A stretch of DNA of 64,000 nt. Source: Echinarachnius parma (Eukaryota; Echinodermata; Echinoidea; Clypeasteroida; Echinarachniidae). The position numbers and the translations under genes are program-made. The DNA lies in NCBI GenBank assembly GCA_037951105.1, contig JBAMJV010002915.1:118501-182500 (forward strand), read 5' to 3'. The stretch's first letter is position 1; each line of letters starts with the position of its first letter. Below, piece after piece: positions 1 through 64,000 of the stretch. Under the pieces are notes generated by a model. The model did not search any database and was not told the DNA's origin. It was given only the letters and a program-made list of their open reading frames with translations.

Positions 1-70
1 AGTAGCAGTCACATATTCTCCGGGCCCCGTACGATGACCTTTGTCTTGAAATAAAACATAAATCGCACGG

Positions 71-700
71 CCCCCGTGAACACAAACTAAGTGCCCGTAC
101 GGGTGCCTTACGGTACTCTTACGGTGACTCCACGGTACCCGTACGATTTGAGTGGCCAAATATTCAGTCTCAAAATTGTACAATATTCGAAAAAGGGCTA
201 CGGTGTCCATGCTGTGCCTGTGCGATGCCCTTGCAGCTGCAGTGCCCGTGCGATGCTCTCTAGGACGTGTTTACGGGCTTACGGCAAGTAAAAAATCGTA
301 AGATGCATTTTTTGGTTTAACTCCGCTTTAAACAAATTTTTGACATCGTAGGGCGAGGAAAAATGCAGCGGCGACCGCCGCAAGATTCCCGCAAAGATTT
401 TAGCTAAAATTGGTATTGTACGGGTGCCGTAGCCCAAATAGGAGCATTTGTGACCTAATCATTACCGGAGTAAACAAAAAATGCATCGTACGATTTTGTA
501 CTTGCCGTAAGCCCGTAGACACTTCGTAGAGAGCACTGCACGTCGGGCACCACAAGGGCACTGCACGTGCCCAGCACGGACACCGTAACATCTTCCCGAA
601 TATCGTACGATTTTGCGACTGATATTGGGGCCACTCAAATCGCATGACATCGTAAGAGTATCTTGCGATGCCCGTACGGGTCCCATAAGGCGTCCGTGCG
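71..700. repeat. CGTACG-rich inverted repeat
   Basis: Two arms of roughly 230 bp (about 95-330 and 455-690) are imperfect reverse complements separated by about 130 bp. Both arms carry many CGTACG/CCGTACGG words, the arrangement 'cgatttgagtggcc' and a common 'gggcttacggcaagta' end. Open frames in the two arms give related peptides only because the arms are homologous; nothing looks coding. Probably a foldback or TIR-type element, superfamily unknown. Confidence 0.6.
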
Positions 701-944
701 AGCCGTCAGATTGAAAGTACAGAAGCCGTGCGATTTCATTTTGCTTGAACACCCCAAATCATCGTACGGTCCCAGGCAAATATGTGACCGCTACACAAAG
801 ATATCGCAGACATCGCACGATATCCCAACTCCACGAAATCGTAGAAAATCCGCCGTAGGTAAAACAAATCGTACGGCGCCCAGAGTATTTGTGACCTAGG
901 CATAAATGGATGTCATGACCGAGTTATGAACAAAAATGCAATGT

Positions 945-1435
945 GATACATGTATTCACAAACTCATTGCACTGTTTCTTTTTTACACAGTTTTGATTGT
1001 ACGTTGAATAATGTAAAATCTAAACACTCCAATCATTCTTGTTAACGTAAGAGAAATTCGGAAAAATCAAAACCTTTTCTATGCTTGTAATGGTAATACG
1101 AATACAACTAGGTACTATATAATAACTGCATTGTAATTGCGTGCACTACCAGTAGAACATCTATTTCGGTTTTCCAAATTTCTCTTTTGTATGAAGATAT
1201 GTATGATAGAAATATTCGGGTTATAATTATAATTGTGTACACATTAAGTGCAGTGAGTGAGCAAATACCATTTTGCATTGATGCGCATTAATCGGTCATA
1301 ATGGCTTGCATTTACCATGACCTTTCCATACATCACTCATTGGACATATCAGATCACAGAAATAGATATTTTCTCTTAACTAATCATCAGATTGTGCACT
1401 TGTCAACGAAGTCACTTTATCTATTTAATAGCCAA
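945..1435. repeat. Family B repeat, two copies in inverted orientation
   Basis: About 945-1140 is a minus-strand fragment and about 1150-1435 a plus-strand fragment of the dispersed family B. Landmarks are 'agtgcaatgagtta', 'actcagtggacatatcagatcacag' type text and 'cacatgtcaacaaagtta'. Better copies lie at 14886-15265, 19785-20195 and 50325-50682. No coding potential was seen. Confidence 0.5.
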
Positions 1436-1696
1436 TTAATAGAATATCTCTTATCCAAGTCACATGGTTATGAGTATGACCAATGCATTTTCTATTATCC
1501 GACGTCACAAAGAACATTAAATGTGATGTTGAATATAAGTTTTTTAAAATACAAGTAAATCACATTTAACCAAAACAATATTATTGACAATGCACACTCC
1601 CGCAATATAACCAAACAAATATCATCCAGGAGACAAATACAACTCAAATAACATTATAACAGGGGACCTAACATATCAATTATTCCAGTTGGTGGT

Positions 1697-2226
1697 CTTA
1701 AAGGGGTAGTACAGTATAGGTAAGGCTGAACCTTAGTAACTAAAACCTGCATAATAACATTACAAACTAATAGTTATAACTCCACCATGATCGAAAGATA
1801 TAACAAATTATAAACTACTTAGTAAAAAGCCTATTATCATTCAAAAAGAGCCATTTAAACACAAGAGGGCGCTTTTTCTTTAAAAAAATGATTGGTTTCA
1901 ACAATTTTTTCATACAAAATTATGCATGTGATGTTTTGTTGAATGATTAGATAGAGAGATCATCAACAAATATTTAAAAACCTCTTTTGAACATTTTTGA
2001 ACAAAGTGTAGGCATTTGTTTAAGTTTCTTTTAAACCATCGGATAAATCTGGGGCCCAGATTTATTCCGATCCGAAAAAATGTATTGATATTTCAGCCGT
2101 TTCTAAACCGGTTTTGATCAAATTAAGTTTATGCGGTCATTAAAATTGTATGCTCTTTCAAATTTGACACTCAGTTTTTCGTTATCTCACAAAAAAGATA
2201 TTTCGTGCAGCGCCAAAAACTGAAGT
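1697..2226 (+). repeat. Family A TTAA element, full-length but diverged
   Basis: Begins at 'aaaggggtagtacagta' and ends near 'cgtgcagcgcc..aaaactgaa'. It shares the ordered landmarks of the family: 'ctccaccatg', 'cacaagagggcgct', 'gatagagagatcatcaac', 'ggggcccagatttatt', 'tttcagccgtttc' and 'gtatgctctttcaaat'. The 3' TIR is degraded. Compare the well-preserved copy at 37590-38122. Confidence 0.7.
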
Positions 2227-2244
2227 ACATGTTGAATGTTTTGC

Positions 2245-2755
2245 CTTTAATATTATCAATCTTATTTTTTTTTATAATTCTCCTTCTTCTTCTTCTTCTC
2301 CTTTTTTCTTCTTCTTCTTCGTCTTATCCGTCATCGTCTTCTTATTATTTTGTTTCTTCTTCTTCTTCTTCTTTTTTATTCCTCTTCTTCCTCATCTTCT
2401 TCTTCTTCCTTTCTTCTTCTTCTCCTTCTCCATTTCTTATTCTACTTCATCTTCTTTTTCTTCTTCGTCTTCATCTTGTTCTTATTTTCTTCTCCTTCTT
2501 CTACTTCTTCATTTGTTGTCTTCTTTTTTTGTTTTTGTTTTCTTCTACTTATTTTTGTTGGTGTTGTTGTTGGTCTTCTTCTTCTTTTTCTTTCTTCTTG
2601 TTCTTCTTCTTGTTCTTCTTCTTCTTCTCTTCCATTTCTTCTTCTGCTTCTTCTTTATATGGTCTTCATATTATTCTATCTCTTTATCGTCGTCATATTC
2701 TTCATACTATTTGTCTTCTTCTTATTTTGCTTTCCTCTTCGTTCGAAAGTACCAA
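2245..2755 (+). repeat. CT-rich (TTC)n microsatellite
   Basis: A long polypyrimidine tract of TTC/TTCTTC units on the + strand, interrupted by G-containing variants in the middle. Three overlapping open frames through it give Ser/Phe/Leu-only peptides, as expected from the repeat and not from a gene. It follows the family A copy directly. Confidence 0.9.
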
Positions 2756-2759
2756 ATAA

Positions 2760-3842
2760 TAGTGTTATGCAAATAGTTATTAAACGGTAAATATCGTCAT
2801 GAAAACAATGCAGAGGTGAAGATTTTAACATTATTAAGACCAGGAATAAACATAGATGTATGAACATTAATTGTGATTATTGAATAATGACATGCATCCA
2901 TGAATATAATGGTGGCATTTATATAAACCATATAATCAGCACATACAAACTGTTCAAATATTAAACTACTAGGTCAATTTGAAGAATTATATTTGTTAGC
3001 ATAGAGAACAGGGACACATGTGGTAAGACATTTAGATTTTAAGAAACATTCTTACCATATTAATGTGCGACTTTAAAGCATTCACAGTGCGCAGTAAACA
3101 GATGATGGTTGTCGTGGACGTCTCACCAACTTGTTCTTAAAGCGAGCTGCAATGATCCACTTGATTGGCCTTCCGGAGCTTCACCAAGGTTCTGGGGGCT
3201 ATTGTTTACAATTGCATTATATATATACAACGACAAATCCGGAAGTCGGTATCATTAGTAATGATACGTTTTCTTGTTTTATGTCCAGTAGGTATAATAC
3301 TGTTTTTCCCTAATGTGACCACGTGACGACGCAAACCAATGAAAAGGCGTATTTTAATAATCGATCATTATTGTACGAATTTGTCAAAATCTATAGTGTC
3401 TATGTTCGCCTTTGCTCTACATTAGTGTCTCCATTCAACCTATTAATCTATATGAACTCAGAAAGGTTCGGAATAACAACCAAATATACCCCACTGCAGT
3501 TAGTTATAATACGTACACGTGCGCTTTAACAAACGCGTCAGAACCTTATAGCACACTGTGCGGTAATGTTGGCAAAATATAACAAATTTATCTAAAATGA
3601 CAACATATGAAAATAATACATCAATATAGAGCAAGGGCCTTACATACGAATAATATCTTGGGAATAAGTCCAATATGTATCTTTCTTAGATCCTAGTACA
3701 ACATCCAAATAAAACAATTATTTCACATAATTATGTTCATTTGTTAAATTTTGAAATATATAGTTGTTATCACCGTATATGCAAGTCGAATGTAATGAGC
3801 AACGTTTGTAAATGTTTTTGATATGAAGCAATACAAACAAAA
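2760..3842. other. No gene recognised
   Basis: Unique-looking AT-rich sequence. Short open frames at 3131-3313 and 3323-3529 have no recognisable domain or splice context. No repeat family was identified. Confidence 0.4.
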
Positions 3843-3844
3843 TA

Positions 3845-4655
3845 CAGTCAAACCTGTCTATAGCGACCACTCAAGGGACCGGCGAAAAGTGGTCGCTATA
3901 GACAGGTGGTCGCATTAGACAAGTTGGCAGCCATTTTGCATTTTCTGGTCGCATATAACCATGCCTATATGCACATGTGTAGTTTATTGGCATCAGTGCA
4001 CGCACGTGTTTGTAGTTTAATTAAGTATTTATTGCATGCATAACTACAACAAAAAATTTAATTATATATGAATTGGCATCACATTTTGAATGATATTAAA
4101 TGGTTTTATTATCTTTAAACTACGTGAAATTGAAATTGCAAAATGTGTCAATGTGTCATGTATTTATTTACTCGTCAATATACTTGAGAGAACCAGCTGC
4201 ACTTTTAAATGCTCTTGTGTAGTTTTCCATATAATTCTGAAATCAAGATGCATCGTTTGGTTAACAAGAGCACGGATTATCATTGAAAAGAATTAGGAAC
4301 ACGGGGAAACATCCCGCCTCGGCTATCAAAATACTTTTTAGATGTCAAATTCGGTTGTGATGTTGAGTGAAGTGTCTTTGTTTGACGCAGTTCAGTATTA
4401 GCATCAGGTACTAAAGTGAAGGGCACAAATAATCTTTGTTTTTGAATCTGAAGCACCTGCTGTCGGTTAAGCCTTTTTAATTAATATTGTTTTATGCATT
4501 AACCTGCTCAGAACTGGAGCCTTGAGCGACTTTGTGCCTTGGTCGCTCAAGCGCTATTTTTTGGTCGCTATACACAGGTTTAAACGTGCGTCGGGACCCA
4601 AATGGGGTAGTCGCTGGTCGCGTTAGGCAGGTGGTCGCATTAGCAGGTTTGACTG
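3845..4655. mobile_element. TIR element with TA target duplication (pogo/Tc1-mariner-like, non-autonomous)
   Basis: The termini CAGTCAAACCTG (left) and CAGGTTTGACTG (right) are perfect inverted repeats flanked by TA at 3843-3844 and 4656-4657. Both ends continue with 'gcgaccac'/'ggtcgct' subterminal repeats ('tggtcgctata', 'gtggtcgcatta'). The length is 811 bp with no transposase frame. CAG-starting TIRs with a TA duplication are typical of Tc1/mariner-pogo elements; the family assignment is inference. Confidence 0.75.
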
Positions 4656-4877
4656 TATAAGAAAACAAACTTCAGTTGTTCACTAAGAGAAACTCTAAAA
4701 CAAACCACAAACATCCTCGTTCACTAATGGTTACCGTTTATATTCATCAGTAAATTGAGGTTCATACGGGTTGGACAATAGTCAATCAAATAATGATTAC
4801 AACAAATATGTCGAGTAACATTATTATGTCGAATATCACAATTTACATAAAAATGTCATAAACACAAACATAAATTA

Positions 4878-5318
4878 AAGGGATAGTTGAATTTTGGTAG
4901 AGAGGGCGCTACACAAAATAATTTTTTGTGAGATAATGAAAAATCGAGTGTCGAATTTAATAGAGCATGCAATTTTAATGGCAGAAAAAACTCTATTTGA
5001 TCAAAATCGATTCAGAAACGGCTGAAATATCCATAAACATAACCATTTGTAATAAATGTGGGGCCCCACAAGGATTCGATAATTTTGAACCAGCCGTTAA
5101 AATTTGTTTTAAAATGCTTCCTCTTTTCAAAAAATTTCAAAGAGGTTTTTAGATAGTTGTTGATTATCTCTAATCACTATTTCAACAAAAAATCACCATG
5201 ATCACGTGCACAATATTTTATTTGAAATGGTTTAAACAATTGCGTTTATTAGAGGCGCCCTCTTTAGTTTAAACAGCACTTTTTGAATGATAACAGGCTT
5301 TATACTTGGTCGTTTGTA
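4878..5318 (-). repeat. Family A element, minus-strand copy
   Basis: Reverse complement of family A: 'agggatagttgaattttggt', 'gagggcgct', 'cagaaacggctgaaata', 'ggggccccac', 'gataacaggcttta' appear in inverted order. The distal end runs into a GT microsatellite, so the second TIR is not visible. Confidence 0.65.
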
Positions 5319-5432
5319 ATTTGTGTGCATGTAGGTGTGCATGTGTGCAAATGTATGTGTGTATGTGAGTGTGTGCGTGTGTTTTTGTGCGTGTGAGTTT
5401 GTTTTCGAGTGTATACATGTGTATGTTACCCC
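5318..5432 (+). repeat. GT/GTGCAT microsatellite
   Basis: An imperfect (TG)n/(TGCATGTG)n tract within the distal end of the family A copy. The His/Thr-rich minus-strand frame across it is a repeat artefact. Confidence 0.8.
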
Positions 5433-5639
5433 CTGAATGATTAATGTTACAATTAACAATTACATGAAGACGATATAAAACAGAAAATTACAGAGTAAAT
5501 ACATGGGACGAATTTAAATAGAGTTTTAATGAAATTGATTGCTAATTGACGAAATTGCTTTCGCTTTTATGTGTTCAGCAACTGTGACCAACGCATTTGA
5601 TTTGCAATTGACGAAAATGTGTGACTAATGACTAAATTG

Positions 5640-6300
5640 TGTGGGCTTTTTGTTAAATTGATCGACGAAAGACGAAATTGAAGTTAGGATTTCCGCTCTG
5701 GTGGTTCCTCGGGACGAATTTGAATGACAAATTAATGAAATTGAATGACAAAAGTGTTAAAAATGGATGGGAAAACCTATACAAAAGAAAGAAAAACAAA
5801 CTATAATTTTTGTATTGGCGTAGCCAAAGGAGGGAAGGGGGGGGGGGGCATGCGTAATAGAGGAGGCTCTGTAGTAAATAAAGAGAAAACAGAAATATAA
5901 TTTCAGATTTGCGTAGCCACATGGGGAAGAGGATAGGGGGGGGGGGCTTGCTTAATAAAACAATATATATATAATTTTTGATTGGCGTAGCCAAGAGAGG
6001 GAATGGGGGGGGGGGGGGGTTTCTTCATAAATTAAAATAAAGAAACAATATAATTTCTGATTGGCGTAGCCACGGAGGGAAGGGAGGGTTTGCTTACTAC
6101 ATGCTCTGTATTAAAAATAGAAAAAACAAAACTATGATTTAAGTCAGACGTATCATAGTTGTAAAGTGGCAAAGTAAGGTTAAGGGAAAATAAGGGGGTT
6201 AAATTAGTGGTTATTTAGGTTGTATAGGGTGGGGAAGGGGGGTATTGACTCCCTTATCGTAAAGTGGTATAGTGGGTGATATTTAGGGGGTGAATTGAGT
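5640..6300. repeat. Left arm of a large inverted G/C-run repeat pair
   Basis: Three to four units of about 85-100 bp, each containing 'ttggcgtagcca' followed by a poly-G run and an 'aataaagaaaaca' stretch, then 'tatgatttaagtcagacgtatcatagttg' type text and 'ggtattgactcccttatcgtaaagtgg'. The reverse complement of all these landmarks recurs at 9075-9930, so this is one arm of an inverted pair about 4.3 kb across. Confidence 0.75.
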
Positions 6301-6936
6301 TTGTTATTCTGAGGGTGTATTTCTGAATTCTATTTCTGACAAAACCGGTATTCTGACTGTCAAAAGTGTCTATTCTGAAAACGTTCTTAAAGTGATACCT
6401 GTAAAGTGTCAGATATTGCACAAAATGACATTTGAGACTTCAATCCTATATCAATATCATTGTAAACTACAATTGAAAGATTTGTGAAAGTTTGAAAGAA
6501 AACGAACACTGTTTACATAGTGAACAAAATTAATATTGAGTTCATATTTTATCACCGAATACTGATGGTCTGCCATACATTTGTCGCAGTAATGAATGAT
6601 CCGTTTGAGATATTCGCACCCGTGTATGTTTACACACGTAGTACAGAATGCATGGAATTTGCACTCGCTCGGCTCAAAGTTCAATCTCGGAATGTTCTCA
6701 CGCGTGCTGCATGCGGACGTTCTCAGCTAGGACAATTGTACTTTTTATCAAAAGCGTTAATCAACGTGATTGAAATAAAAGATTTAAATGATAATTATCT
6801 TCATACTAAAGGGACATTTGAAAAAATCAAACCCTATTTTATTCTTCTTTTACCATTAGCTATTACAACACGGTAGAAGAGAAACGAGGAAGCTCCAAGT
6901 AATTTTCGTGGATTTGGACACTTTACAGGTATGACT
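6300..6936. other. No gene recognised between repeats
   Basis: A 118-codon frame at 6520-6876 has no recognisable motif, initiation context or splice signal. Treated as non-coding DNA inside the large inverted element. Confidence 0.35.
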
Positions 6937-6940
6937 TTAA

Positions 6941-7553
6941 AGGGACAGGCCTTTTTTTTACAAAACGTCTGAACAGTTTCCAGTTGACGGATGGGGATGA
7001 ATGTAACACACAGAAACAAAATCGAACAGCCCTGTAATTTGTATTCTACGAATGAAAAACGAATGCGTCCCTCCACCAACCTATATATCGGTCAATAAAA
7101 GAGTTTAACTGATTAGCATAACATTACAACAATATTGTACTTATTCTTGTAAAGGTATTGTGAAGCCGACATTGGTAAAGGTATGTCACGGAAAAGATCT
7201 CAAAAATGAAGAATATATAATTACATGTAGTCAGTTTAAGCGAGGTTTGGTTATTTTGTTTAGTATTCGCTTATGCCGATGTTTGATCTGTGCGCGGGTC
7301 ACGTAGCTAGCGCGGGTCACGTACGGGGTCACGCACTCCATGGAATCTGTGTGCGAACTTTCCCACCGGGTGAATACACGTATAATGCACAATTAAACGT
7401 TGGATGTCGTTTTATTAGTTTGATGTCTATAACTCCACGAAAAAAGAGATTTCAAGCCCTAATTTGTTCAGGCATGCTGTTAAAAGACATTTTCATACAA
7501 GGTAATAACCTCGCAACTTTTGAAATTTGGCTTGCAAAAGAGGGCCTGTCCCT
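6941..7553. mobile_element. TTAA-flanked TIR element (non-autonomous)
   Basis: Left end AGGGACAGGCC (from 6941) and right end GGCCTGTCCCT (to 7553) are inverted repeats, each abutting TTAA (6937-6940 and 7554-7557). TTAA duplications are diagnostic of piggyBac and Kolobok-type transposases (established knowledge). No transposase is present. The element sits inside the larger inverted pair. Confidence 0.75.
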
Positions 7554-7787
7554 TTAAGAGCCAATATATCGTTGTAAAGTTGTATAGTAAGGTGGTGAAT
7601 TGAGTTGGTTAGTTGGGTTGTTGGTGTTATCGTAAAATGGTAGAGTAAGGAATGATGGGGTAATTAAGGGGGGGGGGGGGAGAGTATTAACTCCCTTATC
7701 GTTGCAGAAGTAGTATTAAGAGTGGGTGATGTTAAAGGGGTCAATTGAGGTGTTTGTTGCTGTTATTGTAAAATAGTAGGGTAAGGA

Positions 7788-8125
7788 CCCAGCTAGCCAC
7801 CTGACGTTGGGCCGATGTCGGAATTTGGTTGCCGGATGTCGGCATATCGCCGTTGGCTCGAGGTTAAAATGTCCGCCAGCCCAACATCGTCACGACGTCA
7901 TTTTTGTGATATATTGGCATAAGGTCATTTTCCGACAATGGCCCAACATCATGTCATGAGATGATGTTGGGCCATTGTCGGAAAATGACGTTATGCCAAT
8001 ATATCACAAAAATGACGTCGTGACGATGTTGGGCTGGCGGACATTTTAACCTCGAGCCAACGGCGATATGCCGACATCCGGCAACCAAATTCCGACATCG
8101 GCCCAACGTCAGGTGGCTAGCTGGG
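7788..8125. repeat. Near-perfect 338-bp palindrome
   Basis: Arms 7788-7952 and 7961-8125 are reverse complements over 165 bp with only about one mismatch seen, around an 8-base loop 'gtcatgag'. The arms carry repeats of the type 'gccgatgtcgg' and 'cccaacatcgtc'. The ends are CCCAGCTAGCCAC and GTGGCTAGCTGGG. Probably a foldback or MITE-type element. Confidence 0.9.
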
Positions 8126-8157
8126 GAGATGGGTTTTTTTAAGGGGGGTGGGGGTGA

Positions 8158-8320
8158 TTACCACCACTCAGAAGCCTGGGAGCTCCGTCCTTCTTTTGGG
8201 GAGCCCCCTCCGAGCATAACAGAAGACCGGGAGCTCTGCTCATCTATTTGGAGCTCCTCCGAGGGTACCATAAGCATGGGGAGCCCCCTCCGAGCATGAA
8301 TGAAGCCTGGCAAATTCATT
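8158..8320. repeat. Short GGGAGCYCC repeats
   Basis: 'gaagcctgggagctc' and 'ggggagccccctccgagcat' words recur three to four times, giving a small GC-rich degenerate tandem array. It continues the inverted G/C-run element; no gene is evident. Confidence 0.5.
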
Positions 8321-8599
8321 TCACATGTCGGCAAAACCATGTCATATGAAAATAATATTACTTTCAAAATATTTACTTTTAAAATTTGTCGGACTTAACC
8401 TTCAAAACATGTCATTGTCGGACATAAAAGTGGTGGAAACATCTTTCCTTTTTGATGTGTGCTTACAAGGTGAAAATGGAAATAAACTATTTAGGCTAAC
8501 GACTTTTATCATGATTTTTTTTTCGCGAATGATTGTAATATGTACCAACATACGGCAACATGATATGATAAAGCGGCCTTATAGCAGAGCTGCAGTTGA

Positions 8600-9930
8600 G
8601 AAAAGGGGGGGTGGGGTGCACGTGCAACCCGAATAATTTGGCCCCCAAAATATAATAAACAGGGGGAAAGTTAGCTACCCCCCCCCCCCCCCCCCCCATC
8701 ATTCCCTTACTATATTATTTGACAACAACACCCACATCATGAATAACCTACTCAATTACATTTTATATTTCGATTTACATTTGATTTGGTCTTTAAAAAT
8801 ACACATGTTATAAAGAAATTATGGTAATAATGGTAATTGGCAATAGGAGGCAATAATAACAATAATGAACTTCATTACAATTATAACAATTTCTATTTAA
8901 ACATTAAAAAACATTTACTGGTAGGCATGATCATGCCTTGCATGCCTATACAACACCAAACAATTATAGCTATTTGGTTGCATATGGTCACTGGGCTAAT
9001 GAACATTATACAATACTGCAAATATCATTATGTAATTAAATTCTTCCCAAAAGCAGTTGACTACTAGACTAACTGCAGATGACTAGATTAATCCCCTTAA
9101 TTTCCCTTAACCTTACTATGCCACTTAACAACGATAAGGGAGTCAATACCCCTCCTCCCCCCCCCCACCCCCTACAACCTGAATAACCAACTAAATTAAC
9201 CCCCTTAATTTCCCTTAACCTTACTATGCCACTTTACAACTAGGATACGTCTGACTTAAATCATAGTTTTGTTTTTTCTATGTTTAATACAGAGCCTATA
9301 ATACGCTAGCCCCCCCCCCCCCCCCCCCTCCTCCCCATATCCTCTTCCCCCGTGGCTACGCCAATCAGAAAATATAGTTTGTTTTTCTTTTGTTTGTAAT
9401 AAGCAAGCCCCCCCCCCCCCCCCTTTCTCTTCCCCCGGGAGGGTTTTTCACAAAGCAATATTTTGTCATCATGACAAATTTGTTATAATGACAAATTTGT
9501 ATGGTGGCATTACGGGGACCTTTTGCCCCAAATTTGGCAACATTTTTGCCAACATTTGGCAAAGTTTTGGCAAAATTTTGGCCAAAATGTCTTTATAATG
9601 CCACCATAAAAATTGTGAAACGCCATTCTCAAATTATAGTTTTGTTTTCTCTTTATTTAATATAGAGCCTGTATTAAGCAAGCCCCCCCCCCCCCCCCCC
9701 CCGTTGCTACTCCAATCTGAAATTTTTGTTTTTGTTTTATCTTTATTTAATACAGAGCCTTATTAAGCAGGCCCCCCCCCCCTCCCCCCATCCTCTCATC
9801 CTCTTCCCCCCGTGGCTACGCCACTCTGAAATGATAGTTTTGTTTTCTCTTTATTTAATACAGACCCTGTATTGAGCAAGCCCCCCCCCCCCTTCCTTCC
9901 CGTGGCTACGCCAATCTGAAATTATAGTAT
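8600..9930. repeat. Right arm of the large inverted G/C-run repeat pair
   Basis: From about 9075 to 9930 the sequence repeats 'cgtggctacgccaatctgaaa' followed by an A/T segment ('tttgttttctctttatttaatacagagcctgtatta') and a poly-C run, in units of about 90-100 bp. It is the reverse complement of 5640-6300, including 'gataagggagtcaatacccc'. A poly-G/poly-C segment at 8600-8700 is related. Poly-C lengths are likely unstable or misassembled. Confidence 0.75.
9441..9627. mobile_element. Small TIR element nested in the poly-C array
   Basis: The array is interrupted by a segment with ends 'gtttttcacaa' and 'ttgtgaaacgcc' and inner inverted blocks 'tatggtggcatta'/'taatgccaccata'. It also carries 'ttgtcatcatgacaa' and many TTTGGCAAA-like words. 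A related sequence lies at 59684-59800. Confidence 0.55.
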
Positions 9931-9944
9931 TATAACGAACCCGA

Positions 9945-10345
9945 TTTCATTTTCGGACTAACGAACCTTCGGAATAACGAACCCGATTTCATTTTCGGAC
10001 TAACTAACCTTCGGAATAACGAACCCGATTTCATTTTCGGATTAACGAACCTTCGGAATAACAAATCTTCGGAATAACGAACCTTCGGAATAACGAACCC
10101 GATTTCATTTTCGGATTAACGAAGCTTCGGAATAACAAACCTTCGGAATAACGAACCTTCGGAATAACGAACCTTCGGAATAATGAACCTTCGGAATAAC
10201 GAACCCTATTTCATTTTCGGAATAACGAACCTTCGGAATAATGCAACAAATGTTCGGATTAACGAACCCTATTTCATTTTGGAATAAAGAACCCTCAGGT
10301 ATACGCAATTTGCGTGTTCGGAATAACGAACCTTCGGAATAACGA
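9945..10345. repeat. Minisatellite of GGAATAACGAACC units
   Basis: Tandem units built from 'cttcggaataacgaac' and 'cgatttcattttcgga' in variable order, about 18-45 bp each. A 67-codon minus-strand frame is a repeat artefact. A short related stretch occurs at 57188-57260. Confidence 0.9.
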
Positions 10346-10790
10346 ACCGAATCTGGTTTGCATTGAACTTTATGATAGTTTACGAGGGTTCTTTTTTATT
10401 TTCGGGGACTCTTTTCGGCATATTGTATAAAAAGTACAATACAATATAACGGTAATTTTGTTTCACTGCACAATACACACACATGCCGTAGAGCTTAAGA
10501 ATCCCTGACACTCAAAGTGTAAAGAAGATGAGACTGGTGAACAAATCGCTTCCATACTAGTGCTCTATGTGTCTCTACGTGACTTTCTAAGTCCACACAA
10601 AGAACTGGTGAAACATCTGTGTTATACATACATACTATGTGTTACATACGTAACTTGTTCTTGTTTTCTCTCATTCCGTTCTTGCATTAATGAGATCAAT
10701 ATTAATAATGAATGCCAATATGCGAACGTGATGCCATCATCATAATGACTAAAATGTCGAGGACGATCATATTCCCCAAGAACGATTACG
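10345..10790. other. No gene recognised
   Basis: Unique-looking AT-rich sequence after the minisatellite. Frames at 10560-10745 and on the opposite strand are short and domain-less. Confidence 0.35.
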
Positions 10791-10792
10791 TT

Positions 10793-11006
10793 TGTATCAA
10801 TGTGAATGTGTATATACAATATTATTACAATCGATACTATGTGCGTCACTAGATTAGTACCATCCATTGATCACAATAATTATAATAATGCAATACCTAG
10901 GGTTAGGTGAATGTATCAATGTGAATGACGATTATTACAATCGATATTATTTGCGTCACTAGATTAGTACCATTCATTGAACACAATCTTATAATAATGC
11001 AATACA
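10793..11006 (+). repeat. Two-unit tandem duplication (~115 bp)
   Basis: Units start 'gtatcaatgtgaatg' at 10793 and 10912 and share 'cgtcactagattagtacca' and 'ttataataatgcaata'. The copies differ by substitutions and small indels, so the duplication is not recent. Confidence 0.75.
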
Positions 11007-11214
11007 TATTTCGGAAGTAAACATCATATCTAGGTGTCCCCCAAAACAAATACAGAAATACATTAAACATAATTGCCAGTGGCATGAAGCGCACGTGCCG
11101 TGAAACCTGCCTGTTTAGTGTATATTATCGAAACATGTAAGCATAGAACTTGTACTGAGGTATGTGGCAAGAATACCATGTTTCCCCCTGTTTACCTGAC
11201 AAGCGAAAACCAAA

Positions 11215-11410
11215 ACAAAATGTGTTCTCACTACTAAGTTCACACTGTGGCGATAGTGCCGTCACAGTGTGTTCACGGTGCGTTCACAGTGTGTTCGCAG
11301 TGTGAGTTGGTTTTCACACTTTGAAAACGCTGGATTTTAACAGTGTGGTCCACACTATGGAACACAGTGTGTTCACACTGTGGATAAGTGTGTTCTTTCC
11401 GACAGGGTGG
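11215..11410. repeat. CACAGTGTG-rich element
   Basis: Dense palindromic words (CACACTGTG, CACAGTGTG, ACAGTGTGTTC) at both ends around a short core give many alternative hairpins. Looks like a MITE with iterated subterminal repeats; ends not defined. Confidence 0.6.
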
Positions 11411-12020
11411 TAATGTATCGTTATAAATAATCATTACTAGGTGGGTGGGGTGAGTATTATGATAGTTATTGTTGATTTCATCTGTGTTATTACATTGATT
11501 TAGGGTGTATAATGTATTGTAATTTGTGTTATGCTGATTTGTATTTGATGTATTTTTCTTGCTTTATTTGTTTAACCCGTTCTCGTCGAGATTCTGACAT
11601 TCCCGTAGACTTTGTGCATAACCAACCAGGTTTCCGTATTGTCATGAACGTTTAATATGGACCCCTATGAAAAACAAAATATCATGAATAGGGTGCACCG
11701 CCCAATGTGGAAATAAATACAATGAACACAAATACTTTGTGTGTGCCCAATGTCCCACAATTCGCATTATTTTGTGGCTGATTAGTAAAAAATACGAATG
11801 AATTAGGAGACACATTATATCAATTTCTTACACAGAAGGTGGTTCGAATTCGTAAAACAGCTCCATAAGCGAGGTATACCATTTTGCGAACGCCTTGCGC
11901 AAGGTGCAAAATGCACACTGACTACGTAGTATGCAGAAACCAGCACAGTTAGAAAATGGTCAACCGATATGTATTTTTTTTTTTCGAATAGTGCCCTCTA
12001 AATCCCCACGTCTGACAATC
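11410..12020. other. No gene recognised
   Basis: AT-rich sequence without a recognised repeat family or coding frame. Confidence 0.35.
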
Positions 12021-12024
12021 TTTA

Positions 12025-12435
12025 AGGGGACCACCGGGCAAAGAACAACACTTAATTATATGCTTTGGTACCGTTTTGTGATATCAAATAGATACACAAC
12101 ATTTTGCAAAGGTTTGTGTAATGTATAAACAAAGCAATTAATTTCCACCACTTACGGAACCACTACTATTTCCTGGTTCCTGGTTTGCGAATGCGTCAAT
12201 GCTATTCACGCGTACGTTTGGAGACAATGGAACGCATCCCGGGCGAGTCGTTCGCTCTGCACAAATAGTCTCGTAGTCGTACATTCAGACCGTGCTTTAG
12301 AATGGTGATGCGTTTTCCGATTATATATTTTTTTTCTGGAAACATATTTGTGTGAACTTGTTGATGGAATGGAATTCTAAAGATGTTATCTTTCATTTAT
12401 AAGAATATTATTTTTGGGTGGTGGCACCCTTTAAA
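12025..12435. repeat. Family C dispersed repeat
   Basis: Matches 32815-33196 in order: 'gggaccacc.ggcaaag', 'ttggtaccgtt', 'acattttgcaaagg', 'ccaccacttacggaacc', 'ctattcacgcgtacgttt' and 'gtggtaccctttaa'. No coding content. The flanks suggest an old transposon copy. Confidence 0.7.
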
Positions 12436-12469
12436 GTGGACTTCCACACGATTTCAAGCTTCTTATGAT

Positions 12470-12770
12470 TAAAAGACACTCCTGACGACGGACAGTCAAC
12501 CTGTTCGAAACGTCGAGCCCCTCCTACCACCAACCCTCTCCTTACAATAACTATACCGGCGCTGTAGTTCTTATCAGAACTACAAGCTCAGAAAGAATAC
12601 CAACAGTCCTTTCCAGGACTACCCAACAGTCCTTTCTAGGACTACCACAGTCCTTTTTAGGACTATCCTAGAAAGAATACCAACAGTCCTTCTCAGGACT
12701 AACCAATCCTCTCCTTATACATGGTGCAACCGCAAACCACACGTATTACAGATATTCTAGGTCAATAAAC
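12470..12770 (+). repeat. Structured repeat: stem-loop head plus AGTCCTTTCTAGGACT array
   Basis: A head (12481-12520) with the pattern CTGACGA - stem - GAAAC is followed by several ~22-bp units of the form 'caacagtcctttctagga'. Each unit is itself a hairpin (AGTCC..GGACT). The tail is 'catggtgcaaccgcaaacca'. A second copy with more units is at 47383-47770. The head resembles a hammerhead-ribozyme core such as those carried by Penelope-like elements, but the match is incomplete. Confidence 0.6.
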
Positions 12771-13237
12771 ACAATTTTGTATGAAAAAAGTATGATTTTG
12801 GGTTCTCATAATTGGCTTTGAAATTCTAATGACACAAATTCGCGAGCGAGCTTGTTCTATCCCACAATGCACCAATTTGTGACGTGCGACCCTCACTATG
12901 CGCCTATCTATGTTTTTACACTGCAGCGAATGTGTTCTTTTGATCGGACCAATACAATGCTCGATCATGAATAGTTTAGTCCACGATGCGCCACTCAACC
13001 GTGCCTTTGAGCATTACTGCATTGTTGAACCCTTTGAAAATACTTGCCTGCCCGAAATTGTAACACGTTTGGCTTTCATTGGAATTTGAATAGACACAAA
13101 GTCCTGTAAACGTGGTTATTGAATTTGCTGGCTCTGCATGACCGGCTATTATGAATGACACATGTAGTGATCACAATGCAGTGGCACCGGATTCAAGCCT
13201 ACTCAAGAAATTTAGCAAAGTGAGGGTGCTACGTAAA

Positions 13238-14150
13238 GGCCCAGTCCCATATTGACGATTTACACGGCGAATCGCAACGACTTGCAACGATTTATTAGAA
13301 CGAATCGACTCGATTTAGCCACGATTTAACAACGAATAGGGACGAATTGTACGGCGACTCAGGACGAATATTCGTTCTTCGTCGTTGTTCGACGAGTCAC
13401 TTGGTCCTTCCTTTGTCTTTAACAACCGCGGTGGAAAAATCGTTGCAGGAAAAAAGTTGCGGTCCCATATTGGCGATTTCTACGGCGACTCGCAACGATT
13501 TATCATTCGTAGAGAAAATCGCTGAAGTCGTCGCGAGTCGTTGTAATTCGTTTCGAGTCGTTGTAATTCGTTCTTCGAACCGTTGCGCATCGCAAAGAAC
13601 GCCATGAATCGTGTTAGCACAACGAATGTTTTGAACCGGTTCAAAACTATCGCCATGTCCGGCGATTTCCTCACATACTTTGTATGGACTAATCGGGCAG
13701 TGCACAATGTGAACAATCATGACAGTAGGACTTGTTTTAGTCAGTTCCACGGGCGTAGATCTGTCATTGATACCCAGGGGGATGATCTTTTCATTCACCA
13801 CCCCCTCCCTCGTGATGAATAGGAACTCTACACACATGGACAGTTCAACACGGAAAGTGGCGATCTTCACAACGAAGCGATACGAGTCGCAACGATGCGG
13901 AACGACTTGACACGAATATGCAACGGTAAATACAATGATTTTTGGTGAAAATCGTCGTGGCGTGGCGATTGTTTTGAACAGTTGAAGACGGCGATTTAGC
14001 TCCGCTTTCACGATTTTCCTCACGATGCGCAACGATTTTGGGGGAAGAACCGATACGATGTAACACGATGCAACACGACCTATGCGATTTTCTCGACGAA
14101 TGTCAAATCGTTGCGATTCGCCGTGAAAATCGTCAATATGGGACTGGGCC
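13238..14150. mobile_element. TIR element with GGCCCAGTCCCATATTG ends
   Basis: The ends at 13238 and 14150 are inverted repeats (GGCCCAGTCCCATATTGACG...). The interior has iterated 'cgactcgcaacga' and 'ggtcccatattggcgatttc' motifs, so the repeats are nested. A 272-codon minus-strand frame spans most of it but shows no transposase or other domain. Superfamily not assigned. Confidence 0.7.
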
Positions 14151-14880
14151 TTAAGGGTCTCATGATTGTGTGCAGTAAATTTAATTATTTCCTCAGAGTT
14201 AATGACATTAGACAAATCTCTTAGAAATCAACCAAAGAGAGTCAAATCCTGAAAATATTCAAGCACATCCTTAGATTTATTTCCAATATACTGTATTTTG
14301 TTTAAACTCGTCCGGAATTCTCCTTTAACCACAGACAAACAACTTACTCACGGAGACTAATCTTATCCCTGAACAGACCTGGGGGCGAGAGCTCGACCAT
14401 GACACAGGACCAACCCTAGTTCCACCGATCTTTAGATATGCTGGATACATTGTATTGTTATAATAGTATGGTGTGGGGTGTTTTGCTCTGCTTCTAAACG
14501 CTCTTTTTAATTCTAATTAACGATAGCATATTGACATCGATGGGGTAGAGCCAATTATGATAATTTCATTTGTGATTGGGCATGTAGTCGATGTTGAGCC
14601 CTCTACCCTGTGCTACAAGTTGTATATAGCTTTATCTTCGTCTACTGCATATTCTCAATTATTTACATATTGGTCGATCACGTTCGTCTGGGTGAGAGTA
14701 TACTCTTCTCTTTCTGTTTCACCGAGTCAATGCTAATTATTGAATACCCCAATATGTGTACGTCAAGGAGCAAGGATAATATTGATCAATTGACAATATC
14801 AAATCGTTCAATGATAATGGCTCAGCGCCTTATAGTGCGAAGTGAACGGACCGAGCACGATAGCAGAATACGGCAACCCA
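14150..14880. other. No gene recognised
   Basis: Unique-looking sequence between a TIR element and a family B copy. The start of a 140-codon frame (14610-15032) lies here but runs into family B, so it is not taken as a gene. Confidence 0.35.
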
Positions 14881-14885
14881 GATCA

Positions 14886-15265
14886 TTAGTAACATTGTCC
14901 AAATCCTCAAAATCCAATTGGAAAACTAGCAGTTCTCTCATACCTTGTTTTGTTCGTATTGACAAAAAAAACATGGGACAGGTTTCGTTTTTTTTTTTTT
15001 TTCCCTTTGGTTACAAAGATATGAATGATTGAAGTGTTCAGACAATAAAATATCCGTTGGAGTTTTGAAACCGTGTACAAAGTGAGTGCTGTGAGTTAGT
15101 GAATATCACTTTGCATTTTTGCTCATTACTCGGCCATATAACGTCCAATTTCTTGAAATGTTCACACAATAGCCTGTGGACATAATAGATAACAACAATA
15201 TACATTATATCAACCAATCATCACTTTTTGCACATGTCAACAAAGTTACTAGATCCCTTTAAATG
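14886..15265 (+). repeat. Family B repeat copy
   Basis: Runs from 'tagtaacattgtccaaatcc' to 'actagatccctttaaatgg'. Similar in order to 19785-20195 and 50325-50682. Immediately followed by a family B copy in the opposite orientation. Confidence 0.75.
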
Positions 15266-15269
15266 GCCT

Positions 15270-15850
15270 AGTAATAAGCAAACACGCAAATTGATATTCA
15301 CTAACTCATTGCACTTACTTTGTACACGTTTACGACTATCCAGTGGATAGTTTAACATCTGGACACTTCCATTAGGTAATTGTATAGCTAGCTGAATACC
15401 ACTCCTGGAGGGCTGAGGAGCGGTAGTGATTTTTGAGCACTCAAGCCTGCATCCAGTACATTTATCAGGGTTGGCACTTTTTATCTCTAGCCCCTGGGCG
15501 CTGTTGTCTCTCTGGGCATTGAGGGAAGTAAACACAGCAGCATGGGATTGTTGACAGTAGTCATGGTAGTAATAAAACTGATAAAAATGTGGTCGATACG
15601 GAAACAAAAATGATAATATTGATCACCACGATGGTGGAAGCGACAAGCTAATGGGACAATCACGTCATGAATCGTAAATATTAGTTTAACGAAAGGGAAA
15701 TTCTAAAAACCGAAAGCTGTTCCATGCTTCTATTGTTAATACGAGTACAGCAACCAGATATGAGGGAACCGCTAGAATTCCAATTGGATTTGGGGGATTT
15801 GGACAATGTAACTAGATCCCTTTATAGTTGTGCTACCGATGACATTTCGG
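15270..15850 (-). repeat. Family B copy (minus) split by a ~300-bp insertion
   Basis: 15270-15371 carries the minus-strand family B half ('aactcattgcac..tacaca..ccagtggatag'). The rest resumes at about 15660 ('taacgaaagggaaattct') and ends 'tgtaactagatccctttat' near 15840. The intervening 15372-15660 is foreign to the family. Confidence 0.6.
15372..15607 (-). pseudogene. Possible coding fragment inserted in a repeat
   Basis: The minus-strand frame entering at 15607 stays open through the ~300-bp insert and into flanking repeat. The insert portion is less AT-rich than its surroundings and encodes an ordinary-looking peptide with a CTGCRLEC segment followed by GIQLAIQLPNGSV. I do not recognise the family; the CxxCxxxC spacing alone is not enough to call an iron-sulfur motif. 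No splice sites were identified. It could be a captured exon fragment, a retroposed piece or chance. Confidence 0.2.
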
Positions 15851-16115
15851 GACAATATACTTTACATAATTATATTGCTCGCCCACCATATTTGCACATG
15901 ATAGCAAAGGTGTCAAGGGGCCCAGTGGGGTATTATTTGCCATGTTTGCGCACTTTTACTATACCATGAATATATTTCCAACCATTGAAGCTATCCCCTA
16001 CAAACCATACATTGCTGGAAAGCTTAGAATAATGGGGAATCCAATAACATCAAATTAAAGACCATTAGACTTACAATAAGAGTTTAAAAAGCAATCATAT
16101 GGCATGCGCCTGGGA
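15850..16115. other. No gene recognised
   Basis: Short AT-rich stretch with no recognised feature. Confidence 0.3.
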
Positions 16116-17225
16116 AGCGGGGATGCTGGGGGTGCTGCAGCACCCCCTGTAAATTTGTTGGTATGTTATAATGTATATCATTATGCTTCGTTTACAAAAT
16201 TGTCACATAGCCGACAGCCACAAATGACGCTTTTTTTCTTCTTTTTTTTTTACTTTGGGATAATTTGGATATATGCAAATTATGGTTAGACGATATTGGG
16301 CAGGAAGGTCAGCTTGCTACAACTTTTGTCAACTATTTAATCTTCACAAAGATCAATCACTCAGACGAACATATCAGCACTAGACGGGAAAATGCACATT
16401 GACATAATCAGTGGCGGATCTACGGGGGGGGGGGGGGGGGGGTTAAGGGGTTTAAATCCCCCCCCCCCCCCCCTTGGGCTGCCAAGTGAAAATGTATCAC
16501 TGAAAAAAGTGAACAAAAATCACTTACGGGGGTTCAAAATAGCAAAAACAAAATCGCCGCTTCGCGGCCATCACTGAAAAAAGTGAACAAAAATCACTTA
16601 CGGGGGTTCAAAATAGCAACAAAAATTCGCTGCTTCGCGGCTATCAGTGAAAAAAGTGAACAAAAATCACTTACGGGGGTTCAAAATAGCAACAAAAATC
16701 GCCGCTTCGCGGCCATCTCTGAAAAAAGTGAACAAAAATCACTTACGGGGGTTCAAAATAGCAACAAAACAATCGCCGCTTCGCGGCTATTACTGAAAAA
16801 AGTGAACAAAATCACTAACCATGCTTACAGGGGTTCAAAATAGGCTATCAGTGAAAAAAGTGAACAAAAATCACTTACGGGGGTTCAAAATAGCAAAAAA
16901 ACAATCGCCGCTTCGCGGCCATCACTGAAAAAAGTGAACAAAAATCACTTACGGGGGTTCAAAATAGCAAACAAATTCGCCGCTTCGCGGCCATCTCTGA
17001 AAAAAGTGAACAAAAATCACTTACGGGGGTTCAAAATAGCTAAAAAATCAGTGAAAAGAGTGTACAAAAATCGCCGCTGTACACAAATTCGCCGCTTCGC
17101 GGACATCACTGAAAAAAGTGAACAAAAGTCACTTACGGGGTTCAAAATAGATTCAAAATATAAAAACAAAAATATATATATTATACTTACGTTTATATAT
17201 CTCAGCACCCCCGGTGAAAAAATCG
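16115..17225. repeat. Element containing a ~73-bp minisatellite
   Basis: About nine units, each with 'aaaaagtgaacaaaaatcac', 'ttacgggggttcaaaatag' and usually 'tcgccgcttcgcggc', fill 16503-17155. The array is preceded by 'ggcggatctacgg', a poly-G/poly-C segment and 'cttgggctgccaagtgaaaa', which recurs at 21007-21092. Outer blocks 'gggtgctgcagcacccc' and 'cagcacccccggtg' bracket it. Repeated frames (NKNHLRGFKIA) come from the array. Confidence 0.8.
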
Positions 17226-17945
17226 TTCCCAGGCCCCTGTCATATGGTGAAAATACAATTTTAGACTTTTAGCAAGTCAACATTTAAAACGCATCTCCCC
17301 AAAGGTATAGGGGCGTATACCTTGTACATTTTAAAAATTGATATTATTATGCTATATCAACACATTAACTAGCGTTTTACACTATTCAGCTAACTTCATA
17401 GTTAAAAGGAAATTTTGCAAAAAATCAGAAATAAAATGTTCATATTTGGGTTTACTATTTTAAACCTCTGAAGAAAAAAATTCAAAACATTTCATTGAAT
17501 TTGAGTAAATACTTTCAAGTTTTTGCAATTTTAGTCTAAAAAATCAGATTTGTGCAAATGAACTTGATAGATCATATACAATATATTTGTTTGATGAATG
17601 TGACATTGAGACCAATTCATTATGCCCTGGATAGGTTTCCGATGTCAAGGATGAAATGTATATACTAGCAAAGTAGTACTCAATAGAATCGAAAATGCAT
17701 TCACGTATTCATAGTCACCATGACGATAATGATCTACACATCGAACTGACCTTGGTCAATATACGTAGGGATTGCCGCCATTGTTCATGTTGTTTAGTGT
17801 ATCAGTCACATTATTTTTACGCTTGGAGAAGAAGCAATTGTGATACTATGATTATGTATTGCATAAAGAACGTTGCACCAACGTAATGGTCACCCGAACT
17901 CCGAACCCAACCCCACTTTAAACAATGAGAAAACTAAATATATAT
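17225..17945. other. No gene recognised
   Basis: AT-rich, unique-looking sequence. The 63-codon frame at 17695-17886 has no recognisable features. Confidence 0.35.
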
Positions 17946-17949
17946 ATAA

Positions 17950-18815
17950 AACTAGAAGGCCGACAAAGTCAGCATACCCACGCCTCCCATTAGCCCTGTT
18001 CTACCCCTTCGTCGGCCTCAACCCTGTTTTGCTTACCGCAGGCTAACCAGCGCGTTTTAGGCACGATTTGGTGAAAATGCCTAGGCCAGGGTGTAGGCCG
18101 CTTGCTTGCGGCGCGGCAGCCCCATGGCGAGGCAGTGTACAAAATTATTGACAATGAGACTGCACACTGTTTTACTTTTGTATAATCAATCCATTTTCCC
18201 CTATTTTCCTGATTCTAACCAGTCTAGATGTATTCAATATGTAAAAATGAACATCTGTTCATCTTCACATTAGTGTCGGGTCAATAATAATTATTAAATA
18301 AATAAATGTATTTTTCGGAAACTTACCAATTTCTTGGCGCTTCAAAGTTCAGATCAGCGTGTTGCAATTCAATTCCGTTCCGTATTAATTAACCCGGAAT
18401 CGAAAGTACCGTACCATAACATATGGTACCGTGCGCGCGATCGCGATGCACACCTGGACTAAACTTGTTAGTTGCTGCTCGATTGGATTCAGCGAGGTTA
18501 CCGTACCGCGCCTATAACGTGCAGATATTATTTAGGCACACACGTGCATTAAATACATACTCAAACTTCAAGGTTCCACAGAATTTGCAGGGCTCAACCA
18601 ATCATCACCAAAATCTAATCGATTCTTTCATGTCACTATCCAAACATTCCCTGAAAATTTGGTGCAAATCCGTTCACCCGTTCTCTAGTTATCTTGTACA
18701 CAAACAAACAAAAAAAAAAAAAAAAAAACAGACAAACAAACAAACAAACAAACAAACAAACAAACAAACAAACATACGGAACCCTTTACATAACCCCCTG
18801 CCGATTTCATCGGCG
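17950..18815 (+). mobile_element. Composite head-tail element, copy 1 (Helentron/INE-like?)
   Basis: Head of about 200 bp ('aactagaaggccgac...attattgacaat', to about 18155), a unique ~390-bp middle, and a tail (from about 18550) ending in a CAAA-type microsatellite, 'catacggaaccctttacata', the hairpin GCCGATTTCATCGGC and 'gtgggtaa'. Head and tail recur at 18931-19770 with an unrelated middle. A 3' hairpin after a microsatellite recalls Helentron-associated INE elements; this is an inference. Confidence 0.5.
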
Positions 18816-18930
18816 TGGGTAAAAAAAAACAGACAAACAAACAAACAAACAAACAAACAAACAAACAAACAAACATACGGAACCCTTTACATAACCCCCT
18901 GCCGATTTCATCGGCGTGGGTAACAACGTG
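18815..18930 (+). repeat. Second (CAAA)n-hairpin tail
   Basis: The microsatellite, 'catacggaaccctttacata', hairpin and 'gtgggtaa' block is repeated once more in tandem with the first tail. This suggests unequal exchange or slippage at the tail. Confidence 0.7.
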
Positions 18931-19770
18931 TAACTAGAAGGCCGACAAAGTCAGCATACCCACGCCTCCCATTAGCCCTGTTCTACCCCTTCGTCGGCCT
19001 CAACCCTGTTTTGCTTACCGCAGGCTAACCAGCGCGTTTTAGGCACGATTTGGTGAAAATGCCTAGGCCAGGGTGTAGGCCGCTTGCTTGCGGCGCGGCA
19101 GCCCCATGGCGAGGCAGTGTACAAAATTATTGACAATAAAAACACCTGAATCATCCAAAAATGTAAGTTTCCAAAGTGCACCCTACTTCCGATTGCTCGA
19201 AAATTTGAGATTTCAACAAAGTTCACTGCGAAAATGCGGCAAAAAATGACTTACGGAGGTTGAAATTGGTCGAGTTTCTCGATTCAAAACACGAACCGGA
19301 TCTATAATCATCGCAAGCATCTCTTGTGTATACTTCACATGCATATTACGTGGTTCAATCAGCTGTTTGACCGCATTACATTTGGAAAAATAGTATATCC
19401 CTCCACCCTTGCAATAGCGAAGTTGCATTGCCCACAGCCAAACATCGCGCAAACTACGTGTACAAAAATATGGCCCATGCGCGCACGCCATGTAACGCCG
19501 AATGACGATGCCTAATTAAATACATACTCAAACTTCAAGGTTCCACAGAATTTGCAGGGGTCAACCAATCATCACCAAAATCTAATCGATTCTTCCATGT
19601 CACTATCCAAACATTCCCTGAAAATTTGGTGCAAATCCGTTCACCCGTTCTCTAGTTATCTTGTACACAAACAAAAAAAAAAAAAAACAAACAAACAAAC
19701 AAACAAACAAACAAACAAACATACGGAACCCTTTACATAACCCCCTGCCGATTTCATCGGCGTGGGTAAT
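18931..19770 (+). mobile_element. Composite head-tail element, copy 2
   Basis: The same ~200-bp head (18931-19137) and the same tail (about 19515-19770) as the element at 17950, but the intervening ~380 bp is different. It abuts copy 1 directly. Confidence 0.5.
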
Positions 19771-19784
19771 TATGTTGATTCAAG

Positions 19785-20195
19785 GGATCTATAGTAACAT
19801 TGACCAAATCCACAAAATGTACTGAGAAAATTATTGTAGTGGTTCTCCAATATATTGCTGTATTCGTAATACCACTAGAGGCATGGAACAGGTTTTGTTT
19901 CGTTTCAAATGTTCCTTTCGTTAACAAGATTTTTACGATTGAAATGTTTAGATGTGTAAATATCCACTGGAAAGTTAAAACTGTGTTCAAAGTCAGTGCA
20001 ATGAGTTTAAAATCGAATATCCCTTGGCATTTGTACTCATACATTGGCCATATTATATTCATTTAACGTGAAATATTCACGCATTACTCAGTGGACATAG
20101 CAGATCACAGAAACAGACCAAAGAAACAATACACATTTTATCAAACATTCATCACATGTTGCACATGTCAACAAAGTTGCTAGATCCCGTTACAC
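19785..20195 (+). repeat. Family B repeat copy
   Basis: 'agggatctatagtaacattgaccaaatcc' to 'caacaaagttgctagatccc'. Contains the diagnostic 'aatgtttagatgtgtaa.tatccactgg' and 'ttactcagtggacatagcagatcacag'. Short frames on both strands across it are not coding. Confidence 0.75.
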
Positions 20196-20207
20196 ATTCT
20201 TTGTTAC

Positions 20208-21440
20208 AGGGGCGTCGATCACGGGGGGATGGGGGATATATCCCCCCCCCCCCAATATTTGAGGTGGGGGGGGGGGGGGGGGGTGGCCTGTATTATCATC
20301 CCCCCCCCCCCCCCAATATTTGGGAGGGTTAACAAAAACAAAAAAGTATACTGGCGCATGTAATTGTGGAAGAGGCTACCAAATTGGACTAATATACACC
20401 GTTTTCTTTATATTTAGGTACTATTGTTTGTGTTATGATATATGTGCCTGTAAATTTTGTCTGAAGTGAGATTAATCAATATAATACATGAATGCCTAAA
20501 CATTACAGACTAATCAGTGGCCTAGCGACCGGGGGCTGTCGGCATGTGCCCCTAATAATAATATTAAAACAAAAACAAACGGGGATATCAAAAAATATAA
20601 GGAGAATTATATAACGTGTGCCCCTAATAATTGTGTCTGCCACCGACCCCAATCAGTCCAACCACACTATGCTACAAGTTGAGAGCCCAAGTATAAAACA
20701 AAAAAACATCTGATTGCGCGTTCACCACTTCCGGAACAATGTACGCGGCCTTGTTTCCTGCTCTAGGCATGTTCTAGGTCATTATCTGGCACATTCCCTT
20801 GAACATGTATAATAATCCGCCCTTTGGTTTTCTGCAAACTTGATTTCATTAATTGTGTTTATCTATAACACGGTAACTCAGAAACAAGTTTATAAAACGT
20901 GAAATTGATGCCTTTGGTATGCTCCAGATTGCACAATTTCAAGCCCCAAAATGCAAAAGCTTCCTACCGTGGGAGGGGGGACAACCCCTCCCACACCCAC
21001 CCCCCAGGCGCGGATCTACGGGGGGAGGGGGGGGGGGGTTTAGGGAGTTTAAACACCCCCCCCCCCCCCCCTTGGGCTGCCAAGTGAAAATGTGATGTGC
21101 ATAGAAAAACGCCATCATTGTGTCCAGACCCACACAGTATCCGTATCGTCATTGGGTCAAACCCCCCCCCCCCCCCCACCTTAGCAAAATGGCCCCCCAA
21201 AAATCGTCTCGCCGCTACCCGGTTCGTGGACGATGCTCCGCATCGTCATTGGGTCAACCCCCCCCCCCCCCCCTTTAGCAAAATAGCACCAAAAAAATCG
21301 CCTCGCCGCTTCGCGGCTCGTGGACGATGCTCCGCATCGTCATTGGGTCAAACCCCCGGCCCTGCCCCCCTCGGTCGCTTCGCTCCCTCGCAAAGACTGA
21401 TCATCCCCCCCCGACCATGAGAAGAAATCGACGCCCCTGC
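20208..21440. repeat. G/C-run elements and ~95-bp CGCCGCTTCGCGG minisatellite
   Basis: 20208-20335 holds a poly-G/poly-C pair starting 'caggggcgtcgatcacgg'. 20335-20940 has no recognised feature except a 'cagtggcctagcgaccgggg' end. 21007-21440 starts 'gcgcggatctacgg', repeats the 'cttgggctgccaagtgaaaa' block seen at 16470, then has about three units with 'gatgctccgcatcgtcatt', 'gggtcaa', a poly-C run and 'cgcctcgccgcttcgcgg'. It closes with 'gacgcccctg'. Confidence 0.7.
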
Positions 21441-21890
21441 TTTGTTATGTAGGTGACCGAACGAAACATGATGGGGAATCGCGTATTTCACTAGTTTCGT
21501 AAAATAATGTGATGTTGTTGTTTGTTTTCAAAGTATGTTACGTGATTTCTTTTCTCCACATTAACGGAGGTAAGAAAGCTAGGATTTGAGACGTAAAATT
21601 GTATACTAGTTTGTGCAAGGAAGACGGATGCGGTGGGTCGGCTGTTACGGCTTTGTATGTGTGGTGGGGTGATACATGTACCACAAATTGGTTAAGGTTT
21701 TCTACTTCAGTTGGCCTCAGCCAACCTGTAATTGCTGTAATTGGTCCAGTTTGGACTGTGGCGAATGTATGCTTCATTAATTTCGCGAATTTGTGTATAA
21801 TAAGCTCTTGCCCGCTAGATGGCGACAAACACTGACACAATCCACTTTACAAGAAAAATAGCTTTACGATCTACTAAAACCACCTTATCA
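21440..21890. other. No gene recognised
   Basis: Unique-looking. Contains 'cgctagatggcgacaaac' (21810-21833), which is similar to 24550-24573 and its duplicate copy. No coding evidence. Confidence 0.35.
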
Positions 21891-21892
21891 TC

Positions 21893-22160
21893 TAGTCCCA
21901 CAACTCCCACTGCACCGTTTCTCTTCCCGTTTCCTATCCGTTTGACATCCGGAAGGTACTAGCAGACATGGCATACTTGCAGGTTAATGAAATGATGTAT
22001 ACCAAGTTCGGATGGACAAGTGAGGATACTTTTAATTCGGCTCCGTTTTGCGTGGATGTCACAAAGAATGGACCTTCAAATTGTTCAAGATACTTACCGT
22101 TTCGCCAAATTGTAGTCGGATAGGAAACGGACGGGGAAACGGTACAATGGGACTACCCTG
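21893..22160. mobile_element. ~265-bp TIR element (MITE)
   Basis: The left end 'agtcccacaactcccactgc' followed by 'accgtttc..cccgtttcctatccg' is the reverse complement of the right end 'cggataggaaacgg..ggggaaacggtacaatgggact'. The arms are about 45 bp and there is no coding frame. Confidence 0.7.
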
Positions 22161-22555
22161 GTATCTATTATTGTATTTATTTATGTATTTATTTTCGGTA
22201 TGATACAATACATTTAAAATACACATTAAATTCGTAAACAATTATATACACACAAAACTGATGTTCATTAAAGACCTTTTACACTAACAATTAAATTCAA
22301 AATGACGAAAAAGCATTAAATCATACAGCAAGAATACTAACGAGCAATATTATACGAGTCCTCGATTTAACAAAGTTAGTGGAAGAGCAAAATAGAAAGT
22401 AATACTAACGAGATAATTAACAGGTTTGATAGGAGGCTTGGTGGTGGATAAAGGGGGATAACCATTATTATAATTATTTTGTTGTTGGTAGTCCTATTTA
22501 TCCAGATTAGCCTATCAGTGCTCGTTCGCTCTGTTCTCCCAGAAGGACCTGCATC
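22160..22555. other. No gene recognised
   Basis: AT-rich sequence without recognised repeats. Confidence 0.3.
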
Positions 22556-22830
22556 TGATATTATTTATTATAACTCGACCATTGTATACACTTCCGCACT
22601 ATAATCATTGTGCACTCTCTACACTCTCTCGGCAGCATTCCAGCTGCAGGTGCAACTTGATAGTGCAATCATGCTTTATACACACCCTCATTCATGCCAA
22701 GTACCCATAATATTGCACCTGGGCGGGGTGCAGCAATGTGGATAAAGTGTCTTGCTGAAGGGCACGGGTGTTGTCCCGTGCTTGGTAGTCAAGCGCCTGT
22801 CAAATCGTGCCACATCACCTTCATAAAGCC
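22555..22830. repeat. Dispersed repeat with 'cttgctgaagggcacgggtg' core
   Basis: The block 'cacctgggcggggtgcagca' followed by 'ataaagtgtcttgctgaagg' resembles a very widespread animal repeat, recalled from fish and invertebrate deuterostome sequence. Only one copy is seen here. Assignment to a named SINE or LINE is not possible by eye. Confidence 0.4.
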
Positions 22831-22834
22831 TCAA

Positions 22835-23060
22835 ATTAATCGGAATAGAGAAATAGAGAGAGCAAAAGAAGCGGGGAAGAAAGAACGAGAAAGAGAATGA
22901 TAGAAATTAAGGAAAACGAGCAAAAAGATAAAGACAGAGTGTAAGATATAGAGAAAGAAAGCAGGACAAATACAAAGGAGACGTGGAGCAAGAGCAAGCA
23001 AACATGCAAGAGAGAAACAAAAAGTGAGAGAATAAGGACGCAGAGATGGAAATTATACAA
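22835..23060 (+). repeat. Purine-rich (GAGAAAGA) tract
   Basis: About 220 bp of nearly pure A/G with GAGA/AAGA units, adjacent to the TTAA element at 23065. Frames across it are artefacts. Confidence 0.8.
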
Positions 23061-23064
23061 TTAA

Positions 23065-24138
23065 AGGGGAAGTTTTCCCACTTTCAATTTACTTTTGATT
23101 ACCCGTAAATACCGGCGTAATCTACCGCCATCGATCTAGCTACATGCGTTATGGATGCAGTGCATGCGTGATCGCATGATAAAGATAATGTATACTACTA
23201 CATGGTTTTGGCAAAGACAGCAGAGCGCCGCGTGGTACGCGTGCTAAGGCGTCCCCCCGAGCTACGCGATTGACTCGATGTACAAACGCTTACGTACGTA
23301 AATATGTGTACATGTACTTGGGTAAGCCAGCTGCGCTGACAATCTCGTAAGTGCTGGCAATATCGTAATACATGTAGCGCTAGAGTTCTCGTTCCTATTC
23401 AGGAAAACTATATTTTTGCTCGAAACTAAGGTAATTCTGAATATTTTGTAAATATATTTTCGTAAATATTGTTAAAGAAATATATCAAGATGAGAAAAAA
23501 AAATTCCTGCTTTTTTTGTCGCCAGTTTTCCTAGCGCAATTTTCTCACACTTTTTTTTTTCAATTTCAATGCTCAAAGTCGGCATGCGGCGTTTACGCGG
23601 ATGCGGCGATTGCGCCGGTATTTACGGTATGTTATCTACACATTAAAACAACATTTTAGGCAAATTATATGTCCAAGGTTTGCCCTCTGAACAAAGAAGG
23701 GGCATCACTCAAAGTCACTCTGTGTATGGGTTAATCCTATTCATCGCTTACATCATGGAGGCTGGCATTATATTTTTGAAACCCGGATTTGGAACTGTTC
23801 GCGCTAAAATGTTACGTCAAACCCAAACAAACAAGCTCGGCCTCGTTTTATTAGCTCTCGCAGCTAGCAGGATGTGTGCACAAACAAAAGGCAAAACGTG
23901 AGCCAACAAAAATAGGTATTCGAGTTTGACGTCAAATTTCAGAGCGAACAATTCCAAATCCGAGTTTCATAAACATAAATGGCAGCCTCCATGCTCTACG
24001 CACTGAATGGGATTAGCCTGTATAGCGAGTGACTTTGAATGATGCTCCACCTTGCGCAGAGGGCCAATGTGCGACGTATTTGCATGAGATTTTGTTTTAA
24101 TGTGTAGAGAACTTAATCAAAAGTAAGAAACTTCCCCT
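23065..24138. mobile_element. TTAA-flanked element with long inverted arms
   Basis: Ends AGGGGAAGTTT and AAACTTCCCCT abut TTAA (23061-23064 and 24139-24142). 'ttacttttgatta' and 'ttaatcaaaagtaa' extend the TIR. A further inverted block pairs 23696-23825 ('catcactcaaagtcac', 'aatcctattca', 'ggaggctg') with 23925-24050. No transposase was seen. The 3.94-kb tandem duplication starts inside this element. Confidence 0.7.
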
Positions 24139-24639
24139 TTAAACGAGAATGAGCCGTTCTTCGCCATGTTTAGTCTAGTGGGTAAAAGGGGTGTTCTTGC
24201 ACCCCAATGAGAACATTTGTAACATAATTATGTCACTAAATTTAAAATGAACGTCCTCTTTAAACTGCATAGCATCGATATATACACACTGGATACAGCA
24301 CGCTGAACAATGCCGAATGAGCGACGTTGAAGCCGCCGCAAGTATCTAAAAGTCCACCTAAGTGACCAAATACAAAAGGTGCTTCTATTCATTTCCGTAA
24401 ATCGATTCACTCGAGCGAGCATGGTCTTTGTATTTGGAGTACTTTTGGAGTACTTTTTCACACTGTCGCTGGCTTAATGATGAGGGCGCTGTTGCTATAT
24501 CCAGTATTTTTATATCGATGCTGCATAGTGATTCATTCACGCTACGAATTTAGCTCGATAGATGGCGACAAACCCCAGGGTTCCTATTGACGAGAGTGAG
24601 CCGTTCTACAGTTGCAGTGTACTCTGACTAACTGCTCGT

Positions 24640-24731
24640 ATGTTAGTGTGAGTGTGAGTATGTGTATTAAAGTGTGTATTTATTAATGTATGTGTTGTAC
24701 GTGTGCGTGTGCGCTATGTGTTCATAGTGTA

Positions 24732-24762
<31 letters not shown>

Positions 24763-25312
24763 ATGCATGCGTATGTGTACGTTTATTTGTGTGAATGTAT
24801 GCGCATGTGTGTATGTCTGTGTCAGCATATGAATATGTGTGCGCGTTTATTTGTGTATGTGTGTGTGTTTTTTTTGTTCGAATGGCTGTATGTGTGTCCA
24901 TCTGCGTGTGCTTGTGTTTGTGGCTCTATGTGTGTATATATGTGTATGTGTGCGTGTATAAGAATGTATGCATGTGCGTGCGTTTGTATGTGTGTAATCG
25001 CATGGGTGTCCGTGTCTGTGCTGTATGTGTGCTAGTGTGTATGTGTGTATGCATATTTGTGTGTATATGTGCATACGTGTGTGTATGTATGTGTGAGTCT
25101 TTATATGTGTATGTGTGAGTGTGTGTATGTGTTAGTATGTATCTACTCGTGTGTGCGTTGTATGTGTGTTTGTGTGTGTTCGTGCTTGTGTATTTGTGCG
25201 TATGTTTGTTCTGTATGTATGTGTGTGTGCGGAAGTTTGTGCGTTTATTTGTGTATGTGTGTAAACGTTTGCGCGCGTGTGTGTGTGTGTGTGTGTGTGC
25301 TCTTTTCTCATT
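24640..25312 (+). repeat. Long GT-rich microsatellite (unit 1)
   Basis: About 670 bp of (TGTG/TATG/TGTGCG)n. Many overlapping frames (Cys/Val/Tyr/Met-rich on +, His/Thr-rich on -) arise from it and are not genes. Repeated at 28578-29250 in unit 2. Confidence 0.95.
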
Positions 25313-26134
25313 GTAATATTTTTTAATAAGTGACCGTCAACATTGTTACTAGATCCCTCTTATTTACAAATTCCATTTTAGTAGTGCCTGGATAATTACT
25401 AGCTTTGCTAATTGACTACAGCTGTACCTCATGTTAATGTTGGTAAAAGTACAGGAAAATACTGTTTCTGCATCGAATTATTGGACATTGCAATAATAAG
25501 CAAAGTAAAACATTATCAAATACTAACCTGTTACCATTTTCCCCTCTAAATCTTGTACCTTTCGCCAAGCTTATTGCCATTGTCCACGGCAAGTTAAGCA
25601 TTTTACTACGGAACGTGAACGCATCGATCGAATCAATATTGCCCTTGATAATACATTGACAAGCTAACTATTTTAAATTGTCACATGACTCTCAAACAAA
25701 CAAAATGCAAGAACGGTTTCCCCAGAGACAGTTCAAACTTAGTAACGGGAAGCAGTTTTGTTTGTTATTTAGTTGTTGTTACGCCCCTGGCAAGAAAAAG
25801 AAGAGAAGTACATGTACAAATAAAAACGGATGGTGACCTTATTCTAACTCTCCAGCAGTAATAGCTCCGAGAATAGCACCAACTATTCAGCTGGACATAG
25901 ATGCAGTAATAATTATGATTTCATAATTACAGAATGCACTTTCAATCAAGGTTATTTTGATTTGGAATCTTTATTCTAATATGATTTAGTTCTGTATATG
26001 TTCGCGCCCTTTCAAAGTTATTTCTCTCTATTTTGAGTCAGGTATTTTACAGTGGCATGGTCAAGAATAAATAATTGTAAACGTGGCAAAGTCGACTTTG
26101 GATTAATATATTTAAACTTGTTTTTGTATAACAA

Positions 26135-26575
26135 ATCAAGGGTTCTAGGACTACTACCCCCTGGACAACCACCCCCCGGACGATTACCCCCGGTCAACTA
26201 CCCCCCCTAGGACAATTACCCCCCGGACAACTACCACCCGGACAATTACCCCCTAGGACAATTACCCCCAAGACAATTACCCCCCCCCAAGACAACTACC
26301 CCCCAAGAAAACTACCCTCCAAGACAATTACCCCCAAGACAATTACCCCCCAAGACAATTACCCCCAAGACAACTACCCCCAAGACAACTACCCCCCGGA
26401 TAATTACCCCCCGGACAATTACCCCCCGGACAACTACCCCCCGGACAACTACCCCCCTAGGACAATTACCCCCCAAGACAACTACCCCCGGATGATTACT
26501 CCCCGGACGATTACCCCCCAAGACGATTACCCCCAAGACAATTACCCCCCACCCCGCCAAGACAAAATATGTGAC
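26135..26575 (+). repeat. GACAATTACCCCCC minisatellite (unit 1)
   Basis: About 28 units of 14-17 bp, 'gacaattacccccaa' and close variants. The Gly/Val-rich 82-codon minus-strand frame is an artefact. Repeated at 30073-30512. Confidence 0.95.
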
Positions 26576-26699
26576 CGTTCAGGCCGGTAGCCAGGATTTT
26601 TCAAGGGGGTAGGTTTGGGGTGCGTATTTGCAAAAACGGGACCAAGGCCACTGGTTGAGTCGTGTGTGTGTGTGTGTTGATTTAGTTGTGTAAGCAGGG

Positions 26700-26995
26700 A
26701 ACAAATCCAAATAGGTTTTTAAAAGGTTGTTGATGATATCTCTATTCAATCATTATTTTCACAAAACATCAAATGCACAATTTTGTATGAAAATGGCTAA
26801 AACCAATGAGTTTTTTTAGAGAGCGCCCTCTTCAGTTGTAATGGCTCTTTTTAAATGATAACAGGGGTTTTACTCAGTCGTTTGTAATTGTGTATACTTT
26901 TAGAGCATGGTGGAGTTATAACTATTAGTTTGTACCGTAATGGTGCAGGTTTTGGTTAGACCAATTCTCTACTATCCCTTCAAGTGATTTACCAC
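26700..26995 (-). repeat. Family A fragment, minus strand (unit 1)
   Basis: Contains 'aaaaggttgttgatgatatc', 'gagcgccctctt', 'gataacaggg', 'catggtggagttataacta' and 'ctactatccctt', that is one half of family A in reverse orientation. The inner half is missing. Duplicated at 30637-30932. Confidence 0.7.
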
Positions 26996-27688
26996 TTTCA
27001 GCATTCAATTGAAAAAACATGCTATTTGCATTCAATTTCACCAACGGATTTCCCGAAGGGCGGTATTACGTAATCACGAATTTACTCGCTTTAAATTGAA
27101 TGTTATGACAATTTGTTGCAGTTCAAAATCGTTTTTTAGCATTCGAATTCACATATTGATAATTCGGAAACATTTTGTTTGCATTCGATTTAAAACGTGT
27201 TTCTATTTCGTAACATTGTCATGTGAATTTTGAAAAGTCACAATTTTGCCACATATGAGCCGTTTTTTCAGTGAATGTTAATGAAAACAAACGTTATTTC
27301 GGTTAATTTAGTACTCTCATTGCCATTTTTAAATTATGTTTCCTCTGCCAATCCCTATAATCGATTCAGAAGAAGTTATACATTGCGTTTATATTAATTA
27401 GCATACATATATTTCTGGAATTATTGACGGTCATATAATTTGATCAATGATTTCATCAAGTTATAAGTGGACGGTGTAGCGTGGTCAAATTTGTTGTGTT
27501 TATTTTTATTTTTTTTTAATTTTTGTATTAAATTGTATTACTTTTTTCCCCAGGGGGTGTGAGTTGGGACTGGCATCTGGATTAATGGGGGCACACTGTG
27601 TTGATTTTGTCAGTAAGTATAGGTTTTCCATTATGTTATGTACTGTTTGTATTGAATGATTAATGTCGCCCTTCTATAAATAGGCGTG

Positions 27689-28669
27689 CATCATGGAGGC
27701 TGGCATTATATTTTTGAAACCCGGATTTGGAACTGTTCGCGCTAAAATGTTACGTCAAACCCAAACAAACAAGCTCGGCCTCGTTTTATTAGCTCTCGCA
27801 GCTAGCAGGATGTGTGCACAAACAAAAGGCAAAACGTGAGCCAACAAAAATAGGTATTCGAGTTTGACGTCAAATTTCAGAGCGAACAATTCCAAATCCG
27901 AGTTTCATAAACATAAATGGCAGCCTCCATGCTCTACGCACTGAATGGGATTAGCCTGTATAGCGAGTGACTTTGAATGATGCTCCACCTTGCGCAGAGG
28001 GCCAATGTGCGACGTATTTGCATGAGATTTTGTTTTAATGTGTAGAGAACTTAATCAAAAGTAAGAAACTTCCCCTTTAAACGAGAATGAGCCGTTCTTC
28101 GCCATGTTTAGTCTAGTGGGTAAAAGGGGTGTTCTTGCACCCCAATGAGAACATTTGTAACATAATTATGTCACTAAATTTAAAATGAACGTCCTCTTTA
28201 AACTGCATAGCATCGATATATACACACTGGATACAGCACGCTGAACAATGCCGAATGAGCGACGTTGAAGCCGCCGCAAGTATCTAAAAGTCCACCTAAG
28301 TGACCAAATACAAAAGGTGCTTCTATTCATTTCCGTAAATCGATTCACTCGAGCGAGCATGGTCTTTGTATTTGGAGTACTTTTGGAGTACTTTTTCACA
28401 CTGTCGCTGGCTTAATGATGAGGGCGCTGTTGCTATATCCAGTATTTTTATATCGATGCTGCATAGTGATTCATTCACGCTACGAATTTAGCTCGATAGA
28501 TGGCGACAAACCCCAGGGTTCCTATTGACGAGAGTGAGCCGTTCTACAGTTGCAGTGTACTCTGACTAACTGCTCGTATGTTAGTGTGAGTGTGAGTATG
28601 TGTATTAAAGTGTGTATTTATTAATGTATGTGTTGTACGTGTGCGTGTGCGCTATGTGTTCATAGTGTA

Positions 28670-28700
<31 letters not shown>

Positions 28701-31625
28701 ATGCATGCGTATGTGTACGTTTATTTGTGTGAATGTATGCGCATGTGTGTATGTCTGTGTCAGCATATGAATATGTGTGCGCGTTTATTTGTGTATGTGT
28801 GTGTGTTTTTTTTGTTCGAATGGCTGTATGTGTGTCCATCTGCGTGTGCTTGTGTTTGTGGCTCTATGTGTGTATATATGTGTATGTGTGCGTGTATAAG
28901 AATGTATGCATGTGCGTGCGTTTGTATGTGTGTAATCGCATGGGTGTCCGTGTCTGTGCTGTATGTGTGCTAGTGTGTATGTGTGTATGCATATTTGTGT
29001 GTATATGTGCATACGTGTGTGTATGTATGTGTGAGTCTTTATATGTGTATGTGTGAGTGTGTGTATGTGTTAGTATGTATCTACTCGTGTGTGCGTTGTA
29101 TGTGTGTTTGTGTGTGTTCGTGCTTGTGTATTTGTGCGTATGTTTGTTCTGTATGTATGTGTGTGTGCGGAAGTTTGTGCGTTTATTTGTGTATGTGTGT
29201 AAACGTTTGCGCGCGTGTGTGTGTGTGTGTGTGTGTGCTCTTTTCTCATTGTAATATTTTTTAATAAGTGACCGTCAACATTGTTACTAGATCCCTCTTA
29301 TTTACAAATTCCATTTTAGTAGTGCCTGGATAATTACTAGCTTTGCTAATTGACTACAGCTGTACCTCATGTTAATGTTGGTAAAAGTACAGGAAAATAC
29401 TGTTTCTGCATCGAATTATTGGACATTGCAATAATAAGCAAAGTAAAACATTATCAAATACTAACCTGTTACCATTTTCCCCTCTAAATCTTGTACCTTT
29501 CGCCAAGCTTATTGCCATTGTCCACGGCAAGTTAAGCATTTTACTACGGAACGTGAACGCATCGATCGAATCAATATTGCCCTTGATAATACATTGACAA
29601 GCTAACTATTTTAAATTGTCACATGACTCTCAAACAAACAAAATGCAAGAACGGTTTCCCCAGAGACAGTTCAAACTTAGTAACGGGAAGCAGTTTTGTT
29701 TGTTATTTAGTTGTTGTTACGCCCCTGGCAAGAAAAAGAAGAGAAGTACATGTACAAATAAAAACGGATGGTGACCTTATTCTAACTCTCCAGCAGTAAT
29801 AGCTCCGAGAATAGCACCAACTATTCAGCTGGACATAGATGCAGTAATAATTATGATTTCATAATTACAGAATGCACTTTCAATCAAGGTTATTTTGATT
29901 TGGAATCTTTATTCTAATATGATTTAGTTCTGTATATGTTCGCGCCCTTTCAAAGTTATTTCTCTCTATTTTGAGTCAGGTATTTTACAGTGGCATGGTC
30001 AAGAATAAATAATTGTAAACGTGGCAAAGTCGACTTTGGATTAATATATTTAAACTTGTTTTTGTATAACAAATCAAGGGTTCTAGGACTACTACCCCCT
30101 GGACAACCACCCCCCGGACGATTACCCCCGGTCAACTACCCCCCCTAGGACAATTACCCCCCGGACAACTACCACCCGGACAATTACCCCCTAGGACAAT
30201 TACCCCCAAGACAATTACCCCCCCCAAGACAACTACCCCCCAAGAAAACTACCCTCCAAGACAATTACCCCCAAGACAATTACCCCCCAAGACAATTACC
30301 CCCAAGACAACTACCCCCAAGACAACTACCCCCCGGATAATTACCCCCCGGACAATTACCCCCCGGACAACTACCCCCCGGACAACTACCCCCCTAGGAC
30401 AATTACCCCCCAAGACAACTACCCCCGGATGATTACTCCCCGGACGATTACCCCCCAAGACGATTACCCCCAAGACAATTACCCCCCACCCCGCCAAGAC
30501 AAAATATGTGACCGTTCAGGCCGGTAGCCAGGATTTTTCAAGGGGGTAGGTTTGGGGTGCGTATTTGCAAAAACGGGACCAAGGCCACTGGTTGAGTCGT
30601 GTGTGTGTGTGTGTTGATTTAGTTGTGTAAGCAGGGAACAAATCCAAATAGGTTTTTAAAAGGTTGTTGATGATATCTCTATTCAATCATTATTTTCACA
30701 AAACATCAAATGCACAATTTTGTATGAAAATGGCTAAAACCAATGAGTTTTTTTAGAGAGCGCCCTCTTCAGTTGTAATGGCTCTTTTTAAATGATAACA
30801 GGGGTTTTACTCAGTCGTTTGTAATTGTGTATACTTTTAGAGCATGGTGGAGTTATAACTATTAGTTTGTACCGTAATGGTGCAGGTTTTGGTTAGACCA
30901 ATTCTCTACTATCCCTTCAAGTGATTTACCACTTTCAGCATTCAATTGAAAAAACATGCTATTTGCATTCAATTTCACCAACGGATTTCCCGAAGGGCGG
31001 TATTACGTAATCACGAATTTACTCGCTTTAAATTGAATGTTATGACAATTTGTTGCAGTTCAAAATCGTTTTTTAGCATTCGAATTCACATATTGATAAT
31101 TCGGAAACATTTTGTTTGCATTCGATTTAAAACGTGTTTCTATTTCGTAACATTGTCATGTGAATTTTGAAAAGTCACAATTTTGCCACATATGAGCCGT
31201 TTTTTCAGTGAATGTTAATGAAAACAAACGTTATTTCGGTTAATTTAGTACTCTCATTGCCATTTTTAAATTATGTTTCCTCTGCCAATCCCTATAATCG
31301 ATTCAGAAGAAGTTATACATTGCGTTTATATTAATTAGCATACATATATTTCTGGAATTATTGACGGTCATATAATTTGATCAATGATTTCATCAAGTTA
31401 TAAGTGGACGGTGTAGCGTGGTCAAATTTGTTGTGTTTATTTTTATTTTTTTTTAATTTTTGTATTAAATTGTATTACTTTTTTCCCCAGGGGGTGTGAG
31501 TTGGGACTGGCATCTGGATTAATGGGGGCACACTGTGTTGATTTTGTCAGTAAGTATAGGTTTTCCATTATGTTATGTACTGTTTGTATTGAATGATTAA
31601 TGTCGCCCTTCTATAAATAGGCGTG
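27689..31625. repeat. Tandem duplication unit 2 (3,937 bp)
   Basis: Direct, head-to-tail copy of 23751-27688. After its last base the sequence continues 'gcagctattcggatacc', whereas unit 1 is followed directly by unit 2. The near-identity means either a very recent event or a false duplication in assembly. Confidence 0.95.
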
Positions 31626-31659
31626 GCAGCTATTCGGATACCAGGCGATTCCGGTTATT

Positions 31660-32395
31660 GCTGCAATAAGTGTGTGTGTGCGTGTGTGTGTGTATGTGTG
31701 TGTGCTCTTTTGTCATTGTAATATTTTTCAGTAAGTGACTGTCTACAATGTTACTAGATCCCTCTTATTTAAACATTCAATTATAGCAGTGCCTGGACAA
31801 TTACTAGTTTAGCTAATTGACTACAGTTGTACCTCATGTCAATTGTTTTATATTTATGGCAAAAGTACGACAAAATACTGTTTCTGCATCGTATTACGGG
31901 ACATTGCAATAATAAGCAAAATTATTAAATACTATTACCTGTACCCATACCAGTCTCTAAATCGTGTACCTTTCGCCGAGGTTATTGCCATTGTTCAGAG
32001 TAAGGTAAGCATTATACTACGGAACGTGAACGGGTCGATCGAATCAATATTGCCGTTGATAATTAATTGCAACGCATTGTCAATCGCCACAGTCACTCTC
32101 AATAACACAACCTACAAGACCGGTTTCCTCAGAGTCAATTAAAACTTAGTAACGAAAAACAGTTTTGTTTGTTATGTTGTTGTTGATGTTACTACCCTGG
32201 AAAAAGAAGAGAAATATAAGTTAAACTGATAGTGACCTCATTGAATGAATTCTCCTGCAGCAATGGCTCCGAGAATAGCGACAACTATTCAGCTGTACAC
32301 TAATATAGTTGTTATTATGATTTTATAATTAAAAATATCTTTGTCAATCAAGATTATTTTAATTTGGAATTTTCATTCAAATATGTTTTTCTGCA
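31660..32395 (+). repeat. Old diverged third copy of part of the duplicated unit
   Basis: Collinear with 25270-25990 (and unit 2 at 29208-29928): GT tract, 'tgctcttttgtcattgtaat', 'tgttactagatccctcttat', 'attgactacagttgtacctc', 'tactacggaacgtgaacg', 'tagtgacctcatt' and 'ctccgagaatagc'. It has many substitutions and small indels, so it is much older than the unit 1/unit 2 event. A 99-codon frame at 31843-32142 has no counterpart frame in the other copies and is not called. Confidence 0.85.
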
Positions 32396-32815
32396 GATTG
32401 TTGGCTGAGCTCTTTTTTCTAAATAATTATCCTTATTATGTTTGTTGATGATTTAGTCCAGCAACAACACAATTTTCCCGAAAATGGGACGAGTTTTGCC
32501 GAAAAATAACGTTGGTTTTTACCCGAATATGGTCGCTTTCAAAACTCCAGGGGCGCTGCAGCCCCCAAGCAGTGGATCGTTGCAAGAATAAATTGCGGTA
32601 TAAGGTGCAAAGTGATGCGACTTCCTCCTGTCTCCCAACGGGTATATGCCCAGCATGGTAGGATCATCAATTTCCCGTAGACTACTCAGCATAGTTACAA
32701 TAATAATACAAACAAATTATACCCGACGTATGAATATGGTTATTCAAGGGAAATAAACACAGCAGTCTCACGTGACGGTTGAATGACACAATGAAAGTTA
32801 AAGTTCCGAGCATGA
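32395..32815. other. No gene recognised
   Basis: Contains a short 'ttttcccgaaaatgggac' repeat and 'actccaggggcgctgcagcc', similar to 33240 and 38925. No coding evidence. Confidence 0.4.
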
Positions 32816-33196
32816 AACGGGACCACCAGGCAAAGTACACCATATAATTATATGTGTTGGTACCGTTGTGAGATATCACATTTTGCAAAGGGTTGTGTAC
32901 TTCATAAACAATGCTATTAGTTACCACCACTTACGGAACCATTATTAGTTAATCGTTCCGTACGCGATTAACATTTGCGAGTGCGCCAATTCTATTCACG
33001 CGTACGTTTAGAGACAATAGAATGACTGACAAAAGGAAGTCTTCGTACGCAGACTCCTGAACACATGTTGTAGTATGGTGATGATTTTTTCCCAATTATT
33101 ATATATATATATATTTTTTGTAATGGTGGAATGGACTATCAAAGATATTACCTTTCTTTAATGAGAATACTATTTTTTGGTGGTGGTACCCTTTAA
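32815..33196. repeat. Family C dispersed repeat, second copy
   Basis: Ordered matches with 12025-12435 ('gggaccaccaggcaaagtac', 'ttggtaccgtt', 'ccaccacttacggaacca', 'ctattcacgcgtacgttta', 'ggtggtaccctttaa'). Confidence 0.7.
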
Positions 33197-33234
33197 GCAA
33201 CATGAAATACAATGATTGTGTTGATAGGCGTAGA

Positions 33235-33500
33235 AGGCGGGGGCTGCAGCCCCCCTGGAGTTTTGAAAACGGCAACATTTGGGCAAAAAGCACCTAAAAT
33301 TCAGGCAAACCCATGCCATATTCGGGAAAAACATGCCATATTCGGGCAAAACCATTCCATATTCGGGCAAAACCATTAATCGAACAAGCTCATGTTACAT
33401 TCGGGCAAAGTCATCTTATTTTCGGGCAAAACAGTCTCATATTCAGGTAAAATCGTGTTATTTTTGGAATAAGCCATTATGCTTGTCGCGGAGTTGAATA
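33235..33500 (+). repeat. ATTCGGGCAAAACCAT tandem repeat
   Basis: After 'gcagcccccctggagttttg' come about eight units of 24-32 bp, 'catattcgggcaaaaccatt' and variants. A related head and array are at 38920-39085, and traces at 32460-32580, so this is a dispersed element with an internal minisatellite. Confidence 0.8.
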
Positions 33501-33561
33501 TATATGCAATATCATTGTGGGGGTTTGAGTCCTGTTGACCGTGGGTAATATTTATATAATA

Positions 33562-33692
33562 TTGACTGGCCTTGAGTGATATATCAGAAATATTGCATTC
33601 GCTAGGATCATATTGTACGAGTCGAATACTAGTGCAATATGATCCTAGCGAATGCAATATTTCTGATATATCACGAAAGAACAAGCCAGTCA
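33562..33692. repeat. 131-bp hairpin with perfect 40-bp arms
   Basis: 33576-33615 and 33635-33674 are perfect reverse complements around a 19-base loop. Outside these, 'ttgactggc' and 'gccagtcaa' extend the pairing after a small bulge. It could be a MITE or a hairpin-RNA source. Confidence 0.9.
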
Positions 33693-33699
33693 AAGGGTC

Positions 33700-34440
33700 A
33701 ATATTGTTATTATCATACATACTATCCAGAGGAAAACATTAAATTATGAACGAAAACATACATCTATTAATCTGTCTTGTTGTATTGAGGAAGACCAATG
33801 CATTGAATCTCAAATTACTGATCAAACATTTTCATTTTTGCGTATTCATACGTCATAATTGGACACGCGCAAATCCATTCATACGTCATTAGTAAACGCG
33901 CGCCTCGGAATAGGTTACCTACATAGATGGTGTTTTATAAATGCTTGATATTATTATTATTATTATTATTATTATAAATAGTCGGGAATTTGCAGATTCA
34001 TTGATAATTTGTTTGTACACAGTTGAGTAATTATCTGTATCTATTGGAAAAATCCATCTGAATACAATAATTATGGCGTTGGATTGTTGGCATCAGCGAG
34101 CATGTAGGCCTACTGCACACTTCATTCCCGAGATGGTCAATAGAGTAAAGATCAACAAAAAGCGCACGTGTTGTCTAAAATCAATACTGTCCTTGACATA
34201 AATTTGTTTAGGCTGTGGTCACCTGCAACAACTTGCGATGGGTCAAGTGCGCATATGAAAGGCGGATATTGCCAAAGTCTGTAATACATCACCGCGTTGT
34301 AGATACTAACTGCAGCTATCTAATATAAACCCTCACAAAAAGTTCCGCAATTCAAGGATGAGTGTTAATATCTCTCTGCTCTTATATTAATATGAATATT
34401 CCATAGAGATAACAACTTGGTAACGGAAACAGTTGTATGT
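33700..34440. other. Upstream region of the propeller gene
   Basis: AT-rich, with an (ATT)n microsatellite at about 33951-33976 and 'cattcatacgtcat' repeated twice at 33844-33885. No coding frame. It presumably includes the promoter of the gene whose first exon ends at 34579; no convincing TATA box was singled out. Confidence 0.35.
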
Positions 34441-34504
34441 ATTGCGATTCCGGTTATTGCTACAATCAGTCGTATTTGATCTGTGAATGTGAATTTGCAA
34501 AGAT

Positions 34505-34579
34505 AACTCCTCTTCATTCTCCGTCACTGGTGACCATCATCTTTGGATTTTAAGTGCACGGCCGCAAAATTCAAGCATG
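34505..34579 (+). CDS. Propeller gene exon 1 (5' UTR plus start codon)
   Basis: Only the ATG at 34577-34579 is coding; the exon ends directly after it at a consensus donor (ATG|GTAAGTTG). The initiation context is good (A at -3; G at +4 after splicing to exon 2). Splicing ATG onto exon 2 yields a signal-peptide-like sequence, which is the main reason for the call. The 5' boundary shown is arbitrary, because the transcription start cannot be seen. Confidence 0.5.
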
Positions 34580-35640
34580 GTAAGTTGTTTAACTGTAATG
34601 TTTTTGTTTGTTACTGATAATACACAGAATGCAGTATTATTGTAATGCTTAGCTCATTTTGTTCATATATTTTGTACTATTCAATCACAGTTTTTGCTGC
34701 AATTGTAATGTTGGGATTTAGACAAAGTAACTCAATATGATCATCTAACTGATCTTTGAGTTTTGTTGGTATTAATCCTGCTTTGGATGACTATGACCGC
34801 TGGGTGGTTTCTTGAACTTTCGCCTCTCGATCGAAGAAAAAAAACATTACTTAGCCTCTTCAAGAATATCAAGAAATAAAGAGGCAATAAGCCTACATGA
34901 AAGTTAATTGTGTAAGAAAATGGTAAAACTCTTCTGATTATCAGAATATGTGTCATATGAATGAAATTCATGAACGAATTTGTAATATTTACATGACATA
35001 ATTATATGTATAACATTATAGATACAAATGCCACCGTTTCGTCTAAATCGGAGACATCTTTTATCACCGAGTTCCTAATTTACATTTCGACATTTCAATG
35101 TGAAATGATAATGGTTAATTTTACAAAAATGAATAAAATTATAATATGAATAACGATAATGATTCAAATATGGATTCTGTAAATGATTGTAATTGTTTAA
35201 AACGAAAAAAAAATAATATTAAATTTAATTTAATTTAATTGAAAAAAGGGAAAACAATACGTATTATGGCAGTTGTATTAGTATACCTCATATTGTTGGG
35301 AATATTCTTAGTATGAGTTTCATCAGTAGTCGTAAAATGATTAGTAATAATATTCCCTATATTTCTACTTTTCTATTATAAGAATCGGTTGCCATTCTTA
35401 TTCTTATTATTATTGTCATTATATTAATAATCGGTGTCTTATTTTTGGTGGCTGGTTATATCCCACCATCTCCGGAATATTCCATATTGCCTGACGTGGT
35501 AAGGCACAATAAGTGATAAAGATTCATACTGTCACCTCAATGTTATGTATTTTGCAAGTATGTCATTGAATGTGTATCACGGCTTTGTCTTTCTTTCTTT
35601 CCCCACCCCCCCCCCCCCCCCTCCCCACTTTTTTTACCAG

Positions 35641-35695
35641 GAATTTCGAAGCATACTTTGCCTGATTGAAATGTGTTTGGTTGTCACCATCATAG
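35641..35695 (+). CDS. Propeller gene exon 2 (signal peptide core)
   Basis: A 55-base exon preceded by a very strong polypyrimidine tract and CAG (long C run, then ctccccactttttttaccag) and followed by the donor GTATGT. It enters in phase 0 and leaves in phase 1, encoding EFRSILCLIEMCLVVTII. With the upstream Met this makes a 19-20-residue hydrophobic leader ending in Ala (completed by exon 3), typical of a cleavable signal peptide for secretion. An in-frame Met inside the exon could be an alternative start. The frame continues open into the intron, so the splice call rests on the donor and on agreement with exon 3. Confidence 0.55.
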
Positions 35696-36594
35696 GTATG
35701 TATTATGTAATTTGTGATTTCTTTATCATCATTACCTTCGCTTGCCTAACTGCAATAACATTTATATTGTTGTTGTTCCTCTGTATCCGCCAATAAAGGG
35801 ATCGGCAGATGATTGATTAAATGTGTAGTTATGTGAAAAGTTATGTCCAGTGAGACTTATGTGAACATTGTATGGTGAATGAGCTTCATTTGACCGCGTA
35901 ATGGGCGAAAATAAAAAGTGATACTCGACGAACTCATTGCACTGCCTTTATATGGCAGTTTTAAGTATCCACTAGATAATCCGAACACTTAAATCATACC
36001 TAACTTTACTAACGGAGGCAAATATGTGAGCCGTCGGGGAATGAAGAATCGATAACCAGAACAAATTTTTCTAGATTGTTATTCAGTTAGAATCAGCATT
36101 ATCTAAGCTTAAATATGATGCAAAACTCGTCACATAAGGATTCTGCAACGTGGAGTTATTGATGTTTTTTTTCTTTCTTCTCAGCCCAACTCCGTGTTTT
36201 TCTACCATTTCTCTGCAACGCTTACAGATGCCACCTCGCCGCTTCCTGAATAATTTTTTTCGAGTCTTGCACATCTTTTAAAACCAAGTTTGAGAAAATC
36301 GGACTTGCCTTTATGAAGCCACATGATTTTTTTGTTTTTGCGTGTCATCCCGATAATTGCTCATTTTTTGTATTGTGTCCAAAAACACATGGACATATCA
36401 TAAGAAATAATCAAAGCAATAGAAACCTTACAGTGATTACCTGGCATTGCATTTGTTTTCTTGGTGACTGGAATAAATTATTATTCCGAATAGTCTAAAT
36501 TTGTAAATGTAGTGATAACCAATGTTTAATTATCAAAAGGAATAAATTCATAGGAACACAATGAAATTCTACGACCGTATTGGCATGCAATATC

Positions 36595-36735
36595 AGGGGC
36601 GGATCTAGCTTTTTGCTAAGGAGGGAGGGGGGGGGGTTGACCGAATGACGATCTAGCTTTTTGCTAAGGGGGGTTTGACCCAATGACGATGTGGAGCATC
36701 GTCCATGAGCCGCGAAGCGGCGAATTTGTACGAAA
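36595..36735. repeat. G-run element fragment in intron 2
   Basis: 'ggggcggatctagctttttg' repeats twice with a G run and 'gtttgacccaatgacgatg', then 'gagccgcgaagcggcgaat'. It is the reverse-oriented relative of the minisatellite family at 21007-21440. Confidence 0.65.
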
Positions 36736-37036
36736 ATGTACGAAATCAATGCTGATTTCAGAACGGAACTGTTTACCCTGTAAACCTCAAATATATATTG
36801 ACGTTCTCTGGCATGACTGAACACATTACTTTCATATTGGCACACATGTACAATAAGATGTACTCTATAAGATGCTATCATTTAATGTCAAATGGAAAAC
36901 CTTTTGCAATATTATTAAGTAAATAATAGACCATGTTATACATTTGTTAATGTCATCATATTTTATGTAATATAATTATTTGGTGAATTCAAACTGAATA
37001 GAACTATTTCAAATGATTGAAAATGAGCAAAGAAAT

Positions 37037-37090
37037 GTAGGCTTCGACGGGAATCGAACTCATTGAGCCATTGAGCCACAAGACCCTTGA
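37037..37090 (-). repeat. tRNA-derived fragment lacking the anticodon arm
   Basis: Read on the minus strand it has an A-box-like TGGCTCAATGG and a B-box GTTCGATTCCC followed by 'gtcgaagcc', but only a few bases lie between them, so no anticodon arm can form. It is a pseudo-tRNA or tRNA-derived SINE remnant and not a functional tRNA. Confidence 0.5.
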
Positions 37091-37589
37091 ATGGGGAACG
37101 TTCCCATGAAACCATTTTCATTGGTCGATTAGTCAGAAGCTATAAAAACCAGGTACCAACCTAAGAATAATTAAATCAACTTTTCTAAAGAAAGTGCGCG
37201 GGATCACACGAAATGAGCTGTATACTTTACAGGATCAATTAAGCATAACAAATAACAGGGTTTTGATTTAACACGAATTGGAGTCAAACTCAAAATGAAA
37301 TGTAATTTATGAATATCTAAATTAATATAAAGCTGTATACCTTACATATGAACAATGTTTAAAGGGTCAAAGAGTGAAAATCAAAATAAATGTCATGTTT
37401 TAAAAGTATTAGTTAATTTAAATATCAATAAGCTTTCACTAAAAGTTCGATAGAAAAACATTTCATTCCATCTCATGTTGAACAAATATTGGAATGAGTA
37501 TCAGTATAAACTTGATTAGTCTGATGTTTGAAAAGAAAATGTAACTGACATTGTAGAACGTCGTTTAGCGCAAAATAATATTAATTTAA

Positions 37590-38122
37590 AGGGGTAGTAC
37601 AGTTTTGAAAAGGCTGAGCTTTAGTAACCAAAATCTGCACAATAACAATACAAACTAATAGTTATAACTCCACCATGCTTCAAAGGTATAGACAACTACA
37701 AACGACTAAGTCAAAAGCCTGTTATAATTCAAAAAAGAGCCATTCAAACACAAGAGGGCGCTCTCTAAAAAAGCATTGGTTTCAACTATTTTTCATACAA
37801 AATTATGCATGTGATATTTTGTTGAAATACTGATTAGATAGAGAGATCATCAACAACTATTTTAAAACCTCTTTTGAAAATTTTGGAAAAAGTGTAAGCA
37901 TTTTTGTTATATATTTGTTAAATCATCGAATATATATGGGGCCCAGATTGATTACGATCAGATATATGAATCGATATTTCAGCCGTTTCGGAACCGATTT
38001 TGATGAAATAAAGTTTATTCTACAATTAAAATTGTATGCTCTTTCAAATTTTACACTCAGTTTTTCATCATCTCACAAATTATTTCGTGCAGCGCCCTCT
38101 ATACCAAAACTGAACTACCCCT
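37590..38122 (+). mobile_element. Family A reference copy: TTAA-flanked non-autonomous TIR element
   Basis: Starts AGGGGTAGTACAGTTTTG and ends CAAAACTGAACTACCCCT, inverted repeats abutting TTAA (37586-37589 and 38123-38126). The length is 533 bp with no transposase. This copy defines the family; other copies or fragments are at 1697, 4878, 26700, 30637, 39290/41255, 45405/47061 and 49324. TTAA duplication points to a piggyBac or Kolobok-type source. Confidence 0.85.
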
Positions 38123-38760
38123 TTAATTGTCAAATTGTTTATGGCTATATTTTGTTTCGATTTAAATTAATCAAATGAGCATTGTGTATTCATTGTAATT
38201 GCGTTGAAAAGTAATACTATTTATTATCTGATTGTATTTTCTCTGAATAATTTTGAAAGTAATTTAGTCGGTTTTGTTCAAATACTATAATAAGCACTAA
38301 AAAGTGATAGTTGAGTATGAAGATATTATTGTAGATAAGAAAGGAGTTAAACATATTCCGATTATACTCTTTCAAACTGTGTTAATGTATTTAGGATCCG
38401 TTATTTTGTTTTGAGAGCGATAACCGTGAAATTAAAAACATTTGGAACAAAATATAAACCTGCACAGACTCTTAAAAACGTAAATCGTACATTCTACTGA
38501 ATTACTGAACTATTCTTTGAAGTCAGCATTCATTTGTCATGTACTCTCTTTGTCTTTATCGTACTTGTTCTTATTTTGATAAAATATGTAACTCTAACAT
38601 GTTTTTATGTAAATGATTTGTTTATAACAATATGAAATGTATGAAAGCTTGTCCAAAAAAACTCATTAACATGTCATGTACATGTGTGGAACCTGGCAAG
38701 TTGTTGCCTTCATAATACACGTGATTGTATTCCTTTCTCATAAATGGTTCATATACGCAG

Positions 38761-38844
38761 CTCCGATTAACACAAAGAGTAACGCCATGTGGTGCGAAGG
38801 TGAACATGAACGTCAGAATGGAGCTTCGGGACCGTGCGGGCCGG
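38761..38844 (+). CDS. Propeller gene exon 3 (short Cys-containing segment)
   Basis: An 84-base symmetric exon (phase 1 in and out) between 'atatacgcag' and the consensus donor GTAAGTAT. It encodes about 28 residues beginning with the likely signal-cleavage Ala/Pro and containing MWCEGEHERQNGASGPCGP, with two Cys 15 residues apart. I do not recognise a named domain; it may be a short disulfide loop between leader and linker. Base composition is clearly less AT-rich than its surroundings, and both splice sites are strong. Confidence 0.6.
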
Positions 38845-38919
38845 GTAAGTATGCGTTTATAAACACCTTCAAACGTGGACACACACGTTTGATAGCCTAC
38901 TTTTCAACCGTGGCTGCAG

Positions 38920-39090
38920 CCTCTCGGGAGTTTTGAAAACAGCCATAATTATTCGGGCAAACTCATGTCCGATTCAGGCAATATTAATTTTTTTTCGGGG
39001 AAACTCATGTAACATTACGGCAAAGTCATGTAATTTTCCGTCAAAACAGTGTTATTAGCTGATTTTCGGACATGAAAAAGACGAAACATT
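38920..39090 (+). repeat. Second copy of the gagttttgaaaac/TCGGGCAAA element
   Basis: 'gcagcctctcgggagttttg' then 'attcgggcaaactcatgt' units, parallel to 33235-33500 but with fewer and more diverged units. Confidence 0.65.
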
Positions 39091-39289
39091 TTGTATGCTC
39101 ATCAGGTAAACAATGGTAAGGATACTTTTTGGGCAAAGGACCTTAGCTCCCCCTGAGAAAATGTTTCCCCTTCGCCCATGCACACCTCGTGTGGACGTCT
39201 ACGTCGAATGTAGCGCTAAAGGTTGCCAATTGAACTGGCATAAGTGTTTGAATAAAATCATACGCTTATCAAAGTTAACCGAAAAAAAC

Positions 39290-41715
39290 GTGTAAACCAA
39301 ACCTGTACCATAACATTACGAACCAACAGTTTAATAACTTCACCATTCTCGGAAGGTACACAGGGAGCAAACACCCCATTTGTTAGGATATCAAACATGG
39401 AATGTTATAAAAGGTTGTGCACCAGATAATTCTTCTAGAACTTTCTAGGATCACAACCTAAGTGCACAACCTCGCGATCTAGCTACTGGAAGTCCACAAA
39501 ACGCATATGAACGATTTAACCCATAATGTATGTTAATATCGCCTTGAATCCTTAGGTTTCATGAAGGTTTGTCTCTACTATTTTCACATGTTCACTAAAA
39601 AACCATTATGATATCATCATAATGCTTCAGATCCGTATTCTGTAGAGTCTTGTGCATCGTTTGGTATCTAATTTGACCGCATCACATATTCGGTTAATGT
39701 GTCACGTCTCATTTTAAGTCACGTGTCATACAAAAACAAGAAATTGCACGATCAGTTATATGTACAAGTTATATGTTCAGACTATTTAAAACGTTACACA
39801 ATTTTTATTTGGAATTCTTCATATGACATTCGATGTTATTGATTAAATTTGTTTAAATGATACAAACGAAAAAAAGTAATTAAACAATGAAACACATAAC
39901 GAATTAAAAACAATAAATTACATAAGAATATGAGTTTTTTAATATTGTCGGTATCTGATTTTACTAAATCATTATAATAGAGGTAAAACATGTTTTATTA
40001 CAAATAAAATAAAATAATAATAAAATTAACATAATGTAGAATATATAAAATACTTATAGATTATGGAATACATATATATAATAGGCCTAAATATAGAATA
40101 TATTACAATATCAACAATTGAATAACATGATTTTTACTCGTTATAAAATGGTACTACTGAACAAAATCCACCAACACTTTTCTTCTGTGTGTTATGCATT
40201 TTGCCAATGTTAATACTTGGTTAATACAGAAGTGAGCAATGAGTGCACATTGTTTACCTTATAGTTTTAGGTGTAGGGAAAGATAAGGAAACGTAAATAC
40301 AGCAGCAAAGACATTAGCGCTTATTTCAACTCTCAGTCGAATTATTTGATAATTTGTTCAGTAGGAAGATTATTTGTTTTCATGTACACGATACTACAAT
40401 CAAACAAAGTAATTTGCATGTCAATAAACAATCATGATACAAAGTAATAATCCTACCAAAGAAAAACATATTGACCTACTCTACATCTGTATACATTAAA
40501 AGAGTTTAAACAATGTTACGATTTGTTTATGTTGTTTTTTGAGCCAATCATGGGGTCCGAGTTCGGAACCAGAGAGTGCCTGGAAGGATGGAACGTGATT
40601 CTTTAGCACTGTATTCATATACAAGGTGTCAGGCTGGGAGACTCCCCAGGGAGTGGAAATGTGTTTGATTGATTGCAGTACATATCCAAACCACCTTATT
40701 GTAGTTATAATGATTACAATTATTATTCGTATGTATTTATTTGTTTCAAATTGTTTTGTTTTGTATTGTTTTATAATTTGTTTTGCGAATATATTTTAAA
40801 AATCACATTTAATGCCATCTAACATGTATTTAGTATTACATAATTATATATGATTGTGTCATTCTGTAATCTGAAACATTTTCATGAATTGTTGTCAATA
40901 AGCGTATGTGAAATGTTACTTTTCTATATCTGACATGTGACATAAAACCCTAAATATAAAAAGGAAAAATTTGGTATCAAAAGATGCACAAGTATCTATG
41001 GAAGACATTATCTGAAGCAATGCGATGATACCAGCATGCTTTTGGGTTTAATTGTGAAAAAAGGATAGTAGAACATTCATGAACCCTAAAGATTTAAGGC
41101 GCGTTTAACGTACAGTAGAATTGTGTGTTCTGTGGACTTCCAGTAGCTATTTCGCGAGGTTGTGCACCTAGGTTCTGCTTCTACAAGGTCGTACAATGCA
41201 ATTCTAGGCCCAAACCCTTTTATAACATTCTATGTCTGTAATACCCCCTTTGCTCTATGGTTAAGGTATAAACAAGTACAAACAACTAGACAAATCGCCT
41301 GTTATCATTCAAAATAGCCGTCAAAACACAAAAGGGCGCTCTCTAAAACGCATTCGTTTCAACCATTTTATCCAAAAATTGAGCGTGGCATGTTCTGTTG
41401 ACAAATTGATAAAATAGAGAGCTCATTAAAAACTATAAACAAAACCTCTTTGTGAATTTTGTAAACGTGTAAGCATTTTTTTCAACGGATAGTTCAAAAT
41501 GATCGAATTATTGGGGGATCCCACAATAATTACAAATGGTTATACTTATTGATATTTCAGGGTTTTTTGAAGCAATTTTGATCCAATAAAAAGTTGATTA
41601 TGTCATCAAAACTGTATGCTCTTACAAATATAACACTAATTTTTTCATTACCTTACAACAACAAAATGTTTCTTGAAGCGCCGTCTAAACCAAAACTTAA
41701 CCATCCCTTTGATTA
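39290..41715 (+). repeat. Family A copy interrupted by a 1.9-kb insertion
   Basis: 39290-39360 carries the family A 5' part ('aaacctgtaccataacatta', 'caccattctcgga'). The family resumes at about 41262 ('aaggtataaacaagtac', 'gggcgctctctaaaa', 'gggggatcccacaa', 'gcgccgtctaaacc') and ends near 41711. The join is restored only by removing 39361-41259. Confidence 0.7.
39361..41259. mobile_element. hAT-like non-autonomous element nested in family A
   Basis: Arms of about 130 bp are inverted: the left has CAGGGAGCAAAC, 'gaatgttataaaagg', 'gtgcacaacctcgcga' and 'tagctactggaagtccaca'; the right has the reverse complements ending in TTTGCTCTATG. An 'aaggtaca'/'aaggtata' near-repeat flanks it, suggesting an 8-bp duplication as in hAT elements. 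The AT-rich interior has no transposase. Confidence 0.6.
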
Positions 41716-41818
41716 AATATTTGGGATGAATATTATTTTGTGTTATTGTTAATTTAATTTGTACTACTAATATTATTGATATCATGATTTGTGGTGTTGC
41801 TTTTTATCATTATTATAG

Positions 41819-42036
41819 CTACCTCGACTACGACACCACCGACAACACTACCAACACAATCGACAGCGGCTGAAGCGACAACATCGCATACGACAACCAC
41901 GGCGGCGCCAACGCCCGCTGCCCAACCCAAAATAATCCTCCTCAACGATGTTGGTCCTGGAGGAGACGATGTGTACATCGCAGATCTCGGCATCTACAAC
42001 TTCGCCCAAGTATCGATGCCAGCAGGTGGTCACAAG
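41819..42036 (+). CDS. Propeller gene exon 4 (Thr-rich linker and first propeller strands)
   Basis: Preceded by 'tttttatcattattatag' and followed by the donor AAG|GTTAGT; enters in phase 1, matching exon 3, and leaves in phase 0. The first ~45 residues are Thr/Ala/Pro-rich (TTTPPTTLPTQSTAAEATT...), a mucin-like linker expected to be O-glycosylated. The last ~37 residues (KIILLNDVG...DDVYIADLGIYNFAQVS) look like the opening strands of a YWTD/NHL-type beta-propeller blade, with IADL in the YWTD-like position. The codons are strikingly GC-richer than the flanking introns, consistent with selection on coding sequence. The minus-strand frames here are shadows. Confidence 0.75.
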
Positions 42037-42079
42037 GTTAGTATAGTTATCCTTGTTTCGCATCCATGAATATTACCCC

Positions 42080-43120
42080 CACCTCCCTGTTCCATCGATT
42101 ACGCTCCCGTTTCACATACATTACATCCATGTTCCATCCACTACGCCCTCGTTTCACATAATTACCCCCCCCCCCCCCCCCCCGTTGTTATTCCATTATC
42201 CACTTTCTCCATCCATTACACACCAGTCTTACATCCAATATGTCAACTACGTACCACATCTATTATACCCCAACCCCCTCCCCCTCAATGTTCCCTGCTC
42301 CCGTTTCACATCCATAACCCCCTATTTCCATTCATTACCCCTTCATCAATAACGCCCCTGTTCCATCCATTGTGCTCACGTTTCACATTAATCATGTTAA
42401 TTACGTCCCGTTCCACATCCAGTACGCCCACCTCCTGTTTCCCGCTGTCGTTCCACATCCATTCATAGGCGTACCCGGGGGGGGGGGGGGGGTGGGGTCA
42501 ACCCCCCCCCCCCATTTACACAATTTAAGTGGTCTGGAGGCCACTTTATGGTGGTCTCGACCATCAAAATCAATGGTCTCGGCCCCCAGAAAACCAAGTG
42601 GTCTTGGTCTCGGCCTTGACATTTTGTGCAGGATTTAGGACTCGGCTTCAAAAAAATTTTCACCGACACCCCCCTCGAAAATTCTTCACCGACACCCCCT
42701 TCAAAAAATCTTCACTGACACCCCCCTACGACAATTATTCACCGACACCCCCCTCGAAAATCTTCACCGACACCACCCTCGATAAATCTTCACCAACACC
42801 CCCCTCAAAAATTATTCACAGACACCCCCCCCCTCGAAAATCTTCACCGATCGATACCCCCCTTCTCGAATCTTCACTGACAACCCCCCCCCCTCAAAAA
42901 TTCTTAACCGACACCCCCTCCTTTCGAAAAAAAATTCACCGACGCCCCCCCCCCTAAAAAATTGTGGTCGACGAACCCCCTCCCCCCCCCCCCCCTAGAA
43001 AAATTCCTGGGTACGCCACTGCATCCATTACACCCCTGTTTCTATCCATTACGCTTCCGTATATCCATTACACTCTCGTTTCTATCTATTACACCCCTGT
43101 TTCTATCCGTATACATAAGA
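42080..43120 (+). repeat. Degenerate CATCCATTACNCCC array split by an insertion
   Basis: Units of about 25-30 bp such as 'cgtttcacatccattac' fill 42080-42465 and resume at 43020-43120. They lie in the intron after exon 4. Low-complexity Pro/His/Ser frames are artefacts. Confidence 0.7.
42468..43020. mobile_element. Inserted element with GGCGTACCC ends and ACCGACACCCCC array
   Basis: The ends AGGCGTACCCGGG and CCTGGGTACGCC are inverted and interrupt the CATCCATTAC array. Inside are a poly-G/poly-C pair, a unique ~130-bp segment and about ten units of 'tcttcaccgacaccccc'. It resembles the other G/C-run elements in this window. Confidence 0.65.
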
Positions 43121-43469
43121 CACGAACTGGTGCTCCCTAATCTATGCGATAATAAATAACTGTTGTCAGCTCTCACTGGTGTAAATGGGCCAGATGGCAG
43201 CACTTGGCTATTATGCCTCCCGTGGTGTGGAGATGATGCACATTATCATCGTTCAAGTGTGAGTTGTTCCAATCAAGTGTGCCAGGTTGATATTACAGGA
43301 GCACTGATACATATTATTGTATAATCATTCGCCCCATTATATGCTTCATCAAACAAAATAATGATATCGCAAAGTTCTAATAAGTGCCTGGTGTTCGTCT
43401 TTCTTGTTTGAATTTTGAACACCCACCATGCCCACAATAGATGGACAAAACGTGCACCTGTTTTTGCAG

Positions 43470-43500
43470 GAACGAATGCAGTATGTATCCGTTGACCGGG
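43470..43500 (+). CDS. Possible propeller gene micro-exon
   Basis: Follows a good acceptor ('cacctgtttttgcag') and could enter in phase 0 after exon 4, encoding ERMQYVSVDR. This resembles the 'xxAVDxx' strand that normally precedes a YWTD motif. With the donor GTAATA at 43501 it exits in phase 1, whereas the next exon needs phase 2. Using GTATGT at 43481 instead gives an 11-base exon with the right phase but loses the strand. So either a sequence error, a mutation or a wrong exon call is involved. Confidence 0.25.
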
Positions 43501-43561
43501 GTAATAATAATAGCGCTTAGAGGCTTTGTTGCAATTTGCGCTCTATAAGACCTAGACCCCG

Positions 43562-43623
43562 TTTACAGTGAAAAAAAGGCCGGGCCGAGACGCGTCTCGG
43601 CCCGGCCTTTTCTTCACTGTAAA
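43562..43623. repeat. 62-bp near-perfect GC-rich palindrome
   Basis: Arms 43562-43592 and 43593-43623 are reverse complements with one mismatch and no loop (centre GACG|CGTC; core GGCCGGGCCGAGACG). Just upstream is 'agcgcttagaggctttgttg', a SINE-tail-like string also near 48060. Confidence 0.9.
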
Positions 43624-43727
43624 GCCGGTCACAATTAATACACAACCAAGTTAAACAACACCCACACGTCAATTCAATATTAATTCAATGTTTTATATAG
43701 ATTGTGTGTTTCTTTCAATGTTTTTAG

Positions 43728-43870
43728 ACGAATATATTGGTCCAGAAGATATGGATTCAGCAGGGCAAACATGAATGGAAGTAACGCGGCATCTATCTAT
43801 CATGACACCTCTTACAATGGTCTAAATGGCTTGGATATCCACATCCCTATTAAGATGTTTTGTTTATTCT
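43728..43870 (+). CDS. Propeller gene exon with a YWSR (YWTD-type) repeat
   Basis: The acceptor is 'gtttctttcaatgtttttag'. In the frame starting at 43729 it encodes RIYWSRRYGFSRANMNGS, then AASIYHDTSYNGLNGLDIHIP, a recognisable LDL-receptor class B repeat (family pattern: IYWTD..., R-A-N-x-D/N-G-S, ..NGLAxDxP). The 3' end is uncertain: donors at 43862 (GTTTAT, weak) or 43871 (GTGAGA, better) both leave phase 1, matching the acceptor at 44638; both add a few extra residues after IHIP. Entry is phase 2, which does not fit exon 4 directly. Confidence 0.6.
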
Positions 43871-44496
43871 GTGAGATGTTTGTGTTTTTACGAAACAAAC
43901 AAAACATTGTGTGTGGCAGTAATGTCGTAAAATACCACCATTCGTAATTTACAACGGTGAAAATGGCTGAGATGTTCACATTTTTAGTTAAAAGATGTTT
44001 GCATTCTTTGCGATGTTCATGTTTGAAAAAATACTAATCATGGTGCATGTGTTGAAGTTACGTAATTGGATAAACACCGATTAATTTATAATTCAACAAT
44101 ATATTGTTCGACATCTCGACCAGAAGTTCTCTTTTTTCGTATAAGAGTAAGTTCAAGGGGAATTTTCTGAAGATGTACTTTATGTTGATGCAAAATCAAC
44201 AAAAGTTCCCTTCAATAAAAGTGTCATCGACACAAAATATATTGGCGATCGGGGTAAAAAGAGATAGAAATAATAATACTGGTGGCTACTTATTATAGCG
44301 CACTTTACGTCTTCCAACGATCGCGGTCATTACCCCGGTCATCGGATACACACTGGACCAGCCATGCACCTCGTAGGTCCTAAGGAGCCACTTTGTAACC
44401 TTCCGGCTTCCCATTTTGTAGAGAGCAGCACATTTGTAGAGAGCAGCAGGTGGATAAGTTGTATCTGCTTACGGACAAACGTAACGGACAACAATA

Positions 44497-44556
44497 CACT
44501 GGTAACCCAGAGTCCTACCCATTTGAGAGCGCTTGCTCTACCAATTTTCCGCACCA
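44497..44556 (-). repeat. tRNA-like sequence (SINE head or pseudo-tRNA)
   Basis: The minus strand reads 'ttggtagagcaagcgctctc' then 'aaatgggtaggactctgggtt', resembling D-arm/A-box, anticodon-arm and B-box spacing of a tRNA, but the B-box is degenerate (CTGGGTTAC). Probably the tRNA-derived part of a SINE; not called as a functional gene. Confidence 0.35.
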
Positions 44557-44638
44557 TAATTATTGTTCATATTAAGAGCTACATAAATCGAACCTATTAT
44601 AATTGGTATAATTAGTATTTGTGCTTGTCATATTATAG

Positions 44639-44880
44639 GCCAGCGACTGTTGTTTTCCGAGGATACACTTGTGGGCTACATTGACCTGGCAACAGACGCG
44701 GTCACGGTGATCTCGGCTGCATACAACCCATACAGGATCGCCTTCTACAACGGCATCGTGTACTTCTCCGATGTAGTGTCTTCAGCTATCATCGAGGTCG
44801 CCGACTACGACGGCACACCGATCTACACGACGTACACCCATGCCTCTTTAGTAGTACCACATCGTTTTTGCATCTTTTAG
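44639..44880 (+). CDS. Propeller gene last visible exon (YFSD repeat)
   Basis: The acceptor TATATTATAG ends at 44638. The frame (CAG CGA CTG TTG...) gives QRLLFSEDTLVGYIDL, then ATDAVTVISAAYNPYRIAFY, then NGIVYFSDVVSSAIIEVADY and DGTPIYTTYTHASL. LLFSE..GYIDL and VYFSD..IIEVADYDGT are classic class B propeller strand pairs, with YFSD in place of YWTD. A phase-0 donor (TTA|GTAGTA) at 44851 is possible; without it the frame ends at the TAG at 44878-44880. No further propeller exons were recognised downstream. Codons are GC-rich relative to the flanks. Confidence 0.7.
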
Positions 44881-44979
44881 CCCGTTCCCTACTGGACTTC
44901 GCAAACCGAAATACAGATAATACGGACTCCACAATATTCCCGTAGGCAATGGGTTATTAAAGGGATTTAGTCACCACGT

Positions 44980-45120
44980 CAACATCATACTACTGTCTTG
45001 GAAATCGACCAGTTCTTACAAACCACATCACTAGCACAAGCATGGAACAGATTTCGGTTTCCCAAATTTACATTCCGTTATAAAGATATGTATTATTGAA
45101 GTGTTCAGATAATTATTTTC
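44980..45120 (+). repeat. Family B fragment
   Basis: 'catggaacagatttcggttt' followed by 'cattccgttataaagatatg' and 'attgaagtgttcagata' match the middle of family B. An A-rich/poly-C tract follows at 45120-45260. Confidence 0.55.
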
Positions 45121-45492
45121 ATTTTCAATAAAAAAAAAATACAAAAATATAAGCAATAATAATCATAAGTTGCAATATACAAGCTAATGAAGAAGAAAAA
45201 GACCCCCCCCCCCCCCCCCCAAAAAAAAAAAAAGAAAAAAAGAAAAAAAAAGAAAGAAGAATGCAAAATGGCATTGTGGAGGCATGGTTGACATAACAGT
45301 TACATAGTTAAGAGATTAACAAAATGATACAAACAAAACTTTAAAAAGACAAAACAAGACAGGGGCATAGTGCATTGTAAGTGATACAAATGGGAGTGTT
45401 TATTACAACAATTATTTTAAAACCTCTTTTTATTTTTTTCAAAAAGTGCAAGCAGTTTTTTCTGGGCCCCAAATTTATTACGATCAGATATT

Positions 45493-47060
45493 TAGTGTAG
45501 CCAAAAATTATTGTGACACCTTGACCAAATCACTTTAAACGATTCTAGAACAATTTTTAAAGAAAATGTTGGGTAAAAAGCTGCCTAAAATTCATTGTAT
45601 GTGTTTATTAGATGCTGCTTCGTTGAAATCAAGATCTAATATCAGACTATTTTTGAAAAATTAAAAAAATAATCGATTTTTGGGGTGCCAACAATTATTT
45701 GGACACCTACCACCAAGTAGTAATTTGACATGTGTTGCAGGTCTGTTCATGACTTGGTTGGTCCTCCTTGTGCAGCAATCAAAGCACACAGCCTCCTGGT
45801 CATGTTTTCAACAAGACTGATGCAGGTGGACAGGTTGAGGGTGTCCCATGTGCACTGAAGCGTGTCTTTTAGGCGTTGGAGCATGTCTTTTTTTACTATT
45901 GTTTGGCACTGTACATTAATAGTGGGTAGTTTTAGTGGATATTTCCATTCCATCTCATCCCCAATTTTTTGTATTGATTGATTTGGCCTTGTATAGGCTT
46001 TACTGGATGACTTTTCACATTTTTCTTAGCAAGATAGGCCTGCATTTGCCTGGCAGGATCCTTTAGGTTGCTAACATGTAGATAAAACTAACAAAGTCCA
46101 ATCATTTACCAGCAAATTTGATCTTCTGTGTGAAATTATAGGATTTTAGTTTACATTCTAAGCATGCAAAATGCCTTTGGTGAAATGCAGAATGCCCCCA
46201 TTGACATGTGTCATGCTTCCCCACAATAAAACACCCTGATCCTCATACTACATAGTGGGGTAAGAGACTTGAGGCTGTACTGATCTACTGAATTGGGCCA
46301 TATTCTCTGACAACCATCTGATCCTGGGACCATATGACTGACCTCCAGATGCCAATAGGCTTGTCAGCAAGTTCTCTGGCAAAATTGTATATTATGTTTA
46401 TGTATGTTCTTACTGAGGATGAGTGGCTTATTGCAAGAAAATCTTCCATGGAGCCGACATCCACTTAAGCTTGTGTGATAGTAGACCTGGGTTCCAGTAG
46501 CCTATGACACCTATTTCAACTTCTGATTTTCATGGCAAGCTCTTTGGTGTACCTTTTTGTCCGTTAAACCGATCCTCCTCTTCAATTCCACTCCCTCTGG
46601 ATTAATATTTTCTCTGTAGCTCTGTATTCTGGTGTGTATGGTAGACAGTTTCAGATCTAACTTGGATACAATCCTTGTTGAACGTGACTTTTCCCCTTTA
46701 TTCACAGGCTATTTTGCAGGTTTAGTCATGTTTAAGGCTTCCTAAACTGCCAAAGGATTTGCGAAATGACTGCTGAAGAACATTTTCATATCAAATGTGT
46801 CCAAACAAATACCTTAGGGAGGGAGACATTTGTTATTGTGTAACAGTGAGACATCTCTCTCATCTTATGACTTGAAAAACTAGCATGTTGTGCACTCATG
46901 CGTGTCATGCGTGTATGCGTGTATGTGGTTACATTCATAATACTGGGTAGTTTGCAAAGGACCACTAATGTGATCTCTGGAATGTCGAGGGAAGCAGAAA
47001 TCTGTTTGCGTATTGACACTTTGAATAAAATAGATGTCCAAATAAATTTAGGCTACACTG
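45493..47060 (-). mobile_element. Tc1/mariner-type transposon with IR/DR ends
   Basis: The outer ends (left 'gtgtagccaaaaattattgt', right reverse complement CAGTGTAGCCTAAATTTATT) are inverted repeats at a TA-type target. Inner related repeats lie about 200-260 bp in ('caacaattatttggacacc' at about 45690; its inverted partner 'gtgtccaaacaaatac' at about 46797), an IR/DR layout known from Sleeping Beauty-type Tc1 elements. The transposase lies on the minus strand between them. Confidence 0.85.
45747..46737 (-). pseudogene. Tc1-like transposase, decayed
   Basis: Order on the minus strand: an N-terminal HTH-like part in the frame at 46511-46705 (RSTRIVSKLDLKLSTIHTR followed by IGLTDKK); a middle stretch near 46145-46235 that translates as GVLLWGSMTHVNGGILHFT, resembling the DDE-region 'VMVWG' strand; and a C-terminus at 45747-45953 (CTWDTLNLSTCISLVENMT followed by RRLCALIAAQGG) like the end of Tc1 transposases. 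The parts are in different frames with stops between (one ends at a TAG after LHA), so the gene is inactive. A Tc1 transposase is usually about 340 codons; the span fits. Confidence 0.85.
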
Positions 47061-47382
47061 TATGTATTCATATTTCAGCCGTTTTTGAACCAATTTTGAT
47101 CAAATAAAGTTTATTCTGCCATTCAAATTGTATGCTCTTTCGTATTCTACACTCGCATTATCTCACTAACAAATTATTTCATGAAGCGCCCTCTATACCA
47201 AAACTAAACTACCCCTTTAAGTTAGACTTTTGTGATCGTTAATTCTTTGTTAATGATTTGATATCACTTTATTGTAAATTCAACAAAGGAACAAGGGTAA
47301 AGGTGAACAGACTCTTACATATAGCCCAGGACATGACGCATAACTGTCAATGCAGGGCTTAAACGTAATACAATATAATATT

Positions 47383-47770
47383 CCTGACGACGGATAGTCA
47401 ACCTATTCGAAACGTCGAGCCCCTCCTACCATCCACCCTTTCCTCGCAATACCAACAGTCCTTTCTAGGACTACCAACTGTCCTTTTTAGGACTCTCCTA
47501 GAAAGAATACCAACAGTCCTTTTCAGGACTATCCCAACAGTCCTTTCTAGATCTACCAACAGTCCTTTCTAGGACTATCAACAGTCCTTTCTAGGACTAC
47601 CAACAGTTCTTGTTAGGACTCTCCTAGAAAGAATACCAACAGTTCTTTTCAGGACTACAACAACAGTCCTTTCTAGGACTACCAACAGTCCTTTCTACGA
47701 CTACCATAGTCCTTTTCAGGACACACCAATCCACCCATCTCACATGGTGCAACCGCAAACCACTCGTATA
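47383..47770 (+). repeat. Second copy of the stem-loop head plus AGTCCTTTCTAGGACT array
   Basis: The head at 47383-47422 differs from 12481-12520 at two positions that pair with each other. It is followed by about ten hairpin units 'ccaacagtcctttctaggac' and the same tail 'cacatggtgcaaccgcaaac'. Confidence 0.65.
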
Positions 47771-47779
47771 ATATAATAC

Positions 47780-48220
47780 ATTATGTAACAATTTACTGAA
47801 TAAAATGAATTCAATCATCATAATATTAAAAAAAATATATTTCTAATTCAATTAAATAACAAAAGGCGCATCGGGAATAAAGCATCAACAACAACAATAA
47901 TTACTAAATATCAAATACCATTTTAAAACAATTACGCGGACAAAATGCAAAAAGTAAACCTACAGCGACTTTACTCAATATCGAAATTCTTACTTATGTA
48001 TGTTTATATACCCTACATTTAGTTTGTTATTTTTTTTTGTAATTGTATGTAAATATGTTTAAGCGCTTAGAAGCTTTTTGCAATAATCATGCGCTATATA
48101 AATCTATGTTAATAATAATATTAATAAAGAAGCACGTATACAATACACAGCTATAGGTATAGCATTTATGAATCGTACATAAATATGTTGAAATTATCAT
48201 GATAATATAATAGAGTACAG
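47780..48220. repeat. AT-rich, with SINE-tail-like GCGCTTAGAAGC..GCGCTATATAAAT
   Basis: At about 48060-48125 'aagcgcttagaagctttttg' is followed by 'gcgctatataaatc' and AAT repeats, a typical 3' tail of invertebrate SINEs, related to 43513-43550. The remainder shows nothing recognisable. Confidence 0.4.
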
Positions 48221-48224
48221 AAGC

Positions 48225-48580
48225 CATGATGTCATAAAAACACTTTTGGGGGAATTTTCAAATTTGGACTTCATTTTCAGAAAGAGCATAACAAATAATG
48301 TCCAAATACCGAAAATCAAAGGAATAGGTTACGTATTGGCTGAGATATGCTCATCCGAATGAATTTTATTTCAACGGGCAAATATAGTGCACTGGTTCCT
48401 AAATTTAGGAACCAGTGCACTATAACACTGATTGCCTATTCGGATGGGCATATCTCAGTCAATACGTAACCTATTCCTTTGATTTTCGATATTTGGACAT
48501 TATTTGTTATGCTCTTTCTGAAAATGAAGTCCAAATTTGAAAATTCTAAAAAAATTGTTTATGACATCATTTATGACATC
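48225..48580. repeat. ~355-bp palindrome with a perfect 42-bp centre
   Basis: 48383-48424 is a perfect palindrome (ATAGTGCACTGGTTCCTAA mirrored around AAATTT). The outer arms continue as imperfect inverted repeats: 'gcatatctcagtcaatacgt', 'taacctattcctttgatttt' and 'gctctttctgaaaatgaagt' have their reverse complements on the left. The 63-codon frame is not a gene. Confidence 0.9.
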
Positions 48581-49320
48581 ACACTTCACCACTCTATTAT
48601 ACTAGTGGCCAGGCGCGACGCTGTACGCGCGCGCTTGGGATACTGTATACAGAAATCGCTTGCGCTCTGAGTGTTTTCGATATGCGTGATTGACACATCG
48701 GACAGTTTTCCCGTGATCGGGATTTAGAGCGCAACGCCACTGATAATGGAGACATACTTTGTGTATACATGTATGATGAGTGAGTTATGTTTGTACATAA
48801 GCGTGTCAGTTATCATAGTCCTTTATAACGTCAAATGTGAATTATTATCAATATGGCAAATAATTACGCTAACTTGAATTAATTTTACTATGAAAGTTCA
48901 TCTGTATTGGTAGTAAATATTCGGAGGTAAATATTTGTATTGTGATCAAAAGTCATGGGGTCAAAGATCAAATGTCATAGGGCGTATTATTATGCAAACA
49001 TAGCCCGTGATCGCGTTATCTCACAGACTGATTGATGGATTCTCACCAGACTTGGCACATGTATGTATATTGAGGAGACGATAAACTGATTATATTTGAT
49101 GGTCATGAGATCAAAAGGTCACAGGGCTCCTTATAAAAATCATGCAATGGCGGAGGCACATATTTTGACTGCGCGCAGTTGAAGATCCATCTGCTTTAAT
49201 TTGATATACAATTATTGTACTGTCACTTCACTTCGATCAACAGTTTTAATTGGTGATATGAAAAACGTAATATTTCCCACTGTATATATGTTATTGTGTA
49301 AACGATGTATCATCATAATT
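48580..49320. other. No gene recognised
   Basis: Unique-looking. Repeated 'aaaggtcacagggc'/'gtcaaagatcaaatgtcata' words suggest an old repeat, but no family could be assigned. Confidence 0.3.
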
Positions 49321-49323
49321 ATT

Positions 49324-49860
49324 AAGGGATAGTACAGTTTTAGTCAAACATAATTTTAGTAACTAAAACTTGTCAGTTATCATTAAAATTAACAGTTATA
49401 ATTCAATGATGCATGAAAAGAACACAAACATAACAAACGGCTTAGCCACAGGGCTGTTTTCATTTTTTTAAATCCTATTTACACAATAACGAGACCTCGA
49501 GACACCTCAAGTGTTAACCACATGTTTAAATCAAAATATGTGAAAGTGATGTTTGGTAAAAAAAAAAAATATTATAGAATTATGTTAAAACCATTTTGGT
49601 ATTATATTTCCAGAAATGTGTAGGATTTATAAATACTTTTCTTAAATTATTCAATTAAAATTGGTTTCAGACATTTATTCAAATTAGTTACATATATTAT
49701 GGACATTTCAGCAGTTTCTGAACCAATTTTGATCAAACACGGTTGATTCCGTTATACAAATCGTGTGCTATTTCAAATGTTACACTAAGTTTCTCATTAC
49801 CTCACACAAAATTATTTCTTGAAGCGCCCTCTAAACCAAAACCGCACTACCCTTTTGAGC
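49324..49860 (+). repeat. Family A copy, diverged
   Basis: From 'aagggatagtacagttttag' to 'gcgccctctaaaccaaaac' and 'gcactacccttttg'. Both TIRs are visible but mutated, so this copy is older than 37590-38122. Confidence 0.75.
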
Positions 49861-50320
49861 GTGTGCAGAGCTTTCTATTGTTAACTGTATTATTAAGTAT
49901 GGTAAATACAATACAGTTGATATGATATTGAGTACAAGTCAAATATTGCGTTGAAATAGCTGTTACCTATTATCGAATTCGCTTAAAGTGAATATTTCAT
50001 TTAAATTAGTATTTGGAGTGCCAGGTAGTGGCATTTGTGTGTATCGTGTGGTAGAAATATACGGTATAGGCACTCAATGCGTTAGTAAGTTATATACTTT
50101 ATATAGTTAATATTGTTTTAATGTATGCATTTATGATAAGAAATTATAGCTTGCACATTGTGTATATTTAATCGTTTTATTGCATTCGTATAGCTGTTAA
50201 TTACCATAGTCGTTAATAAAGCCGAAGGTGAATATTTACATTTTAGGAGTATGTGCTGCATCTATTTCACATATTTGAATTTATCGTTTAAAGCTGCAAC
50301 TTTATCAATACATTTCACTT
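49860..50320. other. No gene recognised
   Basis: AT-rich and unique-looking. Confidence 0.3.
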
Positions 50321-50324
50321 TAAA

Positions 50325-50682
50325 AGGGTCTAGTAACATTGTCCAAATCCAAAAATCTTACTTCTCCCATACCTGGTTGTATTATTAGGTTTCGGTTATT
50401 CGAATTTCCCTTTCGTTAAAAAGATATATAATATTGAAGTGTTCGGATGTGTAATTATCCACTGGAAAGTTATTACTGTGTACAAAGTCAGTGCAATGAG
50501 TTAGAGAATATCACTTTGCATGGTTTGCTCATAACGGGCTCATAACTTGGCCATTATAATTTCCATTTAACGTGATATATTCACACATTACTCAGTGAAC
50601 ATATCAGATCACCCCAATACATTTATGAACCATTTAGCATTTTTGGCACAGTCAAGTCAACAAAATTACTAGACCCCTTTAA
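50325..50682 (+). repeat. Family B repeat copy
   Basis: 'gggtctagtaacattgtcca' to 'ttactagacccctttaa'. One of the best-preserved copies, with 'cactggaaagttattactgt' and 'actcagtgaacatatcagat'. Confidence 0.75.
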
Positions 50683-51155
50683 ATGGCAAGGAAATACTGG
50701 CATTGTCGCTTGCTGTTACTGATACGTGCAACATTCCTGTCACTTCTAGGTCCCGTTGGCAATCGATTGTAAGTTACAATTGATTGAAAGTCAGAAACTT
50801 TGCGCGTTTCAACCAGTCGGATTCGCGCATTTAGAACACATGATCTGACTTACAATTAATTTTAACTTACAACCGATTATAATACGGGGTCCTAGTCGTA
50901 TATTTCCCAAATATAGCAGAAGAGTAAAGAACAGTGGTTACATAACACGCTTGTGTTAGTGCACTCTCAGATGGCGTTTTATATGGTACAGTTGGAAAAC
51001 ATGGCAGCTTCCAGTGCACAGTAAAAACAGTTGATAATTGCTTAAACAAAAACATTAATAATTTTCATAATTTGTGATAGCCAATAGGAAATATGCGACT
51101 AGAAATGTGTTTTTTTTAGTAACAGCAAGCGAAAATTCCAGCGTTTCCTTTCCCT
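50683..51155. mobile_element. TTAA-flanked TIR element next to family B
   Basis: Left 'atggcaaggaaatactggca' followed by 'ttgtcgcttgctgttact' pairs with right 'agtaacagcaagcgaaaatt' followed by 'ccagcgtttcctttccct'. TTAA lies at 50679-50682 and 51156-51159. Family B copies elsewhere also end in TTTAAATGG, so the left boundary may be shared. No coding frame. Confidence 0.6.
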
Positions 51156-51159
51156 TTAA

Positions 51160-51990
51160 GAATTTAAACAGTAATGCCTGGTCCCACGCCTCTATATCAG
51201 AAAGGAAATGATATGTAACGCGTAATTTAACGATTAGTGCGTTTGAATTATTCCATCATGCATAACTACTATGAGCTTCATTGTTTATCAACCTTATAAA
51301 GCCCCAAAATAATACGAACAATTTAGCATGTCGACAAAAATTTATGTGGCTTTTTTGTGTATTAGGCTACCTCCTTGGGGGCGATAACCCAGTAACATGC
51401 TAAAACAACCCTCCAGCAGTTTATAATGCAACACAACACAGAACAAACATATATATTATAATTAAATGCGACATGTGCACTACTGTGGAAAGGACGATTT
51501 GACAGGAGCGTAAGTGAAAAAAAAAGCTCTTCGACATTTGCGATGTAATCGTTTTGGGGCATTGTTGGGAGTGTGAGAAAATTCACTTGTACACATTTTA
51601 AGCAAAAGCCGTCAAAATAATTAAGAACGTTTTGGCCGTTTGTCTGGAACGAATGGACGACATTCCCGAAGATATGTTTTTCTTGGCGTACGTCATATGT
51701 TATTTATCTGCGACGTGTGTTCGAACGGACATGCATTAAATAAAATCGGAACAGAATTCAGGGGAGAGGACGCCAAGCACAAATCGGAATGTTGGCCACT
51801 CCGTCCACCAACGTGTCCATGTTCACACCAACCGTTTTAAAATAAACCTTCATAACCTTCTCAAAGTATTACAGAAAATTCCTCCGAACATGCCGAAGCA
51901 TTTTAATCGTTGCAATTCTAAAAGTGTGCAAGGGTTAGTCTGTCGGGTTGAAATAATTGTGTCATATTGACCGCAGTAATAAGTGTAAAG
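51160..51990. other. No gene recognised
   Basis: A 66-codon + frame (51640-51840) is less AT-rich than its neighbours and is followed by AATAAA at 51841, but it has no recognised domain and no clear acceptor. Left uncalled. Confidence 0.3.
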
Positions 51991-51997
51991 CGCTTAT

Positions 51998-52160
51998 AGT
52001 CCATGAGCCGAGGCCAGAAAAAATGAAATCCGTAGCACCCCCCGAGGGGCACGGAAATGTTGGTATCAGAGGATAGGTTATGAACCCAGCTACCAAAAAA
52101 TGCTGACCCCCCAAACAAATATTTGCTCGTAACCATGGCAACGCCAATCACGTGATACAT
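51998..52160 (+). repeat. Direct repeat, copy 1 (~165 bp)
   Basis: 'gtccatgagccgaggccaga', then 'ttggtatcagaggataggtt', 'gaacccagctacc', 'ctcgtaaccatggcaacgcc'. The same ordered blocks recur at 52796-52965. Confidence 0.7.
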
Positions 52161-52795
52161 GTTTAAACTGACTCATTAGCGAGCTTTATAGTGCTATTTA
52201 TGATACTCCATACTCCTAAACCACATTTCTCGGAACTTACATGAGGAATACTCCTGATTTTTCATATAGTCAGACATTTAAGGACTGTCTTTCTGTTAGA
52301 ACATGTTTTAAGGTGAGGGTACCGTTTTAAGGTCCCAAGGGTCACCGCTAATTAACCCCTAATTGTATACTACTGTCACAAATTAGAACTTTAGTGGATT
52401 TTGGCTAGTTATTTCTCTGTAGTCGGTTTTATGAGCTATACTATGACACATCTGTAATGGAGGAACGCACATGGCCTCCAGAGTTTAAATCCACCATGTG
52501 ACATCGGACAGTCTACCCGTTGCCATGGAAACGCGGATATATGATAACGATTTCTATGTAGAGAAAACTGTATTTTTAATGAAACCGGACTATATTCTCG
52601 TCATCCAGTCGTGAAAGGCTTTTATTTGTAGGGAATTGAGATACGTATGATATTAGTTTTAAACTCCTTAAAGATCATGAGTGACCTATAAATATTAAGG
52701 TCACTTAAGGTTCACCTCAAGGTCAATGACAAAATCCTTACTTCATACATCATGAATATTTGTATGAAATTCATGCAAACTCTCATTACCCCTTG
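52160..52795. other. No gene recognised between direct repeats
   Basis: Unique-looking. 'accatgtgacatcgga' and 'cgttgccatggaaacgcgga' echo the CCATGGCAACGC string of the repeats. Confidence 0.3.
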
Positions 52796-52965
52796 TCCAT
52801 GAGCCAAGTCCAGAAAGAGCCTTATTTTAGGATTTGGCTGCACCCCCAGTCGGGCATGGAAAATTTGGTATCAGAAGAAAGGTCATGAACCCAGCTCCCG
52901 ATAAATGCTAACCCCCCATTAAAATAGTTGCTCGTAACCATGGCAACGCCTATTATATGACACAT
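52796..52965 (+). repeat. Direct repeat, copy 2 (~165 bp)
   Basis: 'tccatgagccaagtccagaa', 'tttggtatcagaagaaaggt', 'gaacccagctccc', 'gctcgtaaccatggcaacgc'. Diverged from copy 1 by about a fifth by eye. Confidence 0.7.
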
Positions 52966-53262
52966 GCCGCTTTTCACATGAAATACAAGTGATATTTAGA
53001 AAAAATTTGTTAGTTACCAATTATTTAATATTTTTAAAAAGTAAATGTATGTTTCCAATGATTTAAACACTAATAATGAAATGATAAAATCATTCCGAAC
53101 AGTTTGACATAATTTGTGAGTAAATGTTAATGTAATTGTGTTTCCTAGCAACATAATTTTCCCTAGCAACCAGTTTAACCTTGCATATACGCTTGCCATT
53201 TTCTTTTTTCAAGGTGATTTTCTTTTCAGAATTTTTGTAATCTCTCATACAATCAAACTTTC

Positions 53263-53470
53263 AGCCCAGCCCCGATATATATTATGAGATGATATAATTG
53301 CAGCCATTCTTGTTGGGACCTATTTGTATTGTTTGTTTGTTTATTTGTTCGTTGTTTTTTTTTAAATGTAATTTATTAATGGGATTTATAATTGATTCAA
53401 ATGCCCGCTTTCCCCTCTCTTCATAGACATTTGTATCGAAATTCTTGTAAATAAATGATCATGGTATTAT
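53263..53470 (+). repeat. Sequence homologous to the GPCR gene's 3' UTR
   Basis: 'cagcccagccccgatatata' then 'ttatgagatgatataattgca' and 'cattcttgttggg' parallel 58913-58965 in order. After a ~140-bp interruption, 'cttgtaaataaatgatcatgg' parallels 58988-59003. It could be the leftover 3' end of a GPCR paralogue or a shared dispersed repeat. Confidence 0.5.
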
Positions 53471-54890
53471 TAGCAAGTATAAAGTACATAACGAATCATA
53501 AATCTAATGAAATTAACGTAATAAATGGAACGGAATGTTGGGTGCAGATGGATTATATGAAAGTGAAAGTGCTGTACGTAGAAGGATGGAATGTACACGT
53601 TGATGTAGCCGGTTGGAAAGTAACACATCGAAATATTGAATATATGAATGATTGTATATTTACAGAACACACACAAAATAATAATAAAGGGACCATTAAC
53701 AATAAACAAAATCTTAAACACAATTAAATTATGCAAACACGAATTGATTGCCTTTTCATTGCCATTCTAAACGATACAACTGAGGGACAATTGTTGATAT
53801 CATTCGGGAGAGTAGTCTACATTGTCGGGACCATACTTTTTTGTTAGAGTAAGATTATATAAATGATTATTGACTTGTAACTTATATAGATGTATATCAT
53901 AAACCGTAGATAAACGATTTAAACAAATAATGGATTCGTATGGGCTAAATATATAGAGCCAGTACATATTCTTAGGGCTTAAAAAAACAAAAACAAATAC
54001 AACTGAATGTATTCTATTTTATTTCCAAACAATTCCCCCACACAACATTCGAATAAGAAGTAAGAGATACAAATTTAAAAAATCATTATTACACGTAACA
54101 AGTATATTGCAACAGCAATACATACATAGGACTATACTATCAATACGTTTATTCCAAATTAAAGTGATCCATTAACTTTGTCAAAAAAACAAAAATCACT
54201 TGCTCTCACACTTCTCTTGCACCTTGTTGTTTGGCTTATGGTAACAGAATAATGAAATGGGTTCTGATTTTTAAAATGTCTTCCTAGTTAAGGGGATATT
54301 TAACATTGAATGTTAAAGCGTCTGCAGACGCTCTGACCTTAGTCAATAGTATCCAAATTCGGATACTAAATCCGCCATAGTATTTGAATTCTGATACTTT
54401 ACGCGAACGATCGGGATAAAATCAGGCATCGATTAACTTCACTAAGTAAACATTATTTCCTTTCTATGGAAATCTCACATATCATTTCCAAGAATTTTAC
54501 AATGATATTGGTTGATATGATTATGATTAAATTCTCAAATATCACTTTTGGGAAAAAATGTAAGGTTAATAGATCAATTTAATATATCATCCATATATCC
54601 AATATATCGTCCAAGAAATGTTACGATTTTTATTTTTGTAAAGGGGTATACCGTGATTGTTTTCCTTTTAGAATGACCAGGAGCACCTGAATGAGAATCA
54701 TTCTCATTTGGGAGTCGATAACAAAAACAAAACAAGCGAAAACGCACAAATTGTTTTAAAGAAAGAACAATTACTTAAATATATTTTGTAATTACTATAT
54801 ATTTTGCAATGGTTGTCATTTTCTTATCCTCTGCATACATATTGGCACGGCGTATTCGTTTTATTCACCATCAATAATACATGACAGGGC
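53470..54890. other. No gene recognised
   Basis: AT-rich. The two ~90-codon frames on opposite strands at 53455-53736 have no recognisable domain. Short dyads such as 'gcgtctgcagacgct' at about 54319 were noticed. Confidence 0.3.
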
Positions 54891-55935
54891 TTCCGGAGAG
54901 GTTAATTGAGCTGTGTTCTCTTAATGGCCTTTATCCGACTTTACCCGGTATCTTACAATAATATTGCAAGGCCCTTCTATATTTCAATTGTAAAAGGTTT
55001 GTATTAACAAAGAGAGAACATAGCTCACTTACAATATACATCGATTTCTCTTTGTTAATGGTCAAAGCAACTACGTGGCTAGTTACGGGTAAAAATATAA
55101 ATATATTGCCCATAATCTAACCAACTTAATAAGGTGGTGAAATCATGGGCAGTATATTTATAAATAAAATAAAATATAAATTTGTATTAACGTAATAGAG
55201 AGAACAACATACATAGCTCACCTGGAATGTCTATCAATTTCTCTTTGCTAATGGTCAAAAGAACTACGTTGCTAGTTACAGGTAAAAATATAAATATATT
55301 GACCATGATTTAACCAAAATAAGTCATGGGGAGTATATTTATAAATAAAATGTAAATACAGTACTATAAATAAGAAGAAGAAAACAAGAAGAAGAAAAAT
55401 AGATAGATATTCCAAGCTTCCGGAGCTATGCCTGTTTTATGAAAAGCTATAATTAACAAAGTATTATTATTAAAACAAATGTTTTTGAAATATCTACATT
55501 TGTACAAATTTGTATTAACAATGGTACACAAACACAAACGATCAAATTAATAGAGCAGGCGAAGCTCACTTAATTGTACCGGAAACCTGATTATCTATCG
55601 ATTTCCATTAGCTAATGGTAAAATCAGCTTCGTGGCAAGTTTGTAGGGATATGAATAAACTGCCCATGATTTAACCAACTTATGTACAGCTATATTTGTT
55701 CAATGTTAAAATTAATGCCTTTGAAATATTTTTAACAATTTAAAAGATTTGTATTGACAATGGTTCAAAATCATGAACGATGAAATCGATGAGGCGCAGC
55801 TCACTTAATTTTACCGGAAACCTGATTCTCTATCGATTTTCATTTGCTAATGGTAAACGCAGCTTCGTGGCTAGTTAATAAATAATGGTTATGGATATTA
55901 ATGTACTGCCTATGAACTAACTCGCTTACCATGCT
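54890..55935 (+). repeat. Four-unit diverged tandem array (~200-300 bp period)
   Basis: Units at about 54960-55160, 55180-55345, 55500-55690 and 55735-55930 share, in order: 'tttgtattaaca', 'agctcactta', 'atcgatttctctttg', 'ctaatggt.aaa.caac', 'cgtggctagtta' and 'attgcccatgatttaacca'. The first two resemble each other most, as do the last two, so the array grew by at least two duplications. Confidence 0.8.
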
Positions 55936-56895
55936 TACGTCAAGCTACAATATTATGTAAAAAGATGTAATTTAAATCGTTGAATACCTCCATGCTTCCA
56001 CGTGCTTTTATCATGTGTTTTGTTTGTTTACTTTACAGGGTGGCCCCAAAAAAACGAAACGGGGCACTTCCCAAAATATACTAACAATTGTATTATGTCC
56101 ATCAAGTAGGGTGTCTTTTCAAATAAACAACGATACCAAGAACATAAAATCTGTTTTTAAACTTTTGATCACAATACAAATATTTACATCCGAAATTTTC
56201 GGCTGTCATCTACAGCCTTCGTCAGCGATGTGACCCGACTTGACCTTTCGTGACGTAACGATTGATCATCGGGTCGTAGACATTCGGTAGCTTGATTTTA
56301 TATTAACTACCAATACAGATGAACTTTCATAGTGATACCAAGAACAGTCTATTTGGTCGTGTTTTTGTTTTAGGGCGCTGTAAGTGACACCATGATCTAT
56401 AAATTGAGAACAAATACTAAACAAATACACTTCAGGGACGCCACCCATGGACCCCTGATATGCGCTTACATAACAGTAAAATAACTGCATCTTATTTGGA
56501 ATGATCATCCGTTATAAGACGGTCATCTTGAGATCTAGCTCCCTCACTTATATGGAAAACATATTTTGCAATATTTTACATCCTCGAAAAGCTTAAATTT
56601 TGTATGGTTTCGAGTAAATGATTAAAATAATTTGACGAAAATTCATTTAAAATGTCCTAAGTCGATAATCACAACAGCTTCTAAAGCATCATCCCTGAAC
56701 ACTTTGAGGTTTGGATTTGGGTATGTGTTTGTGCGTCGTTTCTCAATAGTGAAATTAATCTGGATCACCGATAGAGATTCAGAGAGGCTATTGCATTGAG
56801 CACTAAATAATAGCAAACTTCAAACATTGTGTACATTAACAAGTTTTTTAAACATGTCTAAAATGGTATGAAAATGCAGTTCCAAATAGGTAAAA
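55935..56895. other. No gene recognised
   Basis: Frames at 56015-56233 (+) and 56266-56508 (-) lack domains. 'cgtgacgtaacgattgat' (about 56250) is a local palindromic word. Unassigned. Confidence 0.3.
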
Positions 56896-56899
56896 ATTT

Positions 56900-57190
56900 A
56901 AAAGTCCCGACCACCTCTCCGTCGCTTCCTTCCTCTGCTGAGGACTAGGGACATGATAGTTCAACCCCCTCCCTCCATAACAACACTTCAGCAAAGCTGC
57001 CACCCCCCCCCCCCCCAAGAGGTATACATTCAAAAGTCCCAACCACCTCTCCGTCACTTCCCTCCTCTGCTGAGGACTAGGGACATGATAGTTCAACCCC
57101 CTCCCTCCATAACAACACTTCAGCAAAGCTGCCACCCCCCCCCCCCCCCCAAAGAGGTATACATTCAAAAGTCCCAACCACCTCTCCGTT
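56900..57190 (+). repeat. ~132-bp tandem repeat, two full units and a partial
   Basis: Units share 'aaaagtcccaaccacctctcc', 'ctctgctgaggactaggg', 'acatgatagttcaacccc', 'cataacaacacttcagcaaa' and a poly-C run. They are almost identical apart from the C-run length, indicating recent duplication. Frames are artefacts. Confidence 0.9.
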
Positions 57191-57738
57191 ATGAGCCTTC
57201 GGAATAACGAACCTTAGGATTAATGAAACAAAATATTCGAATAAACAAACTCCATTTCATTTTGACGTCGGATAATATCATATTTGTACCGCAGATATAC
57301 AATGAATATTTAACACATCTGGAAACCATTTGATAACTTTTTCTAAGTCCATTTTGGTGGCGCCTTATTGGTATATTCCCTGGTTTCAGATATGCTTTTC
57401 CTGATGCAAGCTTTCATTTCTGGACTGGACACTAAGAGTCATTATTCGTCACAAATCTTTACGACCTACTACAAATTAATTGTGCTACGTTTACCATTCA
57501 CATACCGTGTAATTTGAAGCCCAATTTATAGTTTAAATTACTATATAATTGCATTCTACGAAATTATATTTCCTTTTAAAGAAATCATCTCGTTGTTCAA
57601 GAGAAGTCTTGAATAATATAACATGTGCTCCATGTGACATTAATAGCGTTTTGACTATACAACTTTGTAAACTGGTCCTTAGGAGGTTCGCATTGGTTGC
57701 ATTGCGATTTTTTGAAAATACCACTCGCTCCATCCACC

Positions 57739-58875
57739 ATGTCAATACCGGAATCGAGCAATGTCTGTCCGCCAGATGTGCTGGTCTACGACTTGCGAAA
57801 CTACTCATCGGATAACCTCGAAAGCTTCTTCTACATCAGTGGCGAGAATGTCTTGATCACCGTCATCATGCCCATCATCTGGGCCATCGGGCTCCCGGCC
57901 AACGTCGCCTTCATATACATGGTCATTCGTCTTCCTCGCATGCGTACGGTGACCAACTACTACCTCCTCAACCTTGCAATCGCCGACATCATGTGCTTAT
58001 GCTTTGCAGAGGGTGACAAGATCGGTCGTTACGTAGCTTCTCCTGTCTGGAACGACCAGTTCAGTTTGAAGGTCGTTGGGTGTGTGTTGATCAACTACAT
58101 TGTCCAGCTCTCCTACTATGCGTCCATCTTCCTCGTGACGCCTGTGACGTTGGCGAAGTACTACGCCGTGTGTCGCCCGTTACTGCATCGTCTCGTCACT
58201 GGTAGAAAGCGCACCATTTCCAAGGTAACCGGGGCTTGGGTCCTGGCTGGAGTTTTTGCTGCTGCCCTGATTCCCGCCTGGGTCAGCTGGTTATCCTACT
58301 GTATCCTTTGGCCAGACAAGGCGGAGTACGCCAACGTTCCGAATCTCGTCGTATACTGTTTGCCGGTGTCACCGGTCATGCAGATTGTCGTTAATGGGCT
58401 CCAGACCATTCCATTCTTCATCGTCATGTACGCGTTCATCATACGCCAAGTAAACACGCGCTTTGCGGTGCGTAAACAGGAGCAAGGCGCCGCTGACGAA
58501 CGCAGGATTCAGATGCGCAATCAGGTTGTCCGAATGCTGATCGCCAACGGTGTCATCTTCTTCATCACACTCGCGCCATACCAGTGCGCGTCGCTCGCCA
58601 TGATGATCTCCGGTGCCATCGGGAAGTACCTTCTGGAAGATGAGCAGGTTATCAAGGTGCAGTGGGAGGGACGGATCCTGTCCTACATCAACTCCACAAT
58701 CAATCCATTCGTCTACACCATCTTTAACCAGCGTTACAGGCAGGCATTTCTTGAGGTTTTCGCCTGCTGCCCTGGTATCAGGGAAAAGCTGACAAAGAAA
58801 GCGTATCTGGATGATGGTGGACCATCGACCGGAACCAAGGAACAAGCGGGGACAAGTGCCACGTCGACCGCTTAG
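57739..58875 (+). CDS. Rhodopsin-class (class A) G protein-coupled receptor, intronless
   Basis: Seven-pass plasma-membrane receptor of 378 aa, presumed to couple a neuropeptide-like or other extracellular ligand to G proteins; the ligand is unknown. The start at 57739 is chosen over an in-frame ATG at 57697 because CATCCACCATG is a strong initiation context and the extra 14 residues look like 5' UTR. Landmarks: N-glycosylation site N21-Y-S; TM1 with N55 (GLPAN); TM2 NLAIAD with D83; C115 at the top of TM3 and C207 (or C188) in loop 2 for the disulfide; TM4 W167; TM5 P225; TM6 P280; TM7 NPFVY (322-326); helix 8 with C343-C344 for palmitoylation; Ser/Thr-rich tail. Oddities: the DRY position reads A139-K140-Y141, and CWxP reads TLAP (L278 instead of Trp). 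The single exon and GC-rich codons contrast with the AT-rich flanks. The subfamily is not recognised. Confidence 0.95.
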   Translation: MSIPESSNVCPPDVLVYDLRNYSSDNLESFFYISGENVLITVIMPIIWAIGLPANVAFIYMVIRLPRMRTVTNYYLLNLAIADIMCLCFAEGDKIGRYVASPVWNDQFSLKVVGCVLINYIVQLSYYASIFLVTPVTLAKYYAVCRPLLHRLVTGRKRTISKVTGAWVLAGVFAAALIPAWVSWLSYCILWPDKAEYANVPNLVVYCLPVSPVMQIVVNGLQTIPFFIVMYAFIIRQVNTRFAVRKQEQGAADERRIQMRNQVVRMLIANGVIFFITLAPYQCASLAMMISGAIGKYLLEDEQVIKVQWEGRILSYINSTINPFVYTIFNQRYRQAFLEVFACCPGIREKLTKKAYLDDGGPSTGTKEQAGTSATSTA

Positions 58876-58991
58876 TTATAATAATATTATACTTTCTTAT
58901 AACGCCTATATCGCAGCCCAGATATGAGCTGATAATTGCACCTGTTCTTGTTGAAATTGTTTCCGTATTGTAAACAAAGATGGTACCTGTA

Positions 58992-58997
58992 AATAAA
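58992..58997 (+). terminator. Poly(A) signal of the GPCR gene
   Basis: AATAAA lies 117 bases after the stop codon, in 'cctgtaaataaatgg'. An ATTAAA lies about 25 bases further on and could be an alternative. Confidence 0.6.
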
Positions 58998-59004
58998 TGG
59001 TAAT

Positions 59005-59680
59005 CGAATATATCCTGTATCATTAAAAAACAATGTTTTTCAACTAAGCAAAACAAGTTTGAGCATGGCTTGAGATTTATATGATCTGTGATAAATTGTT
59101 TTCATTTATAGTGTTAATCATAAGCCAGTTGGCTAGTTCAATCTTTTTTTTTTATATAGTTAACATCAACTGGGATGACTTTCGACAGCCTTGGAAAATA
59201 TTTATTTTTTACATTGAGGCTCATTTACTATAGAACTAATTTTTGGAAAATGTTTTATGTTTTCTAGGATTATGTTTGACCATTCCAAATAAGCATATTT
59301 TTCTAGAATAGTTGTAAGATTTAATCTTAGTTTTTGTCCACTGAAAATCTAAAATAAAAGCCAATTCTCGATCAACTTGACATTGCGCAGGTCAAAATAA
59401 CACTATGTGCTCATATACCGCTACTAGACCGGTAGCTACACACACACACATACGCACCAAGGGTGAATTTCAGGGACCGGTCGCGGGCACAATTTAGACC
59501 GTACTTTCAGGGACCGGAAATGTTCTATACGTGCATTATGCGGACCGGGCGCGACAGTTAGGAATGTGTGTATTATGCAATGCATGGACCTATAGTAGGC
59601 CCGGAAATGTTCCAGGTGCATTATGTGGACCATATTATGTGTACGTAAGTGTACCATACATCGCATCCGGAGGGTGTTTC
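59005..59680. other. No gene recognised
   Basis: AT-rich spacer. From 59440 the words 'agggaccgg', 'gcattatg.ggacc' and 'ggaaatgttc' recur three times, suggesting a small degenerate repeat. No coding frame. Confidence 0.35.
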
Positions 59681-59683
59681 ACA

Positions 59684-59815
59684 AAGAAATTATTTGTCAT
59701 CATGACAAATTTGTCATCATGACAAATTTCAATTGTCATCATGACAAGTTGTCATCGTCCATAAAAATGCGTTTCACGAAGCTCATGACAACTTGTCATC
59801 GAAAATAATTGTTTT
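59684..59815. repeat. TTGTCATCATGACAA repeat cluster
   Basis: The palindromic unit TTGTCATCATGACAA occurs three times within about 60 bp, followed by inverted 'acaagttgtcatcg'/'catgacaacttgtc'. The ends 'gggtgtttcacaaag' and 'gcgtttcacgaagc' resemble the nested element at 9441-9627. Confidence 0.75.
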
Positions 59816-60269
59816 AATCTAATTATGGACGAGCCTGAAATCTGCCAATACAGCAAGAAGCCTGCAAGAACCAAATGATGGCCGTAAGTTTTTATCTTAT
59901 TTTGTGTTTAATGTGTGATTGTGAGTTTGCATGCTATGTTATTCAGCTATTATATGTCATTGTTATCAACCTTACATATTATTTGTTGACAAACTATGTA
60001 GAAAATTGTTATATTTCAATGAAACCCTTCGATTTGTTTCACGAGAATTATTGCGTGAATTGCACTAGAGCGGTTATCGAGATCGCACCCCGCCGAAACT
60101 CTGCGGTGGCTACTATGTCCAAAACCCCGTCTCCCTGGCTATAAACGCGAAATAACATTAAACCTCCTTCACTCCTTGACCTTGTCCTTGCCCTTGATCT
60201 TACTCGAGTAAGACTAAACTCTAAAATTTAACACCTTTCTTTGTCATAACTTGCAGCCATCCCCATTAC

Positions 60270-60297
60270 ATGTGGGTACCTATACAGGTACCCACAT
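60270..60297. repeat. 12-bp stem hairpin
   Basis: ATGTGGGTACCT and AGGTACCCACAT around a 4-base loop: a perfect short hairpin in otherwise unremarkable sequence (59815-60900 has no recognised gene). Confidence 0.8.
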
Positions 60298-60899
60298 CCC
60301 CACCTACATCAAAACGTAAGGTAGGGTTTCTCCCCGTTCATTCATTCCACTTATGACATGACATTTGTAATCTATAAGGTGAAATTAAATCATTGAAAGA
60401 TGTGTTTTTGATACTTACCCACTTTTCTTGCTATGAATCAGCCAATATTTCACGTTCATTTGCCATGCAGTCGCGTCGAGCGCTGATCATCGCGCACGCT
60501 TGCGACGGAAGTACCGTGAAAAGTGTGTTGCTGAAATGACCTTTCGTTAGGTAGTCTTCGTCCAGCCATGAATTGATACGTTGTAAATTACTTACGCACA
60601 TTATTGTATGCCTGTCAAATCGGAAATAAAGTGTGTGCCACTGAGTGCGCTTGAGATGAAACTACCGTATTTTGCTTGCGAATTGTTGTTTTTCAAACTT
60701 TTAAAGAATATGGATTTAAAAATTGTAACGACTGATTTTTGAATAGAATTAAATAAAATACGATGGAATATATTTATTTTTTATGAAAAAACGTACACAC
60801 ATTAAATTAAATTATACATTTTTACTTTGCAGTTTTAACAGTTGATGATGAGCCTTGCTTCCGACCAAAACAAGTTCGTATGATTGATGACGTAATACA

Positions 60900-61073
60900 A
60901 TTTGCGCTAGCTACACGGTGAACGCCATTATTACGTGTGCGGTGATGCTGGATTGACGTGCAGTTCAGGACCAACGAACAAAATTGTAGCCCATTTCAAT
61001 TTAGCTAGGGGCAACGTGACGCCTCCAAATGGAGGATTTTAAACCTGTCATCTTGCACGATCTGCAAAGTTAG
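60900..61073 (+). other. Possible 5' exon of an unseen gene
   Basis: A less AT-rich stretch containing an ATG at 61029 (MEDFKPVILHDLQ) that reaches a donor-like GTTAGG/GTGAGA at 61068-61079; the frame hits TAG just before the GTGAGA, so only the earlier GT would keep it open. If real, the following GTAACGGAATTAC-rich DNA would be its first intron. Weak evidence only. Confidence 0.15.
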
Positions 61074-61172
61074 GTGAGAAAATAAAAAAACACACAGTGA
61101 TTAATTTAACGTCATATACAGTCCTACAAAAAAAAACGGGGGTTAGTGAAGTCACTACTGGGCAATTCCACC

Positions 61173-64000
61173 ATAACGGAATTACATTCAGAGACGTTTT
61201 TTGCTCATTATTTCATTCCCTGCGCAATATTCTCATGACTTAAGTAAATTTTGATACTTATATAAGTTGCACGGGTAACCAGGCTACAACATGATAGGGA
61301 AATGGTTTTATATCTTCCATGTGTTGTTGCACACTAGACCAATATGCGTGACCGTAACGGCATTACCGGAGAATGGAGTTTTTTTTTTGCTACAAGTTTG
61401 CGTTGAGTTTCTCTGAAATATAAGACACTCTGAAACTGATTTTATGTATTTTTTCTATCTTGATAATGTCAACTTCATTTTGGAACAAGTACGTGCATAA
61501 ACAACACAATGATAAGTTCACAAATTCACTTTTTTGAAAAAAGACCACTGTAACGGAATTACACAAATTTGTAACGGAATTACATCTCTGAAAGTTACAA
61601 GGAAAACTCAATTATTTTGCACTCAACTTTTCTTACATGCTAATGCAAACATCAAGGCTATCTAGCACTTGAATATAAACCATAATTTGACATATCTGTA
61701 AAGCAATTTTTGAACATGTTATGTGTAAAATAAATGAAAATATGGCCAAAATACAAATAAGAGTGAAATTTGAAAAAAATATTGCTAAAATCCAGCTTTA
61801 TTTCGGTTTATTTTCAGCTTCATATTAGTAGGCAAGAAATTAAAAAGGATTGCATCAATTTAATGAAAGAAAAATCCTAGGAACTATGTCCACTAATGTG
61901 TGTAACGGAATTACACAACTTAAGCAGTGAAATCAATTTTTCCACAAATCGGTACATGAACAACAAAGAATTCACATTTTAGCTTCAATACTTTTCAAAA
62001 GTCAATAATTTGACAATAATAACCATATTTGAAGAGAAAAAAGGCAACATTTTAGAATTTTTCCTTTACTTCAAGAAAAATGGTTAAATTGTGGGACAAA
62101 AAATACTACATTATGTGACATGCTAAATAACTGCACATAATCAATATCAAGCAACATTTAAACAATTACAAATCACAAACGGGTCAAATCATTCAACTTT
62201 CAATGCTATAAAGCCTCGTAAACTTCCTGAATATTGGAAATCTGTGTGAATGGAAATGCATTGTGAATGGGTAATTCCACTGTTACAGAATGACAAATAA
62301 GTGATTTTTGGCTCTGTTTTCTTAATCATATTTAAAATTCCTTTCACTTTCACAGTTTTTAAAACTTAAATAACTGGCAGGGGTACTAGAGGTACAACAG
62401 AACCCAAGATTGTTACAAATCTATAACACTATAGCGTCCAGAGACCAAAATACAATCATAACGGAAAGGGGTCTTTCATTCAACACAAACTATGTAATGA
62501 TTTTCTGCAAAAGCTACCACAAAAAATTCTTCATTGGTAATAAATCATTTAAGTTACAAACTTGAATTTGGTACATCTTTTTTTCCAGAAATGATCTATT
62601 TTAACCTCTGAAATTACCTTAAGACAAACGAATGTCACTGTAACGGAATTACGCCTGTGAAATCCACCCATGAAAATGCAATTTCTTGGTTACATTTTTC
62701 TGCTTTTCTGCTTATAGTCATTAGTAAAGAATGTATATAAGCATTGTTCATCACAAGCTCTTACATAAGGACCAGAACAAATCCTGAAGTTATGTGTGTG
62801 CATAACAGAATTACAAGAAAATCAAGATTTTTTATATAAACTCTTATATTCTAAAATTATTCTTTACAAAATTCATCCTAAATTGATCTTAATTTACTCT
62901 CAAATCAATTTGGAATGCGTTTTCATCCATTCCATGAAATACGTGTATAGATGTATATCGGATATAAACGTGTATGATCCTCAAACAAAAAGTTGGCATA
63001 TAAAATATAAATATGGAATTGCCAAAAATGAAAGACACCTTTAGGAATTCCCATTTGAAAATGCAAATACTTTGTACATCATTCTTCTTTGATCTGCATA
63101 CAGAAGCACACTGAACACTCAATGTATTCTGACTTTATGATAATGAATAAAACATGTGTATCTTAGCCTGTATTATGTTTAGTTTTGAATATCTTGAAGC
63201 CTATTCTGTATTTATGTTTAATTTTATATGCTTCAGTTTAATACAAATTTACATAATTAATGATGAGTTATGAGCCTTTAACTGATCAATGATATTCAAA
63301 TCTACATACAATTACAAAATTATTAATATTAAATCTCCTTGAAAGTTGAAGGTATGATTTATATCTTAAAATACATGAATGTAAATTAATGTGAGAAAAT
63401 AAATGTAGCACCAGTGTCATACTAATCACTGGATATTTTTTTAAAAATTGTATTGTTTTTGTTTTTCCCTTTCTAAAGTACAAACATGAATCTGCTGCAT
63501 CTTCATAATTTCAGTCAAGTGGTTCTTGCTGGAAACTAATTTAATGATAGAACATTATCATCTCTATTATGTTCATGGAGAGATTAGAGAAATTATCTAT
63601 CGTGTATCAATTTAGTCAAATCACCATTGATGCAATATGAAGCATGTGGGTACAATGAGTCACATAAAGTAACATTGTACAGTACTTGTATAATGACGTA
63701 TCGTCTACATGGCTACAGTTCATGCTATTTAAAGGGTATTTCTACATTGAGAACAAGAAAAAAGAAAAAAATTTCAGCAATATCATTCAATACCTTACAA
63801 ACCGTGTGCGTGTAATTCCGTTACGTAACGGAATTACTAATACCGTTACGCCAATTTTGGAAAAAGTAGTGACATTATTTCAGAAAATTATGTTGGAAGT
63901 TCTTAGGACTGTGGTGAAGGAAGAGAATTCACAATGACATGACTAAAGAACAAGTAATAAGATATTGAGAAAAACTTATTACGTTTTATCGTAACGGAAT
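61173..64000. repeat. Dispersed GTAACGGAATTAC motif cluster
   Basis: Exact 13-mers at 61550, 61571, 61902, 62640 and 63825, the reverse complement at 63812, and a truncated copy at 63991 cut by the window end. Near copies are at 61173, 61354 and 62802. The pair at 63812-63837 makes a perfect 26-bp palindrome. Spacing is irregular and the DNA between is not repetitive by eye. No gene is recognised in this stretch. Confidence 0.85.

What the first reader, a model, noticed from the sequence alone, without database searches (positions are those of the whole stretch)
61173..64000. Irregularly spaced cluster of the 13-mer GTAACGGAATTAC
At least six exact copies (one inverted, forming a 26-bp palindrome with its neighbour), three near copies and one cut by the window edge lie in 2.8 kb. 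Chance would give essentially none. Spacings (21, 331, 738, about 1,185 bp) rule out a simple tandem array, and the DNA between copies is not obviously repeated. Seen directly: motif and positions. Inference: a binding-site cluster for a sequence-specific protein, or iterated subterminal repeats of an unrecognised transposon whose other end is outside the window.
Basis: partly seen in the sequence, partly recalled or inferred. Interest (0 to 1): 0.7.

Follow-up and report, generated by a model that had tools for sequence, protein, structure and literature searches.

The report
Jumping DNA with family-specific site arrays
The 13-letter word marks one copy of a common jumping DNA element whose binding-site-like words stay at fixed distances from its ends while the word itself changes from family to family.

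Summary
In detail: six exact copies of GTAACGGAATTAC, four near copies and one cut copy lie at 61173-64000. They mark a roughly 3.2-kb non-autonomous DNA transposon that starts at 61160 and runs off the window. Its genome (1.2 Gb, unnamed) has 6,800 exact copies of the 13-mer against 19 for the reversed word. Elements read with both ends have the terminus GGGCAATTCC and an exact 4-bp target-site duplication in 17 of 17. Four families share this terminus and, with a few exceptions, the places of the motif: about 14, 193 and 391 bases from one end, 371 from the other. Yet the motif differs: GTAACGGAATTAC (A, B), GTAACGGAAGGAC (C), GTAACGCCGTGAC (D), and spacers of distant families are mostly no more alike than shuffled ones. 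Best reading: family-specific sites of a transposase or helper protein that pairs the ends. No autonomous element or transposase was found, so the superfamily is open; TSD and short TIR fit Sola2.

The parts
61156..61159 (.). TACT, presumed left copy of the 4-bp target-site duplication of this insertion
   Evidence: Bases just outside the terminus; the right copy lies beyond the window, where 5 kb read N (L009), so it was not checked here. 17 of 17 elements read with both ends elsewhere have an exact 4-bp TSD
61160..64000 (+). Left 2,841 bases of a family-A non-autonomous DNA transposon (typical full length about 3.2 kb), cut by the window edge
   Evidence: Aligns in one to four pieces to copies in L010-L015, L020, L022 and L024, pieces 89-100% identical; mismatch distance to six copies 2.1-5.9%
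61160..61169 (+). Terminal inverted repeat GGGCAATTCC (motif-bearing L end)
61173..61185 (+). Site L14 (ATAACGGAATTAC, one mismatch)
61354..61366 (+). Site L195 (one mismatch)
61550..61562 (+). Site L391 (exact)
61571..61583 (+). Site L412 (exact), partner of L391
61902..61914 (+). Site L743 (exact)
62269..62295 (+). Internal degenerate second L end: GGGTAATTCC plus a decayed motif (three mismatches). The ten-base terminus GGGCAATTCC is intact inside L011, L015, L022 and L024
   Evidence: that these are a second L end is inference from sequence and order
62640..62652 (+). Internal site (exact)
62802..62814 (+). Internal site (two mismatches)
63812..63849 (.).
63991..64000 (+). Site R371, cut by the window edge
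   Evidence: by alignment it is the site at 371-372 from the R end in other copies

Best explanation
The cluster is the set of transposase-side binding sites of a high-copy non-autonomous cut-and-paste DNA transposon. Shown: discrete elements with a short TIR, 4-bp TSDs, asymmetric ends, and motif copies at fixed distances from each end. Shown: four families share terminus and layout but carry three versions of the motif (constant GTAACG and AC around a variable core). Inferred: a transposase, or a helper protein of an autonomous relative, binds the sites of its own family cooperatively and pairs the L and R ends; the catalytic domain then cuts at GGGCAATTCC and inserts with a 4-base stagger. 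Inferred: because the terminus is shared, the motif array is what tells each family's protein which elements are its own.
For: Genome counts, pattern against reversed pattern: 13-mer 6,800 against 19; L end with motif 2,168 against 0; A/B R end 838 against 0; C R end 777 against 0; L end with another core 594 against 0. Exact 4-bp TSD in 17 of 17 elements read with both ends (16 of 16, D). Sites from the L end: A 14/195/391/412, B 14/192/392/412 in 3 of 5, C 14/193/390/404, D 14/194/391/405. From the R end a site at 371-372 in 16 of 17 elements, and a second + site at 535-538 in 6 of 9 A, 2 of 2 C and the one D. C and D were met as insertions nested in A copies, not through their motif. Random placement of sites reached the A-C agreement (4 of 7 A sites) in 0 of 200,000 trials, D-A and D-C in 0 of 200,000.
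Against: No autonomous copy, transposase or binding protein was found. Of the elements paired from end lists (A 32 of 35, B 10 of 11, C 35 of 54 L ends) most are known by length alone; Pfam was run on only nine open frames from the copies read. The within-family test of motif conservation is weak (A: 2 of 65 motif columns variable against 107 of 899, p=0.025; B: 1 of 65 against 62 of 906, p=0.12) and biased, since A and B were found by the exact motif. A-B spacers, and C-D spacers in two of three segments, keep similarity above shuffles, and A-C (R side) and A-D (one L segment) are borderline, so part of the shared layout may be plain descent. The layout has exceptions: B copies L017 and L019 have the third and fourth sites shifted by 10 and 20 bases, A copy L014 lacks L391/L412, L022 has lost the R-side sites. 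The layout trials assume uniform placement and were set up after seeing the data. D rests on one copy read in full.
Confidence: 0.85

Rival explanations
1. The motif is a binding site of a host protein (a transcription factor or a silencing factor) that the element carries, not a site of its own transposase.
For: TAACGG resembles a Myb-type core (recalled), and mobile elements often carry host regulatory sites (recalled).
Against: Sites lie at fixed distances from both ends, one directly beside the TIR, and the core differs between families of one genome while positions stay; a single host protein would not readily explain different cores.
Confidence: 0.08
2. The elements are transposons, but the shared layout is only inheritance from a common ancestor, with no selection on sites or spacing (this overlaps with the best explanation and is not exclusive of it).
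For: A-B spacers and two of three C-D spacer segments are more alike than shuffles; A-C on the R side and A-D in one L segment are borderline. The families share the terminus.
Against: The other A-C, A-D, B-C and B-D comparisons are within the range of shuffled sequence, yet the sites stay within 1-3 bases over about 370-390 bases; and nearly all sites of a family show that family's core.
Confidence: 0.12
3. A host regulatory cluster or an array specific to this place.
For: Irregular spacing within the window.
Against: 6,800 genome copies, dispersed with recurring spacings among the first 100 places listed; discrete ends and TSDs.
Confidence: 0.02
4. A decayed satellite or tandem repeat.
For: C has a tandem copy of its L-end layout (615/794/992 repeat 14/193/390 at about +601), and A has an internal degenerate L end.
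Against: In 61160-64000 the tandem-repeat scan lists only one short row, 62235-62270, 2.2 copies of 17 bases; the ends and TSDs are those of a transposon.
Confidence: 0.01

Closest known systems
Sola2 DNA transposons
   Same: Sola2-type elements are reported with 12-13 bp TIRs and AT-rich 4-bp TSDs, AWWT (PMC3627910, passages seen). Here: 4-bp TSDs, AT-rich, and TIRs of 10 (A), 11 (B), 13 (C) and 18 bp (D) by the ends.
   Different: Only 6 of 17 TSDs fit AWWT. No transposase was found, and the TIR was not compared with known Sola2 elements.
Maize Ac/Ds (hAT)
   Same: Short TIRs plus multiple copies of a short motif (AAACGG) in the ends, bound cooperatively by the transposase; heterogeneous non-autonomous classes that share little else (PMC3260210, passages seen).
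   Different: 8-bp TSD there, 4-bp here. The Ac motifs lie within the terminal 200 bp; here they lie at fixed places out to 371-560 bases and beyond.
Galileo (P superfamily)
   Same: Several binding sites of the transposase's THAP domain within the ends, proposed to give binding specificity (PMC3688188, abstract seen).
   Different: Long TIRs with tandem repeats there; short TIRs here.
CACTA (En/Spm)
   Same: Iterated subterminal motifs (recalled; only listings seen).
   Different: Terminus is GGGCA, not CACTA; TSD 4 bp (CACTA's 3 bp is recalled). My early CACTA guess came from flanking bases at 61153 and was wrong.
PIF/Harbinger
   Same: A Myb-like helper protein that binds subterminal repeats (recalled).
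   Different: 3-bp TSD in Harbinger (abstract line in the listing, PMC2213677); 4 bp in 17 of 17 here.

Membership tests
TIR (cut-and-paste) DNA transposon | Discrete ends with terminal inverted repeats | tested here: met
   GGGCAATTCC...GGAATTGCCC (one base changed at L019's L end) in the 17 elements read with both ends
TIR (cut-and-paste) DNA transposon | Target-site duplication of fixed length | tested here: met
   Exact 4-bp TSD, 16 of 16 plus D. The script took a right end with matching TSD where several were possible; this mattered at L010, which holds a nested element. Copies without both ends in the fetched stretch, the window's own among them, were left out
TIR (cut-and-paste) DNA transposon | Own or related transposase | tested here: inconclusive
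   No autonomous copy found; the open fragment in B has no Pfam match above the curated cut-off
Sola2 | AT-rich 4-bp TSD | tested here: met
   Length and AT-richness met; the AWWT form given in PMC3627910 fits 6 of 17
Sola2 | Sola2-type transposase | not tested
   No reference sequence at hand and no autonomous copy found
CACTA (En/Spm, Chapaev) | Terminus begins with CAC (recalled) | tested here: not met
   Terminus begins GGGCAATTCC
hAT (Ac/Ds) | 8-bp TSD (PMC3260210) | tested here: not met
   4-bp TSD
PIF/Harbinger | 3-bp TSD (listing) | tested here: not met
   4-bp TSD of varying sequence
piggyBac / Kolobok / Sola3 | TTAA target (recalled) | tested here: not met
   TSDs include TAGT, ATAT, AGCA, TGGT, ATGT and TACA; none is TTAA

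The most novel reading that the evidence does not exclude
The elements form a re-addressable transposon system: one conserved end scaffold (terminus plus site positions) in which the sites of a family are switched together to a new core sequence, so that families in one genome are mobilised separately by proteins of different specificity. The fixed L spacings of about 180 and 200 bases might even reflect nucleosome-scale packing of the paired ends.
Probability: 0.3. Interest if true: 0.75.

Novelty: new variant of a known kind. Interest (0 to 1): 0.5.

Why it matters
How a transposase tells its own elements from relatives, and how many sites in one element can change together, is hard to study because motif and layout usually diverge together. 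Here several families in one genome share terminus and site positions while the motif core differs. That is a ready set of natural variants for testing site recognition, spacing and cross-mobilisation. It also explains a striking repeated word as part of a mobile element.

Tried and rejected
CACTA element starting at 61153: rejected, most copies align only from about 61159-61160. Coding capacity of the window copy: frames of at most 91 aa between stops lie inside it. Transposase by the B remnant: 151 matches with 150 of 407 candidates scored, and 150 matches with 150 of 1,076 scored, so these are capped lists. Of the 30 loci brought in, all 30 carry the 13-mer (up to one mismatch) and 29 the exact terminus; L055, L069 and L071 were looked at separately and are B-type copies. 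A search with the B R-end listed 40 places of 218 candidates; the one without a remnant in the list (C588) proved an ordinary B copy with a broken frame. The longest A copy not yet read (C266) held nested family D instead of a transposase. Rfam: no match at gathering scores. Viral contigs: 0 exact matches to the palindrome and to an L-end pattern. Prokaryote genome contigs: 13 matches to a pattern with 18 fixed bases, judged chance because none of the 13 carries a motif cluster. Literature: no paper in the held library prints the 13-mer or its complement; one sheep paper holds a 12-letter part (listing). Four 10-base words from the terminus or motif occur in 167 papers, of which 40 were listed and none has a transposon title; the other 127 were not seen. 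Searches were seen as listings only. Bao et al. 2009 on Sola is not held. The pattern had a wrong gap length and is not used. An earlier count said 24 of 32 A lengths lie in 3150-3268; the recount gives 23.

Full report
The observation. The window holds six exact copies of GTAACGGAATTAC, four near copies and one cut copy, all between 61173 and the window edge. With up to two mismatches there are ten matches; 0 of 100 shuffles reached ten.

What it is. There the 13-mer occurs 3,403 + 3,397 times, against 9 + 10 for the reversed word, and the places listed fall in clusters with recurring spacings. I fetched 14 stretches, one of them the window's own. Copies like the window's (family A) align from about window position 61160 and end together about 3.2 kb later. 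Their ends are GGGCAATTCC and GGAATTGCCC, flanked by 4-bp duplications of varying sequence. A second set (family B, about 3.9 kb) has the same ends. The window copy's right end should fall about 362 bases beyond the edge, by alignment to L013; the 5 kb there read N.

Further families. One A copy (L010) contains a nested element of 2,493 bases with the same terminus and TSD TAAA; its repeated word is GTAACGGAAGGAC, nine copies. This is family C; a second copy is in L023. Another A copy (C266, 5,229 bases) contains a nested element of 2,013 bases with TSD TACA; its repeated word is GTAACGCCGTGAC. This is family D; one copy was read in full. In all, 17 elements were read with both ends (9 A, 5 B, 2 C, 1 D), and 17 of 17 have an exact 4-bp TSD (16, D). 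Where several right ends were possible the script preferred one with a matching TSD; this mattered at L010. Copies lacking one end in the fetched stretch, such as the window's own and L069, are not in the count.

The layout. From the L end, sites start at 14, 195, 391 and 412 in A (L014 lacks the last two by deletion; L010 has them displaced by an insertion); at 14, 192, 392 and 412 in three of five B copies (in L017 and L019 the third and fourth lie 10 and 20 bases nearer the L end); at 14, 193, 390 and 404 in both C copies; at 14, 194, 391 and 405 in D. The first A site has one mismatch, the first D site two. From the R end a site lies at 371 or 372 in 16 of 17 elements (A copy L022 has lost it). 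A second + site lies at 535-538 in six of nine A copies, both C copies and D; in L010 and L012 it is displaced by inserted sequence. B has three inverted sites at 526-560. Random placement gave as many agreements between A and C (4 of A's 7 listed sites) in 0 of 200,000 trials, and between D and A or C in 0 of 200,000; these trials assume uniform placement and were set up after seeing the data. The C block of sites recurs about 601 bases further in, and A has an internal degenerate L end, at 62269 in the window.

Motif and spacers. The three words share GTAACG at the start and AC at the end; the positions between vary. Spacers of A and B are more alike than shuffles in all three segments tested, C and D in two of three. 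Of the other comparisons, A-C on the R side (0 of 100 shuffles as good) and A-D in one L segment (2 of 100) are borderline; the rest lie within the range of shuffles. C and D thus share some spacer descent but differ in motif core. C and D were met as insertions, not through their motifs, so their layout is free of the search bias that affects A and B. The within-family comparison is biased and weak and is not used as support.

Numbers and age. L ends of A, B and C with an intact first site: 2,168 against 0 for the reversed pattern; the 100 listed end in TTAC or GGAC. R ends: 838 for A/B, 777 for C. L ends with another core: 594 against 0; letters were shown for 25 places, of which 24 are D-type and one (C55) reads CAAACGTGTACAC at position 14. 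Lengths by pairing the listed ends: A 32 of 35 paired, 23 of them 3,150-3,268 bases; B 10 of 11, 3,829-4,561; C 35 of 54, 21 of them 2,478-2,502, with shorter classes near 2,150 and 780. These use exact patterns and capped lists. Mean mismatch between copies is 4.1% in A (7 copies, the window's included), 3.3% in B (5) and 1.6% in C (2), so the copies look fairly recent.

Coding capacity. In the copies whose frames I listed, A has none above 115 aa between stops, without a Pfam match. B carries a 129-aa open fragment read from R to L (L018:5498-5887), 180 aa in L055, with no Pfam match above the cut-off. Related fragments lie at 151 and 150 places in two capped searches; those looked at belong to B-type copies. 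It may be the tail of a lost transposase; that is inference. No autonomous copy was found.

How it most likely works. A protein of an autonomous relative binds the family's own sites at both ends, brings the ends together, and the transposase cuts at the shared terminus and inserts with a 4-base stagger. Shown: ends, TSDs, site layout, family-specific cores. Inferred: the binding protein, cooperation between sites, and the use of the core as an address.

Comparison. Multi-site ends are known from Ac/Ds, where the transposase binds repeated AAACGG (PMC3260210, passages), and from Galileo, whose THAP domain binds several sites in the ends (PMC3688188, abstract). The AT-rich 4-bp TSD and short TIR fit Sola2 as described in PMC3627910 (passages), though only 6 of 17 TSDs have the AWWT form given there, and no transposase was tested. 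CACTA, hAT, Harbinger and TTAA-type superfamilies fail on terminus or TSD. What is unusual is a site layout that outlasts most spacer similarity and carries different cores in different families.

Verdict. It is a new variant of a known kind, of moderate interest now, and of higher interest if the addressing model is shown.

Noticed in passing
window 23751-31625: Two head-to-tail copies of a 3,938-base segment, 99.98% identical: a very recent tandem duplication or an assembly artefact.
   Followed up: no
window 57655-58875: A 406-aa stop-to-stop frame that looks by eye like a seven-helix membrane receptor; no family search was run.
   Followed up: no
L070 1161-1600 (inside family D): Four copies of AGGTCAAAGGTCA (two overlapping), which looks like a nuclear-receptor DR1 site (recalled), in the middle of the D element.
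   Followed up: no
   Followed up: partly
L018 5498-5887 and L055 2443-2985: Open fragment ending in a stretch that recalls a small Tudor-like domain (impression from recall); no Pfam match above the cut-off.
   Followed up: partly
window 12018-12435: About 79-83% similar to the middle of B elements and to a stretch in L015: probably another dispersed repeat nested in B.
   Followed up: no
window 7788-8125 and 48226-48570: Palindromes of 338 bases (98.8% self-complementary) and about 345 bases (86%), probably hairpin-type mobile elements.
   Followed up: no
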